Below, piece by piece: positions 1 through 64,000 of a DNA stretch of 64,000 nt (position 1 is the stretch's first letter; the number at the start of each line of letters is the position of its first letter). Origin of the DNA: Flaviaesturariibacter aridisoli (lineage in GTDB: Bacteria > Bacteroidota > Bacteroidia > Chitinophagales > Chitinophagaceae); contig NZ_SKFH01000012.1 of assembly GCF_004343705.1 (NCBI RefSeq), positions 1 through 64,000 on the forward strand. The letters run 5' to 3'. The notes beneath the pieces were generated by a model. The model was not told where the DNA came from and did no database searches. It was given only the letters and a program-made list of their open reading frames with translations. The position numbers and the translations under genes were made by a program.

Positions 1-634
1 TTCTTTCCACCACCCATCTGACAGGAAGGGGGGAGAAGCGGTTGGAGTGTCTGCGCTGAATGAGCACCCACCGGATCCTGCCTCCTGCGGTAAAAGCCGG
101 TGGTCCGTCGTAGCCGCCGTCGGCGACAATAGTGCGCACCGAAGGGCGGTCCTCCACATCATCGCGCAGCACGCGCGCCCCGGTCTTGTCATGAACAAAA
201 GCGGAAGTAACGCCGGCGGCAATGACGGTGCCCTGGGTGTCCACAGCCAGGTGGCGCTTTCTTCCCTTTACCTTTTTGCCCGCATCATAACCCACCTCGT
301 CGCCTGTGCCGGCCACGGTTTTTACCGACTGGGCATCAATGAGCAGCATCGAAGGCTCGCCGCTTCTGCCTTGCCGGCGCCGCAGCTGAATGCCCACCAG
401 GTATAGCGCCCGGTCCAGCAGTCCGTAGCGGGCCCACTTGTTCAGGTAGTACCATACCAGGCGGTAATCGCCGTACTGCGGCGGAAGCGAGCGCCACTTG
501 CAGCCGTTGCTCAAAAGATAAATGATGCCGCTGAAGATCAGTTGAAGGGAATGCTTGCGCCGCCGCACCTTCGGCTCAAATATTGTAGCTACTTTATTCC
601 AAAGGGCGTCAGGCACCTGATACAGAGTTTGCAT
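1..634 (-). CDS. IS5-type DDE transposase, N-terminal 211 residues (partial)
   Basis: The minus-strand frame opens at an ATG at 634 (MQTLYQVPDALW) and stays open to the window edge, so the C-terminus is missing. The N-terminal third is the short helical IS5 domain (KWRSLPPQYGDYR). The DDE catalytic domain then follows: first Asp in LLIDAQSVKT, second Asp in VADGGYDG, and the Glu in WVVER at the very edge. The KKVKGRKRH segment between them is also typical. No frameshift is visible in the part seen, so the gene could be functional. It probably catalyses cut-and-paste movement of its own IS. Confidence 0.85.
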   Translation of the reverse strand, partial: MQTLYQVPDALWNKVATIFEPKVRRRKHSLQLIFSGIIYLLSNGCKWRSLPPQYGDYRLVWYYLNKWARYGLLDRALYLVGIQLRRRQGRSGEPSMLLIDAQSVKTVAGTGDEVGYDAGKKVKGRKRHLAVDTQGTVIAAGVTSAFVHDKTGARVLRDDVEDRPSVRTIVADGGYDGPPAFTAGGRIRWVLIQRRHSNRFSPLPVRWVVER

Positions 635-727
635 TGTAACCAATGTTTGTTCACCTCTCTATCAGCAAGCAAGACGCCCTTTTTCCTTTTGGCTCAGCTC
701 AAACCAGACATACTGAAAACCAACTAA

Positions 728-750
728 CTAATTTTAGACAGCCTCTAAGA
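728..750. repeat. IS terminal inverted repeat (right end)
   Basis: On the minus strand this reads TCTTAGAGGCTGTCTAAAAT followed by TAG, about 95-115 bp ahead of the transposase ATG. That is where an IS5-type terminal repeat is expected. The matching left end is not in the window. Confidence 0.55.
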
Positions 751-782
751 GACGCACCCTTTACGCCTGACTTACCATAAAA

Positions 783-808
783 AAACGTCCCGCCTTGGCG
801 GGACGTTT
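783..808. terminator. Hairpin terminator between IS and gcvT
   Basis: Perfect 12-bp stem AAACGTCCCGCC / GGCGGGACGTTT with a 2-nt loop. The best T-run follows on the minus strand; on the plus strand only TTT follows. It may have served a gene now displaced by the IS. Confidence 0.6.
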
Positions 809-911
809 CCTATCATTTAGCGAATACCTTATTCGCTCCTTTTCTTCGCGGTTCAAAACGCTTCTTCAACTTCTCTCGCCTTATTAAACCCGCCCTGCGC
901 AGGCGCCCCGA

Positions 912-945
912 CAAACCGGAAACAGGCAAACCGGAAACCGTAAAC
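912..945. repeat. Heptanucleotide microrepeat, AAACCGG type
   Basis: About four imperfect 7-bp units of AAACCGG/AAACCGT type just upstream of the gcvT promoter. It belongs to the window-wide class of locus-specific heptad microrepeats. Confidence 0.55.
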
Positions 946-952
946 GCCCTCT

Positions 953-960
953 TATCTTTG
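953..960 (+). promoter_or_regulatory. Bacteroidetes -7 element of gcvT (TATCTTTG)
   Basis: Exact match to TAnnTTTG, 18 nt upstream of the gcvT ATG. No clear -33 TTTG is seen. The rest of 809-952 shows only the heptad repeat. Confidence 0.55.
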
Positions 961-978
961 CCCCCTTAAAACGCTTGC

Positions 979-2082
979 ATGAAGAATACGCCTTTTACCG
1001 CGAAGCACCAGGAACGCGGCGCCAAGATGGCCGAGTTTGCCGGGTACAATATGCCGATCTCCTACACGGGGATCAATGACGAGCACGCCACGGTGCGCCG
1101 CAACGCCGGTGTGTTCGACGTGAGCCACATGGGCGAGTTCATGCTCAAGGGCCCCGGCGCCCTCGACCTCATCCAGCGCGTGACCTCCAACGACGCATCC
1201 AAGCTCACCGCCGGCAAAGCGCAGTACAGCTGCCTGCCCAACGACCAGGGCGGCATCATAGACGACCTGCTGGTGTATTGCATCGAAGAGAACAACGTAT
1301 ATATGCTGGTGGTGAATGCCTCCAACATCGAGAAAGACTGGAACTGGATCTCGAAGCACAATGCTCCGGCAGGCGCGGAAGGACAAGCAGTAGAGATGCA
1401 CAACATCTCGGAGCAGACCGGCCTGCTGGCCGTGCAGGGCCCCAACGCCACCAAGATCCTGCAGCCGCTGACCGACATGGACATCCTCAACCTCAAATAC
1501 TACACCTTTGTGAAAGGCCGCTTTGCCGGCGTGGACAACGTGCTGGTGAGCGCTACGGGCTATACCGGCGCCGGCGGCGTGGAGATCTATTTCGAAGACA
1601 AGGACGGCGCCGGTGAAAAGATCTGGAACGCCATCTTCGAAGCCGGCGAGCCCCAGGGGCTGAAGCCCATCGGCCTCGGCGCCCGCGATACGCTCCGCCT
1701 CGAGATGGGCTTCGCCCTTTACGGCAACGACATCGACGACAGCACCTCACCGCTCGAAGCCGGCCTCGGCTGGATCACCAAATTCACGAAGGACTTCACC
1801 GCGAAAGAGATCCTCCAGAAACAAAAAGAAGCCGGCATCACCCGCAAGCTCGTGGGCTTCGAGATGGTCGACAAGGGCATCCCGCGCCACGGCTACACCA
1901 TCGTAACCGAAGGCGGTGAAGCCATCGGCTACGTGACCTCCGGAACGCAAAGCCCTTCCCTCGGCAAGGCCATCGGCATGGGCTATGTGCGCAAGGAACT
2001 CGCCGACATCGACAGCAACATCTATATCAAAGTGCGGGATAAGCAACTCCAGGCCAAAGTGGTGAAGATCCCCTTCGAGTGA
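979..2082 (+). CDS. gcvT: Glycine cleavage system T protein (aminomethyltransferase)
   Basis: 367 residues, the normal GcvT length. The protein transfers the methylene group from the aminomethyl-lipoyl H protein to tetrahydrofolate, releasing ammonia, in the glycine cleavage complex. Family signatures are visible: [13 protein letters not shown] near the N-terminus, [10 protein letters not shown] (about 46-55), [14 protein letters not shown] (about 192-205) and [11 protein letters not shown] (about 234-244), then the C-terminal barrel domain. The ATG at 979 lies 18 nt after a TATCTTTG promoter element. No other glycine-cleavage gene is nearby, which is usual in Bacteroidetes. Cytosolic. Confidence 0.96.
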
Positions 2083-2096
2083 GAGAAAGAACGCCT

Positions 2097-2156
2097 GGTT
2101 CGACAAGCTCACCATGACAATTGTCAGCCTGAGCGCAGCCGAAGGCCTTCTCAACT
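2097..2156. repeat. Dispersed intergenic repeat (TGTCAGCCTGAGCGCAGCCG type)
   Basis: Two joined motifs, TTCGACAAGCTCACCATGAC and TGTCAGCCTGAGCGCAGCCG. Related copies lie at 3993-4053 and 47644-47722. Motifs of this type are widespread between genes in Bacteroidetes (recalled). It occupies the gap between gcvT and comB, which argues against an ATG at 2114 being the comB start. Confidence 0.7.
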
Positions 2157-2176
2157 ACGCCAGACAATTTCAAAGA

Positions 2177-2932
2177 ATGACTAATTCAAAACCGACGCTC
2201 TATACTTGTTTGTCCCCCGCACTCCTGCATTTATATGATGTACGGGATTGTGTTGTTGTAGTGATCGACGTGCTGCGCGCCACGAGCACGATGGCGACGG
2301 TGCTGTACAACGGCGCCAAGGAGATCATTCCCGTCGACAGCGTGGAGCGCTGCATCCAGCTGGGTCGTGAGCTTGCCTGCATCACCGCCGGTGAGCGCGA
2401 CGGGCAGGTGGCGCCGGGCCTGCAATACGGCAACTCCTCTTTCGAGTACCCGCGCGAGTTCATCGCCGGCAAAACGCTCGTGCTCACCACCACCAACGGC
2501 ACCAAGCTGCTCCACATGGCACTGGCCAAAGGCGCTACGGAGATCATCACCGGGGCGTTTCTCAACCTGAGCGCCGTATGCGATCACCTCGTGTCGCTGA
2601 AGAAGAACGTGATCCTCGGCTGCGCCGCCTGGAAAGACAAGCCCAACATCGAAGACACCCTCTTCGCCGGTGCCGTCGTGAGCCGCATCAAGGAGCACTT
2701 CAGCGTCAACTGCGATGCGTCGCACATGGCCGAGTGCCTCTACGGCCTCGCCAAGGACGACATGTACGAATTCATGAAGCGCAACGACGCCTCGCACTAC
2801 CACCGCCTCACCAATTTCGGCCTGGAGAAAGACATCCGTCATTGCCTCACCGCCGACCAGGCCAATGTGCTGCCGGAATACGTGGATGGCAAGCTCGTCG
2901 CCGGCCCCCTGTCCCCCAAAGGGGGCACTTAG
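2177..2932 (+). CDS. comB: 2-phosphosulfolactate phosphatase (ComB family)
   Basis: 251 residues from the ATG at 2177. An in-frame ATG at 2114 lies inside a dispersed repeat and is rejected. The ComB fold is recognised by VVVIDVLRATSTM near the N-terminus, TTTNGTK, LGCAAWKDKPNIEDTLFAGA and the C-terminal HYHRLTNFGLEKDI segment. The family is Mg-dependent and hydrolyses 2-phosphosulfolactate. In Bacteroidetes its physiological role is unproven; a link to sulfonate metabolism is inference. The last residues (SPKGGT) are encoded by a palindromic dispersed repeat (2903-2932), so the native C-terminus may have been overwritten. Confidence 0.88.
   Translation: MTNSKPTLYTCLSPALLHLYDVRDCVVVVIDVLRATSTMATVLYNGAKEIIPVDSVERCIQLGRELACITAGERDGQVAPGLQYGNSSFEYPREFIAGKTLVLTTTNGTKLLHMALAKGATEIITGAFLNLSAVCDHLVSLKKNVILGCAAWKDKPNIEDTLFAGAVVSRIKEHFSVNCDASHMAECLYGLAKDDMYEFMKRNDASHYHRLTNFGLEKDIRHCLTADQANVLPEYVDGKLVAGPLSPKGGT
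2903..2932. repeat. Palindromic dispersed repeat overlapping the comB stop
   Basis: Contains CCCCCTGTCCCCCAAAGGGG. An inverted copy sits at 3081-3116, so the pair brackets the terminator at 2995-3024. Confidence 0.7.
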
Positions 2933-2994
2933 GTGGAAGTTCCAAACGACCATTGATCATTCCTCTGTTTGAAACGGTTTAATGGTTGATGATA

Positions 2995-3024
2995 AAAAGC
3001 CCCGGCGGTTCCGCCGGGGCTTTT
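2995..3024. terminator. Bidirectional terminator between comB and the Spy-like gene
   Basis: Perfect 14-bp stem AAAAGCCCCGGCGG / CCGCCGGGGCTTTT with a 2-nt loop, placed between convergent genes. Confidence 0.85.
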
Positions 3025-3080
3025 GCTTTTTGTAATTTATCGATCTTAGGAGCGATTGAATCTTTAAATCTACTTCGTGC

Positions 3081-3116
3081 TAAGTGCCCCCCTTTAGGGG
3101 ACAGGGCTAGGGCCCC
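3081..3116. repeat. Palindromic dispersed repeat at the 3' end of the Spy-like gene
   Basis: Inverted relative to the copy at 2903-2932. Read on the minus strand it begins with the TAG stop codon of the upstream gene, then CCCTGTCCCCTAAAGGGG. Confidence 0.7.
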
Positions 3117-3646
3117 GGCGGCGGCCCGTCTTCGGGTGGCCCGTCGTGGGGCGGCTCATCTTCTTTCCGGAAGGGGTCGGGGCTTGGGCGAGGGCCGGGG
3201 CGGCCCGCTGCATTCACGATGCGGCGCAGCAGCCGGTCGAATGCTTCCTGCTGCTGTGGGTTGCAAAGCGCACGTACCTGGGCAAAGTGCACGTAGGTCG
3301 CGCTGTCCATCTTCGTGTGCAGCGCTGCTATCGACCAGGCGATGCGGTTATCGGGTGCCGCGCCGGACTTTATTCCATCGAAATAGTGATCGCGGGCGTC
3401 GCGCATCTGTTTGCGGTAGCCTTGCATCCATTTGAAATGTTCGGCGCGCAACGTGTCGAAGGAGCGGCGCTGCGCGCTGTCGAAGCGGAGCTCGGTGGCC
3501 AGCGGGTTTTCGTCGCCGGGACGGGGGCCGGGCGCGGCTACGCGCCCTTCTTTTTTCTGCAGCCAGATGGTGGCCAGCAGCGCGATGTTAAGCAGCACCA
3601 GCAGGGTGATGCCGACAACGATCCAGTTGATGCGGCTTTTGTTCAT
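3107..3646 (-). CDS. Spy/CpxP-like periplasmic heavy-metal-sensor family protein
   Basis: 179 residues: one N-terminal membrane anchor (about 8-29, IVVGITLLVLLNIALL), then a helical periplasmic region with closely spaced charged residues (RRSFDTLRAEHFKWMQGYRK), then a Pro/Gly-rich tail. Small anchored proteins of this type usually sit behind an ECF sigma/anti-sigma pair in Bacteroidetes and are thought to sense misfolded protein or metal in the periplasm. It is the third gene of that operon, 3 nt after the anti-sigma stop. The extreme C-terminus runs up to a dispersed repeat, whose first bases supply the TAG stop. Confidence 0.7.
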   Translation of the reverse strand: MNKSRINWIVVGITLLVLLNIALLATIWLQKKEGRVAAPGPRPGDENPLATELRFDSAQRRSFDTLRAEHFKWMQGYRKQMRDARDHYFDGIKSGAAPDNRIAWSIAALHTKMDSATYVHFAQVRALCNPQQQEAFDRLLRRIVNAAGRPGPRPSPDPFRKEDEPPHDGPPEDGPPPGP

Positions 3647-3649
3647 GCT

Positions 3650-3925
3650 TCAATAGGTTTCCGAAAGGGTGAGTGAATATTCGGAGGCGATCGCCTGCGC
3701 GGTGCCTTCGTTGACGGGTGCTTCCTGCCGCCCGGCGCGGAGCGTAGCCACGTTGAGCAGCGCCACCAGCAGCAGCGCCAGGCCGAGGCGCCAGGCCAGC
3801 CGCCGCGGCAGCAGGCCATCCTGTAGCCGTGCCCGTACCTTGCTGTAGAAATACGGTCCTGCTTCCGCGCGTTGTGCATCGTCAAGGGAAGCCAGTATGT
3901 CGTCTATATCCTTCTCGTGTTTCAT
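3650..3925 (-). CDS. Short anti-sigma factor-like membrane protein
   Basis: 91 residues from the ATG at 3925 (MKHEKDIDDILASLDD). Upstream in-frame residues (MCVSIDKRFF) are less plausible. It has a soluble acidic/helical N-terminus (about 1-40), one membrane segment (about 48-66, LGLALLLVALLNVA) and a short outer tail. The function is inferred from its place between an ECF sigma gene and a Spy-like gene; the sequence alone shows only a bitopic protein. It would bind the sigma factor at the inner membrane and release it on envelope stress. Confidence 0.6.
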   Translation of the reverse strand: MKHEKDIDDILASLDDAQRAEAGPYFYSKVRARLQDGLLPRRLAWRLGLALLLVALLNVATLRAGRQEAPVNEGTAQAIASEYSLTLSETY

Positions 3926-3992
3926 AAAAAAGCGTTTATCAATGGAGACGCACATGGTGCGTCTGTACAGGACTCCCTGTTTTTAACATCCC

Positions 3993-4053
3993 ATCCTTCG
4001 GCTAGGCTCAGGATGACAAAGCTGCCTTGTCACGCTGAGCGCAGTCGAAGCGC
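3993..4053. repeat. Palindromic dispersed repeat (CTGAGCGCAGTCGAAG type)
   Basis: Inverted halves, CCTTCGGCTAGGCTCAGGAT and CACGCTGAGCGCAGTCGAAG, separated by about 20 bp. It lies between the sigma-factor and anti-sigma genes, so it sits inside the operon. Confidence 0.7.
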
Positions 4054-4055
4054 CA

Positions 4056-4616
4056 TCACCCCATCATTCCTGCCAGCTCTTTCCGCAGGTTTTGCTTAGC
4101 GCGGTGCAGCAGCGATTCCACCGACGACACCGTGGTGTCGAGCACGGCGGCGATCTCGTCCTGCCGCAGGCCTTCGAGCTTCTGGAGCACGAAGGCGGCG
4201 CCCTGCTTTTCGGGCAGCGCGCGGATGGCGCGGAACAGGAGGGCGCTCCGTTCTTTTTGCTCCGCAGCCACGCCGGGGTGGTGGAAGTCGGGCGCTTCGG
4301 GCTCCGTTTCGTGGCGGCTGAAGAGCGATACGAGGAAGCCGCCGCGCTTGTGCCGCTGCTGCTTGCGCCGGAAGTCGAGCGCCGCCGTTACGGCGATGCG
4401 GTAGATCCAGGTGCCGAGGCCCGCCTCCCGCTTGAACGAGCCGACGCTTTGCCACACCCGCACAAACACCTCCTGCGCCAGGTCCTCCGCATCTTCGGCA
4501 CGCTGCACCAGGCCCAGCACCGTATTGTAGATGCGGTCCCCGTACTGGGCCACCAGCGCGCGGAAGGCAGGTTCCTCCAGGCGTTGCAGGCCCTCGATGA
4601 GGTCGGATTCGGTCAA
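4056..4616 (-). CDS. ECF-type RNA polymerase sigma factor
   Basis: 186 residues if the TTG at 4616 is used (LTESDLIEGLQRLEEPAFRA). An ATG at 4676 would add 20 residues, but that ATG lies in a dispersed repeat (GATGGGTC), so it is doubted. Region 2 is visible as YGDRIYNTVLGLVQRAEDAEDLAQEVFVRVW (about residues 25-55, quoted in part only for orientation) with its DAEDLAQEVF core. Region 4 is RQDEIAAVLDTTVSSVESLL near the C-terminus. It is the first gene of a sigma/anti-sigma/Spy-like operon and probably directs an envelope-stress regulon. Confidence 0.9.
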   Translation of the reverse strand: MTESDLIEGLQRLEEPAFRALVAQYGDRIYNTVLGLVQRAEDAEDLAQEVFVRVWQSVGSFKREAGLGTWIYRIAVTAALDFRRKQQRHKRGGFLVSLFSRHETEPEAPDFHHPGVAAEQKERSALLFRAIRALPEKQGAAFVLQKLEGLRQDEIAAVLDTTVSSVESLLHRAKQNLRKELAGMMG

Positions 4617-4668
4617 CAGGCAGCTCGTTTGGAGGTTAGACGATGAAAGAGGAAAAATCCTGCGGGCC

Positions 4669-4822
4669 CGACCCATCCCCTAACCCCTTCCCTAAGGGAA
4701 GGGGAATAAAGACACCTAATTTAAATCATTGGGATCTTTCTCCTCCTTCCCCTTGGGAAGGAGGCCGGGAGGATGGGTCTATTCCCCTTCCCTTTGGGAA
4801 GGGGCCGGGGGATGGGTCTGAA
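4669..4822. repeat. Three copies of a palindromic dispersed repeat
   Basis: Copy 1 (4669-4712) is inverted relative to copies 2 (4739-4776) and 3 (4777-4822). The core is CCTTCCC/GGGAAGG with a GGGATGGGTC-type tail. The region separates the sigma-factor gene from the unknown gene at 4779. Copy 3 is translated as the C-terminus of that gene, and the junction of copies 2 and 3 supplies its stop codon. Confidence 0.8.
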
Positions 4823-5576
4823 AGGCCCGCTCCAGCACCGAGATCCCCGCGTTCGTCAGCTGGTAGCGCTGCCAGCCGGCCCGGTGGACGAGACCGGCGC
4901 GGATGCCAGCCTGCAATACTTTGTACAGCCCGGTATAGGACAGCCGCGTCGTTTTTTGCAGTTCGGGGTACGCACGGCGTTCATTGCCCGGGCGGCAAAG
5001 TGCATTTAGCAGCAGGGGCAGGTTACGTTCCTGCGGCCAGCGCAGGTGGGGCACCGGGCCCGCCCGCAGATGTGCGGCGATGGCCCTCCAGGAAGGAAGG
5101 GCCACCGAAAGGCGCGTGAGGCGCTCATTGCGGACAGCTTCCGCCGTAGCTCTTTCGGCTTGTTGCCGGAAAGGTGCAGATAGGAACCCGGAGGCGGTAG
5201 TGTCTACGGGGAAGATTGACCCGGAAAGTCCGGGGAATCCATCCAAAATGCCCGGGTTTGTCCCGGTATGCTCCGCTTCCGGGTGAAACAACTGGTTTTT
5301 TGACCGGGCCGGCAGGCTGGCCGGGTTCAAAAACTGCTTTGTTGACCCGGCAGGTTCGATGGCCGTAGCAAAACACTCGTTCTTTGTCCCGGCATCGCCA
5401 ACGGCTGGGTTAAACCCCGGGTTGTTTGTCCCGGCATCGCCGTTCGGGTGGTGCGTATTGCTGCTGCGCATCGCGCGCAGTTCTTCTTCCAGCCGCAGGT
5501 TTTTCTCCGCCAGGGCGGATACGACCGCCGTCAGGCGGCGGTTCTCGGCTTGCAGGTGCAGGAGCTCTTGATGCAT
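4779..5576 (-). CDS. Unknown protein: coiled coil, 14-residue repeats, winged-helix-like C-terminus
   Basis: 265 residues from the ATG at 5576 (MHQELLHLQAENRRL). Not recognised as a named family. Residues about 3-38 form a coiled coil (LQAENRRLTAVVSALAEKNL). Residues about 45-125 hold five to six imperfect 14-residue repeats of AGTxNxxF type, encoded by a 42-bp (2 x 21) DNA repeat. The last 90 residues (LPLLLNALCRP, LSYTGLYKVLQAGIRAGLV, YQLTNAGISVLE) look like a winged-helix domain. The final residues (HPPAPSQREGE) come from a dispersed repeat. A DNA-binding role is only a guess. Confidence 0.5.
   Translation of the reverse strand: MHQELLHLQAENRRLTAVVSALAEKNLRLEEELRAMRSSNTHHPNGDAGTNNPGFNPAVGDAGTKNECFATAIEPAGSTKQFLNPASLPARSKNQLFHPEAEHTGTNPGILDGFPGLSGSIFPVDTTASGFLSAPFRQQAERATAEAVRNERLTRLSVALPSWRAIAAHLRAGPVPHLRWPQERNLPLLLNALCRPGNERRAYPELQKTTRLSYTGLYKVLQAGIRAGLVHRAGWQRYQLTNAGISVLERAFQTHPPAPSQREGE
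5216..5446. repeat. 21-bp-register array (42-bp unit) inside the coding region
   Basis: On the plus strand a TTG(A/T)CC-CGG block starts at 5216, 5258, 5300, 5342, 5384 and 5426, exactly 42 bp apart. A second block of CCGGGTTcAAA type starts half-way at 5279, 5321, 5363 and 5405, exactly 21 bp after the first. The register is kept without a single-base slip across 11 half-units. Confidence 0.8.
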
Positions 5577-5743
5577 GGGCGCCGGTTTTGGTTTCCTTAA
5601 AATACACAAACTACCGGAAAGTGACCGTACCTTCGCTTCCTCGCTCACCCCAAAAGCATCTATGTAATACCCGCTTTCTTTCCCGGAAACCCAATAGCAG
5701 CGCCGCAGGCGGCTGCATTTCTCTTTTCCCAAAGAAAGTACTG

Positions 5744-7339
5744 ATGCTACAGCTCCAACAGCTTACCTACCGGCATGCCGACGGCACGCCGCTGTTCTCC
5801 GACCTTAATTTATCGCTCCAGGCCCCCGCGAAAGCCGCACTGGTGGGCCATAACGGCTGCGGCAAGTCGACCCTGCTCCGCCTCCTCGCCGGCGCCGAAG
5901 CACCCAGCGGCGGCAGCGCCCGCGTGGACGGATCGCACTGGTACGTGCCCCAGCACCTCGGCTCCTTCGATGGCCAGACCGTGGCGGAAGTGCTCGGCGC
6001 CGCCGAAAAGCTCGGGGCCCTGGCCGACGTGCTCGCCGGCCGCAACGTGGAAGAGGCCCTCGTTCGCCTCGACGACGACTGGACGGTAGCGGAGCGCTTC
6101 CGCGCCGCCCTCGACCATTGGGGGCTGCCCGGCCTCGCTCCCGGCACCCTCCTCGGCGCCCTCAGCGGCGGGCAAAAAACACGCGTTTTCCTCGCCGGGC
6201 TTGCGTTTGCCGACCCAAAAACAGTGTTGCTCGACGAACCAAGCAACCACCTCGACGCCGGTGGACGTGCCCTGCTGTACGATTGGGTGCGCTCCACCCG
6301 CTCGCTGCTGCTGGTCGTGAGCCACGACCGCGCCCTCCTCAACGAGTTGCCGCTCACCTACGAGCTCGGGCCGCAGGGCCTGACGGCCTACGGCGGCAAC
6401 TACGACTTTTACGCGGCGCAAAAAGCCGGCGCCGACGCGGCGCTGGAAGAAGACCTGCTGCACGGCGAAAAGGAGCTGCGCAAGGCAAAAGCTGCGGCCC
6501 GCGCCATGGCCGAGCGGCAGGCAAAGCGCGATGCCCGCGCGGAAAAGAGCTCGGGCAAAGCGGGCCTGCCCAGCATCGTGATCAACAACCTCCGCAACGC
6601 CGCTCAGAACAGCACCGCCCGCGCACAGGGGGTGCACAGCGGCAAGGTGGATGCCATCCGCCGCGAGGTGGACGCCCTCCGCGCCGCCGTGCCCGACCGC
6701 GACCGGATGAAGCTGCGCTTTTCCGATTCGGCCCTGCACCGCGGCAAGACGCTCTTCGTGGCCGAAGACCTGCAATACCGTATCGACGGACGCCCGCTGT
6801 GGGCGCCCCTGACCTTCCGCATCGGCTCGGGCGAGCGCCTTGCGATCGAAGGACCCAACGGCTCGGGCAAGACCACGCTGCTGCGCCTGCTGTTGGGCGG
6901 ACTGGAGCCTTCGGGCGGCCGCCTGCAGCGATCGGTGCAGCGGTCGGTGTACATCGACCAGCACTATTCGCTGCTGGATGAAACGTGTACGGTGCTGGAA
7001 CAGGCGCAGCGGTTCAATCGCCACGCCCTGCCCGAGCACGAGCTGCGCACCCGGCTCGACTGGTTCCTGTTCGGTGCCGCCGACAGCGGCAAGCGCTGCG
7101 CAGCCCTCAGCGGCGGCGAGCGGATGCGGCTGGCCCTCTGCTGCCTCAACATCGCCGACGGCGCCCCCGACCTCATCGTGCTCGACGAGCCCACCAACAA
7201 CCTCGACCTCCGCAACACCGAGATTCTCGCCGCCGCCGTGCGCGACTACGAAGGCACGCTGATCGTGGTGTCGCACGATGAGCGCTTCCGGGAAGAGGTA
7301 GGGGTAGCGGGGACGATCAACGTGAGGCGTGAGACGTGA
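5744..7339 (+). CDS. ABC-F family ATPase with two nucleotide-binding domains
   Basis: 531 residues from the ATG at 5744 (MLQLQQLTYRHADGTPLF); the frame is open further upstream, but that stretch overlaps the divergent gene. Two ABC domains are complete. The first has Walker A GHNGCGKST (about 35), signature LSGGQKTR and Walker B VLLDEPSNHLD (about 160). The second has GPNGSGKTT (about 370), LSGGERMRL and LIVLDEPTNNLD (about 477). They are joined by a charged helical linker (about 225-300). There are no membrane segments. ABC-F proteins act on the ribosome (translation factors or antibiotic protection); which role applies here cannot be told. A TACCTTCG promoter-like box lies about 110 bp upstream. 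Confidence 0.93.
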   Translation: MLQLQQLTYRHADGTPLFSDLNLSLQAPAKAALVGHNGCGKSTLLRLLAGAEAPSGGSARVDGSHWYVPQHLGSFDGQTVAEVLGAAEKLGALADVLAGRNVEEALVRLDDDWTVAERFRAALDHWGLPGLAPGTLLGALSGGQKTRVFLAGLAFADPKTVLLDEPSNHLDAGGRALLYDWVRSTRSLLLVVSHDRALLNELPLTYELGPQGLTAYGGNYDFYAAQKAGADAALEEDLLHGEKELRKAKAAARAMAERQAKRDARAEKSSGKAGLPSIVINNLRNAAQNSTARAQGVHSGKVDAIRREVDALRAAVPDRDRMKLRFSDSALHRGKTLFVAEDLQYRIDGRPLWAPLTFRIGSGERLAIEGPNGSGKTTLLRLLLGGLEPSGGRLQRSVQRSVYIDQHYSLLDETCTVLEQAQRFNRHALPEHELRTRLDWFLFGAADSGKRCAALSGGERMRLALCCLNIADGAPDLIVLDEPTNNLDLRNTEILAAAVRDYEGTLIVVSHDERFREEVGVAGTINVRRET

Positions 7340-7468
7340 GGCGTGAGGCGTGAGGTCCCGTTCGCCCGCGAACGAGGCCGCTCTCAAATAAAGGCCTCCG
7401 TCCGTCGTGCAAGCGGCGCTTTCGGTTCAACCTGCACCCGCTCACGGCTCACGCTTCACGCCTCACGA
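7322..7468. repeat. Inverted heptad arms, GTGAGGC type
   Basis: Five tandem 7-bp units of GTGAGGC type at 7322-7356, beginning inside the ABC-F stop region, and four units in inverse orientation (CTCACGC type) at 7441-7468. Between them is a small hairpin CGTTCGCCCGCGAACG. Same composite design as at 48422, 54608 and 62599. Confidence 0.8.
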
Positions 7469-7518
7469 TTTAACCCGAAAATATCCCTGAAGCTCAGGTA
7501 ATCCCGTACTTTTTCCTT

Positions 7519-7526
7519 TACTTTTG
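7519..7526 (+). promoter_or_regulatory. -7 element upstream of the SNF2 gene (TACTTTTG)
   Basis: Exact TAnnTTTG match, 76 nt before the TTG start codon at 7603. Confidence 0.5.
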
Positions 7527-7602
7527 CCAATTGCCCAATTTCGAATGCCGGACGTTTCGGCGATGCGAAAAGGGCCGTGCGAATGAACCCTAAATCAGAA
7601 TT

Positions 7603-10600
7603 TTGGCATTACCGCATCTACTGAAATACATCTATACGCAGGGAAGTGAAGAGGTGATCCGTAGGGGGAAGAAAATCCATGCGATCGGCTATGTGGACCT
7701 GGCAGAACATGATGAACTCTTTGGCTCGGCCACGTTCCGGGTTAAAGACGACAGCTATTCCACCTACTACAAGGTCTTCGTGCAGCAGTACAAGGATCCG
7801 AAGGCACTTTCGGTGCGCTGCACCTGCCCCTACAACCTCGGCGATATCTGCCGCCACGAAGTGGCCGCCTTGCTGCGCCTGCAGGAACTGCTCGACAAGG
7901 GCCTCCTGCTCAACGGCGACCATGCCTACGACCAGGCGCATACCGTGGCCAAGATGAAGGCGATCGAGGTGAAAACCATCCGCCTGCTCTCTTCGCCCGA
8001 AGTGTTCCAGGAAGCCGAGGAATACCTCAAAACCCAAAAGCCCGTCATTGAAAGCGCCGTGGACGAAGTGGTGAAAGCCCAGGTGACCATCGGCGACGAG
8101 ACCTTCCGCGTGGGCATCCGCCGCAACGAGGAGCGCACCTTCGACACGAGCTCCGATTACGTGGACACCGACCACCCGCTGTGCCTGCCTAAGGTCATCG
8201 TGTTTCTCCACCTCCACGCAAAGGGCGGCACCAACTATTTCGATTCCATCCGCAACTGGGATAAGGAAAAGAACAAGCTGCTGGAACTCTATGGCTATTC
8301 GCTCAAAGACGACCTTTCGGGCAAATTCGAATTTACCTACAAGGAAGGCAAGCCCTACCTCCGCGTGCTCGACCCGACCATCAAACGCGTGGCGCCACCC
8401 GAGCTGGGCGCACCGCGCCGACCCGAGCCGGTGGCTGTAGCGGAACCCGAGCCTGAACGCATTGCCCCCGAAAAGGCGGGCCCCGAAAAAGGCCTGGGCA
8501 TCGTGTTCAACTCTAATAAAACGAGCTACCCCTGGTTCAGCATCGACCTCGTGGAGGGCGAGTTGGCCGACGGCGCCATCGGCGGCCGCGTGGAGAAGCT
8601 CGAGCTGGGCCGCTACATCGACCTCGAGCCCTACAACGAAGCCGACCGCACGCTCATCACCGTAGCCCGCAAGCTGCAGGAGGGCGAGCTCAATAAATAC
8701 CTCAACCGCAACTCGCCGTTCTCCGGTTTTTGGGAGAACATCGTACACAGCGAGGGCGAGGAGCTGCCCGCGGAAACAAAGGCGCTCATCGATGAATACA
8801 TGCTGCCGCGCCTCCGCAAGCTGGCGCAGGAGTTTGGCGGCGCCCCCGTATTTCTACTGCCCAAGGGCAAGACCTTCAAGACGGCCAACCTCGAAAAGGT
8901 GACCTTTCACGAAGTGCCGCTGGTGCCGCAGTTTGCCGTGGCGCCGCAGGGCAAAGGCTACGAGATCGACTGCTACGTAAAGCCCGAGTCGGTGGCCTTC
9001 GGCCTCGCCGACAACGAGGCGCCTACGCCGCTGTTCTTCAGCTACAACGGCGAGCTGTACTTCTGGCTCAACAACGAAGCCGCCGCCGTGGCCCAGCAAT
9101 TCCTCCCCACCGGTGTCATGCAGGTGAAGAAGGACGCCTGGCCCGTAACGCTCGAAAAGATCGTGCTGCCGCTGGCGCGCGAATACAAGGTGGACTTCGA
9201 CAACAGCCTCGTAGACCAAGTGAAGGACGGCGAGCCCGACGTGAAATTGTACCTGCAGGAAAAAGGCGACTACCTCGTGTTCAGCCCCGTATTCAACTAC
9301 AAGGGTTTCGACACGCGCGGCAACGACCGCGACGAGCTCGTGGTGCCGTTTGGCGAGAAGGTAGTAGTGGTGCACCGCAACCGCCCCGCCGAAGGCCGCT
9401 TTATGGAAAAGGTGCGCGCGCTCCACTCCAACTTCATCGACTACGACGACGGCGCCGCCCTCGCCCTGCGCGGTACCGAAGTGCTCAAGAACAACTGGTT
9501 CTTCCTCTTCGTGGATGCGATGCAGGAAGCCAAGGTGCCCGTGTTCGGCTTCGAGCAGCTAAAGAACTTCCGCTTCAACACCGCCAAGCCGCAAACGCAT
9601 ATCTACATCTCCTCCAACACCGACTGGTTCGACGCCAAGGTGGACATTCTCTTCGGCGACCAGCGCGTGTCGGTAGCGGAAGTAAAGCGGGCGCTCGCCA
9701 ACAAGCAGCAGTTTGTACAACTGAATGACGGCACGCTCGGCATCCTCCCGGAAGAATGGCTGAAGAAGTATTCGCTGCTGTTCCGCGTAGGCGAAGGCAA
9801 GACCAACAGCCTGAAGCTGTCGCGCTACCACCTGAGCGTGATCGACGAGCTCTATGAGAACCGCGATGAAGAAGAACTCGAGATCCAACTGGAAGAAAAG
9901 TACGAGCGCATCCGCGAGAACCACCACATCCGCGAGGTGGAGCCGCCGGCGCACCTGAAGCCGATCCTGCGTCCCTACCAGGCGGCGGGCTTCCAGTGGC
10001 TCAATTACCTCAACGAAGTGGGCTGGGGCGGCATCCTCGCCGACGACATGGGTCTGGGTAAGACCGTGCAGGCCCTTTCCTTCCTGCATCACTACCACGA
10101 CCAGAACCCCGACATGCACGCGCTGGTGGTTTGTCCCACCACGCTCATTTATAACTGGGAGAACGAGATCAAGAAGTTCACCCCCGCGCTGACGTACCAC
10201 ATTCACCACGGCCCGCAGCGTCACCGCGACCCCGAGGTACTGAAGCAGTTCAACGTGATCATCACCACCTACGGCACGCTGCGCAGCGACATCAAGACCT
10301 TCACGTCCATCGGCTTCGACTACGCCGTGCTCGACGAATCGCAGGCCATCAAGAACCCGCAGAGCAAGGTGGCTAAAGCCGCGGCGCTGCTGCCGGCGAA
10401 GCACCGCATCTGCATGAGTGGTACGCCGCTGCAGAACAACACCTTTGATATCTATGCGCAGATGAACTTCCTCAACCCCGGCATGCTGGGCACGATGGAA
10501 TTCTTCCGCCAGGAGTTTGCTATTCCCATCGACAAGTTCGGTGAGGCCGAGCAAAAGGAGCACCTCAAGAAGATCCTGTATCCCTTCATCCTGCGGCGCA

Positions 10601-11355
10601 CGAAGGAGCAGGTGGCCAAGGACTTGCCGGAGAAGACCGAGCAGGTGCTGTTTTGCGAAATGGAGGACGAGCAGCGCAAGATCTACGATGCTTACCGCAA
10701 CGACTTCCGTTCCCGCATCCTCGGCACCATCGAGGAGCAGGGCATTCAGAAGTCGCAGTTCACCATCCTGCAGGGCCTCATGAAGCTGCGGCAGATCTGC
10801 GATTCGCCGGCGATCCTCAACGAAGAGGAGAAGTTCGAGAACCATTCCATCAAGCTCGATGAGCTGGCCCGCGAGATCGATGAGAACATCGGCCACCACA
10901 AGGCACTCGTGTTCTCGCAGTTCCTGGGCATGCTGGCCCTCATCCGCGAAAAGCTCGACAAGCTGGGCATCCGCTACGAATACTTCGACGGCTCTACGTC
11001 GGCCACCGACCGCGAGAAGGCGATCCAAAGCTTCCAGAAAGACGACGAGGTGCGCGTGTTTCTCATCTCGCTGAAGGCGGGTGGCGTGGGCCTCAACCTC
11101 ACCGCCGCCGACTACGTATACATCGTGGATCCGTGGTGGAACCCCGCCGTGGAGCAGCAGGCCATCGACCGGACGCACCGCATCGGGCAGACGAAGAACA
11201 TTTTCGCCTACCGCATGATCTGTAAGGATACCATTGAAGACAAGATCATGGAGCTGCAGGAGCGCAAGCGCATTCTCGCAAAGGAACTCATTGCCGACGA
11301 TGCGTCGTTTGTGAAGAGCCTGAGCCGGGAGGATGTGGAATACTTGTTCAGTTAA
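7603..11355 (+). CDS. SWIM zinc-finger SNF2-family helicase
   Basis: 1250 residues. No ATG lies before the conserved start, and an in-frame stop at 7591 limits extension, so TTG at 7603 is used. A SWIM zinc finger (CTCPYNLGDICRHEV, about 67-81) is followed by a long unique region (about 100-780). The SNF2 ATPase core follows: motif I DDMGLGKT (about 813-820), motif II DESQ (about 909), motif III MSGTPLQNN, then the helicase C lobe with KAGGVGLNLTAADYV and HRIGQT. Such proteins move along double-stranded DNA or remodel protein-DNA complexes. Cytosolic; no partner gene is adjacent. Confidence 0.93.
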   Translation: MALPHLLKYIYTQGSEEVIRRGKKIHAIGYVDLAEHDELFGSATFRVKDDSYSTYYKVFVQQYKDPKALSVRCTCPYNLGDICRHEVAALLRLQELLDKGLLLNGDHAYDQAHTVAKMKAIEVKTIRLLSSPEVFQEAEEYLKTQKPVIESAVDEVVKAQVTIGDETFRVGIRRNEERTFDTSSDYVDTDHPLCLPKVIVFLHLHAKGGTNYFDSIRNWDKEKNKLLELYGYSLKDDLSGKFEFTYKEGKPYLRVLDPTIKRVAPPELGAPRRPEPVAVAEPEPERIAPEKAGPEKGLGIVFNSNKTSYPWFSIDLVEGELADGAIGGRVEKLELGRYIDLEPYNEADRTLITVARKLQEGELNKYLNRNSPFSGFWENIVHSEGEELPAETKALIDEYMLPRLRKLAQEFGGAPVFLLPKGKTFKTANLEKVTFHEVPLVPQFAVAPQGKGYEIDCYVKPESVAFGLADNEAPTPLFFSYNGELYFWLNNEAAAVAQQFLPTGVMQVKKDAWPVTLEKIVLPLAREYKVDFDNSLVDQVKDGEPDVKLYLQEKGDYLVFSPVFNYKGFDTRGNDRDELVVPFGEKVVVVHRNRPAEGRFMEKVRALHSNFIDYDDGAALALRGTEVLKNNWFFLFVDAMQEAKVPVFGFEQLKNFRFNTAKPQTHIYISSNTDWFDAKVDILFGDQRVSVAEVKRALANKQQFVQLNDGTLGILPEEWLKKYSLLFRVGEGKTNSLKLSRYHLSVIDELYENRDEEELEIQLEEKYERIRENHHIREVEPPAHLKPILRPYQAAGFQWLNYLNEVGWGGILADDMGLGKTVQALSFLHHYHDQNPDMHALVVCPTTLIYNWENEIKKFTPALTYHIHHGPQRHRDPEVLKQFNVIITTYGTLRSDIKTFTSIGFDYAVLDESQAIKNPQSKVAKAAALLPAKHRICMSGTPLQNNTFDIYAQMNFLNPGMLGTMEFFRQEFAIPIDKFGEAEQKEHLKKILYPFILRRTKEQVAKDLPEKTEQVLFCEMEDEQRKIYDAYRNDFRSRILGTIEEQGIQKSQFTILQGLMKLRQICDSPAILNEEEKFENHSIKLDELAREIDENIGHHKALVFSQFLGMLALIREKLDKLGIRYEYFDGSTSATDREKAIQSFQKDDEVRVFLISLKAGGVGLNLTAADYVYIVDPWWNPAVEQQAIDRTHRIGQTKNIFAYRMICKDTIEDKIMELQERKRILAKELIADDASFVKSLSREDVEYLFS

Positions 11356-11386
11356 GGCTCCCGGAAAGCACGGAATACACGGAAAA

Positions 11387-11423
11387 AATACCAAAGGGCT
11401 CGCTATGCGAGCCCTTTGGTATT
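11387..11423. terminator. Terminator after the SNF2 gene
   Basis: Perfect 17-bp stem AATACCAAAGGGCTCGC / GCGAGCCCTTTGGTATT with a 3-nt loop, 31 bp after the stop. It has only a weak T-run. Confidence 0.7.
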
Positions 11424-11486
11424 GGAGCTTAGTTCGAATGGATCACTCGTTGTGGAAAGTGCTTTTTGCACGGGCTCCTTTCCCCT

Positions 11487-11541
11487 GCCCGGGCGCGTAG
11501 CGCCCTTTCCTTTTATTGCCCGGGGCTTTAGCCCCGGGGCT
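11487..11541. repeat. REP-like double hairpin, left of the RAYT gene
   Basis: Two hairpins, GGGCGCGTAGCGCCC and CGGGGCTTTAGCCCCG, joined by a TTTTATTGCC linker. The second abuts the stop codon of the transposase gene. Inverted relatives are at 12095-12140 and 12161-12216. Confidence 0.8.
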
Positions 11542-12002
11542 CACAGGGGCTCGTGAAAGCCATATTGCGGATCGAAGTCGACGCCCTGTTCGCGCATCAG
11601 CCGCTGGTCCTCGTCGACGAATCGCTCCTGGCCATGATGCTCCGGCTGCCGGCGGATATAACGCGCCACCACCGGCACGCGGTCGGCGGAAATATGAAAC
11701 CAGCGGTAGCCGCGCTGCCATTCGAAATGCGCGGGCAGCAACTTCTGCCCATTGATCCAATGCGCCGTTTCGCCCTTGATCACCTGCATGATCATGGCCG
11801 GCGCCATGTTCATCGATATGGCCATGAGGAGGTGCACGTGATCGGGCATGGCATAAATGGCCATCAGTTGATGGTCCATGCCATCGATCTTGCCGGCCAT
11901 GTGGCTTTCCACATGCTCCCGGATGGAGGGGAGGAGTAAGGCCTGCCGGTATTTGGGGGCGAAGACGACGTGTACCGCCGATTGCTTCCAGGTGTTGGAC
12001 AT
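11541..12002 (-). CDS. REP-associated tyrosine transposase (IS200-like, Y1/HUH)
   Basis: 153 residues from the ATG at 12002 (MSNTWKQSAVHVVFAPKYR). The HUH metal-binding motif is HVHLL after YAMPD (about 50-57). The catalytic tyrosine is probably that of ARYIRRQPEHH (about 115). Typical features in between are IKGETAHWIN and FEWQRGYRWFHIS. The enzyme would nick single-stranded DNA at hairpins. It is flanked on both sides by REP-like hairpins with a shared linker, in opposite orientation, so RAYT fits better than a plain IS200 element, which carries no such multi-hairpin flanks. All key residues are intact. Confidence 0.9.
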   Translation of the reverse strand: MSNTWKQSAVHVVFAPKYRQALLLPSIREHVESHMAGKIDGMDHQLMAIYAMPDHVHLLMAISMNMAPAMIMQVIKGETAHWINGQKLLPAHFEWQRGYRWFHISADRVPVVARYIRRQPEHHGQERFVDEDQRLMREQGVDFDPQYGFHEPL

Positions 12003-12094
12003 AGGTGTGTTTTGGATAAAGCTACCTGCGCCGGTGCCGGATTTCCATGGGGAAAGCAACAGGATTTACTGCTTTTTTCCCCAGCTGCAAGGCA

Positions 12095-12216
12095 CATCGG
12101 GCTAAAGCCCGATGGATAAAGTGGCGGCGCTACGCGCCGCAACTTCCCCGCTTCATCAGTGCGCCTCGGGCTGAAGCCCGAGGCAATAAAAAGCCAGGGC
12201 GCTACGCGCCCGGGCT
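12095..12216. repeat. Two REP-like double hairpins, right of the RAYT gene
   Basis: Unit 1 (12095-12140): CATCGGGCTAAAGCCCGATG, an ATAAAG linker, and GCGGCGCTACGCGCCGC. Unit 2 (12161-12216): GCCTCGGGCTGAAGCCCGAG, a CAATAAAA linker, and GGGCGCTACGCGCCC. Both are inverted relative to the left unit. The stretch 12217-12321 holds only a diverged 38-bp direct repeat (CCAGCTTTCA at 12223 and 12261). Confidence 0.8.
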
Positions 12217-12321
12217 GGACAGCCAGCTTTCAAGTCGATAAAAATGCACTCATATCGGGGCCAGCTTTCAGCATCAATAAACGCCCCTCGCATTGGAGTC
12301 GCTTTACCGGGCTGTACGAAA

Positions 12322-12345
12322 AAGCCCCTCGCTTCGGAGGGGCTT
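12322..12345 (-). terminator. Terminator of the lipoprotein gene at 12364
   Basis: Stem AAGCCCCTC / GAGGGGCTT. On the minus strand a TTTTT run follows directly. Confidence 0.8.
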
Positions 12346-12363
12346 CGCTAAAAGATTCAGGGT

Positions 12364-13260
12364 TCATTTGCGGAAGTATGCATACAGCGTCGTGCCGTTT
12401 TCACGGTAAATGCTGCCCAGGTAACCTTCCGTTCCCTGGCCGTAAAAATCGTAGGCTACCACGGCGGTCTGCTGCCCGTCCACGATGCCCAGCATGCCCA
12501 GCAGGGCCGGGTCGGGCGTGGTGTTGTTGAGCAGGAAGTTGGCGGTACGGGTGTAGGTGCGGCGGATCAGCACGGCATTGACAGCCGCAGCGGAGCCGGG
12601 GTATTGCAGGGAGCCGCTGCCCACCACCTTAACGCTGCCCGTGTAGGTATTCTTCATCGAAACCGGTGCGGGAAAAGGCAGGAAGGTGGGCGCCGTGACG
12701 GTGCCGCTTTCCTGGAGCGCCGAGGTAAAGGTGACCGAGTCGCCGTCGTAGGCCGGCAGCGGGGGCGTAAGCGGCAGCCGGTTGGGTGTATACACGTTGC
12801 TCTGCGCATTGAAGGCGATGGTGGCCGTAGCGGGGATGTTGAAGGTCACCGCGGGCAGGGAGCGGCCCAACTCCGTCCAACCGTTGGCCGATACTTCATA
12901 AAAAGTGCGGATGCTGATGGGCTGCGTATTGCCGCCCACGCCGAAGTCGACCACCTGCTCGCGCGCATAGGTAGCGCTGGGGAAGGTACTGTTGCCAGCG
13001 GCCACCAGGCGCATGGTGTCGTTGATGCCGCCGCTGAGACTGCTGAAGTTCCAGGTCTGCCCGGCGCCGGTTGCCGGTACGATAGCGGCTACATTGCTGG
13101 TATAGCGGGCATATACGAGCGAAGATCCGGTGGTGAACTGCTGCGACAGCGAAGCGGCAGTAACGTTGGGGCCGGTGCGGGCGGACGTTTCGTCGTTGTT
13201 GTTCTTGGAGCAGGAGGCCAGCAGCGCGAGCGCGGCGGCCAGGGTGAGGGTAATGCGCAT
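12364..13260 (-). CDS. Lipoprotein of unknown function
   Basis: 298 residues. The signal peptide ends in a lipobox LLASC (Cys about 17), followed by an Asn/Asp-rich linker (SKNNNDE), which predicts attachment to the outer membrane. The rest is beta-rich and poor in Cys, with no named domain recognised. Alternating Thr/Ser/Ala strands (TSALQESGTVTAPTF, NTYTGSVKVVGSGSL) fit a secreted beta-sandwich. It is the last gene of a minus-strand run, with its own terminator 19 bp downstream. Confidence 0.75.
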   Translation of the reverse strand: MRITLTLAAALALLASCSKNNNDETSARTGPNVTAASLSQQFTTGSSLVYARYTSNVAAIVPATGAGQTWNFSSLSGGINDTMRLVAAGNSTFPSATYAREQVVDFGVGGNTQPISIRTFYEVSANGWTELGRSLPAVTFNIPATATIAFNAQSNVYTPNRLPLTPPLPAYDGDSVTFTSALQESGTVTAPTFLPFPAPVSMKNTYTGSVKVVGSGSLQYPGSAAAVNAVLIRRTYTRTANFLLNNTTPDPALLGMLGIVDGQQTAVVAYDFYGQGTEGYLGSIYRENGTTLYAYFRK

Positions 13261-13316
13261 CGTTTAAGGGTTTACGCTAGGAAGGTACGAAGGCCACCGC
13301 TGGCGGGCACAAAAAA

Positions 13317-13337
13317 GGTCCCGCCGGCGGCAGGACC
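13317..13337 (-). terminator. Terminator of the PRC-barrel gene
   Basis: GGTCC...GGACC outer stem with an inner GCC/GGC stem; on the minus strand six T residues follow. Confidence 0.7.
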
Positions 13338-13362
13338 CATTTGTATTTCTGGTCAAAGAAGG

Positions 13363-13983
13363 TCAGAGCAATCCTTTGCGACGGGCTTCTTCTTCGTCGC
13401 GGAGATTTTGCTCGTGGCGGCGGCGTATCGCCTCGGCATCATCGCTGCTGAGGTGACTCGCCGGGAGCTCTTCGGCCTCGCGGCGTGCCGGCTGCGGGGC
13501 AATGGGTTGTGCCGGCGCACGGTGCAGGCGGCGGTCGTCGAAGTGCTCGTGGTTGTAGAAGCTCTGATCGAGATCTTCGCCACCGACGTTGCTGCCCAGC
13601 GACGTGTGCTCGCGGCCGAACACCTGGCTGATGTCGATCTCCGACTTGGGGCCGAGGTGCGTGCGGTCATAGCGGGGCAGGGCCCGAAGCTGGTAAGGCG
13701 TTACACCGGTAAGAATTACGCTGTCGTCGGCGGGGTGCAGCTGGGCAAAGCCGATGGGCACCAAAACGGTACGCTTTTCGAGCTGCAGCACCTTGTTGTC
13801 GGTGAGGGCCACCACGGCGTAACGCACGCGCTGCGCTACGGTATCGATGATCAGCTCGGTGATTTTACCCAGGCGCTGTCCATCGCTGCTGATGACCTGC
13901 CAGCCGTGGATGTCGGGCTGGCCTTTTACCATTTCAAAACCGGAGCCCCGGAATTCCTGGAGGCGCTTTTTATCTGTAGCCAT
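13363..13983 (-). CDS. PRC-barrel domain protein
   Basis: 206 residues without signal peptide or membrane segment. Residues about 24-92 form a PRC-barrel (GWQVISSDGQRLGKITELII, VRYAVVAL, VLVPIGFAQL). The rest is charged and probably disordered, ending in a Glu/Arg-rich helix (EAIRRRHEQNLRDEEEARRK). Proteins of this kind often accompany general stress response genes, but no partner is certain here. The next gene upstream encodes a small membrane protein, separated by a heptad microrepeat. Confidence 0.85.
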   Translation of the reverse strand: MATDKKRLQEFRGSGFEMVKGQPDIHGWQVISSDGQRLGKITELIIDTVAQRVRYAVVALTDNKVLQLEKRTVLVPIGFAQLHPADDSVILTGVTPYQLRALPRYDRTHLGPKSEIDISQVFGREHTSLGSNVGGEDLDQSFYNHEHFDDRRLHRAPAQPIAPQPARREAEELPASHLSSDDAEAIRRRHEQNLRDEEEARRKGLL

Positions 13984-14030
13984 GATGCTGTGATTTGAAG
14001 TTTATTGTTTGTGGTCGGCGTGCGACGCTG

Positions 14031-14060
14031 CTCACGGCTCACGCGTCACGTTTCTCACGG
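14031..14060. repeat. Heptad microrepeat, CTCACGC type
   Basis: Four imperfect 7-bp units (CTCACGG, CTCACGC, GTCACGT, TTCTCACG) ending at the stop codon of the small membrane protein gene. Single-armed version of the GTGAGGC family. Confidence 0.65.
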
Positions 14061-14246
14061 GTTGCGGTTCGCGCCGTTGTCGGGCGCTTGCTGCGTCGTG
14101 GTTGTGTTGTTGGGCGCCGGCGTCGTGTCCGACGATACGTGCTGATTGCGCCATACGAGCCAACCGATGAGGGCGGCGACCAGCAGGAGCAGGATCACCC
14201 AGGGTAATACCGAGCGCTTCTTCCGTTGTACCAATAGTTCTGCCAT
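14055..14246 (-). CDS. Small bitopic membrane protein
   Basis: 63 residues: a basic N-terminus (QRKKR), one strong membrane segment (about 14-33, VLPWVILLLLVAALIGWLVW) and a Thr/Asn/Pro-rich tail probably outside the membrane. Function not recognisable. It lies between an S41 protease gene and a PRC-barrel gene on the same strand, and could be co-transcribed with either. Confidence 0.65.
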   Translation of the reverse strand: MAELLVQRKKRSVLPWVILLLLVAALIGWLVWRNQHVSSDTTPAPNNTTTTQQAPDNGANRNP

Positions 14247-14300
14247 AACAATGCGTTTATTCCCGGTATCCGTTATAAAATCTGTGCCAGAGAAAAGTGC

Positions 14301-15551
14301 TCAACGCGCACTGCGGGTCAGGAAACGAACCGCGGCGCTGAGGCCGCCGTCGAAGCCGGGGCGGCTGTCGGGCACGGGACGTATGTCGTGGAATAGCTCC
14401 CGTCGTGTGCCGTTGATGTGGTACAACCGCTCGGCGGAAACGCTGTAACCGATGCCGCTGTTGGGCAACCGGAAAGAATAGATGGCGCCGTTGAGTCCTG
14501 CCATCGCGTGGCCGAAAAGCACCGCCCGGTGCAGGCCGTGCAGCCCGATGGCGATGCCTTCGCCCATGCTGCCTGTCCACGCGCCTACCAGCAGCACCAC
14601 GGGTTGGGTGTATGCTTTTCCGCGCGGCACCACAATTTCCACCCAGCTCCGCTTCACACCCCAGCGGCCGCTGTCGGCGGGGAGCTCGTGGCGCTGGTAG
14701 TAACCTTCGCGCTGCAGCAGGCGCCCCATGATGGCGCGGGCCACGGTGCTGGTGCTGCCGCTTGGCGTTTCGCGCAGGTCGATGATGAGGGCACGGGTGT
14801 TCATCAGCCCGTTCAGCACAGAGTCGAAGGCGGGGATGAGGGCTTCGTCGCCGAGGCTGTTGTGCAGCCCGATGTAACCTACATTTCCTTCCAGGATGCG
14901 GTGCTCCAAAAGTCCGTCATAGCCGAGCGTATCGATGTTGACGAGGCTGTCGGGCCGCAGGCCCCGGTGCAGCGCGTGTCCATCGCTCAGTGTCAGTGAG
15001 CGTGGGTCGCGGTGGATGCCTGCGGCCAGCAGCTGCAGCGCATAGAGCCGGGCGGCGCTGTCGGGGGCGCTGAGGCATTGGGGAAGCAACGGGCTTATTG
15101 CATCTCCCGGCGACCGGCCGTTCACGCCCATGAGTTCCATGCCCGCCCGGACGCCGGCCTTTTCGGCGCCGCTGCGCGGGCGCACTTCCGACACAAAGGC
15201 GCGGTCGCCGCTCAGGCGGAGGGCGATGTCGGCGCCAGTGGGCACGAGGCGGTACGAGGCAGCCGTGTTGGTGTTGAGACTCATGTGCTGGTCGGTAAGC
15301 TCGCGCAGCACGCTTTCCAGGAAGAGCGTGAAGGCATACCTGCTGCGTATTGTATCGAGCTGCGGGCGGTAGCGTTCGCGTACACAATTCCAGTCGGTCT
15401 TTTTTTCGGGCCAGTAGGCGTATTGTTCCTGCACGGTCGTCCACAACGCATCGAAGTCTTCGCGATACTGTGCCGGCGTGAGCGTTTGCTGGGCAACGGC
15501 GGCTGCGGCGAGCTGAAGGAAAGCGAGCAGGAGGACAAAGCGCTGTTTCAT
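14301..15551 (-). CDS. S41-family (C-terminal processing) peptidase
   Basis: 416 residues with a signal peptide (MKQRFVLLLAFLQLAAAAVA). A PDZ-like segment (AEKAGVRAGMELMGVNGRS, about 130-150) precedes the peptidase core (VGYIGLHN; ALIIDLRETPSGS). The nucleophile is probably the Ser of GAWTGSMGEG (about 330), in the place of the usual TASASE/TSSAGE motif. Secreted or periplasmic. A -7 box TACCTTTA lies 6 nt before the ATG, so the mRNA is probably leaderless. Cargo or substrate unknown. Confidence 0.85.
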   Translation of the reverse strand: MKQRFVLLLAFLQLAAAAVAQQTLTPAQYREDFDALWTTVQEQYAYWPEKKTDWNCVRERYRPQLDTIRSRYAFTLFLESVLRELTDQHMSLNTNTAASYRLVPTGADIALRLSGDRAFVSEVRPRSGAEKAGVRAGMELMGVNGRSPGDAISPLLPQCLSAPDSAARLYALQLLAAGIHRDPRSLTLSDGHALHRGLRPDSLVNIDTLGYDGLLEHRILEGNVGYIGLHNSLGDEALIPAFDSVLNGLMNTRALIIDLRETPSGSTSTVARAIMGRLLQREGYYQRHELPADSGRWGVKRSWVEIVVPRGKAYTQPVVLLVGAWTGSMGEGIAIGLHGLHRAVLFGHAMAGLNGAIYSFRLPNSGIGYSVSAERLYHINGTRRELFHDIRPVPDSRPGFDGGLSAAVRFLTRSAR

Positions 15552-15557
15552 GATCTT

Positions 15558-15565
15558 TAAAGGTA
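15558..15565 (-). promoter_or_regulatory. -7 element of the S41 peptidase gene (TACCTTTA)
   Basis: Seven of eight bases match TAnnTTTG. Only 6 nt separate it from the start codon. Confidence 0.5.
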
Positions 15566-15576
15566 GGAAGCAAAAA

Positions 15577-15596
15577 GCCCCCGCAAAAGCAGGGGC
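15577..15596 (-). terminator. Terminator of the lipoprotein gene at 15631
   Basis: Stem GCCCC(CGC) / (GCA)GGGGC with loop AAAA; on the minus strand TTTTT follows. Confidence 0.8.
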
Positions 15597-15630
15597 CGTC
15601 CTTCTGTCCTATGAGAAAAAAATGTCGTGC

Positions 15631-16398
15631 TTATTGGTATTCAAACGTAGTGGTTACCGAGCCCCTTGTAGCCGTTGTGGGATAGCCGGCGGCATTGAAG
15701 GTGTAGGTGGTCGTTTCGGTGCGGTCGAGCGCCGTGCCGGGGAAGTCGTAGGCGGTGCTGAGCAGCTCATGGCGGGTATAAAAGAGAAGCGAGAAGCCGG
15801 CCTGGTCGAGTATCCAGGGGGAGATGGAGGGGAACGCCGATTTGTGCGTGCCGTAAGTAAAGTTGGCCTTGTAGAAGCCCTGTCCGTCGCGCGCTTCAGC
15901 CAGCTCGCCGTCGGCATTGTAGGTGAGGTTGAAGTCGGCTTCATCGCCATCCTGGAGCATTTCGAGGTGGATGGCCGACACGCGGTTGTTCGTCACCGTG
16001 TAGGTCAGCACATCGTCTTCGAACAGCTGGTCGGGCTGACCGGCCGCACGCTGCCAGCTCTTGAAGGTGGCGGTGGCGGGCTTGCCGTTGGCATAGGTGT
16101 AAGTATACACGTTGAAGAAGTTCGGTTCGGTCTCCTCCACTTTAACGAGGTTGCCGGCCGCATCGTAAGTGAACGCGGTGGTCTCGCTGTTGTCGGCGTT
16201 CTTGAAATTCAGCAGGCGGTGCTGGTTGTCGTAGGTCAGGGTGAAGACTGTGGCCACGCCGTTCTGGGTTTCGGTAAACTTCTTGAGGTACTGCTGCGCC
16301 GGCGTACCACCACCGGTTGTTTCGTTGTCCTTGTCTTTCTTGCAAGCTGTGAGGCTGAGGGCTGCCAGCGCGGTGGCGGCAAAGAGGGTGCGTTTCAT
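15631..16398 (-). CDS. Lipoprotein with RHS/YD-like repeats
   Basis: 255 residues from the ATG at 16398 (MKRTLFAATALAALSLTAC). The lipobox LTAC is followed by KKDKDN, so it is a probable outer-membrane lipoprotein. The body carries spaced YD-type strand motifs (FTLTYDNQHRLLNF, TAFTYDAAGNLVKV, FNLTYNADGELAEA, TTYTFNAAGYPTTA), as in the DUF4595/RHS-like lipoproteins common in Bacteroidetes. Function unknown. Followed by its own terminator. Confidence 0.8.
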   Translation of the reverse strand: MKRTLFAATALAALSLTACKKDKDNETTGGGTPAQQYLKKFTETQNGVATVFTLTYDNQHRLLNFKNADNSETTAFTYDAAGNLVKVEETEPNFFNVYTYTYANGKPATATFKSWQRAAGQPDQLFEDDVLTYTVTNNRVSAIHLEMLQDGDEADFNLTYNADGELAEARDGQGFYKANFTYGTHKSAFPSISPWILDQAGFSLLFYTRHELLSTAYDFPGTALDRTETTTYTFNAAGYPTTATRGSVTTTFEYQ

Positions 16399-16514
16399 GG
16401 TTATTCCTGGTTTTGTTGCACAATATTCGACCGACCGGTGCGAGCGGTAACGACCATCTCTCACGAGTTGCGATAAGTGCCGGGTGAATTGCGCCGATCG
16501 ATGGGCAAAAAGAA

Positions 16515-16538
16515 AGGGCCGCCCGAAAGGGCGGCCCT
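16515..16538 (-). terminator. Terminator of the M43 protease gene
   Basis: Perfect 10-bp stem AGGGCCGCCC / GGGCGGCCCT with loop GAAA; on the minus strand TTCTTTTT follows. Confidence 0.85.
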
Positions 16539-16561
16539 GGTATATGGTTGCTTTGAAAAAA

Positions 16562-19126
16562 TCAGAGGCGAACGAACTTCAGCGTCGTGGTCTTGCCCTT
16601 GTTGGTGTCGCCCACCAGCTGGTAGGAACCTGTGGCTAGGCCGTTGCCGTCGAAGTTGATGGTGCTTTCGCCGGCAGGAGCCTGCTGGGTAAAGCGCTTC
16701 ACGATGCGGCCGGCGGCGTCGATCACTTTCCACTCGATTTTGGTGGCTCGGGCAACGGTAACGCGGAGCTTGGCGGTGTTGCGGACGGCGTTCGGCATCA
16801 GCACGATGTTCTGAACGTCGGCGTTGACGCTGCTCACGGCCGTTCCGCCGCAGGCGCCGCCCGTGTTTACGATCAGCAGGGCGTCGTTGGAGCGCACCGT
16901 TTCGTCACAGGCGTTGCGCACCACCACGTAGTACGAGCCCGCGTCGGCGGCCGTTGCTGCGTTGATTGTGTAGGTGGCGCTCGTGGCGTTGGCGATGGCA
17001 TTCGCGCCTTTGAACCACTGGTAAGTGAGGCTGGCGTTGCCGGCAGCGGTTACCGAGAAGGTCACCGGTGCGTTGGCGCAAACGGCCTGCGAGCTGGCGG
17101 GCTGTGCCGTGAAGGTGGTTACGCGGCAGGCGCTGCGGATGTTGATGTTGTCGAGGTACAGGTTGTTGGCGTAGTCGGTCTTATTCTGCAGCGCTACTTC
17201 CACGGTTCCGGTAGCAAAGGTGCCGGCTACCGCGAGGCGGGTGCGGCGCCACTGCGCCGCGGTGGGGATGAAGTACGTATCGTCGCCGGGAGCAGTGATC
17301 AGGGAAGCGCCGGCATACTGGGCGACGCGGGTGAAGCTCGTGCCGCAATTGTTGCTCACCAGCACGTTCAGGGTGTCGGAAAACTCATCACCGGAGGTGG
17401 CGTCCACATAGGTCTTGTACGCGGCGTCGTAAGAGATCACCAGCGAGTCGGCGCCGGGCACCAGCGTTGTGGGTACGAAGCGCAGTTCGTCGGTAGTGCC
17501 GCTGTTGGAGTTCTCGAAGTTGTTGATCATCACCGAAGCGTTGCTGCCGCCGGCACCAACGTTGGCCTTGCGCCAGGTGGTGTCGCCGTGCAGGTTCACG
17601 ATGTTGAACTTGTCGGAGGGGAACGAAGCGCCCTGGAAGTCTTCCACGAGCGGTGCCGCTACCGTGCCGAGGTTCAGCGTGGTGCTCATGGCATCGTTGG
17701 CGGTGGCGCCGTCGGTGCTGCCGTTGGGGCTGGAGGTCGTCACCTTGATCACGTTGGTGCCATTAACGAGGGTAACGGTGGGGAGCGTGACCACGGTGCT
17801 GTTGCCGTAGGTCAGGTTGAGGCCGTTGACCGTCATCGACTGGGGCGTGCCGCTGTTCACCTGCACACTGACCGTAAGCGAGGTGATGGTGCTGTTGCCG
17901 CGGTTGCTGATTTCCACGCGGGGAGTCAGCGGGCCGGCGCAAACCGGAACGGAGAAGCCCGAAGCGCTGCAGGCGGTGTTGTCGAACAGGATGCCGTTGG
18001 GGTTGATGAAGCGGGCGGGGGCAATGTCGAGGGCAGGCGTACCAGCCGGGGCGAGGGCACCGTCGGAGGTGAGGTAGCCGGCACGGCGGTTTTCGAGCAC
18101 CCACTCCATGCGGGCCACCTGGTTGGTGGTGAACATCGAGTAGCAGGCGTCGTTGGTGTAGTCCATGTAGTTCTGGTACATACGGCCAGGCGGGTTGGGC
18201 GCCTGGGCCAGCGTGCAGCCTTGCGACGACTGGTTGCCGGTGGGGCAGCCCGAGGTCTCATTCACCTGGCCGGGGGTGTCGTCGGCGGAAGCGCCGAAAA
18301 GGTTCGCCGGCAGCGTGCCGTTGCTGATCTGCCCGAAGTCGGCGCCGGCGGCGCAACCCGAGAAGATGTGGAACAGGCCGAAGTTGTGACCGATCTCGTG
18401 GGTGGCCGTACGGCCCTTGTTGAAGCTGCTGTTGGAGAAGCAGCCGTTCGAGAATACGGTGTAGTCGATGCACACGCCGTCGATGCCGACGGAGCTGAAC
18501 TGCGTCTCGGTCTGGTTGCCGGGTCCGATCGTGGGGGCGATGCCCAGCAGGTCGGGGGAGGAGCCTACCCAGATGTTGTAGTACTTGGTCACATCCCAGG
18601 GGTCGAGGCCGCCGTAGCTGGCGTGCTTGATGGGCTGGAACGTCTGGGTGAGGATCTCGATGTTGCCGGCCTTGCGCTCAAGGCCGGTGGTGAAGCCGCC
18701 CGTGGGTGTGCGGCGGGCACGGGCAAAGCGGATCTGCGAGTGGCCACGCCTGGAATAGAAGTTCGAACCGTTCGCGCTATCGGGGTTCAGGCCCGAGAAG
18801 TCGAGGTTCAGCTGCGCCAGGAGGGCATCCACCTGCGCTTCGGTGATGATGTAGGGGTTGGACAGCACCACGTGCACCACTACAGGGATGGTTACCGGGC
18901 CGCTGAGGGTGGACGTGCGGGCTGTGCCGGCAGGGGCGGCCTCGAGCTGGTGGGCCTCATAGGCGGCGCGGAAGGCAGGGTCCTGAAGTTGCTTCTGCAA
19001 CACAACCTCGGTACCGCAACGTATTACACTGGGGTTCTTGGTTTCTGTTGCACGCGTACGCTGTGCCTGCGCGCCGAGCGATCCCAGCAGAAGCAGGCCC
19101 AGAAAGAAGTGAGTAAACTTTTTCAA
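16562..19126 (-). CDS. Pappalysin-like (M43) metalloprotease with T9SS sorting tail
   Basis: 854 residues. Order: signal peptide (about 1-21, ending AQA), propeptide-like region, M43 catalytic domain with the extended zinc motif HEIGHNFGLFH (about 243) and the Met-turn region YMDY, a CARDB-like beta domain (PRVEISNRGNSTITSLTV), a carbohydrate-binding-like or jelly-roll segment, an Ig-like domain (TYQWFKGANAIANATSATY), and a C-terminal Por-type sorting tail (WKVIDAAGRIV... GSYQLVGDTNKGK... LKFVRL). It would be exported by the Sec and type IX systems and anchored or released at the cell surface. Two tandem copies of the GTTAA-N5-GTTAA motif lie about 95-140 bp upstream. Confidence 0.93.
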   Translation of the reverse strand: MKKFTHFFLGLLLLGSLGAQAQRTRATETKNPSVIRCGTEVVLQKQLQDPAFRAAYEAHQLEAAPAGTARTSTLSGPVTIPVVVHVVLSNPYIITEAQVDALLAQLNLDFSGLNPDSANGSNFYSRRGHSQIRFARARRTPTGGFTTGLERKAGNIEILTQTFQPIKHASYGGLDPWDVTKYYNIWVGSSPDLLGIAPTIGPGNQTETQFSSVGIDGVCIDYTVFSNGCFSNSSFNKGRTATHEIGHNFGLFHIFSGCAAGADFGQISNGTLPANLFGASADDTPGQVNETSGCPTGNQSSQGCTLAQAPNPPGRMYQNYMDYTNDACYSMFTTNQVARMEWVLENRRAGYLTSDGALAPAGTPALDIAPARFINPNGILFDNTACSASGFSVPVCAGPLTPRVEISNRGNSTITSLTVSVQVNSGTPQSMTVNGLNLTYGNSTVVTLPTVTLVNGTNVIKVTTSSPNGSTDGATANDAMSTTLNLGTVAAPLVEDFQGASFPSDKFNIVNLHGDTTWRKANVGAGGSNASVMINNFENSNSGTTDELRFVPTTLVPGADSLVISYDAAYKTYVDATSGDEFSDTLNVLVSNNCGTSFTRVAQYAGASLITAPGDDTYFIPTAAQWRRTRLAVAGTFATGTVEVALQNKTDYANNLYLDNINIRSACRVTTFTAQPASSQAVCANAPVTFSVTAAGNASLTYQWFKGANAIANATSATYTINAATAADAGSYYVVVRNACDETVRSNDALLIVNTGGACGGTAVSSVNADVQNIVLMPNAVRNTAKLRVTVARATKIEWKVIDAAGRIVKRFTQQAPAGESTINFDGNGLATGSYQLVGDTNKGKTTTLKFVRL

Positions 19127-19150
19127 AGCAGAGAGTGTTTGGAACGTTAA

Positions 19151-19158
19151 AAAATATA
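19151..19158 (-). promoter_or_regulatory. Candidate -7 element of the M43 gene (TATATTTT)
   Basis: Matches TAnnTTTG except for the last base; 24 nt upstream of the ATG at 19126. Confidence 0.4.
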
Positions 19159-19221
19159 GGCTTTAAAATTAATGAATACCGGGTAATCGGGTGGCAAAAG
19201 GGTGGTAAACGGCCCCCTTCT

Positions 19222-19265
19222 GCCGTTAAATAAGGTTAATGACGCCGATAAATAAGGTTAATGAC
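19222..19265 (-). promoter_or_regulatory. Tandem operator-like sites upstream of the M43 protease
   Basis: Two adjacent 22-bp copies, 19222-19243 and 19244-19265, differing at one base. Each holds GTTAAATAAGGTTAA (the second begins GATAA). Two GTTAA half-sites repeat 10 bp apart inside each copy, the geometry used by OmpR/PhoB-type regulators. The same 15-mer occurs at 21040-21054 and 26026-26040. Confidence 0.7.
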
Positions 19266-19287
19266 CCCGACGAAGGGGCGCGTCCAT

Positions 19288-20211
19288 TCAGAATTTTACC
19301 TGCAGGCCGATCCCCAGCAGCGACTTCAATTGCAGCGCCGGGCGGTTCTTTTCAGCACCGAACACGCGGGCGTCGTCGTCGTAAATAAGATCCAGGTTCC
19401 AGGTGGCCGCCAGCACCTTCCAGAGCTTTACCGAAAACTGGTTGGTGAAATACACATCCACGTTCTCCGGGTTGTGGCGGTAGTTGCTGTACAGGTCAAG
19501 GCGGCCCTTGTAATTGAGGTGCGTCGTCAGGTCTTTCCAGTAGTTGACGGTGGCGAAGGCGCCCACTTCCACGCTTCCATGCCGCCCCGGCGCCACGCCG
19601 TACAGGCCTTTGGCCGACAGCGTATCGTCTTTCACGATCACCCAGCGCACCGTGCTCGGCGACACGAAGATCGACAGGTGCTTTGTGGGTTTGTAGTCGA
19701 GGCCCACCGAGCTGAGCACGTAGGCCGGCGACAGGAACGTGGACGACAAGCTCCGCTCGTCGCCGCTGTAGCTGTAGCCCCGCAGTAATTGGGAACGGAA
19801 GTTGAACAGCATGGCCAGGTTGAGGTGCGGGTTCATTACGAAGCCGTATTTCGACAGGAAGTCGAGGCGGTCGTCGTTCTTGCGGCTGCCCAGCGAGGAG
19901 CTGCGTACGAAGCCGAAACTGAAGTCGAGGGTATTGTCCCAGGCGTGGCGCGGGCTCTTGTAAAAGGAAAACAGGTTGAGCGACGTGGTGATCGCGAGCG
20001 AAAAGTCGTCGCCGCCGGCCGCCCAGTTGTTGAGGGTGCCCTGGGTGAAATTGAGGTGGTAGAGGCCGCCGCGCTTCCAGGTACGCGTGCTGTCGGTGGT
20101 AAAGGGTGCTGATTTCTGAACTTCGTTCTGTAACTGCAGCACGATCTTGTCCTGCGCCCCGGCGGCGGTGGCGGCCAGCAGGGCTCCCAGGACCGGGAGG
20201 CGGTGTTTCAT
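19288..20211 (-). CDS. DUF3078 family outer-membrane-type protein
   Basis: 307 residues from the ATG at 20211 (MKHRLPVLGALLAATAAGAQ); upstream residues lack a signal peptide. The DUF3078 hallmark region GLYHLNFTQGTLNNWAAGGD is near residue 45-65. It is followed by alternating amphipathic strands typical of a small beta-barrel, ending in the aromatic terminus VKF of an outer-membrane protein. Function not known. A perfect -7 box TACTTTTG ends 5 nt before the start codon, suggesting a leaderless mRNA. Confidence 0.88.
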   Translation of the reverse strand: MKHRLPVLGALLAATAAGAQDKIVLQLQNEVQKSAPFTTDSTRTWKRGGLYHLNFTQGTLNNWAAGGDDFSLAITTSLNLFSFYKSPRHAWDNTLDFSFGFVRSSSLGSRKNDDRLDFLSKYGFVMNPHLNLAMLFNFRSQLLRGYSYSGDERSLSSTFLSPAYVLSSVGLDYKPTKHLSIFVSPSTVRWVIVKDDTLSAKGLYGVAPGRHGSVEVGAFATVNYWKDLTTHLNYKGRLDLYSNYRHNPENVDVYFTNQFSVKLWKVLAATWNLDLIYDDDARVFGAEKNRPALQLKSLLGIGLQVKF

Positions 20212-20216
20212 GGCTG

Positions 20217-20224
20217 CAAAAGTA
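20217..20224 (-). promoter_or_regulatory. -7 element of the DUF3078 gene (TACTTTTG)
   Basis: Exact TAnnTTTG on the minus strand, 5 nt from the ATG. Confidence 0.6.
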
Positions 20225-20286
20225 AGCGCGGCGGTTTCCTTATTGTGCCCAAAGTGCCCTGGTTTTTCGGCCGGCATCTACTCTGG

Positions 20287-20796
20287 TCAGGGAGCCGGCT
20301 CTTCCTCTTTGGGCAGGTAGCGCACCAGCAGCTCCACCATCGGTTCGTTTTCCTGGATGATCGCGTGGTCGATGGGGTTCTTACCACGGGCGTCGGGCAC
20401 CAGCACGGAGGCGCCGCGTTGCAGCAGGGCCTCGGCGAAGCCGATGTGGCCGAAGGTGGCGGCGAAGGTGAGGGCGGTGGCGCCGTTGCTGTTGCGCAGG
20501 TGTACGTTGGCGCCGGCACCGAGCAGGTCGTGAAAGAGGGCGGGGTAACCTTTAAAGCAAACGCCCATGAGGGCCGTGTTGCCCGCGGCATCGGTGGCGT
20601 CCACGTCGGCGCCGCGCTCCAGCAGGAGGGCCGTCACGTCGGGGGCATCGTTGTACACGGCGAGGATCAGCGGGGTAAAGCCGCGCCCGTCGGGGGCGTT
20701 GAGCAGCCCGGCGTCTTCGGCAAGCAGGAGCTCGGCGGCCCCGCGGTCGTTGCGGCGGCAGGCATCGAAAAAGGCGGCCTGGAGCGGTGGATTCAT
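20287..20796 (-). CDS. Ankyrin-repeat protein
   Basis: 169 residues from the ATG at 20796 (MNPPLQAAFFDACRRND). Four ankyrin repeats of about 33 residues are visible through GFTPLILAVYNDAPDVTALL, GNTALMGVCFKGYPALFHDL, GATALTFAATFGHIGFAEAL and the final GKNPIDHAIIQENEPMVELL. No signal peptide, so probably cytosolic. It is a protein-binding scaffold by family; the partner is unknown. It lies 75 bp upstream of the DUF3078 gene on the same strand. Confidence 0.88.
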   Translation of the reverse strand: MNPPLQAAFFDACRRNDRGAAELLLAEDAGLLNAPDGRGFTPLILAVYNDAPDVTALLLERGADVDATDAAGNTALMGVCFKGYPALFHDLLGAGANVHLRNSNGATALTFAATFGHIGFAEALLQRGASVLVPDARGKNPIDHAIIQENEPMVELLVRYLPKEEEPAP

Positions 20797-20852
20797 GGCG
20801 AAGGGTTTAGAGGTAAGGTACGGCAAATCCTGAGCCGCGGGGCGAGAAGTGA

Positions 20853-20880
20853 CCGGTAGCCGGTTTCCGGTTTCCCGTTG
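20853..20880. repeat. Heptad microrepeat, CCGGTTT type
   Basis: Exactly four 7-bp units: CCGGTAG, CCGGTTT, CCGGTTT, CCCGTTG. Confidence 0.6.
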
Positions 20881-21039
20881 CGGGCGCCAGCGACGGCCAG
20901 CGGCCGTCATCGCGGGTGAAACGAAGCAAACTCCTCCGTTACGCAGGACCATACGCACAGCAGCGCCCACCCCTGCAGGAGGCCTCCCGGCACCGCTTTC
21001 GTCGCTCCAATCCCGGCGTTCCTACCATTCATCCGCGCC

Positions 21040-21054
21040 TTAACCTTATTTAAC
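21040..21054 (-). promoter_or_regulatory. Operator-like site upstream of the beta-barrel gene
   Basis: Exact 15-mer GTTAAATAAGGTTAA on the minus strand, 55-69 nt before the ATG at 21109 and 23 bp before the candidate -7 box. Confidence 0.7.
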
Positions 21055-21108
21055 ACGTACCGATCAAACGTGCGAATAACTTCGTAGAACCAAAAACCGG
21101 ACTGACGC

Positions 21109-24006
21109 ATGAAGAAGTTCTTATCCATTCTGATGCTCCTCGTTTCTGTGGCCGCCTACGCCCAGAAGAACGGAACCGTAAAAGGTTTCCTGCTCGATGG
21201 CACCGCCGCCACCCGCACCGCACTTGATGAAGCCACCGTATCGGTGATGCAAGCCTCCGATTCCACGCTGGTGTCGTTCAACCTCACCTCCAACACGGGC
21301 TTTTTCGAGATCAAGAACCTGTCGTTCGGCAGCTACTACCTCCTCGTTTCGTACCAGGGTTTCTCCACCCTGAAGCAGTCTTTCACCCTTTCCGCCGCGC
21401 AGCCCCTGGCCGACCTCGGCGACGTAAAGATGACCACGCAGTACAAGACCCTCGACGAGGTGGTGGTAAAAGACGTAGCCCCGATCCGCATCAAGGGCGA
21501 CACGGTGGAATACAACGCCGGCGCCTTCAAAACGAAGCCCAACGCCAACGTGGAAGACCTGCTCAAAAAGCTCCCCGGCGTGCAGGTGGAAAAAGACGGC
21601 ACCGTGAAAGCGCAGGGCGAGAACGTGCAGAAAGTATACGTGGACGGCAAGGAGTTCTTCGGCACCGATCCGAAGCTGGCCACCAAGAACCTCGCTGCCG
21701 ACATGGTAGAGAGCGTGCAGGTATACGACGACATGAGCGACCAGGCGAAGTTCAACAAGATCGACGACGGTAGCCGCGCCAAGGCCATCAACATCAAGCT
21801 GAAAAAAGACAAGAAACACGGCTTCTTTGGCAAGGCCACGGCCGGCTACGGCAGCAACGACCGCTACGACGCTTCGTTAAGCTTCAACCGCTTCAACGGG
21901 AACCGCCAGATCTCGGTGATCGGCGCCGCCAACAATGTCAACAAGCAGGGCTTTGCCTTCAATGATATCGTGAGCGCCATGGGCGGTTTCGGCGGCATGA
22001 TGCGCGGCGGCGGCGACGGCGGTCTCCTGGGTAGTGGCGGCATGACCGTCAGCGGACGCGGCCTTCCCGGCATGGGCGGCGGCACGGCGGCCACAGGCAT
22101 CGCCCGCTCGCTTTCGGGCGGCCTCAACTACCGCGACTCCTGGAGCCCCCGTATCGAAGCCAACGGCTCGCTGTTCTGGAGCAATACCCGCAACAACGGC
22201 TATACCCTCACGCACCGCGAAGACAAGCCCTTCCCCGGCATCGACTCCACCAACTTCACCGACACGCGCTCGCAGTCGCTGCGCCAGAACAGCAACCTGC
22301 GCTTCAACTTCCGCGTCGAGTGGCGCATCGATTCAATGAACAGCCTGCTTTACACACCGGGCTTTACGCTGCAGCATTCCACCACCGATGCCTCCGATAC
22401 GTCGGTGCAAAACGCCATCGTGAACGGCGGCCCGCTGAAGCCGACACTGTCCGCGCAAAACGTCAACAGCAGCGAACGCGACGGGCAGAACATCAACCAG
22501 AACCTGTTGTGGCGCCACAAAACGCGCCGCGCCGGACGCACCCTCACCGTGGGCCTCAACAGCAGCATCAACAAAAGCGACGGCAACGGCTCCATCTACG
22601 CACCCACCACGTATTACCGCGACGGCCTCGCGCCCTTCGCCATCGTGCAGGACCAGCAATCGTCGCAGAAGACGCGCTCCTTCAACAACACGGCGAGCGC
22701 TTCGTACACCGAGCCCCTCAGCCGCAACAAGATCCTCGAGCTGAACTACGCCTATACGCGCAATTACTCCGAGTCGGACCGCCAGACCTGGCTGTTCAAC
22801 CCCGGCACCGGCAAGCACGACATCGTGAGCGCGCCGCAAACGAATGCTTTCTCCAACACCTTCGTGGCTAACCGCGCCGGCGCCAACTTCCGCGTGCAGC
22901 AGCGCAAATACAACTTCCAGGTAGGTGTGGGCGTGCAGCTCAGCGAGCTGAGTACGCACAGCTACAAAGCGCAGGGAAATAAAGACACGACCTATCGCCA
23001 GTCGTACACCAACCTGTTTCCGACGGCCAACTTCCAGTACAATTTTTCGCGCAACAAAAACCTGCGCTTCAACTACCGCGGCCGCACCAACCAGCCGGGC
23101 ATCTCGCAGCTGCAGGACGCGCCCGATTACAGCAACCCACTGCAGGTGACCACGGGCAACCCGTCGCTGGGCCAGGAGTTTGTGAATACGTTCAACTTGA
23201 ACTACAACATGTTCCAGTTCACGTCCTTCAAATACTACTCGGTGAACCTGAGCGTCACGCAGACGAGCAACAAGATCGTGAACAGCATCGACAGCCTGAA
23301 GATCAACCCCGCCGACCTCGTGCCCCGTCAGCTGATCCGCCCGGTGAACATCAGCGGCGCCTACAACGCCATGCTGTTCTTCGTATACGGCGCGCCGCTG
23401 AAGAAGATCAAAGGCCTCAACCTGAACTTCAACACGATGGGAATGTACAACCGCGACGTAAGCCTGCTGTACAAGGTGCGCAACTTCAACCATACGCTGA
23501 TGGCCAACCAGAGCCTGGGCTTCAACTACAACTACAAAGACAAGCTCGACTTCGGTCTCACCGGCGCGCTGGCCTACAACAAGGTGTCTTATGAAAGCAA
23601 TCCCGCGCTGAACAACGACTACTTCACGCAAACATATTCCTTCGATTTCAGCTACACGTTCAAGAAGAACTTCATCGTGGCCACGGACTTTGATTACTAT
23701 GTAAACAGCGGCCGTGCCGCAGGCTACAACCAGAGCATCCCGATGTGGAATGCATCGGTGGCCAAGCAGTTCCTCAAGAGCAAGCAGGCCGAGATCCGCT
23801 TCTCGGTCAACGACATCCTGAATCAGAACCAGAGCATCACGCGCAACACCGGCGCCAACTACGTGGAAGACGTGCAGACCAACGTGCTGCGCCGCTTCTT
23901 CATGCTGTCGCTCACCTACAACCTCAATAAGATGGCGGGCAAGAACATGTTCAGCATGCCCCGACCGATGCAGCGCAGCATGAACAACATGCGGATCGGG
24001 ATGTAA
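21109..24006 (+). CDS. Outer-membrane beta-barrel protein with carboxypeptidase-like and plug domains
   Basis: 965 residues. Signal peptide (about 1-19), CarboxypepD-regulatory-like domain (about 22-105, GTVKGFLLDG... FGSYYLLVSYQGF), TonB-plug-like domain (about 112-225; KTLDEVVVKDVAPIRIKGDT, ANVEDLLKKLPGVQVEKDG, KVYVDGKEFFGTD), then a large barrel with many aromatic strands and a Gly/Met-rich insert (GGFGGMMRGGGDGG, about 287-310). The conserved plug sequence fits the OMP_b-brl_3/TonB-receptor relatives. In this group the neighbours are often a GLPGLI protein and a kinase/regulator pair, as here. Substrate unknown. Confidence 0.9.
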   Translation: MKKFLSILMLLVSVAAYAQKNGTVKGFLLDGTAATRTALDEATVSVMQASDSTLVSFNLTSNTGFFEIKNLSFGSYYLLVSYQGFSTLKQSFTLSAAQPLADLGDVKMTTQYKTLDEVVVKDVAPIRIKGDTVEYNAGAFKTKPNANVEDLLKKLPGVQVEKDGTVKAQGENVQKVYVDGKEFFGTDPKLATKNLAADMVESVQVYDDMSDQAKFNKIDDGSRAKAINIKLKKDKKHGFFGKATAGYGSNDRYDASLSFNRFNGNRQISVIGAANNVNKQGFAFNDIVSAMGGFGGMMRGGGDGGLLGSGGMTVSGRGLPGMGGGTAATGIARSLSGGLNYRDSWSPRIEANGSLFWSNTRNNGYTLTHREDKPFPGIDSTNFTDTRSQSLRQNSNLRFNFRVEWRIDSMNSLLYTPGFTLQHSTTDASDTSVQNAIVNGGPLKPTLSAQNVNSSERDGQNINQNLLWRHKTRRAGRTLTVGLNSSINKSDGNGSIYAPTTYYRDGLAPFAIVQDQQSSQKTRSFNNTASASYTEPLSRNKILELNYAYTRNYSESDRQTWLFNPGTGKHDIVSAPQTNAFSNTFVANRAGANFRVQQRKYNFQVGVGVQLSELSTHSYKAQGNKDTTYRQSYTNLFPTANFQYNFSRNKNLRFNYRGRTNQPGISQLQDAPDYSNPLQVTTGNPSLGQEFVNTFNLNYNMFQFTSFKYYSVNLSVTQTSNKIVNSIDSLKINPADLVPRQLIRPVNISGAYNAMLFFVYGAPLKKIKGLNLNFNTMGMYNRDVSLLYKVRNFNHTLMANQSLGFNYNYKDKLDFGLTGALAYNKVSYESNPALNNDYFTQTYSFDFSYTFKKNFIVATDFDYYVNSGRAAGYNQSIPMWNASVAKQFLKSKQAEIRFSVNDILNQNQSITRNTGANYVEDVQTNVLRRFFMLSLTYNLNKMAGKNMFSMPRPMQRSMNNMRIGM

Positions 24007-24041
24007 AGTCGGAAGTCGGAAGTGGGAAGTCGGAAGTAACG
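24007..24041. repeat. Heptad microrepeat, AGTCGGA type
   Basis: Five 7-bp units starting immediately after the beta-barrel stop codon: AGTCGGA twice, AGTGGGA, AGTCGGA, AGTAACG. An 8-bp ACCAATAG/ACCAATAA pair follows at 24069-24084. Confidence 0.7.
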
Positions 24042-24088
24042 CCGCCGAAGAACCGGCGTTACCGCTAAACCAATAGACCAATAAACAA

Positions 24089-24114
24089 AAGGGCCGCTCG
24101 GAAGAGCGGCCCTT
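24089..24114. terminator. Bidirectional terminator between the beta-barrel gene and the small gene
   Basis: Perfect 11-bp stem AAGGGCCGCTC / GAGCGGCCCTT with loop GGAA, between convergent genes. Confidence 0.8.
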
Positions 24115-24142
24115 AATTCTTTGGCAATCGTTATACGCTGGC

Positions 24143-24301
24143 TTACTTGCGGCGGCGGAGCGAGGGCGCTACCGTCGTTTGTCCGAAAAGCAACACGCCC
24201 ATAATAGAGCGCAGCGTAAGAAATACGTTGAGGGAAGGTTTATAATGCGCTTCGTAAACCCTGATCTCCGTACGCACGTCGGCAATCTGCTTGTTTTTCA
24301 T
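24143..24301 (-). CDS. Small protein of unknown function (52 aa)
   Basis: 52 residues, MKNKQIADVRTEIRVYEAHY at the N-terminus, then one hydrophobic segment (LNVFLTLRSIMGVLLFG) and a basic end (SLRRRK). Support for a real gene: a good start, a shared terminator 29 bp downstream, placement between a convergent and a divergent gene, and no competing frame. It could be a small membrane-associated protein. Not recognised as a family. Confidence 0.6.
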   Translation of the reverse strand: MKNKQIADVRTEIRVYEAHYKPSLNVFLTLRSIMGVLLFGQTTVAPSLRRRK

Positions 24302-24412
24302 GTAGGACGATTTAAGGTGAAAACTGTAAGATTCGGAAGATACGGAAGTTTTGTGGATAAAAACGGAAAAAATGTGAATTTCGGCTGTACTTTGGTGGAA
24401 ATATCCCTGCTT

Positions 24413-24988
24413 ATGAAGTACCGTTCCCTGCGCACCCTGTTGGGTGCCAGCCTGTTCGCCCTGACCACCCATGCCCAGCCCAACATCCCCGGCAATTCTG
24501 TGTTCCGCGCCGATATCCAGAAGGTGGTAGCCGATTTCCCCCACGATTTTTCGGCCCTGCGCGGCCGCACCATCGACCGCAGCCCCCAGTCGGTTGAATA
24601 TGCGTCGAGCGTGAAGCCCGAAGGCGCCACGGAGAGCAGCATCACCGAATACAGCAGCGGCGGAAAGGCCATCTTCAGCTGGCAGACCGTGCTGCTGCGC
24701 ACCGAGGATTTCGACGCCGCGGCTAAAAAATACAAGTGGGCCTTCGGCCAGCTCAAAGGCATGAACGTTCGCTACGTGGTAGACCAATATACCCTCGAAG
24801 GCCGCTACGACGCCCCCGACGAGGGCCGCTCCTTCGCCACCAGCGACCTGTCGGTAGCCCGCCCGCCCGAAAAGCTCCAGAAGCTCCGCGTGCGCGTGCA
24901 GCTGCAGCTCGAAGACAATGAATGGAAGGTGAGCCTCTCGGTGTTCGAAAAAGAACGCGAGGACGACGAGATGGCCAGCTCCGATTGA
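24413..24988 (+). CDS. Secreted protein of unknown function
   Basis: 191 residues from the ATG at 24413. The signal peptide MKYRSLRTLLGASLFALTTH ends near AQ; an upstream open stretch is rejected as intergenic. The mature protein is mixed alpha/beta (FRADIQKVVADFPHDFSALRG, LRVRVQLQLEDNEWKVSLSV) with no Cys pairs or named domain. A role in the periplasm is likely. It lies in the beta-barrel/GLPGLI cluster and ends at a heptad-flanked terminator shared with the GLPGLI gene. Confidence 0.75.
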   Translation: MKYRSLRTLLGASLFALTTHAQPNIPGNSVFRADIQKVVADFPHDFSALRGRTIDRSPQSVEYASSVKPEGATESSITEYSSGGKAIFSWQTVLLRTEDFDAAAKKYKWAFGQLKGMNVRYVVDQYTLEGRYDAPDEGRSFATSDLSVARPPEKLQKLRVRVQLQLEDNEWKVSLSVFEKEREDDEMASSD

Positions 24989-24990
24989 TC

Positions 24991-25092
24991 TCAGATTTCG
25001 GATTTCAAATTTTTGATTCGATGGCGTCATGAAAAAGCCGCTCCCACGGGAGCGGCTTTTTCATAAATCTGAAATCCGAGATCTGAAATCCT
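24991..25092. repeat. Inverted heptad arms (TCAGATT type) around a terminator
   Basis: Left arm: four 7-bp units of TCnGATT type (24991-25018), starting 2 nt after a stop codon. Right arm: four inverse units of AAATCTG/AAATCCG type (25065-25092), reaching the stop codon of the convergent GLPGLI gene. The terminator at 25029-25064 fills the space between. Confidence 0.8.
25029..25064. terminator. Bidirectional terminator between convergent genes
   Basis: 17-bp perfect stem (AAAAAGCCGCTCCC / GGGAGCGGCTTTTT core) with a 2-nt loop. Confidence 0.9.
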
Positions 25093-25913
25093 TACTGTTG
25101 GATGCGTATGTTGGCGCCCGGGGGCAAATTGGCGCGCATTTCTTCCATCAGCCGATCGGATTCCTTCCGGAACTCGGCGGGCGTCACGCGCTTGCCGCCC
25201 TTGGGCTCCTTGATCGTGCCGGCCACTTTCGGACTGATCTCCACGGCGCGGTATACCCGGCGGCCACTGTTTACGTCCACTTCGAGTACGAGGCCCGGGA
25301 GCTGTCCCTGGAAGTCTTCCGGACCGACACTTACAGGGATGTCGGTCGTGTACCAGGCCACGATCGACGAGGTGTCGGTAACGGGCGTGCGCTTCATCTG
25401 GCCGTTCTCCATGGAGATTGACATGCGCTGGCCGATACGCTGTGCGGTGGCCTTGCGCACCGTGTGCCCAAGCAGCACCTTCGTTTCGTCGCCGAGCTTC
25501 CAGGCCAGGCGGGCGATGGTATCCATGACGATGAATTCGTTGTCGAACAGCTCGCGCCGGTCGATGCGCTGGCCTTTGCTGAAATTGAAATAAGCTTCTT
25601 CGTTATTCGGGCCCTGGCGCACGAAGAAGTTGCCGTTGCCGGTGCTGACCGACTGGTCGCCGCCGTCGGCGGTTGGAGCGGAGCGCCACAGCGACTGGTC
25701 GCCGTTGAACAGCAGCTCGAACACGTCGGTGCGCTCTTTCGGGAAGCGGGCCGCTACCTCGTCGGGGAGATTGGCGGGGCGGCGCATCTGCGACACGCGC
25801 TCATACGTTACCGTGCCTTCGCGCCGGGCGGGCACTTCCGACTTTGCGCCCTGCTGCTGGGCCTGCGCCCAGCCGGCAAGAAGCAGGCACCAGGGTAAAA
25901 ACAGTTTTTTCAT
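25092..25913 (-). CDS. GLPGLI family protein
   Basis: 273 residues with a signal peptide (MKKLFLPWCLLLAGWAQAQ). The family hallmark GLPGLI appears as QLPGLVLEVDVNSG (about 210-222). Upstream strands such as GTVTYERVSQM and DVFELLFNGDQSLW also fit. Proteins of this family are exported in Bacteroidetes and commonly sit beside beta-barrel and two-component genes; biochemical role unknown. A perfect TATATTTG box lies 60 nt before the ATG and a GTTAA-N5-GTTAA site 113-127 nt before it, in the same orientation as at the M43 and beta-barrel genes. Confidence 0.88.
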   Translation of the reverse strand: MKKLFLPWCLLLAGWAQAQQQGAKSEVPARREGTVTYERVSQMRRPANLPDEVAARFPKERTDVFELLFNGDQSLWRSAPTADGGDQSVSTGNGNFFVRQGPNNEEAYFNFSKGQRIDRRELFDNEFIVMDTIARLAWKLGDETKVLLGHTVRKATAQRIGQRMSISMENGQMKRTPVTDTSSIVAWYTTDIPVSVGPEDFQGQLPGLVLEVDVNSGRRVYRAVEISPKVAGTIKEPKGGKRVTPAEFRKESDRLMEEMRANLPPGANIRIQQ

Positions 25914-25973
25914 ACGTCCGGTTTTTGGTTTTTTTCAGAGGCGGCGCCTCGTTAGTAATACGAAAACTTTCGT

Positions 25974-25981
25974 CAAATATA
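25974..25981 (-). promoter_or_regulatory. -7 element of the GLPGLI gene (TATATTTG)
   Basis: Exact TAnnTTTG on the minus strand, 45 bp from the operator-like site at 26026. Confidence 0.6.
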
Positions 25982-26025
25982 AAACGACCCGTCTTCGCAA
26001 TGCTGTTAACGAGCATTGGAACTAC

Positions 26026-26040
26026 GTTAAATAAGGTTAA
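26026..26040. promoter_or_regulatory. Operator-like site between the GLPGLI and histidine kinase genes
   Basis: Exact GTTAAATAAGGTTAA in the divergent intergenic region. It could serve both promoters. A lone GTTAA at 26005-26009 lies 21 bp away. Confidence 0.7.
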
Positions 26041-26070
26041 GTAAACAAAGCGCGGCACCACTCTGGAAGC

Positions 26071-26078
26071 TACATTTG
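26071..26078 (+). promoter_or_regulatory. -7 element of the histidine kinase gene (TACATTTG)
   Basis: Exact TAnnTTTG, 5 nt before the ATG at 26084. Confidence 0.6.
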
Positions 26079-26083
26079 TTACC

Positions 26084-27556
26084 ATGCAGCGTCTTTTTCA
26101 AAATACGCGTTGGATGCCCCTGCTGATGCTCCTGGCGATCGCGGGAATCGCCGCCTTCCAGTATTACTGGCTGAGCGAGGCTTTTCAGCGCGAGAGCCGC
26201 TCGCTCACCCGCGGCAGCAACTTCATCTTCCGCGAAAGCGTGCGCCAGCTGCAGGCTTCCAAGATCCGCCTCGACCGCGTGGACCGCTCGGGGCCGGACA
26301 GTGCCGCAGGTCATGGCAACAAGGTGGTCGTACGCTCCTATGCCGGCCCCCACGGGTTAGCCCTCAGCACCGACTCCAATTTCGTGGGGATGGTGCAGAT
26401 GCTCAACGAGCGCCTCGTGCACGAGCGCTTCGCCGACTCCTCGCGCATCGGCCGCGCCCTGGTGCTCCCCGACGAACGGCCCCGCTCCGACAGCCTCGAT
26501 CAGGAGCGCCGCCGCCGCTTTCGTGAGCGCGACCGCCTGTTCCAGGTGATGTTCGATACCGAGGCGCCCGGCGACTCGATCCGCCTGCGCGAGGTGGACA
26601 GCCTCTTTGGCCGCCGCATGCGCCAGCAGAACCTATCGGTGCCCTTCACCGTTACCCGCATTCCGCCCAGCGCCCGCGACACGCTGCCCAACCGCGTTAC
26701 GGTGGGCCTGCGCAACCCCGTGACCTACCAGCTCGAGCTCGGCCACACGCTGCCCTACCTGCTGCAAAAGATCTCCGGCGCCATCATCCTGTCGGTATTC
26801 CTCGTACTGTTCTGCGCCCTTTCCTTCTGGGTGCTGTACCGCAACCTGGCCCGCCAGCGCCGCCTCGCCGACATCAAGAATGAATTCATTTCCAACATTA
26901 CCCACGAGCTTAAAACGCCCATCGCCACCGTCAGCGTGGCCATCGAGGCGCTGCGCAGCTTCAATGCCTCCATGGACCCGTCGAAGTCAAAAGAGTACCT
27001 CGATATTTCCGCCAACGAGCTGCAGCGCCTGTCGCTGCTGGTAGACAAAGTACTGAAGCTGTCGATGTTCGAGAAGCGCTCCATAGAGCTCAAGTATGAA
27101 GACCTCGACCTGCAGGCCCTCGTGCAGGAAGTGACCGACTCGATGCGGCTCCAGTTCGAGCGCCGTCATGCTACGGTGAACGTGGAAGCGGTGGGCGACA
27201 CGCGTCTGCAGGGCGACCGCCTCAACCTCGTGAGCGTGCTGTTCAACCTGGTAGACAATGCCCTCAAATACAGCGATGGCACGCCCAATATCCTCATTGC
27301 ACTACGCGAGGCCGGCAACAAGGTGCAGCTCAGCGTCACCGACAACGGCATCGGCGTGCCGGAGGAATACCGGGGACGCATTTTCGAAAAATTCTTCCGC
27401 GTGCCCACCGGCAACATTCACAATGCCAAAGGCTACGGCCTCGGCCTCAGCTACGTGTCGCACGTGGTAGACCGACACAAGGGTACGATTCGCGTGGAGC
27501 CCAACGGCCCCAGCGGCAGCCGCTTTATCATTACCCTCCCTAAAAACCCAGCATGA
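26084..27556 (+). CDS. Sensor histidine kinase
   Basis: 490 residues. Membrane segments at about 10-27 and 233-252 enclose a periplasmic sensor region of about 200 residues rich in Arg/Asp. The HisKA domain carries the phosphoacceptor His about 274 (ISNITHELKTPIATVSVAIE). The ATPase domain has the N box (NLVDNALKYS, Asn about 392), G1 (VTDNGIGVPEE), F box (IFEKFFR) and G2 (GYGLGLSYV). The gene overlaps the regulator gene by 4 bp. It lies divergent from the GLPGLI gene, with a shared operator-like site. The signal sensed is unknown; the neighbourhood suggests envelope state. Confidence 0.95.
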   Translation: MQRLFQNTRWMPLLMLLAIAGIAAFQYYWLSEAFQRESRSLTRGSNFIFRESVRQLQASKIRLDRVDRSGPDSAAGHGNKVVVRSYAGPHGLALSTDSNFVGMVQMLNERLVHERFADSSRIGRALVLPDERPRSDSLDQERRRRFRERDRLFQVMFDTEAPGDSIRLREVDSLFGRRMRQQNLSVPFTVTRIPPSARDTLPNRVTVGLRNPVTYQLELGHTLPYLLQKISGAIILSVFLVLFCALSFWVLYRNLARQRRLADIKNEFISNITHELKTPIATVSVAIEALRSFNASMDPSKSKEYLDISANELQRLSLLVDKVLKLSMFEKRSIELKYEDLDLQALVQEVTDSMRLQFERRHATVNVEAVGDTRLQGDRLNLVSVLFNLVDNALKYSDGTPNILIALREAGNKVQLSVTDNGIGVPEEYRGRIFEKFFRVPTGNIHNAKGYGLGLSYVSHVVDRHKGTIRVEPNGPSGSRFIITLPKNPA

Positions 27557-28233
27557 AGACACCGAAGATCCTCTACGTGGAAGACGAGATTTTCCTGGCC
27601 AAGATCGTAAGCGAAACCCTCCAGGGGCGCGGCTTTGAAGTAGTGCTGGAAAGCGATGGCGGGCAGGCGCTGCAGCGCTTCGACGAAACGCAGCCCGACG
27701 TGTGCCTGCTCGACGTGATGCTGCCCAACAAAGACGGCTTCGACATCGCCGATGGCATCCGCGACCGCAACACCGAAGTGCCCATCATCTTTCTCAGTGC
27801 CAAGAGCGAAGCCACCGACGTGGTCAATGGATTTAAGATCGGGGGCAACGACTACATCCGTAAGCCCTTTTCGATGGAAGAGCTCATCGTACGCATCGAA
27901 AACGTGCTGCGGCACCCGCTGGCCGCCGTTGAGCAGGACGACGTGAAGCTCGCTGCCTACGTGTTTAACGCCAAGCGACAAACGCTCGTCCATCCGCAGG
28001 AAACGCGCAAGCTGTCGTACCGCGAGAGTGAGCTGCTGCGCCTGCTGTACCAGAACCGCAACGACGTGGTGGAGCGCCGCGATATCCTCAACCTGCTCTG
28101 GGGCTCCGATTCCTTCTTCAACAGCCGCAACCTCGACGTGTACATCACCAAGCTGCGCAATTACCTCAAACTCGACCCGGGCATCGAGATCATCACGATC
28201 AAGGGAATCGGCTACCGGTTTGTGCTGGGATGA
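27553..28233 (+). CDS. OmpR/PhoB-type response regulator
   Basis: 226 residues. Receiver domain (about 5-118) with acidic pocket ED near 11-12, phosphoacceptor Asp54 (CLLDVMLP), and conserved Lys104 (IRKPF). Winged-helix output domain (about 130-225) with LSYRESELLRLLYQNRNDVV and VYITKLRNYLKLDPGIEI, ending GIGYRFVL as usual. ATG overlaps the kinase stop (ATGA), so translation is coupled. OmpR-type proteins bind direct repeats with a 10-11 bp step, matching the GTTAA-N5-GTTAA sites nearby; that pairing is inference. Confidence 0.96.
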   Translation: MKTPKILYVEDEIFLAKIVSETLQGRGFEVVLESDGGQALQRFDETQPDVCLLDVMLPNKDGFDIADGIRDRNTEVPIIFLSAKSEATDVVNGFKIGGNDYIRKPFSMEELIVRIENVLRHPLAAVEQDDVKLAAYVFNAKRQTLVHPQETRKLSYRESELLRLLYQNRNDVVERRDILNLLWGSDSFFNSRNLDVYITKLRNYLKLDPGIEIITIKGIGYRFVLG

Positions 28234-28285
28234 CCTCACCCGACCTTTACCCCGGCCCCTCTCCGGGTGGAGCGGGGTGCCTCTG
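28231..28285. repeat. Dispersed palindromic repeat, left arm of the 28-kb element
   Basis: CCCCTCTCCGGGTGGAG core with a CCCGACC tail, starting at the stop codon of the regulator gene. It is inverted relative to 28691-28741. Confidence 0.75.
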
Positions 28286-28307
28286 TGGAGGAGTTCCTAT
28301 TGTTGGT

Positions 28308-28364
28308 CGATGTACGATAGGCGTACATCGTAATTACAAATCCCCGCTCTGCACCGGAGCGGGG
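28308..28364. other. Two hairpins ahead of the 21-bp array
   Basis: CGATGTAC / GTACATCG (28308-28330, 7-nt loop) and CCCCGCTC / GAGCGGGG (28342-28364, 7-nt loop). Neither has a T-run, so they are not typical terminators. Confidence 0.65.
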
Positions 28365-28375
28365 TTACGGGTAAG

Positions 28376-28630
28376 GTACGGCACCGAAACAGCCTCTTAC
28401 CCGGCGCTTCTGTCACCTTACCGACTGCTTTTGTTAGTTGACAGGTCGGAAAAATACTGTTACGGGCTGATTGGGACAATTGACATAGTGCAACAATGCT
28501 GTTACCGACTGATTCAGTCCCTTTACATGTCGGAAAAATCCCTTTACGGGCTGATTACGACATCTTACCTGCTGCTATGGCAGATTTACACGGCGCTTTT
28601 GTCAGTTTACAGCGTGTTTCTGCTTGTTAC
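28376..28630. repeat. 21-bp-register array, TTAC-N5-G-N11 units
   Basis: A T(T/G)AC tetramer starts at 28397, 28418, 28439, 28460, 28481, 28502, 28523, 28544, 28565, 28586 and 28607, every step exactly 21 bp (28376 reads GTAC; the last, 28627, is 20 bp on). In the eleven units 28397-28607 the tenth base is always G. Units at 28418-28481 and 28502-28565 resemble each other pairwise (TTACCGACTG; GTCGGAAAAAT; TTACGGGCTGATT), giving an 84-bp superperiod. Confidence 0.9.
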
Positions 28631-28690
28631 GCGTTTGTTTTCATCACGCCTCTTCCATTCGAAAACAGCCACGAAAAAAAGAACTATCCC

Positions 28691-28741
28691 GCGGGGCACC
28701 CCTCTCCACCCGGAGAGGGCCCGGGGGGAGGTCGGGATGGA
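28691..28741. repeat. Dispersed palindromic repeat, right arm of the 28-kb element
   Basis: CTCCACCCGGAGAGGG core; inverse of the copy at 28231-28285. Together they enclose about 405 bp with two hairpins and the array. 28742-28772 shows nothing more. Confidence 0.75.
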
Positions 28742-28772
28742 CCTGGGAACGATCTTTTTAGCGGTTGCCCTT

Positions 28773-30443
28773 ATGCGCCTTTCCAAACGTAAACGCTGGC
28801 TCCTCGGCGGCCTCTCCGCATTTGCGCTCCTGCTACTGGCCTTTGCGGTTGCCGCCGAGCGCTACGTGGAGCCCATTCTCCGAAAACGCATCGGCGTCCT
28901 CATCGTCCAGGGATCCGACAGCCTCTACACCTGGCGGCTGGATAAGCTCGAAGCCTCCCTCTTCGGGGGGCACGTGGAGATCAACGGGCTGCACGTGGCG
29001 GTGGACAGCAACCGCTACCGGCAACTACTGGCCGAAAAGCGGCTGCCGCCGCTGACGCTGCAGGTAGACATGCCCCACGCGCACCTGCGCGGCGTAGACG
29101 TGTTCAACCTGCTGCTGGCGCGCAACGTGAGCATCGGCGAGCTGTTGACGCAGGACGCCCGCATCGAGGTATGGCGCAATGGGCGCGAGGAACGCAAAAA
29201 CTGGGACCGGCCGCCGCTCTGGAAAATGATCCGCCCCAACATCAACACGATCGTGCTGAAAAAGCTGCAGCTCGACGGCGTGCGCTTCGCCTACCGCCAT
29301 GCCGACGACACCGGCGACGTCCAACTGAAGTTCGACACCTGCACCGCCCTCATCCGCGACATCCGCATCGACAGCGCCGCCGCCGCTGACCCCGAGCGCA
29401 TCGGCTTTTGCCGTTACGTGCGCCTCCACTTTTTCGACCTCAAATACCGCTCGGCCGACTCGGCCACCAAGCTCAAGGCCCGCACCATCGACTACAACTC
29501 CGAAGAACGCCTGCTGAGCATTACCGACTTCAAGCTGCAGCCCACCCGGAAAGACAAGGAAAGCTTTTACAGCGCTACCGACAAGCAGCAGCAGATGACC
29601 ACCATCGAGTTCGCCCGCCTCGACCTGACGCAATTCCGCGTGGAGGAATTCGTGCGCAACAACGCCATCGTAGCCGACAGCCTGCTGATCGATACGCCGT
29701 CGATCCGTATTTATACAGATAAGACGCTGCCGCCCACCCTCGAGGGAAAAATGGGCCGCTACCCGCAACAGCTGCTGGTAAACGCCAGCACCGACGTGCG
29801 CATAAAAGGCATGGCGCTGCGCGGCGCTTCTGTATCCTATACCGAACGCTCGGAGAAGAGCGGTGAAGAAGGAACGCTTTCGCTCGGTCGCCTCAACATC
29901 GTGGCGGCCAACCTCACCAACATACCTGCCGACATCCTTCGCGACAGCACCTGCCGCGTGCGGGCTACGGGCAACATCCTCGGCGGCTCGCCCCTGGATG
30001 TGGGCTTTACCTTTTTCCTCGCCGCTCCCGAAGGACGCTTTGCCGTGGAAGGCAACATCCGCAACGTGCGGGCCTCGCAACTCAACGGGCTTGCCGAGCC
30101 GCTGGCCGGCATCCGCCTTCAGTCGCTCGACCTGCAGGAGCTGCGCTTCCGCCTCGAAGGCAACGAATACACCGCCCGCGGCGAAGTGGGCATGCGCTAC
30201 CGCAACCTCTACCTCATCCTGCAAAAGGAAGACAAGGAGACAGGCCTGCTCAAAACAAAAAAGCTGCTGACGAAGCTGGTGAACAAGTACACGCTGCTGC
30301 ACGACAACCCGGCCCCCGACGGGCACGAGGCGGTGGCCCGCAACGTAGAGCGCAGCCGCCTGATGACGCAAACCTTTTTCGGACTCGTGTGGCAGGCCAT
30401 CTTCAGCGGCATGCAAACGATCATGACCAATACGGCGGATTAA
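28773..30443 (+). CDS. AsmA/TamB-like membrane-anchored protein
   Basis: 556 residues from the ATG at 28773 (MRLSKRKRWLLGGLSAFALL). The frame is open 540 bp further upstream, but that stretch is repeat DNA. One membrane anchor (about 9-29), then a long beta-rich region: RIGVLIVQGSDSLYTWRLDK resembles the N-terminal AsmA-like domain, and later segments (GRFAVEGNIRNVRASQLNGL) resemble AsmA C-terminal repeats. Such proteins span the periplasm and are linked to lipid transport or outer-membrane assembly. The assignment is by pattern only. Confidence 0.65.
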   Translation: MRLSKRKRWLLGGLSAFALLLLAFAVAAERYVEPILRKRIGVLIVQGSDSLYTWRLDKLEASLFGGHVEINGLHVAVDSNRYRQLLAEKRLPPLTLQVDMPHAHLRGVDVFNLLLARNVSIGELLTQDARIEVWRNGREERKNWDRPPLWKMIRPNINTIVLKKLQLDGVRFAYRHADDTGDVQLKFDTCTALIRDIRIDSAAAADPERIGFCRYVRLHFFDLKYRSADSATKLKARTIDYNSEERLLSITDFKLQPTRKDKESFYSATDKQQQMTTIEFARLDLTQFRVEEFVRNNAIVADSLLIDTPSIRIYTDKTLPPTLEGKMGRYPQQLLVNASTDVRIKGMALRGASVSYTERSEKSGEEGTLSLGRLNIVAANLTNIPADILRDSTCRVRATGNILGGSPLDVGFTFFLAAPEGRFAVEGNIRNVRASQLNGLAEPLAGIRLQSLDLQELRFRLEGNEYTARGEVGMRYRNLYLILQKEDKETGLLKTKKLLTKLVNKYTLLHDNPAPDGHEAVARNVERSRLMTQTFFGLVWQAIFSGMQTIMTNTAD

Positions 30444-30494
30444 AGAATCCATTAACCGGTTAATGGATCAACCGGTCAACTGATCTACCGCTTT

Positions 30495-30502
30495 TATCTT
30501 TA
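30495..30502 (+). promoter_or_regulatory. -7 element of nagA (TATCTTTA)
   Basis: Seven of eight bases match TAnnTTTG; 4 nt before the ATG at 30507. Just upstream is CCATTAACCGGTTAATGG (30450-30467), a perfect palindrome. Confidence 0.5.
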
Positions 30503-30506
30503 AGCG

Positions 30507-31643
30507 ATGTATTACACGGCAGCACGGATATTCGATGGGTCGGACTGGCGCACGGGTGCGATCGAAACGCGGGAGGGAGCGGTGACGGGTTTGGTGCCGA
30601 AGGCGACTTTCGCGGAAGGACCCGGTCACCGGCATTTCGGGGAGTGTGTCCTCGTGCCCGCCTTTGTGGATGCGCAGGTATACGGCGCCGGTGGGCGCTT
30701 GTTTTCGGCGTACCCGGACAGCGAGTCGCTCCGCGTGCTGGCCGACCATTCCTGGCAGGGCGGCGCGGCGCTGGTGCAGCCCACCGTGGCCACCAACAGC
30801 CCGGAAGTGATGCGCGCCTGCATCGATGCCGTGCGCAATTATTGGAAGGAAGGCGGCGAGGGGATCGGCGGCCTGCACCTCGAAGGGCCCTGGATCAGCC
30901 CGGCGCGCCGCGGCGCACACCCGGTTGCCTTCATTCACCCGCCAACTGTCGAAGAGGCATCGGAGCTGCTGGCCTACGGTAAAGGAATCATCCGCACCAT
31001 CACGCTGGCGCCCGAACAGTGCGGCGACGACGTGCTGCGCCTGCTGCTCGATGCGGGCATCGTCCTTTCCGCCGGCCACAGCGACGGCAGCTTCGCACAG
31101 TCGATGCGCGCGTTTGATTCCGGGTTCAGTACCGTAACACACCTCTATAATGCGATGAGCCCCCTGCACCACCGCGCGCCGGGGCTGCTGGGCGCGAGCT
31201 TGCTGCACCCTGGTGTTTGTGCCTCGATCATTCCCGACGGGCACCACGTGGATTTTGCCGCGCTGCAGATCGCGCAGCGGGCAATGGGCGGACGCCTGTT
31301 CGCCATCACGGATGCGGTGACGGAATCCGGTAGCGGCCTCTACCGGCACCGTTATGCAGCGGAGGGCTATTTTACCAGCGAAGGCACCCTGAGCGGATCG
31401 GCCATCACGATGAACGACGCGTTTCAGAACCTCTATCGAAAGGTGGGCATTGCGGCAACAGAGGTGGTACGTATGTGCAGCACGATCCCGGCCCGCGTCT
31501 TTGGCTGGAGCGCCTTCGGAACGATCGGGCCGGGAACGGCAGCGAATTTTCTGGTCTTTGATAAAGACTGGAAGCTTATCGAGCGGATCAGCGAACCGGG
31601 TAGTAGGACACCTGCGCTTTGCGGCGCCGCGCATACTGGATGA
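30507..31643 (+). CDS. nagA: N-acetylglucosamine-6-phosphate deacetylase
   Basis: 378 residues, normal NagA length. The enzyme removes acetate from GlcNAc-6-P in amino-sugar use and cell-wall recycling. Metal and active-site motifs: Glu in HLEGPWISPARRGAHP (about 124), His in LSAGHSDG (about 189), His in VTHLYNAMSPLHHRAPG (about 209), Asp in FAITDAV (about 270). The first HxH motif of other amidohydrolases is replaced by DAQVYG, as in E. coli NagA. The 3' end overlaps the convergent gene at 31588 by 56 bp, so the last 18 residues (SRTPALCGAAHTG and before) may be an extension beyond the family end. Confidence 0.94.
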   Translation: MYYTAARIFDGSDWRTGAIETREGAVTGLVPKATFAEGPGHRHFGECVLVPAFVDAQVYGAGGRLFSAYPDSESLRVLADHSWQGGAALVQPTVATNSPEVMRACIDAVRNYWKEGGEGIGGLHLEGPWISPARRGAHPVAFIHPPTVEEASELLAYGKGIIRTITLAPEQCGDDVLRLLLDAGIVLSAGHSDGSFAQSMRAFDSGFSTVTHLYNAMSPLHHRAPGLLGASLLHPGVCASIIPDGHHVDFAALQIAQRAMGGRLFAITDAVTESGSGLYRHRYAAEGYFTSEGTLSGSAITMNDAFQNLYRKVGIAATEVVRMCSTIPARVFGWSAFGTIGPGTAANFLVFDKDWKLIERISEPGSRTPALCGAAHTG

Positions 31644-31923
31644 ACCAGCTGATCGTAAACGTCGGGATGAAGTCGGTACCGGGCAGCAATTCTTCCAGGA
31701 AGGCGAAGGCGCCCCCCAGGATGCCGATCTTACCGCCGAACATCCGGTAATAGATGGAAGCCGAGATCGGCGCCCAGATGAGGTCTACCACCTCACCAAG
31801 AACAGGGATGCCAAAGGAGGCCATGCCCAGCAGGTCCATGACAATACAGGCGGCCAGTGAGGGCAAGGGCCGCTCTACTTGGGTAACCTGCGTTTTCCGG
31901 GGCTTGAAGAGCAAACGTTTCAT
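31588..31923 (-). CDS. Conserved hydrophobic membrane protein of unknown function
   Basis: 111 residues from the ATG at 31923 (MKRLLFKPRKTQVTQVERPL). A basic N-terminus precedes two or three hydrophobic segments (CIVMDLLGMASFGIPVLGEV, SIYYRMFGGKIGILGGAFAF) and a basic end (YARRRKA). It may be a small inner-membrane protein. Its 3' end overlaps nagA tail-to-tail by 56 bp, so the two genes share neither terminator nor spacer. Confidence 0.7.
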   Translation of the reverse strand: MKRLLFKPRKTQVTQVERPLPSLAACIVMDLLGMASFGIPVLGEVVDLIWAPISASIYYRMFGGKIGILGGAFAFLEELLPGTDFIPTFTISWFIQYARRRKAQVSYYPVR

Positions 31924-32102
31924 GAGCAGGAAACTGCAGTTTTTTCCGCAGTCCACGCCTAACTGCAAAGCTGAATCCAGATGGCCTTGCGGCCCGATTC
32001 TTTAGCAAAGGCTTCACCAAACGGCGCCAAAAAGGCTCCCTATCGGCACCTCAGGCGGGAGTTACAAGCACGGGTGGGCGCTCATCCGGCCCGGGGTGTC
32101 AA

Positions 32103-32127
32103 AGCGGCGGACGGGCTCCGCTTTTTT
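32103..32127 (+). terminator. Orphan plus-strand terminator
   Basis: Stem AGCGG / CCGCT (or GCGGA / TCCGC) followed by TTTTTT. No plus-strand gene precedes it within 450 bp except nagA, whose 3' end is overlapped by the opposing gene. Confidence 0.5.
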
Positions 32128-32271
32128 GCAGGTCAGTTTGACAGCGCCGGGGTCAGCCGATGCGGTTTAAAAAGATTCTGGAGGGGACGGGAGGGTTTTC
32201 GCGATCCGCTTCGCAAAGACGGCCAACGTTGGCAGGTTGCTGTTACCAATCAACCAATCAACCAATAAACA

Positions 32272-32293
32272 AACGCCGGCAAAAGCCGGCGTT
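32272..32293 (-). terminator. Terminator of the acidic-protein gene
   Basis: Perfect 9-bp stem AACGCCGGC / GCCGGCGTT, loop AAAA. An 8-bp tandem repeat of ACCAATCA type follows on the minus-strand downstream side. Confidence 0.7.
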
Positions 32294-32347
32294 CAACAGG
32301 GTCGGGAAGAAAAAACGGGTACACAGGTGTGGGTGCGGTTTTAGCGA

Positions 32348-32641
32348 TCAAAGGTCGTCTTCATCCTCGTCTTCGTCGTCGTTGGCATCCAGCAGGAGGT
32401 CGTCGTCGTCGAGGTCTTCATCGATGTCGTCGTCGATCTCCACGTCGGCCACTTCTTCGAGGTCGGCGTCGTCGAGCTCGTCTTCATCACCGAGGATGAG
32501 GTCATCGCTTTCGTCGTCGTCTTCGTCGAGATCGTCGTCATCGTCTGCCGGCGCCAAAGCCCGGGGAGCCGGGTGCGTATCGCCGGGATAAGTTTTGCCG
32601 TTGCGCAGCGGCCGGAAGTTGATGGGGGCAACTTGTTTCAT
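32348..32641 (-). CDS. Very acidic small protein
   Basis: 97 residues from the ATG at 32641 (MKQVAPINFRPLRNGKTYPG). The first 35 residues are ordinary and mildly basic. From about residue 33 to the end the chain is almost all Asp/Glu with a few hydrophobics (for example DDDDDLDEDDDESDDLILGD). The reading frame is kept across low-complexity DNA, and it has its own terminator. Possible roles (nucleic-acid mimic, cation buffer, protein handle) are guesses. Confidence 0.65.
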   Translation of the reverse strand: MKQVAPINFRPLRNGKTYPGDTHPAPRALAPADDDDDLDEDDDESDDLILGDEDELDDADLEEVADVEIDDDIDEDLDDDDLLLDANDDEDEDEDDL

Positions 32642-32821
32642 ATCGGGCTTTTTGAAGGGGGGTAAAAAACACATGCCATAAAAACGTCTTTTTCGAAGTC
32701 GTTCAGCAGCAAGGCGCCCGGTTTTTTAGGGCCTCCTAAGCCCGGCTATCGATGGGGAAAGAAGGGGGCAAAGGGGAGATCCCCGGCGCTTGCGCCGGGA
32801 GCCGGCGTTTCCGAACCTTCT

Positions 32822-33340
32822 TTACTTCTGCTTCTGCATCAAAAGGTCGCTGTACGACTCCGACATATAGTCGCTGTCCTGGATGCCGAAGAAAGCCGCG
32901 TATTCGCGGCATTGCTCCTGCAGCTTTTCGACGCCGATGGAGCCGTCGAGGTCGATGGCTTCCACTTCCACGAAGGTGCCGAGGCCGGCCACGCGGTCGA
33001 AGTGAAGCTTCACGTTGTCGACGAAGTAGATGCGGCGGCGCTTGTCAACCACCACCTTTACACCGAGGGCCGCCGTGAGCGCCGCTTTGAGGCGCGCGTC
33101 GGGCTCGTGGGTATACAGGATGACGTCACTCTGCTTGGCGCCGGCGGTATTGTGGCGCACGTAGTGGATGAGCGCGTTCTCGATGTTGCCCTCGCGCAGC
33201 TTCATCCGGCCATTGGGAACGTGGAAGTAAGTGTCGGTCTGGGCGTCTTCACCCACAAAGCGCGGGCTTCTGGACTGTAGTTTCGCTTCGAGTTCGTCGG
33301 GGTGGGCGCAGCGCGCTTTAAATTCAAAATTCAGGTGCAT
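32822..33340 (-). CDS. CYTH-domain protein (class IV adenylate cyclase-like)
   Basis: 172 residues from the ATG at 33340 (MHLNFEFKARCAHPDELEAK). The CYTH signature starts the protein as FEFKAR, where the usual ExExK has only one Glu kept (N-F-E-F-K). Later strands fit the triphosphate tunnel: QTDTYFHVPNGRMKLREGN, DVILYTHEP, VVVDKRRRIYFVDNVKLHFD and LGTFVEVEAID. CYTH proteins act on triphosphates (cyclase or tripolyphosphatase); which activity applies is not decided by the sequence. Divergent from the OmpA-type lipoprotein gene. Confidence 0.85.
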   Translation of the reverse strand: MHLNFEFKARCAHPDELEAKLQSRSPRFVGEDAQTDTYFHVPNGRMKLREGNIENALIHYVRHNTAGAKQSDVILYTHEPDARLKAALTAALGVKVVVDKRRRIYFVDNVKLHFDRVAGLGTFVEVEAIDLDGSIGVEKLQEQCREYAAFFGIQDSDYMSESYSDLLMQKQK

Positions 33341-33403
33341 GAATAAAAGGAAAGCCCGGGAGCGGGGCATTGTTTTTTTGTAGGTCAGGAAAACACAAAG
33401 ATC

Positions 33404-34276
33404 ATGAATAGCAAGCTTACCGCGATCGGCATAGCGGCCCTGGTTACGCTGGGGTCCTGCGTGTCGTCGCGCAAGTACAAGGACGCCCTGGCGCGCGAGC
33501 AAAGCCTTACCGAGTCGAATGCGCGCCTGACGTCGAACGTCAACGACCTCACGGCCCAGGTAACGGGTCTTACGGGCCAGCTGGCAACGGCCAATACGCG
33601 CATCACCGAGATCCAGAACGAGAACAGCCGCCTCATCGGGCAGGCAGATGCCGCCGGGCAGAATGCCGCCGAGCAGGGCCGCCGTGCCAACATGACGCAG
33701 CAGCAGCTCGCCGAGGAGCGTGCCCGCTTGCAGCGCATGCAACAGCTGCTCGACCAGCAGCGCCAGGCCGTGGAAAGGCTGCGCCAGAAGATGAGTAATG
33801 CGCTCGTTAACTTCAAGCCCGAAGAGCTGACGGTATCGGTGCGCAACGGCAAGGTATACGTGAGCCTACAGGAAAGCCTGCTCTTTCCTTCCGGCTCGGC
33901 CGAGGTGAATCCCCGCGGTAAGGAAGCCCTCGGCAAGCTCGCCCAGGCGCTCAACGTGAACCCCGACATTGCCGTGCTTATCGAAGGACATACCGACTCC
34001 ATTCCCATCCGCGGTCGCTACGAGGACAACTGGGCGCTCAGCACGGCCCGCGCCACGGCCATCGTGCGCGTACTCGCCGACACCTACAAGGTGCAGCCGA
34101 CGCGCCTCACCGCTTCGGGCCGCAGCTATTACGAGCCGGTGGAAAGTAACAGCACGCCCGAGGGCCGCGCCCGCAACCGCCGCACGGAGATCATCCTCGC
34201 CCCACGCCTCGACGAGCTGATGAAGCTGCTCGAAGCGCCGGTGCCGGCGGGGACCACGGGTGCCGGAGGGCAGTGA
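33404..34276 (+). CDS. OmpA-family lipoprotein with coiled coil
   Basis: 290 residues. Lipobox LGSC (Cys about 19), then a long coiled coil (about 30-135) rich in Gln/Asn/Arg, then the OmpA C-terminal peptidoglycan-binding domain (about 150-270) with LLFPSGSAEVNPRG, LIEGHTDSIP and ARATAIVRVLAD, and NRRTEIIL at the end. The typical Asp and Arg that contact peptidoglycan are present (HTDS, NRRTE). It should link the outer membrane to the cell wall. Confidence 0.92.
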   Translation: MNSKLTAIGIAALVTLGSCVSSRKYKDALAREQSLTESNARLTSNVNDLTAQVTGLTGQLATANTRITEIQNENSRLIGQADAAGQNAAEQGRRANMTQQQLAEERARLQRMQQLLDQQRQAVERLRQKMSNALVNFKPEELTVSVRNGKVYVSLQESLLFPSGSAEVNPRGKEALGKLAQALNVNPDIAVLIEGHTDSIPIRGRYEDNWALSTARATAIVRVLADTYKVQPTRLTASGRSYYEPVESNSTPEGRARNRRTEIILAPRLDELMKLLEAPVPAGTTGAGGQ

Positions 34277-34348
34277 AAAAAATAAGTTGTTGGAAAGAAC
34301 AGGAGCCTCGCAATGACGGGCATCCGCCCGCCGGATCCTATCTAAAAC

Positions 34349-34378
34349 AAAAGCCCCCGACACAAGTCGGGGGCTTTT
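34349..34378. terminator. Bidirectional terminator between OmpA and L,D-transpeptidase-like genes
   Basis: Stem AAAAGCCCCCGAC / GTCGGGGGCTTTT with a 4-nt loop, between convergent genes. Confidence 0.9.
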
Positions 34379-34387
34379 CTATAAAGC

Positions 34388-34415
34388 TTTACTCATTACT
34401 GATTACTCCTCTTAC
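34388..34415. repeat. Heptad microrepeat, ATTACTC type
   Basis: Four 7-bp units (TTTACTC, ATTACTG, ATTACTC, CTCTTAC) running into the stop codon of the downstream minus-strand gene. Confidence 0.6.
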
Positions 34416-35161
34416 CCGTTGATGATCTTGGAGCTCTCCAGGTACTTCTGGGTGGGATGGTACACGAAGAGAGCGGTGCCGTCTTTGATCAGGTTGATCA
34501 CCTTGGAGGCTTGTGCCTGCGGAACGGCGGGGCAGCCCCAGCTGCGGCCCATGTAGGCGGCGTCGGCGCGGCCCGAGCCAATGTACTCGGCGCCATGCAT
34601 CACTACGGCGCGGGCTTCGGCATTGCTGTTCCAGCCGTCTTCCAGGCCGCTGAGGCGCAGCGACAGGCCGTGCTTGCCGATGTAGGTGCCTTTCGTTACA
34701 TAAAAGCCGAGGCTGCTCTGCAGCGATTCGTTGTTGTTGGAAAACTTCTCGGCGTAGTTAAGACCCGAATTGCGGCCGTGGGCTACGTAGGTGTTGAAAA
34801 GCACCTCGCCGGTGGCCATATCCAGGATATACATGCGCTTCTGGGAAGAAGGCTGCGAAAAGTCGACGATCGTCAGCACCTGCTCATTGAGCGTGCCGTT
34901 GTTCACCAGCTGCTGGAAGCCTTTGTACGCGTATTGGAACGCCGACTCCGACAGACCCATGGCTTCGAGACCAAACTGGCGGTAGAGGCGCGCGCTGGCG
35001 GCGAGGCCGGCATCCACTACAGCCGCGCTCGAATCGGCCGGGAGGGCAGTCGAAATGGCTGCCGCTACCGTAGCGCCGTTGCGGTTACCAGCTTTCAGGA
35101 TCGGCAGGAGGCCCAGCGACACGGCGAGGCACAGGATGATGGGGAGGATGGTTTTTTTCAT
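34412..35161 (-). CDS. Murein L,D-transpeptidase-like catalytic domain protein (YkuD_2 type)
   Basis: 249 residues with an N-terminal signal or anchor (about 4-24). Conserved region: MYILDMATGEVLFNTYVAHG, YAEKFSNNNESLQSSLGFYV, HGAEYIG and the active-site Cys in GRSWGCPAVP (about 215). This fits the secreted YkuD_2 subgroup found in Bacteroidetes. It probably makes or trims 3-3 peptidoglycan cross-links. It lies next to an OmpA-type peptidoglycan-binding lipoprotein gene, convergent. A second, unrelated L,D-transpeptidase is at 51538. Confidence 0.88.
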   Translation of the reverse strand: MKKTILPIILCLAVSLGLLPILKAGNRNGATVAAAISTALPADSSAAVVDAGLAASARLYRQFGLEAMGLSESAFQYAYKGFQQLVNNGTLNEQVLTIVDFSQPSSQKRMYILDMATGEVLFNTYVAHGRNSGLNYAEKFSNNNESLQSSLGFYVTKGTYIGKHGLSLRLSGLEDGWNSNAEARAVVMHGAEYIGSGRADAAYMGRSWGCPAVPQAQASKVINLIKDGTALFVYHPTQKYLESSKIING

Positions 35162-35337
35162 GGGTTTTCCAGGACGGGTTTTTCGTGGTTAGGAACGTTG
35201 GGACAGCAAATATAGTATGCCCGGGTGGCTTGCGGAAACAATCCGGGAGGATTAGCTGGGACTTAACATCCAAGTTAAAGTGCTGAAAAACAATCGTTCC
35301 TGTTCCAAAAATGGCATGCCCGGCCGTAGCAAATTTT

Positions 35338-36384
35338 TTATCGGATTGCCCGCATTTCGCGGCGCTTGAGCAGAAATTCGTTGCCGTAGATCCTCAACAA
35401 TACAATGAACATACTGATGAGCAGGGGGCCAAATATGAGGCCAATAAACCCGAACAGGGACACCCCCACGATGACCCCGAAGATGGTGATCAACGGGTGG
35501 ATATCGCCCAGCTTCTTGTTCAGGAACAGGCGCACCACGTTGTCCACCAGCCCGATGAACAGCAGGCCCCACACCGCCATGGCGATCCCCTTGCCGGTGT
35601 CGCCCTTGGCAAACAGCATCACCGCCAGCGGCACATAAACCACGGCCGAGCCCACTACGGGCAGCATCGCCGTGATGCAGGTGGCGGCAAACCAGAGCCA
35701 GGGCTCATCGATGCCGATGATGAGGTAGCCCACCAGGCCTACCAGGCCCTGGATAAAAGCAATGAGCGGGATCCCGATGGTATTGGCCACCACCATCGTG
35801 CGCAGCTCCTTGCCCAGCAGCTCCACGTTGCCGTCTTTGAGCGGGATGTATTCATAAAGCGATTCCTCCATCTGCCGCCCGTAGAGGAGCATATAATAGA
35901 GAATAAAGTAGAGGGTGGACGTAAGCGCCAGCGTGTCGGCGGTGATGCCGAGGAGCTTGGGGAGGAGGCGCGTCAGCCAGGGGCCGATCTGGTTGATGGC
36001 GTCGGATTTGACGAGGTCGTAGCCGATCTGCTTGCTGATCCGCGCCGCGGTGACCTTCAGGGTGGCCATGAGCTCGGAGCTGTGCGTAACTAGGTACGAA
36101 ACCTTGGCGTAAAGAATGTTGCCGAGAATGCCGATAGGCACCAGGATCACGAAAAACGAAAGCAGCATCAGCACCCAGGCCGCCCGTGCGGGCTTCCAGC
36201 CCCGCTTTTCCACCAGGAAAAACATCCGGCCCCGCATCAGCACATAAAACGTAATAGCCCCCAGCAGGGCCGGGAAAAAGAACCAGAGCTCGCGCGCCAG
36301 CACGATCCCGAGAAACAGGATGAGCAGGATAAAGGCGATCTGCCGGATGAGATTGGTGTCGAGCGGTGCGTTTGGGGTGGTCAT
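35338..36384 (-). CDS. AI-2E family transporter
   Basis: 348 residues with about eight membrane segments: two or three at the N-terminus (IAFILLILFLGIVLARELWF), a long mid-loop (about 85-150), then a cluster ending in LFGFIGLIFGPLLISMFIVL. The family's FGFIGLIFGP-type motif near the C-terminus is clear. Members export small molecules or ions (AI-2 in TqsA, Na/H exchange in others); the substrate here is open. Confidence 0.92.
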   Translation of the reverse strand: MTTPNAPLDTNLIRQIAFILLILFLGIVLARELWFFFPALLGAITFYVLMRGRMFFLVEKRGWKPARAAWVLMLLSFFVILVPIGILGNILYAKVSYLVTHSSELMATLKVTAARISKQIGYDLVKSDAINQIGPWLTRLLPKLLGITADTLALTSTLYFILYYMLLYGRQMEESLYEYIPLKDGNVELLGKELRTMVVANTIGIPLIAFIQGLVGLVGYLIIGIDEPWLWFAATCITAMLPVVGSAVVYVPLAVMLFAKGDTGKGIAMAVWGLLFIGLVDNVVRLFLNKKLGDIHPLITIFGVIVGVSLFGFIGLIFGPLLISMFIVLLRIYGNEFLLKRREMRAIR

Positions 36385-36444
36385 GGTCCCGGCACGTATA
36401 AAAATCTAATGCCGGGGTAGAGAACGAACGCAGGCGCCGCAAGC

Positions 36445-36531
36445 GGCACACGCAGATTGGTTACGATTTATTATGATTTGCTGACGCACACTATTTATAT
36501 CTGCGCCAGTCTTAATCATCATAAAAATCCG
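36445..36531. repeat. Imperfect inverted AT-rich microrepeat between AI-2E and MATE genes
   Basis: Left CGCAGATTGGTTACGATT..., right ...CATAAAAATCCGCG; the right part reversed matches the left in parts (GCnGATT, TATGAT). Resembles heptad-type intergenic repeats but is degraded. No terminator hairpin between the arms. Confidence 0.4.
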
Positions 36532-36559
36532 CGTTCTTTTTCTCCCGTCGCTTGGGGGG

Positions 36560-37984
36560 CTAGACCACAACCTGCTTCCACTTCCCCTTCTTAAAAAAAT
36601 AAAAGCTCGCCAGCGTGATCAGGGTTTCCGACACCGGTATCGCTACGAACACACCGGTGGGACCCAGGTCGAAGCCCTTAGCCAGCAGCCAGGCCAGCGG
36701 GATCTGGAAGAGCCAGAAGCCGAACACGTTGATCCAGGTGGGCGTGCGGGTGTCGCCGGCGCCGTTGAGCGCGTTGGTGAACACCATCCCGGCACCGTAG
36801 AAGAGGTAGGCCGCGCTCACGATCCGCAGGGCTCGCACACCCACTTCGATCACGGCAGGGTCCTGCGCGAAAAAGCCGATGAGCGGGCGGGCGGCCAGCT
36901 CGAAGAGCAGCGTCACGCCGAGCATGAACACGGCGTTGTATTGCACCGTCTTCCATACCGCCGCCTCGGCGCGGGCCGGGTTTTGGGCGCCCAGGTTCTG
37001 GCCCACGAGCGTCGCCGCAGCATTGGAGATGCCCCAGGCCGGCAGGATGAAAAACACCAGCAGCCGGATGGCCGTCATATACCCCGCCGAGGCGGTGCTG
37101 CCGCCGGTTTCGGCCACGAGGCGCGCCAGGAAGATCCAGCTGCAGGAGCCGATCAGGAACTGCAGCGCCGCCGGCCAGGCCACCGAAAGGAGGTTGCGGA
37201 TCAGACTCCATTCGGCTACCACCGCCGCTTTGCTGAGGCGGATCACACCCTTGCCGCGAAAGAGGTGCGCCAGCTGGTACAACACCCCGATGGAGCGCCC
37301 GATGGTCGTCGCCAGCGCCGCCCCGAAGAGGCCCTGCGCCGGGATCGGTCCCCAGCCGAGGATGAGGATGGGGCAGAGAATGATGTTGCAGACGTTGGCC
37401 AGCGTGAGGCTTTTCATCGCCAGCGAGGCGTCGCCGGCGCCGCGGAAGATGCCGTTGATGAGAAACAGCAGGATGATGGCCGTGCTGCTCGCCATCATGG
37501 TGCGGGTGTAAGCCGTGCCCATAGCGATGGTTTCGGGCTCGGCCTTCAGCAGGTGCAGGATGTCGGGGGCGAAGATGATCCCGGTGATGCTCATCACCAG
37601 GCTCAGGAGGAGGCCTGCCAGGATGGCCTGCATGGCGGTGTTGGCGGCGGCCTTCGGGTTTTTTTCACCCACGCGGCGCGCCACCAGCGCGGTGGCCGCC
37701 ATAGAGCCGCCCATGCCCAGCGAATACACCAGCGTGAGCACCGACTCGGTAAGACCCACGGTGCTCACGGCATGCTTGCCAAGCTTGCTGACAAAGAACA
37801 GGTCCACGAGGGCGAAGATGCTTTCCATGATCATCTCGATGATCATCGGGATGGCCAGCAGCACCACGGCGCGGCGCAGGCTGCCTTGCGTAAAATCCTG
37901 CTGCTCGCCTTTAAGCACGGCGCGGCGGATGATGGTAAATGTGGAGGCGCGGGAAGTATCGGGAGGAGCCATTTGCGTCGTCAT
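36560..37984 (-). CDS. MATE-family efflux transporter
   Basis: 474 residues with twelve predicted membrane segments in two six-helix halves (first half begins VVLLAIPMIIEMIMESIFAL, second near VAWPAALQFLIGSCSWIFLA). Typical motifs: GLTESVLTLVYSLGMGGSMA, INGIFRGAGDASLAM and GAGMVFTNALNGAGDTRTPT. It should expel cationic drugs or metabolites using a Na or H gradient. The start is the ATG at 37984; no regulator gene is adjacent. Confidence 0.94.
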   Translation of the reverse strand: MTTQMAPPDTSRASTFTIIRRAVLKGEQQDFTQGSLRRAVVLLAIPMIIEMIMESIFALVDLFFVSKLGKHAVSTVGLTESVLTLVYSLGMGGSMAATALVARRVGEKNPKAAANTAMQAILAGLLLSLVMSITGIIFAPDILHLLKAEPETIAMGTAYTRTMMASSTAIILLFLINGIFRGAGDASLAMKSLTLANVCNIILCPILILGWGPIPAQGLFGAALATTIGRSIGVLYQLAHLFRGKGVIRLSKAAVVAEWSLIRNLLSVAWPAALQFLIGSCSWIFLARLVAETGGSTASAGYMTAIRLLVFFILPAWGISNAAATLVGQNLGAQNPARAEAAVWKTVQYNAVFMLGVTLLFELAARPLIGFFAQDPAVIEVGVRALRIVSAAYLFYGAGMVFTNALNGAGDTRTPTWINVFGFWLFQIPLAWLLAKGFDLGPTGVFVAIPVSETLITLASFYFFKKGKWKQVVV

Positions 37985-38277
37985 GACAGCGAAGTTTTAA
38001 GGTAGGTAAATGCGGCAGCCGCGGCGGTGCCGGTGGGGGAGAACGATCGGTAGACGTAGGCGCGTTGCGCCATCCGGCGCCTAAGGCTTTGGCCGGCGGC
38101 GCCCTGCATTAAAACTTCATAGACGATGATTGTAACGGAACCAAAACTAGGCGTTCTGGCGGGAGCGGCAAAGCGCGGCCGCGGGATCGCTGCCCCCAAG
38201 GAGGAAAGCGGGCGTTGAAGCGGGAAGACCGCCAGCGCCTTTGCGTCTTTGCGTGAAACCCTCGCGTGCGAAGGCCC
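37985..38277. other. Intergenic region with 10-bp inverted repeat and CTTTGCG repeat
   Basis: GAAGTTTTAA (37991-38000) and TTAAAACTTC (38109-38118) form a perfect inverted pair around 108 bp. At about 38230-38255 a GCCTTTGCGTCTTTGCGTG microrepeat occurs, of the type common between genes in this phylum. No gene seen. Confidence 0.45.
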
Positions 38278-38949
38278 CTACCGCGCCAGCACCTCCAGGT
38301 ACTGGTCAATAAACCGCGCCTTTTCCTTCCGCTTGTATTGCATGATAAAGCGCGGGTGCGGCACGGGCACCAGCTGTTCGAACCAGCCGAAGCGCGCATT
38401 GAGCTTTTGCAGGTATTTGAAATTCTTTTCCCCGCCAATGACGGCGCAGACGGTGCGGTCTACCGGGAGGCGCAGCTGTTCTTCGATGCTCCCGATGATA
38501 AAAGGCTCCACGGCGGCCAGCAGGTCTTTGTCGTCGTAGTAGTTGATGTTCTTGCCCCCCTGCACGAAGCCCAACGGGCATACCGACCCGATAAAGTGGC
38601 GGCCGTAAAAGGCTTCCGGTCCGCCATAGGCGGCGATCATTTCATAAATGAATTCCGCCGAAAGCTCCGACTGCATTTTGAAAGGATGGGCGATGCCGAG
38701 CGCGTCGGTGAGCTGCCGCGCGGCGGTGAAGTTGACGCCCGTCACGCCCGCGCCGAAGCGGCCGGGATTGATGCCCAGCAGCAGGCGCCGCTCGTGGCGG
38801 TCGTTGTAGTATTTGTCGAGAAAGGCCTTCACCACGTTGCGCACCTCGGGCCGCTCCTGCGGAAAGAGCCACGCCACCCCGTTCGGCAACGCCCGCGGCG
38901 GATCGAAGTGGGTGTAAAAATGATACAGGTGTTGGGCCCAGGTCTTCAT
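38278..38949 (-). CDS. Uracil-DNA glycosylase-like protein (SMUG2 / DUF4918 type)
   Basis: 223 residues. Motif 1 is LLLGINPGRFGAGVTG (about 57-72), the GINPG form typical of SMUG-like enzymes. The C-terminal catalytic loop is VPVPHPRFIMQY (about 196-207), with His in the expected place. GSVCPLGFVQGGKNINYYDD in the middle also matches the group. It likely excises uracil or related damaged bases in base-excision repair. A -7 box TACTTTTA lies 5 nt before the ATG. Confidence 0.85.
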   Translation of the reverse strand: MKTWAQHLYHFYTHFDPPRALPNGVAWLFPQERPEVRNVVKAFLDKYYNDRHERRLLLGINPGRFGAGVTGVNFTAARQLTDALGIAHPFKMQSELSAEFIYEMIAAYGGPEAFYGRHFIGSVCPLGFVQGGKNINYYDDKDLLAAVEPFIIGSIEEQLRLPVDRTVCAVIGGEKNFKYLQKLNARFGWFEQLVPVPHPRFIMQYKRKEKARFIDQYLEVLAR

Positions 38950-38954
38950 CGCCG

Positions 38955-38962
38955 TAAAAGTA
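38955..38962 (-). promoter_or_regulatory. -7 element of the SMUG2-like gene (TACTTTTA)
   Basis: Seven of eight bases match TAnnTTTG; 5 nt from the start codon. Confidence 0.5.
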
Positions 38963-38976
38963 CCATCGGGAGGAAG

Positions 38977-39004
38977 TTTGTAGTTTGGGGTTTGTAGTTT
39001 GTAG
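38977..39004. repeat. Heptad microrepeat, TTTGTAG type
   Basis: Four 7-bp units: TTTGTAG, TTTGGGG, TTTGTAG, TTTGTAG. Further right (39095-39125) a second microrepeat of GTCGTTGCGC type ends near the permease stop codon region. Confidence 0.65.
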
Positions 39005-39149
39005 TTGGCTTCGAGCCGGCTCCCCAGATCTGGTATGTACCCAACCGGTGCAGCAAAAGGCGGTTTCCTGATTGGAAAAGTACCCAGCTGACGTTGCGTC
39101 GTTGCGCCGTAGTGTCGTTGCGCACAAGGCCGCTTGCGGCCGCCGATCG

Positions 39150-40532
39150 TTACTCGTCGGGTTCAGAATGCCCCAGGCTTTCCACCTGCTTCCGGAGCTG
39201 CTCCCGGGCTGCGTGCTTTTTTCCTATTGTATGCTTCACCACCTGGTACATTACCTCCGCCGATGCGAGGGCGATGAAGGCAAAGAGCAGCGGCTTCAGC
39301 GAGCCGCCCTCGTCGCGGAAGGCGGCCGTGAGCGCTACGGCATATACGGTAAAGGGCAGCAGCGCCATGGCGATCAGCCCCGCCCCCCGGAGCGGGATGC
39401 GGAAGGGGCGCGGCAGGTGAGGCATCTTTACCCGGAAGTAAATGAGCGTCACGTATTCGAGCAGCAGGGCCGCGCCATAGAGGGTGATGTCGATCACGAT
39501 CAGCTCGCCGAAATCCCAGAAGATCATCCCGCTCACCACCAGCGAGCAGCACAGCACCGACAACCAGGGCGACTCCCAGCGCGGGTGCAGCTCGTGCAGC
39601 TTTGCGGGCAGCAGGCCATCGGCCGCCATGGCCTTCGGGATGCGCGACACCGACAGCAGCACCGCCGAATACAGGCCCATCGTGGAGGCGAGGCCGCCGG
39701 CGGCGATGAGGTTGCCGAGCCAACGCCCGCCCACCAGCTCGCCGAGTGCGGGAAAGCCCTTCGCCTCGAGTTCCGCGCCGTTCATGCCGGCGTTGAGCGC
39801 AATGAGCACCGCGATGGCGTAGATGGCCACCACGGCCACGAAGGCGATGGCGATGGACACGAGGTAGGCCTTCACGGGGCGCCGCACTTCGTCGGCATAG
39901 GTGGTCACATTGTCCCAGCCGATGAAGTTCCACATGATGGTATAGAGGCCGAGGCCCAGCGCGGTGAAAGGCGTATGTCGCAGCGTTGGCTCCGGCACGT
40001 GCAGGTGGCCGCCGCTGCGGTAGAGGGCGTAGCCGAACAGCACGAAGAAGGTGGCCAGCACGGCGCCGCTGAGAAAGATCGAGAAGCGCCCCACGGGCAC
40101 GATGCCGCGGATGTTGATGGCTGCCGACAGCCAGATGATGGCGAGGCAGATGGGGATCTTGTAGTGGTCGATGTCGGGGAAAAACCAGCCGAGGTAAAAC
40201 ACGAACAGCACGGGGTAGATGGCGAGGTCGGCGAAGGTGTAGAGCCAGCTCCACCAGCCCTCGTAAAAGCCGAAGCGCAGGCCGAGGGCGCGCTTCACCC
40301 ATTGGTAATAGCCGCCGTTCTCGGGAAAGAGGCTGTTCAGCTCCAGCACCGTCAGGATCGTCGGCACGTCCCAAAGGATCGGCGTGATAAGCAGCAGCAG
40401 GAGCGCCGCGCCCTCGCCCGCCTGCCCCAGCAGCGGCTCCAGGCCATAGGGCCCGCCCGATACCGTCAGGAAGATCACGGCGGCAAGCTGCAGGGGTTTG
40501 AGTTTGTGTCGGGTGGCAACGGTTTGGGACAT
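39150..40532 (-). CDS. APC-superfamily amino acid/polyamine permease
   Basis: 460 residues from the ATG at 40532 (MSQTVATRHKLKPLQLAAVI). A TTG three codons upstream lies inside the promoter box. About twelve membrane segments. TM1 carries the unwound motif TVSGGPYGLEPLLG (the GGPYG form of the APC GSGI loop). TM6 region: YTIMWNFIGWDNVTTYADEV. The protein ends in a basic soluble tail (KKHAAREQLRKQ). It imports an amino acid or amine, identity unknown. Confidence 0.92.
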   Translation of the reverse strand: MSQTVATRHKLKPLQLAAVIFLTVSGGPYGLEPLLGQAGEGAALLLLLITPILWDVPTILTVLELNSLFPENGGYYQWVKRALGLRFGFYEGWWSWLYTFADLAIYPVLFVFYLGWFFPDIDHYKIPICLAIIWLSAAINIRGIVPVGRFSIFLSGAVLATFFVLFGYALYRSGGHLHVPEPTLRHTPFTALGLGLYTIMWNFIGWDNVTTYADEVRRPVKAYLVSIAIAFVAVVAIYAIAVLIALNAGMNGAELEAKGFPALGELVGGRWLGNLIAAGGLASTMGLYSAVLLSVSRIPKAMAADGLLPAKLHELHPRWESPWLSVLCCSLVVSGMIFWDFGELIVIDITLYGAALLLEYVTLIYFRVKMPHLPRPFRIPLRGAGLIAMALLPFTVYAVALTAAFRDEGGSLKPLLFAFIALASAEVMYQVVKHTIGKKHAAREQLRKQVESLGHSEPDE

Positions 40533-40539
40533 GGCGGTC

Positions 40540-40547
40540 AAATGTAA
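40540..40547 (-). promoter_or_regulatory. -7 element of the APC permease gene (TACATTTG)
   Basis: Exact TAnnTTTG on the minus strand; 7 nt before the ATG at 40532. Confidence 0.6.
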
Positions 40548-40589
40548 AGATCCGGCACCTCCGCCTGGCTATGGCCTGCAGCGGCAATG

Positions 40590-40744
40590 GATCCCGTTCG
40601 CTTGCGAACGGGATGACGCTTGGGGTGTCTGAAGAAAAAGTGGGGCCCCGCGAGCGCATTGCCCTGAAGTGGGATGTGCTGCCTGCGGGGCCCTTTATTT
40701 TCCCTTCTCACTTGCTCGTCATTCCGTTCGCTTGCGAACGGGAT
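40590..40744. repeat. Inverted pair of CGTTCGC-type hairpins around a nested inverted repeat
   Basis: Outer hairpins ATCCCGTTCGCTTGCGAACG (about 40590-40613) and CCGTTCGCTTGCGAACGG (about 40724-40741), with flanks GGATGACG and CGTCATTCC making the two copies mutually inverted. Inside, GGGGCCCCGC (about 40642) pairs with GCGGGGCCC (about 40685). The whole region can fold as a branched structure. Confidence 0.65.
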
Positions 40745-40804
40745 CTCAAGCGCGTATGCGCATTGTGTATGCCCGAGACATGCGCGTTGCCTGCAGTGTG
40801 CTCC

Positions 40805-41644
40805 TCAGAAATCTTTCGGGTTCTTCCGCGTCCACCGCCACTCCTTCTCTCTGACCTTCCCTTCCACCCGTATTTCCGTTTCATCCGGCAGTTGCGGGAA
40901 AAGATCGAGGCCGGTGACACTTTCCACCGAGTCGATGGGGACGGCGAAGCTTTTGAGCGTAGCCGCGGAGGGTTCGTTGCGGAGCAGGAAGGCGATGCCT
41001 TCGGTGCCGTTGTGGCCGTAGCGGAGTACGGCTTTGTAGTAATACCGGGGCACGGCCACGTGGTGCGGACCGATCACGGGGAGGCCGGGCTCCAGCACCG
41101 GGCCGCTCACGATGTAGATGCTGTCGTAGGCGGTGGCCCAAAAGCGCACGAGCTCTTCGAGGCGGCGCCATACGCCGCGGTTAAAGGCCGGCACCTGCGG
41201 GCTCATGTTGCTGTAATAAAACGACTGGCTCATCGAGCGGCGGCTGTAGGAAAGGTCTTCGGCGGAGGCGAGGTGGCCACGGTCGTAGCCCGAGCCTTCG
41301 TAGTCGCTGTTGTCGGCGGTGCCGCCGGGCACGGCGGGGTCGGGGCGGAAGTTGTTGGTCCGTGGCTCATGGGCGGCCGCCACCTCCTGCGCCGTGAGCA
41401 GGTAGGCCACCCAGGCGGCCTGGCGGGCGTCGCTGCGGTAGCCGAGGGCGTAGCCCTCGTGCGGCACGGGCGTATCGCTGTTGCGCCGGGCCGGGATCTC
41501 CAGCCCCGTAACGGCCACCGGCGGCGGACCGCTGCGCTGCTGCCGCTGCCGGCACACAAAGAGCACGGCCACCAGCACGAGCACGAGCAGGATCATCAGC
41601 AGGAGCAAGCCGTTGACGGAGCGGGCGGGAGCGGGTCGGGACAT
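40805..41644 (-). CDS. DNA/RNA non-specific endonuclease, membrane-anchored
   Basis: 279 residues. N-terminal membrane anchor (about 11-32, LLLLMILLVLVLVAVLFVC), then the NUC1/EndoA catalytic domain: GSGYDRGHLASAEDLSYS holds the DRGH active-site His, and FYYSNMSPQVPAFNRGVW the metal-binding Asn. Later strands (YIVSGPVLEP) fit the family. It should be tethered outside the inner membrane and degrade nucleic acids, for nutrition or defence. Key residues intact. Confidence 0.92.
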   Translation of the reverse strand: MSRPAPARSVNGLLLLMILLVLVLVAVLFVCRQRQQRSGPPPVAVTGLEIPARRNSDTPVPHEGYALGYRSDARQAAWVAYLLTAQEVAAAHEPRTNNFRPDPAVPGGTADNSDYEGSGYDRGHLASAEDLSYSRRSMSQSFYYSNMSPQVPAFNRGVWRRLEELVRFWATAYDSIYIVSGPVLEPGLPVIGPHHVAVPRYYYKAVLRYGHNGTEGIAFLLRNEPSAATLKSFAVPIDSVESVTGLDLFPQLPDETEIRVEGKVREKEWRWTRKNPKDF

Positions 41645-41813
41645 GGCGAAAGGGGTTCTGCGTATAAAAGTAAGATTCTGCCCGTCTGCGTGCGGCGGTA
41701 TCGGATTAAGCCGTAAATTACGAGTACCGCCCGGGGAGAAAACGATGGCGCAACAGGTTGGCGGCCCCTTTCGGCATAGTAGATTTTATCACACGCACTA
41801 TAAAACGCACACT

Positions 41814-42602
41814 ATGAACCGTACTTTTTACCTGCTCGGGGCTGCCCTGCTCAGCGGCGGCCTTTTTTCCTGCCAGCAACAGCAAACGCCCAAGGCCCTC
41901 GCCACCGAATTCGTGCAACAGCTCTACGCCCTCGACTTCGATGAGGCGGGCAAGCTGGCCACCGCCGACGCGCAGCCCCTGCTGCAGCAAAGCCGCCAGC
42001 AGCTCGAAAGCCGCGTGAAGATCGACGAGGAGCGCGCCCGCCGCAGCGGCACAACCGCCGAAACCTTGTTCGACACCCAGACCTTTATCGAGTCGGGCTC
42101 CGGCGACGACGTCGTGGTGCAGAACAACCAGCTCCGCATCAACCTCCACAAGCAGGACGGTGCCTGGAAGGTGGCTGCCGCCGCCGACCTCGTGGATGCG
42201 GTGGTCAACTATCCCGTTTATACCGAAGCGGTGCGCAGCGCCTGGACGAACCTGCAGGCGGAGTGCGACAAGCGCACGCGTCTGGTGCAGGATTACCTCA
42301 CTCTGGTAGCCAACCGGGGCGATAACAATCCGGAGCTCGCCGGCCTCCAGGCCGCGGCGCGCGACTGTGCCGCCGCTAAAGCCGGTACCGCCGCCGAGCG
42401 TGCCGACTATATTGCCCGGCAGGACCGGCTCGAAGCCCTGCTCGACAAGGGCCTGTCGCCGGCCCTCAACGCCAGCGCCGATTTCACGCTCAATTACATC
42501 GTGCAGCTGAGCGACGTCAAGAAGTCGATCACCGGTCTTCGCCGCCAATATGCCACCGCCGCCGTGCGGGCGCATGGTAAGGACTTCCCCGTGCTCCCCT
42601 GA
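41814..42602 (+). CDS. Lipoprotein of unknown function with NTF2-like and helical parts
   Basis: 262 residues from the ATG at 41814. Lipobox GLFSC (Cys about 20). The first half (LATEFVQQLYALDFDEAGKL... WKVAAAADL) looks like the DUF4878/NTF2-like fold with a small internal helix. The second half is all-helical (about 135-255, with AWTNLQAECDKRTRLVQDYL) and recalls the spacing of LemA-type helices, but this is weak. Outer-membrane location likely. Followed by a strong terminator. Confidence 0.7.
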   Translation: MNRTFYLLGAALLSGGLFSCQQQQTPKALATEFVQQLYALDFDEAGKLATADAQPLLQQSRQQLESRVKIDEERARRSGTTAETLFDTQTFIESGSGDDVVVQNNQLRINLHKQDGAWKVAAAADLVDAVVNYPVYTEAVRSAWTNLQAECDKRTRLVQDYLTLVANRGDNNPELAGLQAAARDCAAAKAGTAAERADYIARQDRLEALLDKGLSPALNASADFTLNYIVQLSDVKKSITGLRRQYATAAVRAHGKDFPVLP

Positions 42603-42623
42603 GCTTTCCGAAAAGATTAACGA

Positions 42624-42662
42624 CTATGCCCCGCCCCATCTCCGGCGGGGCATAGTTTTTTC
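42624..42662 (+). terminator. Terminator after the lipoprotein gene at 41814
   Basis: Perfect 12-bp stem CTATGCCCCGCC / GGCGGGGCATAG followed by TTTTTT. Confidence 0.9.
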
Positions 42663-42701
42663 ATACGTGGGCGGGGCCCCCACCAGGCCTCCAGTACACT
42701 C

Positions 42702-42959
42702 ATGAGCCGAAACATCTACTTTTCACGGATCATCAAGGCAGGCGACCGCCAGCGCGAGTTCAACTTCCGCCGCCTGCCGGTAGGCGACGAACTACGCTAC
42801 GAGGTTGACGTACCCGACGACCGCGGGCAACGCATCTGTTTTGTCATGCAGCGCGGCCCCGAAGGCCACTGGCATACCGACGCGCCCCAATTGCCCAACT
42901 GGGTCATCGACGCCGAAAGCAAGCTCGATGGGGCGATCCGGGAACACCTCGAACACTAG
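42702..42959 (+). CDS. Small conserved hypothetical protein (85 aa)
   Basis: 85 residues, MSRNIYFSRIIKAGDRQREF at the start; a soluble alpha/beta mini-fold with alternating strands (FNFRRLPVGDELRYEVDV, RICFVMQRGPEGHWHTD) and a C-terminal acidic helix (DAESKLDGAIREHLEH). No signal peptide. Not linked to any function by sequence or neighbours. Confidence 0.7.
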   Translation: MSRNIYFSRIIKAGDRQREFNFRRLPVGDELRYEVDVPDDRGQRICFVMQRGPEGHWHTDAPQLPNWVIDAESKLDGAIREHLEH

Positions 42960-43328
42960 GCCGGCATTTATCTTCTGTCATTTTACCCACCGCTTCCTGG
43001 CATCTTCAACCCGATCGCGCAAACGCGCCCGGGGCTGAGGACCGCATCCGCATGCGGTTCGGCAACCGCCAAATGCCCCTCCTGAAGCACTGCTTCCGGT
43101 CGTCGCCCGAATTAGAGGCCGCGGCGCTGAAGTTGCTGCCCCGCTAACGGATTCCGTCGATCATCATCAACCTGCCTGTCCTCGGCCACAGGCGGCCTCC
43201 GTGCGCAAAGACGCGACGGCACGACGGCCCTACGTCAGGAAATGAAAAGGAGCCGAAACGTCCGCAAACGTATCGTTGCGCCGTCGTGCCGTGCTGCCGT
43301 CGCGAACAAGGGCGCCTGCGCCCCGCCG
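42960..43328. other. Intergenic region with inverted CGTCGTGCCG-type microrepeats
   Basis: At 43200-43230 and about 43258-43312 microrepeats of GCGACGGCACGACGG and CGTTGCGCCGTCGTGCCG type lie in opposite orientation. 42972-43013 shows two similar 21-bp steps (CTTCTGTCAT / CTTCCTGGCAT), too few to call an array. A 31-codon open frame at 43049-43147 has no support. No gene called. Confidence 0.4.
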
Positions 43329-44420
43329 CTAAGGCGTATACCGGATGCGGATGACGGCATTGCGCTGCAGGTCGGTGCTGGCGGTGAGGCGGTAGCGCTC
43401 GTCGCCGGCTTCCACCACGATCGAGGCGGTGTTGGGCGGGATGGAGCCTACGTTGTGGGCGATGAGCGTGATGTCGTGCACGGGGTCGCCTTCATCGAGT
43501 TGCACGGTAAAGGAAAAGGATTGCACGGCCACGAGCTTGTGGTCGAACACAACCTCGTTGTTGTGCAGGATGCTCACCGTGTCGCCATCGGGAACGCCGT
43601 TGTCGAACACGCGGATGGTGATGCTGCGCACGGAAGTGCTGATTTCCTGCACTACGTTGTTGCTGCGGCCGGTCTTGAGGCGCAGCAGGCTATTGGCGGG
43701 AACCGGGCGTGCCGGTGCGGGCAGGGCGGGCGTCTTCGGCGGTGCTTTGCGGATCGTGACGAGCGAATCGCCGCGGCGCGGCGCCGGCGGTACGGTGCGC
43801 TTCGGTGCAGCTGGCCTGGGCGTGGCCGGCCGGGGCCGAACGGTAGTCACGGGAGGCGTCGTGCGCGGCCTGGCGGCGGGTGGCTTCGCCGCGACCGCCG
43901 GCGTTTTTGCAGGCGGCTGGGCGGTGGGTGGCGCGCTGCGCGGAACTACCGTTACCGGTGGGGGTGGAAGATAGCGGCGCATGTAGGCGGTCGTGTCCAC
44001 CGTGCGGCTTACGCGCCGTAGTTCTACGGGTCCTTCGTCGAAGTCGAGAAAGCCGAAGAGCGGTTTGGGATTTCCTTTGGTGCGCTCGGTGCCGCTGAGG
44101 CGGTCGCCGTTGCGGCCGGAGAAGAAGGTGAGCTCGTAGGTGCACTGCACGTGGCTGCCTCTTTTGGCGATCATGCCATCGCCGAAACCGTGCAGCTCTT
44201 TCGGGCCGGCGTTGAACGAGCCGCGGAAGTTGGCGCGGCACCAGCCGCCCCCGGGGTCGGTGTCGTAGGTGTAGCCCACGTATTGGTTGCCCACCTTTAC
44301 GATCACAAGCTTCATGTAATTGCCTTCCTCGGTCCCTTCCCAGGTACCAGTGAGGTCTTGCGAAAATGCGTGGGCCGTTGCAGCACACAGGCCAAGCAGC
44401 ATCAGGATCGGGCGGCGCAT
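43329..44420 (-). CDS. Secreted two-domain protein with Pro-rich linker
   Basis: 363 residues from the ATG at 44420 (MRRPILMLLGLCAATAHAFS). Domain 1 (about 22-145) is a beta-rich domain with GTWEGTEEGNYMKLVIVKVG and a Cys pair (WCRANF, VQCTYEL), like lipocalin/DUF-type folds. A linker of about 110 residues is Pro/Ala/Arg-rich. Domain 2 (about 262-363) contains ITIRVFDNGVPDGDTVSILH and IVVEAGDERYRL, a beta-domain often found in Bacteroidetes exported proteins. Function unknown; a cell-surface or periplasmic role is likely. Confidence 0.7.
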   Translation of the reverse strand: MRRPILMLLGLCAATAHAFSQDLTGTWEGTEEGNYMKLVIVKVGNQYVGYTYDTDPGGGWCRANFRGSFNAGPKELHGFGDGMIAKRGSHVQCTYELTFFSGRNGDRLSGTERTKGNPKPLFGFLDFDEGPVELRRVSRTVDTTAYMRRYLPPPPVTVVPRSAPPTAQPPAKTPAVAAKPPAARPRTTPPVTTVRPRPATPRPAAPKRTVPPAPRRGDSLVTIRKAPPKTPALPAPARPVPANSLLRLKTGRSNNVVQEISTSVRSITIRVFDNGVPDGDTVSILHNNEVVFDHKLVAVQSFSFTVQLDEGDPVHDITLIAHNVGSIPPNTASIVVEAGDERYRLTASTDLQRNAVIRIRYTP

Positions 44421-44476
44421 CGGTTGTCGTTTGCCTAAAGTTACGAAGGGGCGCACCGCGATCGGCGGCCACAAAA

Positions 44477-44502
44477 AAAGGCAGACCCTGGGGCCTGCCT
44501 TT
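44477..44502 (-). terminator. Terminator of the beta-barrel gene at 44521
   Basis: Stem AAAGGCAG / CTGCCTTT. It lies 18-44 bp 3' of the stop codon at 44521, and TTTTTTT follows on the minus strand. Confidence 0.75.
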
Positions 44503-44520
44503 CGCAAAAAGATGTTCACT

Positions 44521-45006
44521 TTATCCCTTCAGCCGGACGCCGAAGCTGAGCGAGCCGCCGTGGGTGTAGGTGGGGTCGAAGCCTTTCACCTTGAAGCCGT
44601 ACATGGAGTACTGGGCGCCTACGTAAAACGTGCGGCCCAGGTTGTAGCGGGCGCCGGCGCCGAGGTAGAGGTTGCCGTTAGTGCGTACGCCCTTTACAGT
44701 GCGGCCATAGAGCACTTGTCCGCCGTCGATGTGGGCGCTCCACTGCGGGGTGAAGTCGTAGCCCACGGTGAGGTAAGCCGGCACGGCCACGTCGTCCATA
44801 TTTTCAAAGTAGAGCACTTCGGCACCGGTGCCGACGTTGAGGTTTTTGATGGAGAAGGTCACCACGGCTTCACCGCCGTAGGCCATATCGACGCCCTTGC
44901 CGGAGGCCGCCTGGAAAGCGGAGGCTTTGGCGCCGGCGCGGAGGCCGTTCTGCGCGGAAGCCGCCAGGGTAAAGAGGAGGGCGCAAGCAGTCAGAATGCG
45001 TTTCAT
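44521..45006 (-). CDS. Small outer-membrane beta-barrel protein
   Basis: 161 residues with a signal peptide (MKRILTACALLFTLAASAQ). The mature part is eight amphipathic strands with Gly turns (LRAGAKASAFQ, LNVGTGAEVLYF, GNLYLGAGARYNL, FYVGAQYSMYGFKV) ending LSFGVRLKG, consistent with a small OmpX/opacity-like barrel. Function unknown. Confidence 0.75.
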   Translation of the reverse strand: MKRILTACALLFTLAASAQNGLRAGAKASAFQAASGKGVDMAYGGEAVVTFSIKNLNVGTGAEVLYFENMDDVAVPAYLTVGYDFTPQWSAHIDGGQVLYGRTVKGVRTNGNLYLGAGARYNLGRTFYVGAQYSMYGFKVKGFDPTYTHGGSLSFGVRLKG

Positions 45007-45061
45007 AGCTTTTGTTTTGGGGTGCTAAGGTAGCGGTTCCGGCGCATACCGCCACCATGCT

Positions 45062-45208
45062 CCCGGGGCGCGCACCCCTTTTCGAAACCCCTCTTACCCC
45101 TCTCGAAACCCCGTCAGCCGGTCTTTTAACTGCGCGGTCCCCTCTTTTAGCTGCGCGGTCCCATTACCAGAGGGGGCGGGCCCCCCTTTCCGTTCCGGCG
45201 CCCCTCTT
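45062..45208. repeat. 21-bp-register array between beta-barrel and unknown gene
   Basis: CGAAACCCC starts at 45083 and 45104; TTTA(A/G)CTGCGCGGTCCC starts at 45125 and 45146: all steps 21 bp. Flanking units at 45062 and 45167-45208 fit the register loosely (CCCCTTTT, CCCCTCT endings; one slip of 1 bp). Confidence 0.65.
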
Positions 45209-45298
45209 CCGAAGGTCCCTCTGGGTACGACGCACCAGGGGCTGCGCCCCTTCCGGGAGGGGGGTAGGGGGTGCCCGGAGGGGGGCGGGGCATAAAAA

Positions 45299-45318
45299 AG
45301 CAGCGCGGGCGCGCTGCT
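45299..45318 (-). terminator. Terminator of the unknown gene at 45368
   Basis: Perfect 9-bp stem AGCAGCGCG / CGCGCTGCT, 2-nt loop; TTTTTT follows on the minus strand. Confidence 0.85.
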
Positions 45319-45367
45319 AATAGAGGTAACCGGAGTGCGGACGTGGGGCTGCCCGCTTCGGAGGAGC

Positions 45368-45868
45368 TTAGCCCAACTGGTTGCCGTCCATCTCCTCGGG
45401 CTCGCCGTCGCTGGCTTGCTGAAAGCGCTCAGCCAGCTTGTCGGCGAGGGCCTTGGCTCCGGCTACGCCTGCTTTCGCCGCCGCCTGCGCCATCCGGTAC
45501 ACCGCCAGGGCACTTACGTAAGCTTCGGACCCGGCAAGCAAACCGGTATCCATTACCTTTTCGTGCAACTGGCCGGTGAGCATCCCGATCTCCTTCATCT
45601 GCAGGTGCAACTGCTCGTCGGTGCGCATGGCGTCGGCATTGAAATAAGCCGGGAACAGGTCCGGGTTGTGCTCCGCTACCAGTTGTGCGTCCTGCATGAA
45701 CATCAGGTTGGCCTTGTACATTTTGGGCAGCTTCCTGCGCTCGTCTTTGGTAAGGCCGATCAGTTTAGGACCCATGATGCGGTTGATGGCTGTAAAGTGC
45801 TGCTTGATCTCGTCGATCTCGGTCTGCGTAAAAGTGTGGTTGACGCGGTTGGCAGTAAGGTTACTCAT
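45368..45868 (-). CDS. Unknown helical protein, paralog of the gene at 53417
   Basis: 166 residues, predicted helical, no signal peptide. Shares with the product of 53417-53920: the N-terminus (MSNLTANRVNHTFTQ vs MTNATQNRINTVLTA), a central block (LPKMYKANLMFMQDA vs IPKINRANDLFVKDA) and a C-terminal block (LLAGSEAYVSALAVYR vs MLAGSESYISALLAYR). Family not recognised. Both genes lie next to a 21-bp-register array, 3' of the stop codon. The C-terminus (EPEEMDGNQLG) differs. Confidence 0.75.
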   Translation of the reverse strand: MSNLTANRVNHTFTQTEIDEIKQHFTAINRIMGPKLIGLTKDERRKLPKMYKANLMFMQDAQLVAEHNPDLFPAYFNADAMRTDEQLHLQMKEIGMLTGQLHEKVMDTGLLAGSEAYVSALAVYRMAQAAAKAGVAGAKALADKLAERFQQASDGEPEEMDGNQLG

Positions 45869-45996
45869 ACACTCGGTTGGTTTTGGTAAATAGATGCGTT
45901 AACGATGAGTAAGGTAAAAAGCATTTTTTAGAAAAACGAACGATCCGCGCACTTTTTATTAGATGAAAAAGCAGCAATTCTGCGTAGATCAAAATA

Positions 45997-46026
45997 AAAA
46001 AGGACGCACTATAGTGCGTCCTTTTT
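45997..46026. terminator. Bidirectional terminator beyond the DEAD-box gene
   Basis: Perfect 14-bp stem AAAAAGGACGCACT / AGTGCGTCCTTTTT. Confidence 0.9.
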
Positions 46027-46048
46027 CGTTAGGGGTGAGGTCCAACAC

Positions 46049-46087
46049 CTCCTTCCCTTTGGGAAGGAGGCCGGGAGGATGGGTCTA
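46049..46087. repeat. Dispersed palindromic repeat at the DEAD-box stop codon
   Basis: CCTTCCCTTTGGGAAGG core and GGGAGGATGGGTC tail. Read on the minus strand the element begins with the TAG stop codon of the helicase gene. Confidence 0.75.
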
Positions 46088-47419
46088 CGCCTGCTGCGCC
46101 TGGCTCCGCTGCCCGCCGCCGCCACGCTGCGCGCGGCCTTCACCGCTGCGCGGGCGATGTCCGCCGCTTCCGCCACCGCGGTTGCCACCACCACGGTTGC
46201 CGCCACCGCCGCCGCGGTTACGGTTGCCACCGCCACCACGGCCGCCCTGCGCTTTCGGGGCCGCATCGGTAACGGGGTTGTGGTCGGTAAAGGGGTGCTC
46301 GGCCACGGGGATCTGCTTGTTGATCAGTTTCTGGATGTCTTTCAGGTACGCACGTTCTTCGCCGTTTACAAACGAGAAGGCGATGCCGCTGGCACCCGCG
46401 CGGCCGGTGCGGCCAATGCGGTGCACATAGCTTTCGGGGATGTTGGGCAGGTCGTAGTTGATCACGTGCGTCAGCGCGTCCACGTCGATGCCGCGGGCGG
46501 CGATGTCGGTGGCCACCAGCACTTTCAGCTTGCCGTCCTTGAAGGAAGACAGTGCATTCTGGCGGGCGCCCTGGCTCTTGTCGCCGTGGATGGCGTCGGC
46601 ACGGATGCCGGCCTTCTTCAGGTTCTTGGCCAGTTTGTCGGCGCCGTGCTTCGTGCGGGCGAAGACGAGCGTGCGCTGGATCTTGTGCTCCTGCAGCAGG
46701 TGCACGAGCAGGTCGATCTTGTCTTTGCCGTTCACGTAGTAGATGGACTGGTCCACCGTTTCGGCGGTCGACGATACGGGGGCCACTTCCACGCGCTCGG
46801 GCTTGTAGAGGATCGACTCGGCGAGGGCGCTTACTTCCTTGGGCATGGTGGCCGAGAAGAAGAGCGTCTGGCGGTCAACGGGCAGTACCTTGATCACTTT
46901 TTTCACGTCGTGGATAAAGCCCATGTCGAGCATGCGGTCGGCTTCATCGAGCACGAAGATCTCGAGGTAGTCGAGGTGCACGTAGCCCTGGTTCATGAGG
47001 TCGAGCAGTCGGCCGGGTGTGGCAATGAGCACGTCGGTGCCGATGCGCAGGCTTTGCACCTGGGGCACCTGGCTTACACCGCCGAAGATCACTTCGTGCT
47101 TGAGGCCCGTGTGGCGGCCGTAGGCGGCGAAGGAATCGCCGATCTGCGAGGCGAGCTCACGCGTGGGGGTGAGGATGAGGGTGCGGATGTGTTTGTAGCC
47201 GCGGGTGTTTTTGTCGTCTTCGTGCAGGATGTCGAGGATCGGCAGGGCGAAGGCAGCGGTCTTGCCGGTGCCGGTCTGCGCGAGGCCGATGAGGTCGTAG
47301 CCTTTGAGGACGATGGGAATGGATTGTTCCTGGATGGGAGTAGGCGTTGTGTAGCCTTCGGTCTTCAGGGCACGGAGAATCGGCTCGGAAAGACCCAGTT
47401 GTTCAAATGTCATGTTCAA
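46085..47419 (-). CDS. DEAD-box RNA helicase (RhlE-like)
   Basis: 444 residues. Motifs in order: Q motif near [10 protein letters not shown], motif I AQTGTGKT (about 46), Ib TPGR, II DEAD (about 154), III SAT, IV-VI with [11 protein letters not shown] and [10 protein letters not shown] (about 330). A Gly/Arg/Asn-rich tail (about 385-444, RGG-type) should bind RNA. Likely works on structured RNA or ribosome assembly. The stop codon is the first base-triplet of a dispersed repeat. Upstream at 47541-47552 is a GTTTAAATAAGG sequence resembling half of the GTTAA motif. Confidence 0.95.
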
Positions 47420-47643
47420 TTCAGCTTAAAGCTTCTGTTGCCTGTGGGCACTCTCTGCTCCGGGCGTCGGGCGGCATCCTGTTTTATGGGCCGGTAGCGA
47501 CGGTACAATTCCTGGAGTCAGGCTGTGGGGCCGTAAGGCGGGTTTAAATAAGGCCAGACCGCAGCGGCAACTCCACATGGGTCGCTGCATTACCTTACCT
47601 GCTTTCGGAGATCAGAGGCGGGGAGCCTCTTTAGTCCTTCCAG

Positions 47644-47722
47644 GCTGTCATGCTGAGCGTAGCAGAAATGCGGGGTGCATTTGTCAGGCTGAGCGTAGCC
47701 GAAGCCGGCGGACGAAGGATCA
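47644..47722. repeat. Dispersed repeat, two direct copies
   Basis: GCTGTCATGCTGAGCGTAGC and TTGTCAGGCTGAGCGTAGCC, 38 bp apart. Same family as 2097-2156 and 3993-4053. Confidence 0.75.
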
Positions 47723-47893
47723 TAAGAGCGAGCGGGCGATCCGGAAATACGTGTTAAAGGTAGGCCTTTCCGTGTGAATAACTTGGTAAAGAGCAGGCCT
47801 TTGCGCGCCGGTGCCCCGTTTACGCCCTGTGGATTCCGCTAGGGCCGTGCTTTATATGAAAAAAAATCTATGCAGCGCATCTGTTATATTAGC

Positions 47894-47901
47894 TAAATTT
47901 G
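47894..47901 (+). promoter_or_regulatory. -7 element of the CheY-like gene (TAAATTTG)
   Basis: Exact TAnnTTTG, 49 nt before the ATG. Confidence 0.55.
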
Positions 47902-47950
47902 AAATGCAAAGGCCCCGGCCCATTGATCACCCCTGACCCCTGAATCACCA

Positions 47951-48421
47951 ATGATGCACCCTAACCTGGTACACCAACACCTCCTCCTGGTGGACGACGA
48001 CACCGACGCCTGCCTGTTATTCGAGCGGGCGCTGCACAAGATCGATCCGCTCCTTCCCTTTACCGCGCTTTTCAGCGGCGAGTCGCTGCTCATCGAATGG
48101 AGTTCGCTGAAGCCCGGCATCCTGTTTCTCGATCTCACGCTGCCCGGCAAAAGCGGTCTCGAATGCCTCGCCGCCCTGCGCGCCGACAGCCGCAACGACC
48201 GCATTCCCGTGATCGTGTACAGCAACTCCGTGCGCATGACCGACATCGCAAAAGCCTACGAGCGCGGCGCCAACCTCTTCATCGTAAAACCCTTCAGCCA
48301 GCAGCACCTCGTCAACGCCCTCGAGCACGTGCTGCAGATGGACTGGACGCAGGACTGCCGTGACCGTTACTTCATCAACAACCAGTTCGTGCCCTTTACG
48401 GCGGGCGGCTGCGTCGCGTAA
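47951..48421 (+). CDS. Single-domain (CheY-like) response regulator
   Basis: 156 residues, receiver domain only: acidic pocket DDD (LLLVDDDTDACLLF), phosphoacceptor Asp in ILFLDLTLPGKSGLE (about 58), Thr/Ser switch in VIVYSNS, and Lys in IVKPFS (about 115). No output domain; the tail (DRYFINNQFVPFTAGG) is unlike known ones. No kinase lies next to it. It may act by protein contact, and could be fed by an orphan hybrid kinase elsewhere. Confidence 0.92.
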   Translation: MMHPNLVHQHLLLVDDDTDACLLFERALHKIDPLLPFTALFSGESLLIEWSSLKPGILFLDLTLPGKSGLECLAALRADSRNDRIPVIVYSNSVRMTDIAKAYERGANLFIVKPFSQQHLVNALEHVLQMDWTQDCRDRYFINNQFVPFTAGGCVA

Positions 48422-48556
48422 CGTGAGGCGTCAAGCGTCAGGCGTGAGTGCTGACGCCAGTAACGAAGAACGGATGCCCTTGGCATCCGTTCTTTATTTA
48501 CCGCGCATCGCGACGTCACGCCTCACGCCTGACGCCTCACGGCTCACGCCTCACGA
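48422..48556. repeat. Inverted heptad arms (GTGAGGC type) around a terminator
   Basis: Left arm: five units 48422-48456 (CGTGAGG, CGTCAAG, CGTCAGG, CGTGAGT, GCTGACG), starting at the base after the stop codon. Right arm: six inverse units 48515-48556 (CTCACGC type). Enclosed terminator 48466-48494. Confidence 0.85.
48466..48494 (+). terminator. Terminator between the CheY-like and rmuC genes
   Basis: Perfect 13-bp stem AAGAACGGATGCC / GGCATCCGTTCTT, 3-nt loop. Confidence 0.85.
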
Positions 48557-48611
48557 ACCCCTGCTCTCATATGTGGCCGAAAGCTAATATCTTGCAGGCC
48601 AATTCCCGCCT

Positions 48612-49901
48612 ATGTTTGCCCTGCTGATCCTTTGCTGTGCGCTCAGCCTCTTGTCGGCGCTGCTGGTATTCCTCTTCCGCCCCCGCGTCCAAAGCTTCAC
48701 GGCTGAATTCGATCGCCTCAACGCCAGCCTGCGGGCCGACTTCAAAGCGGCCCGCGAAGAAGCCGCCACCCTCGCGGCGCAAAACCGGCAGGAGCTCCTC
48801 GGCGCCCTGCAGCAATTCCGCACCGAGCTCTCCGGCACCCTCAACCACCTCACCGAGCAGCAGCGCAGCGCCCTCGACCGCTCGCTCCGCAACTTCGCCG
48901 AGCGCTTCACCGAAAGCGTGGAAGGCATGAAAGAGCTCCAGCGCGTGAAGCTCGAAGAGCTCCGGCACAAGCAGCAGCAACTCCTCGAAAGCACCGAAAA
49001 GAAACTCGACCAGATGCGCGAAACGGTGGAGGAAAAATTGCAGAAGACGCTCAACGAGCGCCTCGGCCACTCCTTCGAGCTGGTGAGCAAGCAGCTCGAA
49101 AGCGTTCAGAAAGGACTGGGCGAAATGCAAACGCTGGCGCAGGACGTGGGCGGCCTGAAGAAAGTGCTGAGCAACGTGAAGATGCGCGGCGGTTTCGGGG
49201 AAGTGCAATTGCAGATGCTCCTCGAAAACATTCTCGCTCCCGAGCAATACGAAGCCAACGTGGCCACGAAAAAAGGCTCCGCCGAGCGCGTGGAATTCGC
49301 CGTCAAGTTTCCCAACCGCGAGGCCGACCGCGAGTACGTGTGGCTGCCCATTGACGCCAAGTTTCCGAAAGACGCCTACGAGCACCTGCAGCACGCCTAC
49401 GACGCCGGCGACCACGTTGCGATCGAGGCGGCCCAAAAGAACCTGGAGACCGTCATCAAGCGGATGGCCAAAGACATCTGCGACAAATACCTCGACGCGC
49501 CCAACACCACCAACTTCGGCATCCTCTTCCTGCCCTTCGAAGGCCTCTTTGCCGAAGTAGTGCGCAAGGCCTCCTTACTGGAAGAACTGCAGCGCGACTG
49601 CCACGTGGTGGTCACCGGTCCTACCACGCTCGCCGTCATCCTCAACTCCCTGCAAATGGGCTTCCGCACCCTCGCCATCCAGAAGCGCTCCTCGGAAGTA
49701 TGGCAGGTGCTCGGCGCCGTGAAGAAAGAATTCAACCTCTTCGGCACCCTGCTCGAAAAAGCGCAGCACAACATCCAGACCGGCCTCAACCAGCTCGACG
49801 ACGTCGTGGGCAAACGCACCCGCGCCATCCAGCGCAAGCTCAAGGGCGTGGAAGTGCTCAACAGCGACGAGCAGCTGCTCGATGCCCCCGAGGAGGAGTA
49901 G
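48612..49901 (+). CDS. rmuC: RmuC-family DNA recombination protein
   Basis: 429 residues. One N-terminal membrane segment (MFALLILCCALSLLSALLVF), a long coiled coil (about 30-190), then the RmuC nuclease-like domain (about 195-370) with MRGGFGEVQLQMLLENILAP, VWLPIDAKFPKDAYEHL and LFLPFEGLFAEVV. The family limits inversions at short inverted repeats in E. coli. In a genome so rich in inverted repeats such a role would matter (inference). Confidence 0.94.
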   Translation: MFALLILCCALSLLSALLVFLFRPRVQSFTAEFDRLNASLRADFKAAREEAATLAAQNRQELLGALQQFRTELSGTLNHLTEQQRSALDRSLRNFAERFTESVEGMKELQRVKLEELRHKQQQLLESTEKKLDQMRETVEEKLQKTLNERLGHSFELVSKQLESVQKGLGEMQTLAQDVGGLKKVLSNVKMRGGFGEVQLQMLLENILAPEQYEANVATKKGSAERVEFAVKFPNREADREYVWLPIDAKFPKDAYEHLQHAYDAGDHVAIEAAQKNLETVIKRMAKDICDKYLDAPNTTNFGILFLPFEGLFAEVVRKASLLEELQRDCHVVVTGPTTLAVILNSLQMGFRTLAIQKRSSEVWQVLGAVKKEFNLFGTLLEKAQHNIQTGLNQLDDVVGKRTRAIQRKLKGVEVLNSDEQLLDAPEEE

Positions 49902-49933
49902 CCCCCGATAAAAATCATAAAGAGCGCAGCCTG

Positions 49934-49958
49934 CCCCGCAGAAGGCGGGGTTCTTTTT
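49934..49958 (+). terminator. Terminator after rmuC
   Basis: Short stem CCCCGC / GCGGGG, 5-nt loop, followed by TTCTTTTT. Confidence 0.75.
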
Positions 49959-49975
49959 CTTCCTGCGATCTGCCT

Positions 49976-49983
49976 TACTTTCA
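49976..49983 (+). promoter_or_regulatory. -7 element of the rhomboid gene (TACTTTCA)
   Basis: Six of eight bases match TAnnTTTG; 5 nt before the ATG at 49989. Confidence 0.4.
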
Positions 49984-49988
49984 CGGGC

Positions 49989-51407
49989 ATGAGCACACTG
50001 GCCCGTACCGATAGCGAACCCTCCGGATCCGAAGACCTGGCCCTGGCCTACGGCGCTTTCCTGCGCCTCGGCTGGACACCGCAATGGAGCTTTCCGCAAC
50101 GCCTTGCCGGCACCTCGCGGATGGAGCGGAAAGGTGCTACCGATCTCATCATCGTAGATGCTTTCGCGGAGGGGTTGCGCTTTACCTGCGCCCTGCCCGA
50201 CGGCAAGGAAGGCACCGCCGGGATGCAGCGCGATAAAGAAGCGGCCTTCCTGCCGGTGCTGGCGGAGCTGCGCGCGTCGGCCAGCAGCGAGGAGCGGGCC
50301 ACCTGGCACACCGCGCTGGAACAGCTGGAAGCCGACACCCGCGCGGAGCTGGCGCGTCAGGAAGCCGAGCAATCGGCCCTCGGCGAAGCGATGCGCTACC
50401 GCCACCAGGGTTATTGGGTCACCTACGGACTCATTGCGCTGAACGTGCTGGTGTTCATCGCCATGGTCATTGCCGGCGCCGGCATCTTCGAGCCCAAGGG
50501 CGCGGCGCTGCTGGCCTGGGGTGCCAACTTTGCGCCCTATACGCTCGGCGGCCAGCCCTGGCGCTTGCTCAGCGCCTGTTTCGTGCATATCGGCATCCTG
50601 CACCTGGCGCTCAACATGTACGGGCTTTACCAATTGGGTACCTTCCTCGAGCCCATTCTCGGACGATTACGCTTCGTGCTGGCCTACCTGGCCACCGGCC
50701 TGCTCTCCAGCCTCGCCAGCCTTTGGTGGCACCAGGGCGAGCCCGTGGTGAGCGCGGGGGCTTCGGGCGCCATCTTTGGGCTCTTCGGGCTTTTTCTCGC
50801 CCTGCTTACCACCGACCTGTTGCCCAAGAACACGCGCGAGCAATTGCTGAAAAGCGTGGGCCTCGTGATCGTGATCAACCTGGCCTATGGCCTCAAAGGC
50901 GGCATCGACAACTCGGCGCACATCGGCGGCCTCGTGTCGGGCTTTGCCGCAGGCTATGCCCTGCTGCCTTCGCTGCGGCGCAAGACGCCCGGCACCGGCG
51001 TGGCGGCCGGCCTGCTCGTTATCGCCCTTGTTTTTTGCGCCGCCTTCGTGGCCTCGCACCCCGACAACCGCCTGCGCTGGGAAGAGCAGGAAGCACGCCT
51101 GGTGGATTTCGAAAAACGCGGAATGGCGCCCCTGCAGCCGGGCCCCGCCGGGGGCATGCTGCGCCTCCCCAACGCGGCCCAGGCCTGGGACAGTGCCCGC
51201 GCCGAGCTCAGCGCCGCCAGTTACCCGCTGCCGCCCGACTACAGCCGCCGCCGCGACCTGATGCGGCAGTATGTGGAATTACGGTCGCGTGAGAACGGCC
51301 TGCTGCAGCGGCAATTCCGCGGCGGGCCCGGTACGATGGATTCCGTCCAGGCGATCGGGACAGCCATCGACAGCGTGTTGCAACAACTCAATACAAAACA
51401 GGAGTAA
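49989..51407 (+). CDS. Rhomboid-family intramembrane serine protease with long flanking domains
   Basis: 472 residues. The first 135 residues are soluble. The rhomboid core (about 140-330) has six membrane segments, with the catalytic Ser in GASGAIFGLFG (about 258) and His in SAHIGGLVSG (about 310); the upstream HxxxN-type motif LHLALNMYGLYQLG is present. A further membrane segment (about 340-358) and a helical extracytoplasmic tail (about 365-472) follow. It cleaves membrane proteins; substrates unknown. Unusually long for a rhomboid, due to the two soluble ends. Confidence 0.93.
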   Translation: MSTLARTDSEPSGSEDLALAYGAFLRLGWTPQWSFPQRLAGTSRMERKGATDLIIVDAFAEGLRFTCALPDGKEGTAGMQRDKEAAFLPVLAELRASASSEERATWHTALEQLEADTRAELARQEAEQSALGEAMRYRHQGYWVTYGLIALNVLVFIAMVIAGAGIFEPKGAALLAWGANFAPYTLGGQPWRLLSACFVHIGILHLALNMYGLYQLGTFLEPILGRLRFVLAYLATGLLSSLASLWWHQGEPVVSAGASGAIFGLFGLFLALLTTDLLPKNTREQLLKSVGLVIVINLAYGLKGGIDNSAHIGGLVSGFAAGYALLPSLRRKTPGTGVAAGLLVIALVFCAAFVASHPDNRLRWEEQEARLVDFEKRGMAPLQPGPAGGMLRLPNAAQAWDSARAELSAASYPLPPDYSRRRDLMRQYVELRSRENGLLQRQFRGGPGTMDSVQAIGTAIDSVLQQLNTKQE

Positions 51408-51414
51408 ACCTCAC

Positions 51415-51540
51415 ACGCCCATCCCCTGACCCCTTCCCGAGGGGGAAGGGGGAATGAAAAGCCCCGACACTACAGTCGGGGCTTTTCATTCAGGCACATT
51501 ATTGATCGATCTGTGTGCCCCCTTTGGGGGATAGGGGCTA
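51415..51540. repeat. Inverted pair of palindromic repeats around a terminator
   Basis: Left copy 51415-51455 (CCCTTCCCGAGGGGGAAGGG core), right copy 51513-51540 (CCCCCTTTGGGGGATAGGGG). The right one, read on the minus strand, begins with the TAG stop codon of the L,D-transpeptidase gene. The terminator is 51457-51486. Confidence 0.8.
51457..51486. terminator. Bidirectional terminator between convergent rhomboid and transpeptidase genes
   Basis: Stem AAAAGCCCCGAC / GTCGGGGCTTTT. Confidence 0.9.
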
Positions 51541-52728
51541 ATCCAGCTTATAAATATCTTCCCTGAAGTTCAGCGCCCCGTCGTCGTCCACCCAGGCGGT
51601 GAGATAGGTGAGCGACACGGGTACCTTGCCCGGCAGGTCCACGCGCTGCTCGCGGCCCGAGTTCATGGCGCTCTTGATTTTCGCGGGCGTCCATTCGGGG
51701 TTGTTGCGCAGCAGGTATTCGGCCAGCTTCTGCGGCTCGGCGAGGCGGATGCAGCCGTGGCTGAAGGCGCGCTTGCGCAGGCTGAACAGCGACTTGGCCG
51801 GCGTGTCGTGGAAGTAGATATTGTTTTCGTTGGGGAACACGAACTTGACGCGGCCCAGCGAGTTGCCGGCGCCGGGCAGCTGGCGGATCTTGGGCAGGCC
51901 GCCCTCTTCGCCTTCCATCACGTAGTTGTTGCGCCAGAGGTAGTCGTGCGAGCCGCGCATTCTGGGCAGGATCTCGTTCTTCACGATGCTCGGCGGCACG
52001 TTCCAGGAGGGGCTGAACACGAGGTAGGTCATCTCGTCGTTGAAGAGCACCGTCTTGTTCGACTCCGAGCCCACCACTACGGCCATATCGAACACATGGC
52101 GGTCGCCTTCGTATACGTGGAGTTTGTATTCGGGGATGTTGGCCACGAGGCGGGTGCCGGGCGCGGGCTCGGGCAGCTTCTGCACGCGGGCCAGGTTGGC
52201 CTCGAGTTGGGCGATGCGCTTGCGCAGCGGCACGTTGAGCTCCTTGAGCAGGGCCGCGTCCACCACGCCGTTTTCGGGGAACCCGAAGTGTTTCTGCACC
52301 CGCTTCACGGCGGCCGTCAGCTCCTCGGTGAATGCGCTGCTGGTATCGTCCGACGGGAAGTCGCCGGAGGCGCGCAGCCGCTCTTTGAGCTGCGTCACGG
52401 CGGGGTCGGAAACGCCTTCCTGGTAAAATTTGCGCGTGCCTTTGATGGCCGTCCAGCCCCCGCTGCCGGCGATGGCGCGGTAGCGGTCGAGGGCGGTCTG
52501 CAGCTTCGGCACCTGCGGGTGCACGGGGGCGCCGCCGGGCTCGTCCTGCTCGGCGGGGCTGCTGCTTACGGTAGGCAGGGGTGCGCCGATGGCCAGGCCG
52601 GCGATGAGCAGGAACAGGATGAGGAACAGCCAGCCGACGTGCCGGCGGGGCACGATGCGGCTGCGCCGGCCGGGGCTGCCTTCGCTAAAGCTTCGGCGCC
52701 CGGGGAGGGGAACATTCGTTGTTTTCAT
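51538..52728 (-). CDS. L,D-transpeptidase with peptidoglycan-binding-like domain
   Basis: 396 residues from the ATG at 52728 (MKTTNVPLPGRRSFSEGSPG); an open stretch upstream is rejected. One membrane anchor (about 32-50, WLFLILFLLIAGLAIG), a PG-binding-like region (VTQLKERLRASGDF, AVKRVQKHFGFPENGVVD, about 110-165), then the YkuD domain ending in the active site FSHGCIRLAEP (about 325). LVANIPEYKLHVYEGDRH and VFSPSWNVPPSIV are typical of the YcbB-type group. It forms 3-3 cross-links in the periplasm. Confidence 0.94.
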   Translation of the reverse strand: MKTTNVPLPGRRSFSEGSPGRRSRIVPRRHVGWLFLILFLLIAGLAIGAPLPTVSSSPAEQDEPGGAPVHPQVPKLQTALDRYRAIAGSGGWTAIKGTRKFYQEGVSDPAVTQLKERLRASGDFPSDDTSSAFTEELTAAVKRVQKHFGFPENGVVDAALLKELNVPLRKRIAQLEANLARVQKLPEPAPGTRLVANIPEYKLHVYEGDRHVFDMAVVVGSESNKTVLFNDEMTYLVFSPSWNVPPSIVKNEILPRMRGSHDYLWRNNYVMEGEEGGLPKIRQLPGAGNSLGRVKFVFPNENNIYFHDTPAKSLFSLRKRAFSHGCIRLAEPQKLAEYLLRNNPEWTPAKIKSAMNSGREQRVDLPGKVPVSLTYLTAWVDDDGALNFREDIYKLD

Positions 52729-52884
52729 ACCACACAGTTTCACGGACCGCACAACGGGGATCCGGAGGGGGTAGGGCAAGATTGGGGCCGGAACAGGGGG
52801 TGTTGCTAAGAGAATTGGCAAAAAAGGGCGATAAAATACCGTATAAATACGGTTGCCGGGACCGGGAAAATGGTTTTTCTTTGT

Positions 52885-52998
52885 TCCATCGGAAACATTG
52901 AAGGCCGTTGACCTGGGGTCGCGCCGAAACCAACTGAACGCTATCTTAAACCAAGCCAACCGTTTTTAGGAGCAAGGCAGCCGCAAGGCTGCTTTTTT
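52885..52998 (+). ncRNA. Candidate small RNA ending at an orphan terminator
   Basis: A TTTCTTTG box (7 of 8 to TAnnTTTG) at about 52876-52883 is followed about 95 nt later by a clean plus-strand terminator (GCAGCC / GGCTGC, TTTTTT). No plus-strand gene lies between or immediately upstream. Both the promoter and the transcript are inferred. Confidence 0.35.
52977..52998 (+). terminator. Orphan plus-strand terminator
   Basis: Stem GCAGCC / GGCTGC, loop GCAA, followed by TTTTTT. No plus-strand gene upstream. Confidence 0.7.
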
Positions 52999-53016
52999 AT
53001 TTCGGGCGCTGCACGC

Positions 53017-53340
53017 GCGCAGTTCTGTACTGCGGCAGCGCAGTTCCGGGCTCCGCGCGCGCACTGCCCGGCCGGGCGCTCCCGGTTCCGAACCCCGCCG
53101 GCCGACCTTTTACGTCGGCCCCGGTTGCCTTTTTCCCCGCTCGCCGGAGTGGAAAACCCGGGCGAGCGGGTTCGGGAGGCGCGCCGGCCAGCCCCCGGGC
53201 TCGGGGAGTCGGGCTTCGAACTGCGCCGCGGGGCCGGAAAAGCGGCGCCGCCGACCGAAAGGGGTGCGCCGGCGCAGCTACGAAGCGGGTGCCGGGGCGC
53301 CGGAAGTGGGGGGAGGCGGTTCCGAACGGGGGCGGGGTAG
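53017..53340. repeat. GC-rich 21-bp-register array
   Basis: GCGCA starts at 53017, 53038 and 53059, exactly 21 bp apart. To the right the register weakens, but GAA appears near 53237, 53257, 53282, 53303 and 53324 (the last three exactly 21 bp apart). AACTGCGC occurs inside, as it does in the array at 45062. Confidence 0.55.
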
Positions 53341-53365
53341 TTGCCGGCCGGGCCGGCACGGCAAA

Positions 53366-53387
53366 GGGCGGCGTAAAAACGCCGCCC
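53366..53387 (-). terminator. Terminator of the unknown gene at 53417
   Basis: Perfect 9-bp stem GGGCGGCGT / ACGCCGCCC; only TTT follows on the minus strand. Confidence 0.65.
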
Positions 53388-53416
53388 CGGTCAAAACCAC
53401 TTAAATGAATGGAGAA

Positions 53417-53920
53417 TCAGGAAGCCGTCGCTTCTGCCGCAGGTGCTTCGGCGAGGTCGTTGCCCGCAATATCGAAGCGCTGGCGAAGCGATTTGTAAAG
53501 GGTTTGCATGCCTTGCTCGCCGCTGGCGGCCGAGGCGCCCACGTAGCGGTAAGCCAGCAGGGCGCTGATGTAGCTTTCCGAGCCGGCGAGCATCATCGTG
53601 TCGGACAACTTTTCGTACAGGGCCTGTACGTTCAGTGTATGGGCTTTCAACTGGTTGTACAGCGTGTAGTCGTTTTGCATGTGCTGCACGTTGTAGCTGC
53701 GGGGAAAGGCCTCCGGTGCCTGCTGCACCGCCGTGAGCGCGTCTTTGACGAAGAGGTCGTTGGCCCTGTTGATCTTGGGAATGGTTTGCCGCTCCCTGGG
53801 TGTGAGCGAGCGGTACACGTCTCTGAGCGCCTCGTTAATGAGGGCAATGCCGTCCTTGATCTTTTGTTCCTGCTCGGCCGTCAGCACCGTGTTGATGCGG
53901 TTTTGTGTCGCATTGGTCAT
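53417..53920 (-). CDS. Unknown helical protein, paralog of the gene at 45368
   Basis: 167 residues, mainly helical, no signal peptide. Shares several blocks with the protein from 45368 (see there), above all LAGSES(Y/I)-type C-terminal helix. The C-terminal 15 residues are Ala/Glu-rich (EAPAAEATAS). Not recognised as a family; the two copies imply gene duplication or retained ancestral pair. A GC-rich 21-bp array lies 77 bp beyond its 3' end. Confidence 0.75.
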   Translation of the reverse strand: MTNATQNRINTVLTAEQEQKIKDGIALINEALRDVYRSLTPRERQTIPKINRANDLFVKDALTAVQQAPEAFPRSYNVQHMQNDYTLYNQLKAHTLNVQALYEKLSDTMMLAGSESYISALLAYRYVGASAASGEQGMQTLYKSLRQRFDIAGNDLAEAPAAEATAS

Positions 53921-54192
53921 AAGCGTTTGGTTTTAAGGAATGAAGTAAAAGAACTGTGTACCCTCAAGGTACGGCGCCGGGGCGGGCATTTCCAACAGGC
54001 CGGTGCGGCTGTGGAAAAGTCGATCGAAATGCCGGAAACGTGTGTATAACATTTGCCGTATTTCTACGATCGTTTGCGTGTGTGCGAAGGGTGTTCCATT
54101 GTGACAGGGTCACTGCTGTTGAAGATGAGCGTACTGATCTTACCGCCCCGTTTGGCCCAATTCTTTTACGATGAGGGACAAACGCTTTCACC

Positions 54193-54603
54193 ATGAAATA
54201 TATCTTTACCCGTATGCTCCTGCTGGTTCTCAGCTGTAGCCTCCTCCTGTCCGAAACCTCCGCTTCGGTGCCGCTGCCCACACCCGTTTCGGGCGATCCC
54301 GATCCGGCCAAGGTAACCGCCGCGCTGAAAGAGTTCAGCTCCCTCAGTGGCAAAGAGCGCCGCCAGCGCTTCCGTGCCGTGAAGTCGGCCGTAAAGCAGT
54401 TTAAAGCCGAAAAGCGCGCCGGCCGTGAGCCGCTCGCGAGCACCGTGGTGCAGGTGATCGTGGCCATCCTGCTGCCGCCGCTGGGCGTGTACCTGCACGA
54501 AGGCACTATCAACAGCCGCTTCTGGATCTCGCTGCTGCTGACCCTGTTGTTTTACCTGCCGGGCCTCATCTATGCCCTCGTGATCATCCTGGGCGATAAC
54601 TAG
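54193..54603 (+). CDS. YqaE/Pmp3-family membrane protein with signal peptide
   Basis: 136 residues. A signal-like N-terminus (about 5-24, ending ETSAS) and a helical linker (about 40-75, ALKEFSSLSGKERRQRF...) precede the Pmp3 domain (about 83-133): VVQVIVAILLPPLGVYLHEG then LLLTLLFYLPGLIYALVIIL. The family stabilises membranes under salt or cold stress. The secreted N-terminal extension is typical of Bacteroidetes versions, not of the 50-residue classical ones. Confidence 0.9.
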   Translation: MKYIFTRMLLLVLSCSLLLSETSASVPLPTPVSGDPDPAKVTAALKEFSSLSGKERRQRFRAVKSAVKQFKAEKRAGREPLASTVVQVIVAILLPPLGVYLHEGTINSRFWISLLLTLLFYLPGLIYALVIILGDN

Positions 54604-54607
54604 TAAC

Positions 54608-54758
54608 GTGAGGCGTGAGGCGTGAGCCGTGAACGCTGACGCCGGTAACGAAAATGTCCCGCACCAGGTGCGGGACATTTTTATTCAGACGCGCCTGTAA
54701 AGCTCACGCCTCACGCCTCACGCTTCACGCCTCACGCCTCACGCCTCACCTCTCACGT
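54608..54758. repeat. Inverted heptad arms (GTGAGGC type) around a terminator
   Basis: Left arm: five units at 54608-54642 (GTGAGGC, GTGAGGC, GTGAGCC, GTGAACG, CTGACGC). Right arm: eight inverse units at 54703-54758 (CTCACGC type). The terminator 54651-54681 lies between. The right arm ends 3 bp before the TonB-protein stop codon. Confidence 0.9.
54651..54681. terminator. Bidirectional terminator between convergent YqaE and TonB genes
   Basis: Perfect 15-bp stem AAAATGTCCCGCACC / GGTGCGGGACATTTT with a 1-nt central base, so the real loop will open a few pairs. Confidence 0.85.
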
Positions 54759-54761
54759 CCC

Positions 54762-55700
54762 TCACTCGCTGATCATAAAGCTTACGGGCTGGGTGAGGTA
54801 GGCCTTTACGTAGCGGCCGAACTGCACGGCGGGCACCCATTTGGGGGAGGCTTTCATGAGGCGGAGCACCTCGTTGTCGAACAGCGGGCCCTGGCTCGTA
54901 ACAATGTCGAAGTCGGACAGCGTCCCGTCTTTGTTGACCACGAAGCGGCAACGCACGGTGTAGAGGCCGGGGCGGGCGTCGTTGGGCGCCCGCAGCTGGC
55001 GCATCAGGTACTGGGCCCAGCCACTGTGTCCGCCGGGGAAGGCCGCTTCGCGCTCGATGCAAAGGGCCGGGTCGCCGGGAGCGCCCCCGGGGGTGAAGTT
55101 GCGGCAGGCCGTGGGCTTGTTATCGGTAAAATCCACCTCCGCCTGCAACTGCCCGTTGTCGTGGTAAAACAGCCAGCGCCCGTCGCGGGCAGTGTCGCGC
55201 ACGTAGCGGCCGGTGGCCGACAGCATCCCCGAAGGGTAGCGGCGCACGACCCGCCCGTTGCCGCTGCCGTCGAACCAGGAGGAGTCGGTCAGGTAGCCAT
55301 CGTCGTTCCAGCGCAGGCCCAGGCCCATTCGCCAGCCACCGGCGAAGTTGGCCGAGTCGATGAGCTCACCTTTAATATTATAGCGGAGAAAAACGCCTTG
55401 TTCCTTGCCGGCCGCGTAATGCTCCACGCGCTCCAGCAGGCGGTTGCTGCCGTACCAGAGGTGCTCGCCGTCGGGAAGGGTGGCCTCCGCGTCGAGGAAG
55501 TCGCCTTGCATGGCCTGGCTGCGCTCGGGCAGGTAGTACAATTCGCGGTGCCAGCGGTCGCCCTTCTTTTCCATGATGGAATAGTAGCGGGGCGCTTTTT
55601 GAGTGGGTTTCAGTTTGTAATCGAGGGTCTGCTCGATCTTCTGGGCTGCCGCCGGCAGGGCCAGCAGCGCCAGGTACAAGAGGTTCAGGTGGCGTTTCAT
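54762..55700 (-). CDS. TonB C-terminal domain protein with MORN-like region
   Basis: 312 residues from the ATG at 55700 (MKRHLNLLYLALLALPAAAQ). Signal peptide, then strand repeats of a MORN/antitoxin-like kind (GYLTDSSWFDGSGNGRVVRR, GRWLFYHDNGQLQAEVDF), then a TonB C-terminal domain (about 225-312) with GGHSGWAQYLMRQLR and YTVRCRFVVNKDGTLSDFDI. It has no N-terminal anchor or Pro-rich spacer, so it may be a soluble periplasmic member rather than the energy transducer. -7 box TATTTTCG 4 nt from the ATG. Confidence 0.85.
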   Translation of the reverse strand: MKRHLNLLYLALLALPAAAQKIEQTLDYKLKPTQKAPRYYSIMEKKGDRWHRELYYLPERSQAMQGDFLDAEATLPDGEHLWYGSNRLLERVEHYAAGKEQGVFLRYNIKGELIDSANFAGGWRMGLGLRWNDDGYLTDSSWFDGSGNGRVVRRYPSGMLSATGRYVRDTARDGRWLFYHDNGQLQAEVDFTDNKPTACRNFTPGGAPGDPALCIEREAAFPGGHSGWAQYLMRQLRAPNDARPGLYTVRCRFVVNKDGTLSDFDIVTSQGPLFDNEVLRLMKASPKWVPAVQFGRYVKAYLTQPVSFMISE

Positions 55701-55704
55701 ACGC

Positions 55705-55712
55705 CGAAAATA
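55705..55712 (-). promoter_or_regulatory. -7 element of the TonB-domain gene (TATTTTCG)
   Basis: Seven of eight bases match TAnnTTTG; 4 nt before the start codon. Confidence 0.45.
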
Positions 55713-55781
55713 GGTTTCACGGATGGGAAAAAACACAGGATTTGCTGGTGTTTTTCCCATGGACGCTGAAAACGGCGCCGC

Positions 55782-55789
55782 TACCTTTG
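55782..55789 (+). promoter_or_regulatory. -7 element of the peptidase E gene (TACCTTTG)
   Basis: Exact TAnnTTTG, 21 nt before the ATG at 55811. Confidence 0.6.
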
Positions 55790-55810
55790 GGCGCAACAAA
55801 AACCTACCGT

Positions 55811-56545
55811 ATGATCCATCAGATCCTGGCCCTGAGCTCGTCCCGCGTTGGCGGGGGCGCCTACCTCGAGGCCGCCCGACCCCTGATCGAGGAAGTGCTG
55901 GGCACCGAGCGGCTGCGCATTGCCTTCCTGCCCTTTGCCGCCGTCGGCATCAGCGACGACGAATATGCCGACCGCGTGCGCGCCGCCCTCGAGGGTTTGC
56001 CGTATGAAATAGAAGTGTGCACTGCCGAAAACGCCGGCAACCTGTTGTCGCGCTGCGGTGCCATCATGGTGGGCGGCGGCAATACTTTCAAGCTCATGGC
56101 CGACCTGTATCGCTACCAGCTCATCGAGCCCATCCGCAACCGCGTGCTGCAGGGTATCCCCTACGTGGGCTGGAGCGCCGGTTCCAACGTCATCGGGCGG
56201 AGCATCTGCACCACCAACGATATGCCCATCGTGCAGCCCGAATCCTTCCTGGGGCTGCGCCTCATCAATTTCCAGATCAACCCGCATTATTATAATGTGC
56301 AGATCCCGGGTTTCCACGGCGAGACCCGCGACGACCGGCTGACGGAGTTCTGCCAGCTCAACCCGCACATACCGGTGCTGGCGCTGCCCGAGGGCACGGC
56401 GCTGTACCTGAAAGGGGAGACCCTGCAATACCGTGGCGGGACGCCGGGGGTGCTGTTCACCGGCGGGCCGGGGCGCAACGAAGTGCGGCGCGAGGTTGTG
56501 GCGCCGGGTACCGACCTGGGTCCGCGGATCTGGGGCGAAGATTAA
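55811..56545 (+). CDS. pepE: Dipeptidase E (S51 family)
   Basis: 244 residues from the ATG at 55811 (MIHQILALSSSRVGGGAYLE). The nucleophile Ser lies in GWSAGSNVIG (about 121), with MVGGGNTFKL (about 87) and the substrate-region GLRLINFQINPHYYN also matching. It hydrolyses aspartyl dipeptides in the cytosol. The stop codon overlaps the stop of the convergent gene at 56542 (TTAA shared). Confidence 0.93.
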   Translation: MIHQILALSSSRVGGGAYLEAARPLIEEVLGTERLRIAFLPFAAVGISDDEYADRVRAALEGLPYEIEVCTAENAGNLLSRCGAIMVGGGNTFKLMADLYRYQLIEPIRNRVLQGIPYVGWSAGSNVIGRSICTTNDMPIVQPESFLGLRLINFQINPHYYNVQIPGFHGETRDDRLTEFCQLNPHIPVLALPEGTALYLKGETLQYRGGTPGVLFTGGPGRNEVRREVVAPGTDLGPRIWGED

Positions 56546-56745
56546 TTGGGCAGCACGGGGCCGTAGAAGCCGTCGTTGGGCTTGCGCCTTCCGGGATAGA
56601 GAATGTCGGGAGCTGTTTCGTAGCCTTCCTCGGCGATGGCCGTCTGCATCCGCGCAATGCGGCGGCGGCGCAGCCCGCGGCTGAGCAACACGGTGGTAGC
56701 CGCTACTGCCAGCAGGCTCAGAGTGATTGTTGTTGCACGTTTCAT
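56542..56745 (-). CDS. Small bitopic membrane protein (67 aa)
   Basis: 67 residues from the ATG at 56745 (MKRATTITLSLLAVAATTVL). One N-terminal membrane segment, then a basic patch (RGLRRRRIARM) and a soluble end (APDILYPGRRKPND). It shares its stop region with the pepE stop codon. Function unknown. A hairpin with T-run on the minus strand (56796-56817) lies just upstream of the start. Confidence 0.65.
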   Translation of the reverse strand: MKRATTITLSLLAVAATTVLLSRGLRRRRIARMQTAIAEEGYETAPDILYPGRRKPNDGFYGPVLPN

Positions 56746-57098
56746 CACGAAAGAAAATGCAAAAGACAAGCCATGAAACGGGTGGAAAAGAAAAAAGGTT
56801 GAACGTTGGTTCAACCTCTTTCTGAATGTAAATGTACCCAGTCGATTCTATTTAGGGCTCGATGCCGGAATTTGACCGCCTCGTTATCCGAGTTCCTGAA
56901 TTTTCAGGAGGGGCCAGCGACATGGCGAGGAATCGCGTCCGTTCTTACCTATCCGAAATGCGTGCCAAAATCGGCTGTGGGACCCGGTTTGAAGCGGGCC
57001 CAAAGGCGCGCGGGGCTTGTATTACATTAAAAAATAATAATCAAATCCCGGCTGTAAGTCCGGAAAGCGGGATATTTGTTCCCCCATTCCGAACTAAC
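56746..57098. other. Leader region of the adhesin operon
   Basis: Contains a hairpin (56796-56817) and a GATATTTG box (7 of 8 to TAnnTTTG, 57071-57078) 20 nt before the adhesin ATG. An open frame 56862-57098 in frame with the adhesin lacks a signal peptide and is not accepted. No other feature seen. Confidence 0.5.
56796..56817 (-). terminator. Hairpin with minus-strand T-run upstream of the small gene
   Basis: Perfect 9-bp stem AGGTTGAAC / GTTCAACCT, loop GTTG; TTTTTT follows on the minus strand, 51 bp before the start of the gene at 56745. Could end readthrough or attenuate that gene. Confidence 0.6.
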
Positions 57099-59849
57099 AT
57101 GCTTAAAGCTCTCCTCTCGCTAGCCTTGCTCGCCGGTTCTTTTGCTGCCGGTGCCCAGACACTTCCCGGACTTGTGCTCAATGAATTATCCCAGGGACAG
57201 ACCAGCAGCCAGAAAGAATATTTTGAATTTGTGGTGGCCGGTACCCGTACCTGCACCGACAGTACCCTGGACCTGCGTGGCTGGATCTTCGACGACAACA
57301 ACGGCTGGATCGCAACGGGTTCCGGTACCGGGATCGCTGCCGGCGCGATGCGTTTTGCCAACGTGGCCAACTGGGCGGCGGTTCCTTACGGCTCCGTCAT
57401 CTTGATTTACAGCGACATCGAAAAGAACAACAGCATCACGCTACCCGACGACCCGACGGATGCCAACCACGATTACGTGTACGTGCTGAAGGCGAATTCC
57501 ACCCTGCTGCAGAAAAACACCACCGATCCGTCGGCCCCTTCGTCGGCTTCGTTCACCTATTCCACCACCGGCTGGTCGAACGGCGGAGACTGGGCCACGG
57601 TGGCCCTGGCCAATGGCGGCGACGGCGTGGTGATCGTTAAGCCCACTACCCTCAACAACGAATACTTTTCCTTCGGCTTCGTTATCGGCAGCGCCTCGAC
57701 GGCAACGGTATGGGTGCCGGATATGCCCGGTGGTAAAAACTATTTTCTGACCAATGCCAATTTCTCCCAGGCAGCCTCCTGGCAGCAGGGTGATGCGGGC
57801 CTCAACGAAACGCCCGGCGCACCCAACGGCGGCGCCAATACGACCTGGATCAACAGCATGCGTGTGCAGGCTACAGGCGTAACGGTAGCGGCGGTCAGCA
57901 GCAGCAACGGCAACGTCCTCTGCGTCGGCTCCACGACAACCCTGAGCAGCACCACGCCCGGCGGCACCTGGAGCAGCGCCACTCCCGGCGTGGTATCGGT
58001 CAACAGCAGCACCGGCGTTGCCACGGCAGTCGCTGCCGGCGGCCCCGTTACCATTACCTATACCGTTACCAGTGGCGGTTGCACCGGCACTGCTACGTAT
58101 GATATTACCTCGGTGTCGGCCGCCAACGCCGGAACGGTTAGCGGCGCGGCCAACCTTTGCGTAGGCGCTACCAGCACCTTTACCAGCAACGGCACCCCCG
58201 GCGGCACCTGGTCGAGCAGCAATGCTGCCGTGGCCACGGTCAACCCCGCTACCGGCGTTGTGACCGGCGTTACCGGCGGCGGGCCCGTCAATATTATTTA
58301 CTCGGTGGGCTCGGGCGCCTGCGCCGCCACGGCCAGCGCCCCCATCACGGTAACCGCCGCGCCGGTGCTGCAGCCCACTACGGGCCCGGCCACGCTCTGC
58401 GTCGGCACCACCGCCCAGTTTACCAACCCCTTCCAGCCCAATGGCGCCGGGACCTGGACGGCCACGCCGGCCGGCCTCGTAACGGTGTCGCCCACGCTTC
58501 CCGCCGGCGGCCCCAGCATCGTGAATGTGACGGCCGTAGCCCCGGGAGCCGTAACCCTCAACTTTACAGCCGGCACAGCCGGTTGCACCAGCACGATGCC
58601 CTTCGCGCTGCTCGTGGTGGCCACCCCCGTGGTGCCCGCCAGCACCGGCGCTTCGAATGTATGCGTCGGCGGCACCACCCCGCTGAGCAACAGTGCCCCC
58701 GGCGGTACCTGGAGCAGCGCCGACGGAACCATTGCTACCGTGAACCCCGCAACCGGGGTCGTAACCGGCGTGGCCACCGGCACGGCCAACATCATTTATA
58801 CCGTGACCAATGCCGCTGGTTGCACCGGCACGAGCCAGGCGACCATTACCGTTACCAGCACGCCGGCGCCCGGGCCGATCACCGGCAACACGACACTTTG
58901 CGTGGGCGGCACCAGCACCCTGGCTAACACGCTTGCCGGCGGCACCTGGAGCAGCGGCAACACGGCGCTCGCTACCATTAACGCCACTACCGGTGTGGTA
59001 ACCGGCATCGCCCCCGGCACCAGCATCCCGATCACGTATACGGTGACCAACAACGGCTGCACCGGCACCGCCAATACCACGGTGACCGTCAACGCCGCCC
59101 CGGTGCTGGCGCCGATCGCCGCCCAGGCACTTTGCGCCGGTAGCACGGCCACGCTCACACCCAGCATCGCAGGTGGTGCGTGGACCAGCAGCAACCCGGC
59201 CGCGGCCACCATCAGCAACACCGGTGTGCTCACGGGCGTGGCCGCCGGCAACACGCAGCTGACCTACACGGTCACCAGCGGCGGCTGTACGGCCTCGCAG
59301 GTGGTAAACGTAACCGTCAACAGCGCGGCGGTACAGCTGACCGCCAGCGCCACCACGATCAACGCCGGCCAGAGCGTGACGCTCACACCGGTGTGGACGG
59401 GCACGGCGCCCTTTACGGTAACGGCCTGGGCACCCCCGGCGCTCCTGCCGAACCAAACGGCCGCCACGCAGACGCTGACACCGCCCGCAACCACCACCTT
59501 CAGTGTTACCGGCAACGACGCCAACGGCTGCACGGCCACGGGCTCCGTGACCGTAACGGTGAACGTACCGGTGACCGACGACCTTTTCGTACCGAACTAT
59601 TTTACCCCGAACAACGACGGCCGCAACGACGTGCTGTATTTCTACGGATCCTCGGTAACGGCCCTCGACTTCCGCATCTTCAACCAGTGGGGCGAACAGG
59701 TGTTCGCCAGCACCGACAAAGCCCGCGGCTGGGACGGCAGCGCCTCCGGCAAGCAACAACCCGTAGGCGTGTATATGTACGTGGCGAAAGTCACCCTCGC
59801 CAACGGGCAGACGCGCACCCTCAAAGGATCCATTAACCTGATTCGCTAA
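57099..59849 (+). CDS. Large T9SS-exported adhesin with Ig-like repeats and CHU_C tail
   Basis: 916 residues from the ATG at 57099 (MLKALLSLALLAGSFAAGAQ, signal peptide). A lamin-tail-like N-terminal domain (about 22-215; VLNELSQGQTSSQKEYFEFV, LRGWIFDDNNGW) is followed by about six Big_2/Ig-like repeats of about 75-80 residues, each with a GGTWSS and an ATVN-ATGVVTGV motif. A C-terminal CHU_C domain (about 825-916) holds NYFTPNNDGRNDVLYF, FNQWGEQVFAS and GVYMYVAKV. CHU_C is the type-B T9SS signal, used with PorP/SprF partners, and such a gene follows 4 bp later. Confidence 0.94.
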   Translation: MLKALLSLALLAGSFAAGAQTLPGLVLNELSQGQTSSQKEYFEFVVAGTRTCTDSTLDLRGWIFDDNNGWIATGSGTGIAAGAMRFANVANWAAVPYGSVILIYSDIEKNNSITLPDDPTDANHDYVYVLKANSTLLQKNTTDPSAPSSASFTYSTTGWSNGGDWATVALANGGDGVVIVKPTTLNNEYFSFGFVIGSASTATVWVPDMPGGKNYFLTNANFSQAASWQQGDAGLNETPGAPNGGANTTWINSMRVQATGVTVAAVSSSNGNVLCVGSTTTLSSTTPGGTWSSATPGVVSVNSSTGVATAVAAGGPVTITYTVTSGGCTGTATYDITSVSAANAGTVSGAANLCVGATSTFTSNGTPGGTWSSSNAAVATVNPATGVVTGVTGGGPVNIIYSVGSGACAATASAPITVTAAPVLQPTTGPATLCVGTTAQFTNPFQPNGAGTWTATPAGLVTVSPTLPAGGPSIVNVTAVAPGAVTLNFTAGTAGCTSTMPFALLVVATPVVPASTGASNVCVGGTTPLSNSAPGGTWSSADGTIATVNPATGVVTGVATGTANIIYTVTNAAGCTGTSQATITVTSTPAPGPITGNTTLCVGGTSTLANTLAGGTWSSGNTALATINATTGVVTGIAPGTSIPITYTVTNNGCTGTANTTVTVNAAPVLAPIAAQALCAGSTATLTPSIAGGAWTSSNPAAATISNTGVLTGVAAGNTQLTYTVTSGGCTASQVVNVTVNSAAVQLTASATTINAGQSVTLTPVWTGTAPFTVTAWAPPALLPNQTAATQTLTPPATTTFSVTGNDANGCTATGSVTVTVNVPVTDDLFVPNYFTPNNDGRNDVLYFYGSSVTALDFRIFNQWGEQVFASTDKARGWDGSASGKQQPVGVYMYVAKVTLANGQTRTLKGSINLIR

Positions 59850-59853
59850 CACT

Positions 59854-60843
59854 ATGAGAAAGCTTTTCTTCGTATTCTGCACCGGCGCCGCCCTTTCGGC
59901 GAACGCCCAGGCCGACCCGCACTTTTCGCAGTACTACGTGTACCCGATGTGGCTCAACCCCGCGCTGGCCGGCCAGAGCGAGGGTGGCATCCGTGCCTCG
60001 GCCCTCTACCGCAACCAGTGGCGCAACGTGAGCACGCCCTATTCCACCATCGGCGTTTCGGGCGATATGCGCACCAACAGCAACCTCAATTTCGGGATCA
60101 ACGTGCTGAGCCAAACCGCCGGCACAGGGGGCTACCGCTATACCAACGCGCAGCTGACCATCGCCTACAGCGGCGTGCGCTGGGGTGCCGACAACCGCCA
60201 CACGCTGGCCTTCGGGCTGCAGGGCGGTGTGCTCGCGCGCCGCTTCGACCCGAGTAAGTTTCAGGGCGGCGACCAGTGGGTGCCGGGCATCGGCTACAAC
60301 CCCAATATCGCCACCAACGACCCGCTGTCGAACACCTCCGTGGGCGACTTCGACCTCGGCGCCGGCGTGGCCTACTTCAACGGCGCCACCGATGTGAAGG
60401 TGAATCCCTTCTTCGGCTTCTCGGCCGGCCACCTGACGCGCCCCATCGACCCGTTTACGGGACAGGGCTCCGCCGAGCGCCTGCCGGTGCGGCTGACGGT
60501 GCACGGCGGCGCACGCGTGCAGCTCAACGACAATACCGACCTGGTGCCCAACGCGCTCTACATGCGCCAGGGCACGGCCCAGGAGATCATGGCCGGTGCC
60601 TACATCCAGCGTAAGGTGAGCGAAAGCGCCGACCTCATGCTGGGCGCCAACTACCGCGTGAACGACGCCGTATCGCCCTTTGTGGGTGTCCTGTTTGACA
60701 AGCTGATGATCGGAGCGAGCTACGACGTCAACACGTCGCGCCTGGGCAAGATGGCCAGCGGCGCCAACAGCTTCGAGATCAGCCTGACCTTCTTCGGCAA
60801 GCGCAACGAAGAGCCTTCCTATTTCAAGTGCCCGCGTTTCTGA
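59854..60843 (+). CDS. PorP/SprF-family T9SS membrane protein
   Basis: 329 residues. Signal peptide (MRKLFFVFCTGAALSANAQA), the family motif DPHFSQYYVYPMWLNPALAG at the mature N-terminus, then a beta-barrel with RNQWRNVSTPYSTIGVSGD and a C-terminal ISLTFFGK strand set. Family members serve as the outer-membrane partners of CHU_C cargo. Starts 4 bp after the adhesin stop, so it is surely cotranscribed and probably dedicated to that cargo. Confidence 0.95.
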   Translation: MRKLFFVFCTGAALSANAQADPHFSQYYVYPMWLNPALAGQSEGGIRASALYRNQWRNVSTPYSTIGVSGDMRTNSNLNFGINVLSQTAGTGGYRYTNAQLTIAYSGVRWGADNRHTLAFGLQGGVLARRFDPSKFQGGDQWVPGIGYNPNIATNDPLSNTSVGDFDLGAGVAYFNGATDVKVNPFFGFSAGHLTRPIDPFTGQGSAERLPVRLTVHGGARVQLNDNTDLVPNALYMRQGTAQEIMAGAYIQRKVSESADLMLGANYRVNDAVSPFVGVLFDKLMIGASYDVNTSRLGKMASGANSFEISLTFFGKRNEEPSYFKCPRF

Positions 60844-60884
60844 CGCACGTGTTCAACCGAAATCTTTCGCACCAAAACCAGACT

Positions 60885-62594
60885 ATGATCCGTTTTCCGA
60901 AGCTTGTGCTTTTCCTGCTCGCCGCCCAGCTGGCCTCCGCCCAGGGCGCCGACCACCTGCGGCAGGCCGAGCGTTACTACGCCTCCGGCGATTACTACAA
61001 TGCGGCCGTGCAATACGAGCAGTACCTCGGCATCCGCAAATCCAACAGCGCCGGCTTTACGCCCTATGCCCCCCAGCGTACCGGCAGCCGCAGCGCCGCC
61101 AGCGCCGGCGACAAAGCCTATGAGCGTCTCGCCGAATGTTATTTCCAGCTGCACGACTACGCCCAGGCAGCCCAATACTACGGCAAGCTGAACAGCGCTT
61201 CACCCGACGGCGCCGTGAACTACGTGCGCAGCCTGCGCGCGGCGGGGCAGAAAGATTCCGCCTTCAAAGCCCTCCAGGCTGCCCGGCTGCGCCCGCTGAC
61301 ACCCGCGCAGCAGCAAACGCTGGCGTTGGAAGAGGCCGCCCTCCGCTTCGACAGCCGCCCCGACCCGCTGGTGACGGTAACCAAAGCCGCCGGCGATCTC
61401 AATACGGGCCACGGCAACTACGCCGCGGTGGAATGGGGTGGAACCGTATTCTTTACCTCGAGCCGCACCGACAGCAGTCAGCAGGGCAAAGGCCCCAACC
61501 GCAACCACCTCTACCGCGTTGTCGGCACCGACGCCCTCAATGCCGACCCCCTGCCCGGGCAGGCCATCGACCAGGGGCTTTGTTCCTTTACCCCCGATGG
61601 CAAGCGGATGTACTTCTCGGCCTGGACCCGCGAGGCCGGCCGGAACCTGTCCCGTATTTATACCGTCACCCGTGAAGACGGCGGCTGGACGACGCCGGTG
61701 TTGCTGAATGAAAAGGTCAACGCGCCGGGCAGCAGCAACGCGCAGCCTTTTTATGTAGAAAAAGACGGCACCCGCTACCTGCTGTTCAGCTCCGACCGCG
61801 CCGGCGGCCGGGGCGGCTACGACCTGTGGCTCGTGGTGTTGAATGAAGATGTTTCGATCGAGCCCCAGAACCTGGGTTCCGGCGTCAACACCGCCGGTGA
61901 CGAGCAAGCGCCTTTTTACCACGGTACCGCGCAAACGCTCGTGTTTGCGTCCAACGGCCGCCCCGGCCTCGGCGGCTTCGACCTTTTTGCCAGCAAGGGC
62001 ACGCTGCAAGGCTTGGGTCCCGCCGAAAACCTGGGCGCACCCTATAACTCGGTAAAAGACGACAGCTACTTTTTCTCGGTCTCCGCCGACAGCAGCCTCT
62101 TTCGCAGGGCTTACCTGAGTTCTGACCGGGCCTCCGACTGCTGCCTGGAGATCTATACGATCGCGAGACAGGATCCGCCGCCGCCCGTGGAAATTCCGCC
62201 GGCGCCGATGCCGAAAGACACGGCCGGAATCGTGGAAGCACCCGTTTATACACTGCCCGTGCTGCTGTTCGACTTCGACAAAGCGGAACTGACCACGGAA
62301 GCACGGCAACAGCTTGATACCGTATTTCTACAAATGAGCGCCAACCCCGCCCGTCGCCTCCGTATCGGCGGCTATACCGACGGCAAGGGCCGCGACTCCT
62401 ATAACAACCGCCTCAGCGACCGTCGTGCCCGCGCTGTACGGGCTTACCTGTACGAAAAGGGCGTTGCCTCGGAACGCTTGTGGATCAAGGGTTTCGGCGA
62501 GTGCTGCCCGCTGGAGCCGGAGGTGCAGGACGGACAGGACAATGCCGCCGCCCGCGCCCGCAACCGGCGTGTGGAGCTTAGCTGGGAACAGTAG
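60885..62594 (+). CDS. OmpA-family TPR/PD40 protein (PorE-like)
   Basis: 569 residues from the ATG at 60885 (MIRFPKLVLFLLAAQLASAQ). TPR-like helices (about 22-110; AERYYASGDYYNAAVQYEQY), a PD40/WD40-like propeller (about 150-410; FTPDGKRMYFSAWTREAGRN, YLLFSSDRAGGRGGYDLWLV), then the OmpA domain (about 455-569; LLFDFDKAELTTEARQQL, RIGGYTDGKG, NRRVEL). The domain order matches PorE of the T9SS, which binds peptidoglycan. Third gene of the adhesin/PorP operon. Confidence 0.92.
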   Translation: MIRFPKLVLFLLAAQLASAQGADHLRQAERYYASGDYYNAAVQYEQYLGIRKSNSAGFTPYAPQRTGSRSAASAGDKAYERLAECYFQLHDYAQAAQYYGKLNSASPDGAVNYVRSLRAAGQKDSAFKALQAARLRPLTPAQQQTLALEEAALRFDSRPDPLVTVTKAAGDLNTGHGNYAAVEWGGTVFFTSSRTDSSQQGKGPNRNHLYRVVGTDALNADPLPGQAIDQGLCSFTPDGKRMYFSAWTREAGRNLSRIYTVTREDGGWTTPVLLNEKVNAPGSSNAQPFYVEKDGTRYLLFSSDRAGGRGGYDLWLVVLNEDVSIEPQNLGSGVNTAGDEQAPFYHGTAQTLVFASNGRPGLGGFDLFASKGTLQGLGPAENLGAPYNSVKDDSYFFSVSADSSLFRRAYLSSDRASDCCLEIYTIARQDPPPPVEIPPAPMPKDTAGIVEAPVYTLPVLLFDFDKAELTTEARQQLDTVFLQMSANPARRLRIGGYTDGKGRDSYNNRLSDRRARAVRAYLYEKGVASERLWIKGFGECCPLEPEVQDGQDNAAARARNRRVELSWEQ

Positions 62595-62598
62595 GAAT

Positions 62599-62725
62599 CG
62601 TGAGTCGTGAGGCGTGAACCGTGAACGCGCAATGCGCGGTAAAAAGAACGTCCCGCATTGCGGGACGTTCTTTTTTTATAGGCGTCAGCGCTGACGGCTG
62701 ACGGTTCACGCTTCACGATTAACGT
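62599..62725. repeat. Inverted heptad arms (CGTGAGT type) around a terminator
   Basis: Left arm: four units 62599-62626 (CGTGAGT, CGTGAGG, CGTGAAC, CGTGAAC), starting 4 bp after the OmpA stop. Right arm: about five inverse units 62691-62725 (CTGACGG, CTGACGG, TTCACGC, TTCACGA, TTAACGT). The stop codon (TAA) of the next gene lies in the last unit. Confidence 0.85.
62641..62675. terminator. Bidirectional terminator after the T9SS operon
   Basis: Perfect 16-bp stem AAAAAGAACGTCCCGC / GCGGGACGTTCTTTTT with loop ATT, followed by more T residues on the plus strand. Confidence 0.95.
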
Positions 62726-62889
62726 CCGCGGAAGCTGGGCTTCATAGCGGCCGAATTCATCGCCGGGCAGCCTTCGCTGGAGCGGTACGAACTACGGAAG
62801 CAAGAGGAGAAAGTGGTGAGCGATACGATCAGGAGCCAGGTGAGGGGCTGACGGAAAATGTTTCCCGTGCTGTTTTTTGTCGGTTTCAT
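62719..62889 (-). CDS. Small lipoprotein (56 aa)
   Basis: 56 residues starting MKPTKNSTGNIFRQPLTWLL. Membrane segment about 14-26 ends in a lipobox FSSC (Cys about 30); a Ser/Arg-rich mature peptide of 26 residues follows (SSYRSSEGCPAMNSAAM). Below common annotation length limits, but start, signal, lipobox and convergent placement support it. Function unknown. Confidence 0.6.
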   Translation of the reverse strand: MKPTKNSTGNIFRQPLTWLLIVSLTTFSSCFRSSYRSSEGCPAMNSAAMKPSFRGR

Positions 62890-62956
62890 GGTTAGAAGTA
62901 TGATAGGTTAACAACTGTTGACATCCTGTGTATATCCACTGGCGTGCCAAACTGTT

Positions 62957-62972
62957 AGGAGGGGGTTAAAAA
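62957..62972. promoter_or_regulatory. Weak relative of the GTTAA direct-repeat motif
   Basis: GTTAGGAGGGGGTTAA has half-sites 11 bp apart instead of 10 and one mismatch. Listed only as a possible degenerate site, 68 bp upstream of the small lipoprotein gene. Confidence 0.2.
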
Positions 62973-63169
62973 ATCTCCAGATCGTTCTCCGACAATTTTC
63001 TATGAATATGGGAAATCAATAATACGTGTGGGCCTGCTTCTTGAAAAAGTTCAGCTTCCGCACGAACTGTTACCATCCTGCGAAAGAATTCCTCAATTGC
63101 CGTTAAACTTTGGATCTTTCACCCGGTCTTTGTCTCTGAACTTATCACCGTCTACAAAAACAAAACGCT

Positions 63170-64000
63170 ATGAAACTGCGCATTCTTGCCTTTACTGCCC
63201 TCGCTTTGCTAGGCATCACGGCCTGTAAGAAAGATTCCAGCAACGACGACGACAATGAAACGGTCGTCACCGAACAACTGACCCAACATTCCGACGACCA
63301 GAGCCGCGTGTCCACGGACCTGGAGGCGGTCGACAACGACATTAACGCCGCCGTCGAATCGGATCCCGCCTTCGGTCGCGTCAACAACACCGCGCGCACG
63401 CTGGTTCTTCCGCCTTGTGACGCCACGGTAACCTTCGATTCCACCAGCACGCAGCGCGTGATGATCATCACCTTCAACGGCGCACCCTGCGATTCGTTCC
63501 GCACCCGCACCGGTACGATCTACGTAATGCAGCCGCGCGCCCAGCGCTGGGGCCAGCCCGGCGCCACGCTCCGCGACTCTATCGTGAATCTTAAGATCAC
63601 GCGCCGCAGCGACAATAAGAGCATCACCATCAACGGCACGCGCACCCATACCAACGTAAGCGGCGGCCGCCTCGGCAACATGCCGGTAGGCGGAACCATC
63701 GTGCACACGGTAGACGCCGCCATGTCGATCACCTTCGACAACGGCAGCCAGCGTCAGTGGCAGGCCGCCCGCAAGCGCACCTACACGCATCCCGCACCGA
63801 CCGTACTTAACATCGCCATCTCGGGCAACCACAGCGACGGCGGCGTGAACGACATCGCCGAGTGGGGCACCAACCGTTTCGGCAATGCCTTCCGCACCCG
63901 CATCACCAGCCCGCTGGTCTTCAGAAGCGAGTGTCGCTTCCGCCTCGGTGCTGGCAACGTGCTGCATACCGGCCTCGCCCACAGCCTCGAAGTCACCTAC
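63170..64000 (+). CDS. Lipoprotein of unknown function (partial, runs out of window)
   Basis: 277 codons seen, no stop. Lipobox GITAC (Cys about 19), then KKDSSNDDDNE, so probable outer-membrane lipoprotein. Residues about 55-277 are beta-rich with repeated Thr/Arg strands (TVTFDSTSTQRVMIITFNG, SITINGTRTHTNVSGG). The rest of the gene is outside the window. No named family recognised. Confidence 0.8.
   Translation, partial: MKLRILAFTALALLGITACKKDSSNDDDNETVVTEQLTQHSDDQSRVSTDLEAVDNDINAAVESDPAFGRVNNTARTLVLPPCDATVTFDSTSTQRVMIITFNGAPCDSFRTRTGTIYVMQPRAQRWGQPGATLRDSIVNLKITRRSDNKSITINGTRTHTNVSGGRLGNMPVGGTIVHTVDAAMSITFDNGSQRQWQAARKRTYTHPAPTVLNIAISGNHSDGGVNDIAEWGTNRFGNAFRTRITSPLVFRSECRFRLGAGNVLHTGLAHSLEVTY

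Follow-up and report, generated by a model that had tools for sequence, protein, structure and literature searches.

The window analysed here, a stretch of 64,000 nucleotides from the genome of Flaviaesturariibacter aridisoli (G000), carries a non-coding array of 21-bp units between a response regulator gene and a gene for a 556-aa protein, both of which we regard as bystanders. The array lies, together with two hairpins and the inverted arms of a REP-like element, within a segment that the closest relative (G016) lacks (Table 1).

Table 1. Features of the array locus, in window coordinates.
Feature	Position	Strand	Basis or remark
Response regulator gene (Response_reg, Trans_reg_C), upstream bystander	27553..28233	+	Pfam domains
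Insertion relative to closest relative (G016)	28232..28772	.	homology stops at 28231, restarts at 28773
REP-like GC-rich element, left arm	28239..28281	+	inverted copy of right arm; copies elsewhere in genome
Hairpin CGATGTACG...CGTACATCG	28308..28330	+	sequence
Hairpin CCCCGCTC...GAGCGGGG	28342..28364	+	sequence
Core array, 11 units x 21 bp	28397..28627	+	T[T/G]AC-N4-[C/T]-G-N11; blocks of 42/84 bp
Degenerate 12th unit, one base out of register	28627..28647	+	12 units with one 20-bp step
REP-like GC-rich element, right arm	28695..28736	-	inverted copy of left arm
556-aa gene, downstream bystander	28773..30443	+	no Pfam family at E 0.1; homologues in genus

The units of the core array (starting at 28397, 28418, 28439 and so on to 28607) keep a perfect 21-bp register, and all 11 open with T[T/G]AC and carry G at position 10, with C or T just before it (position 9). 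A sequence-only reading of this DNA had reported T(T/G)AC in eleven consecutive units without a slip, with G as base ten of each, and on both points it was confirmed: 2000 dinucleotide shuffles of the array gave no T[T/G]AC run longer than 3, the minus strand of the window reaches 2 at most, and T1, A3, C4 and G10 are constant over the 21 units of this array and of a second one on contig C8 of the same genome. The 'invariant TTAC and G' of that reading holds for the G, whereas TTAC should be written T[T/G]AC, as TGAC is found in 2 of the 11 window units (28439 and 28481) and in 2 of the 10 C8 units; this T/G toggle at position 2 differs even between paired units of the two arrays. Its count of 12-13 units is reduced to 11 in register, since the 12th TTAC (28627) comes one base early and has no G at base 10, and the GTAC at 28376 is doubtful as a unit. 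Autocorrelation, run as had been proposed, gave identities of 0.43, 0.50, 0.44 and 0.52 at lags 21, 42, 63 and 84 (z = 6.5, 8.3, 6.2 and 8.2 against shuffles), which fits the four-unit blocks of 84 bp already seen in the letters; the view that this is no simple tandem duplication is likewise supported. Because raw lag-21 identity also attains 0.44-0.45 at positions 45026, 32331 and 53011 of the window, it does not by itself mark out the array, the exceptional feature of which is the fixed-base lattice. A 42-bp dyad (even units resembling inverted odd units) was rejected as not significant.

Other repeats are scattered through the window. Heptamer microsatellites of the CGTGAGG/CTCACGC kind occupy 7321-7355 and 7441-7467, 54607-54632 and 54703-54757, 48516-48555 and 62598-62617, twice as facing pairs about 100 bp apart. 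An imperfect 42-bp duplication with CCGGGT...ACCCGG dyads (5279-5365) resembles by eye a minus-strand coding region and not an array, and two 21-bp copies of TCTTTTAACTGCGCGGTCCCC stand within a GC-rich stretch at 45122-45162.

The inverted palindromes and two hairpins described earlier as enclosing the array are all present, but the palindromes are not specific to it: they are REP-like arms (88% identical as inverted copies) that recur at several other genome sites (matches on contigs C37, C32, C48 and C29, with an intergenic position seen for C37 and C32) and that bound an insertion. Of this locus, the flanking arms alone show what is expected of REP/BIME elements, namely short GC-rich palindromes with several intergenic copies. 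G016, in which the downstream 556-aa protein is 79% identical, has 38 bp in place of the inserted segment and no copy of the window array. The site of the C8 array measures roughly 10 bp between two convergent genes in G016, against about 450 bp in G000. With both sites empty in this relative, both arrays are therefore best read, from the aligned sequences, as insertions of 0.4-0.5 kb.

The C8 array (10 units, 86% identical to that of the window) was the only other one recovered in G000 by DNA query and sequence model. By blastn, the array had no homologue in 57 other genomes (a single chance match fell in a coding gene, L016) and matched nothing in phages and plasmids, while sequence models detected no clear homologue outside the window's own genome, either among 18 genomes of the genus (model R1) or in a family sample of 195 genomes (model R2). 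R2 (88 positions) gave matches at E 0.004-0.095 in 42 genomes besides the window's own, and at none of the 29 loci fetched (L018-L046) did a T[T/G]AC run of at least 4 stand at the matched place. One of them, L035 (genome G216, another genus), held by luck an independent array of the same period away from its R2 match, and it led to the wider class: TTACAnnnTGCTTTTGnnnn is repeated 10 times between a 5S rRNA gene and a gene for a 235-aa protein. The 5S rRNA gene (RF00001; L035:1714-1825, minus strand) ends just before the array. G216 has a second array before a paralog of the 235-aa protein, and the protein, used as query, led to arrays at most of its matches. The refuting condition named in the sequence-only reading, absence from all relatives, fails in a way that reading had not foreseen: blastn shows no homologue of the array sequence in the 57 other genomes, yet the architecture is present upstream of a protein family across the sampled Bacteroidota.

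Family proteins were found in 21 of 244 genomes of the bacterial family (single-sequence search), in at least 16 of 395 genomes sampled over the phylum (profile search; a lower bound, because six candidates were scored per genome) and in 5 of 18 genomes of the genus, with 15 copies in G000; many genomes lie in numerous contigs, and array counts per genome are not exhaustive. Named members come from three loci of two Chitinophagaceae MAGs, an uncultured Chitinophagaceae, Lacibacter cauensis (CGMCC 1.7271, locus L183), a Cytophagales MAG and a Bacteroidetes MAG. As a measure of association we took the highest lag-21 or lag-42 identity in any 105-nt segment within the 700-900 nt that precede the start codon, with a cut at 0.5; two loci without available upstream sequence (L147, L209) were dropped beforehand, and the positives include a few partial matches (L152, L164, L201) whose start position is an estimate. 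The cut was reached upstream of 71 of 84 family genes (33/40 in the first set, 19/24 in phylum-wide genomes, 18/19 in the genus and 1/1 for G000:C1), loci that are partly non-independent, as some are closely related and L237/L238 may stand for a single locus. As controls, 436 tiles (700 nt each) were taken from other loci, and 3 of these passed, two of them with a 14-bp short repeat; of 40 regions downstream of the genes, 2 passed (L149, L154), and there the array seems to be situated on the downstream side. L237 (G000:C47) and L238 (G000:C39), both at contig ends, are identical in family gene and array and may be a single locus assembled twice.

The 13 genes below the cut are varied. Besides L149 and L154, with their arrays downstream, they include a frameshifted gene (L185), three matches that begin inside the protein, so that their 'upstream' is not true upstream (L199, L200, L247), two loci with a weak 20-bp period (L189 and L198, the latter also a partial match), two G000 genes with arrays of 41-bp period, close to 2 x 20.5 (L138, L171), and L169, whose family gene (C2:277009) has an 11-unit 21-bp array (L169:1893-2123) some 0.9 kb upstream, separated from it by other sequence. 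No array was seen at two full-length family genes (L148, L196).

In 54 arrays the number of units ranges from 8 to 24 (median 13), and the distance from array end to start codon has a median of 137 bp (52 gene-linked arrays). Of 663 steps, 642 measure exactly 21 bp and 21 are off-register, despite 4267 of 15057 bases (28%) deviating from the consensus of their own array; the step figure is favourable, because the arrays were chosen with a 21-bp frame. The weight that the sequence-only reading gave to the 21-bp lock thus finds support, as does its remark that each unit spans two helical turns, which we consider the best clue to mechanism. The step and spacer, pair-similarity and word analyses, like the stop-codon test (from which 7 arrays dropped out), cover arrays with a conservation of at least 0.6. 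None of 70 arrays has palindromic units, and TIGR-like spacers were rejected, given that a contiguous 9-column variable block had a mean z of -0.67 (6 of 55 arrays below -2) and that the similarity of odd to even units fell below 0.6 in only 3 of 70 arrays. A protein-coding heptad repeat (some frames read CKxxEAx) was rejected too, because the fixed bases include third codon positions and the number of stops, 892, is only slightly below the roughly 942 given by column shuffles; stops occur in all six frames of 15 of 35 arrays, and the remaining 20 have one open frame, as the consensus predicts.

Unit sequences of different loci are mostly unrelated. Of the 30 pairs of arrays with a similarity above 0.6, 29 agree in strand relative to the gene. 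Certain words are also fixed in orientation: GAAA recurs on the gene-sense strand of 12 of 65 arrays and its reverse complement in 3 (in 95% of permuted sets no word occurs in more than 6), while TTACA and AGAAA are found in 5 arrays each, with 0 and 0 for their reverse complements (in 95% of permuted sets, at most 3); some of these 65 arrays have related proteins. The TTAC of the window array belongs to this theme of fixed gene-sense words. Judged by sequence comparison, the units turn over quickly: proteins that are 92-93% identical within one genome (L142 and L160 vs L174) have clearly different units, and among the 66 pairs formed by the 12 G000 genes with 21-bp arrays, units are similar in 3 (including the identical pair at two contig ends, maybe one locus).

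The family protein is about 225 aa long and predicted to be all-helical (L179 model: mean pLDDT 79.6, pTM 0.47), and about a third of the members (10/30 by Pfam) have a C-terminal carboxypeptidase-regulatory or transthyretin-like domain. The C-terminal domain of L183 resembles 5aq0 (VIA Z 15.6, rmsd 1.1 over 81 residues), and the matches shown for the full-length model (50) are to the C-terminal transthyretin-like domain. Over 56 sequences, conservation is 98% for Lys65, 100% for Asp188 and 96% for Arg211 (residue numbers as in the G000:C24 protein). An IS200-like transposase ORF (L168:5247-5708, plus strand; PF01797 Y1_Tnp, E 1.6e-18) lies downstream of the C24 family gene, about 1.5 kb away. 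For the helical part, a scan of 30 members against Pfam, NCBIfam, PHROGs and PADLOC gave no family beyond weak single matches, and comparison with PDB sequences no confident match. Fold searches yielded nothing confident for the helical model either, with a best VIA Z of 8.1 (helical-bundle noise) and best Foldseek E values of 0.6 in the PDB and 0.38 in a viral library; in this model (pTM 0.47), no helix-turn-helix was recognised, and no Nop, HEPN or DNA-binding fold was confidently matched. No family protein was confirmed in viral contigs, and one family protein, used as query, had no match in phages or among 72,556 plasmid records. No description of the array-protein system was found in the open-licence literature; it is widespread in Bacteroidota and apparently undescribed.

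The window array has the features of this class (21-bp direct repeats, a locked register and a unit motif in common with a gene-linked array). Its unit has a similarity of 0.758 to L137 and of 0.70 to L158, two gene-linked arrays of G216, and 0 of 300 column-permuted nulls reach either value over the whole set. With the G016:C10 array, which belongs to a full-length family gene in the closest relative, the similarity is 0.597 (7/300 nulls over the whole set, 0/300 for that target alone). The G000:C1 array, by contrast, cannot be said to share the window lattice, its similarity of 0.42 being within the null range. None of the 15 family genes of G000 stands beside the window or C8 array, the neighbours being other genes; hence, with no family gene adjoining it, we speak of an orphan array. 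Within G000, the nearest relative of the G016 family protein is the product of the C2:277009 gene (37% identical), which may be the trans partner of the window array.

Taken as one joint reading, which to our mind has an even chance of being right, the window array would be a transposed orphan from a class of 21-bp arrays whose usual place is upstream of a helical-protein gene, ending about 140 bp short of it, and the arrays would be oriented DNA binding platforms for the adjacent protein, the binding being what we infer. By analogy with plasmid iterons, each array would offer a series of oriented, helically phased sites, to which the adjacent protein may bind cooperatively on one helix face. 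The resulting nucleoprotein cluster could control the protein's own promoter, located between array and gene, and the units would drift together with the specificity of the protein, so that every paralog would recognise the array beside it. Both the window array and the C8 array, its 86% identical sister, would have been copied to new sites, where, if they act at all, they may serve a G000 family protein in trans, as decoys or as additional binding sites. We favour this DNA platform, most simply one for the adjacent protein, because of the two-turn spacing with few indels, the fixed orientation, the lack of coding, the weak RNA structure, the lack of a terminator-like site between array and gene and the promoter-like words downstream of the arrays.

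The main rival to the DNA platform is a function as RNA, in which the array would be transcribed and processed and the repeat RNA bound by the protein, in the manner of type III toxin-antitoxin systems or guide-RNA arrays; we deem it rather unlikely. It would suit the location of the array directly upstream of a single gene with a locus-specific unit, the fixed orientation to the gene (29/30 similar pairs) and the strand-specific words, and some arrays do fold better than their column-shuffled versions (pseudoknot-free; z below -2 for 5 of 35 arrays when the gene strand is folded and for 3 of 35 when the opposite strand is, L146 reaching -4.0 and L176 -4.1). With mean z values of only -0.72 and -0.35 on the two strands, respectively, and so few arrays outfolding their shuffles, RNA hairpins were nevertheless rejected, and so was the type III terminator architecture, as a simple hairpin-plus-T search found terminator-like sites in 0 of 70 spacers between array and gene (0.2 expected in shuffles). 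An RNA function is further disfavoured by the lack of a contiguous spacer block, by a 21-nt unit that is short for a pseudoknot and by the lack of an Rfam match in the window at gathering scores. The promoter-like words TANNTTTG, which we take to be the Bacteroidetes promoter word, also lie downstream of the arrays rather than upstream: 10 were counted between array and gene vs 4.7 expected (7 of 300 shuffles reach 10, close relatives counted apart) and 2 before the array vs 5.7 expected.

It is improbable, in our estimate, that the arrays serve as sites for a host nucleoid or curvature factor instead of the adjacent protein, their phased bendable DNA insulating or silencing a promoter and their sequence being free to drift. 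Such a role would agree with the frequent A-rich words and with a period that is kept while the units turn over, even between 92-93% identical proteins; it is at odds with GC-rich arrays that have no A-tracts (L170, L182, L197), and it leaves unexplained why this family of helical-protein genes carries arrays. Very improbable is a neutral minisatellite that hitch-hikes with the gene family and has no function. The fast turnover of units, the window and C8 copies that lack an adjoining family gene and are absent from G016, and the capacity of related tandem repeats to keep their period by descent all point that way, but 21 off-register steps vs 4267 substitutions in 54 arrays, the fixed oriented words and the recurrence upstream of the gene across phylum-sampled genomes with mostly unrelated units speak against neutrality.

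The DNA platform has its own difficulties. Searches with the modelled helical fold returned no confident match, no helix-turn-helix was recognised in it, and the units, unlike many operators, are not palindromic (0/70). Different arrays at 92-93% identical proteins sit badly with tight recognition unless specificity changes fast. Moreover, the strand-specific words fit RNA as well, 5 of 35 arrays fold better on the gene strand, the constancy of the period could be partly inherited, the promoter evidence is weak, and intact genes exist that have no array (L148, L196). As a tentative extension, it is possible that we are dealing with a new nucleic-acid recognition module, in which helical proteins with a near-invariant Lys, Asp and Arg would each be paired with their own fast-evolving two-turn array, amounting to about a dozen identities per genome; this could be a self/non-self, addiction or chromosome-marking system, with arrays copied as extra landing sites.

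What matters is that a protein family whose helical domain has no model found in Pfam, NCBIfam, PHROGs or PADLOC, and no confident sequence relative in the PDB, carries a private array upstream of most of its copies across the sampled Bacteroidota. If the arrays are binding platforms, they would belong to a rapidly diversifying DNA-recognition system; if they work as RNA, to a new protein-RNA array system. Either reading would explain a class of intergenic repeats overlooked by annotation, and the pairing of protein and array offers a way to find further members.

In plasmid iterons and centromeres (RepA iterons, ParR-parC, StbA of R388), direct repeats of one orientation are spaced by whole helical turns and adjoin a small-protein gene. 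The present class shares this layout with them, and the autoregulation we propose. It differs in that the unit sequence changes at most loci, in that no DNA-binding fold was recognised in the protein, in that no replication or motor gene was seen in association (from an unsystematic view of neighbours at the loci examined) and in the 0 of 72,556 plasmid records matched by one family-protein query. Type III toxin-antitoxin systems (ToxIN, CptIN, TenpIN) likewise have a tandem array with a locus-specific repeat just upstream of one protein gene; theirs comprises a few longer units, which form an RNA pseudoknot repeat, and is followed by a terminator and by the gene of a ToxN-like endoribonuclease. 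Our arrays resemble them in lying directly upstream of the gene (71/84) and in the locus-specific repeat, and depart from them in having 8-24 short units, not a few longer ones, and no terminator-like site (0/70); PADLOC gave only weak single matches for the family proteins, none of them to a ToxN-like model. In Porphyromonas gingivalis, a minisatellite has been described inside a MITE (PMC4596501). The likeness, which is one of description and not of repeat sequence, is to a tandem repeat within a mobile inverted-repeat element of a Bacteroidota genome, as in our window; unlike the class arrays, that minisatellite has no link to a protein family stated in the accessible part of the source. 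TIGR arrays, according to PMC12045711, alternate two 8-12-nt repeats with 9-nt spacers. The arrays of our class have no contiguous spacer block and little odd/even alternation, and a Nop domain was not identified in the family protein (Pfam, 30 members; fold search). With TIGR-Tas (PMC12045711) they nonetheless share an array beside a single protein gene, a short period, and repeats that are conserved within a locus and variable between loci.
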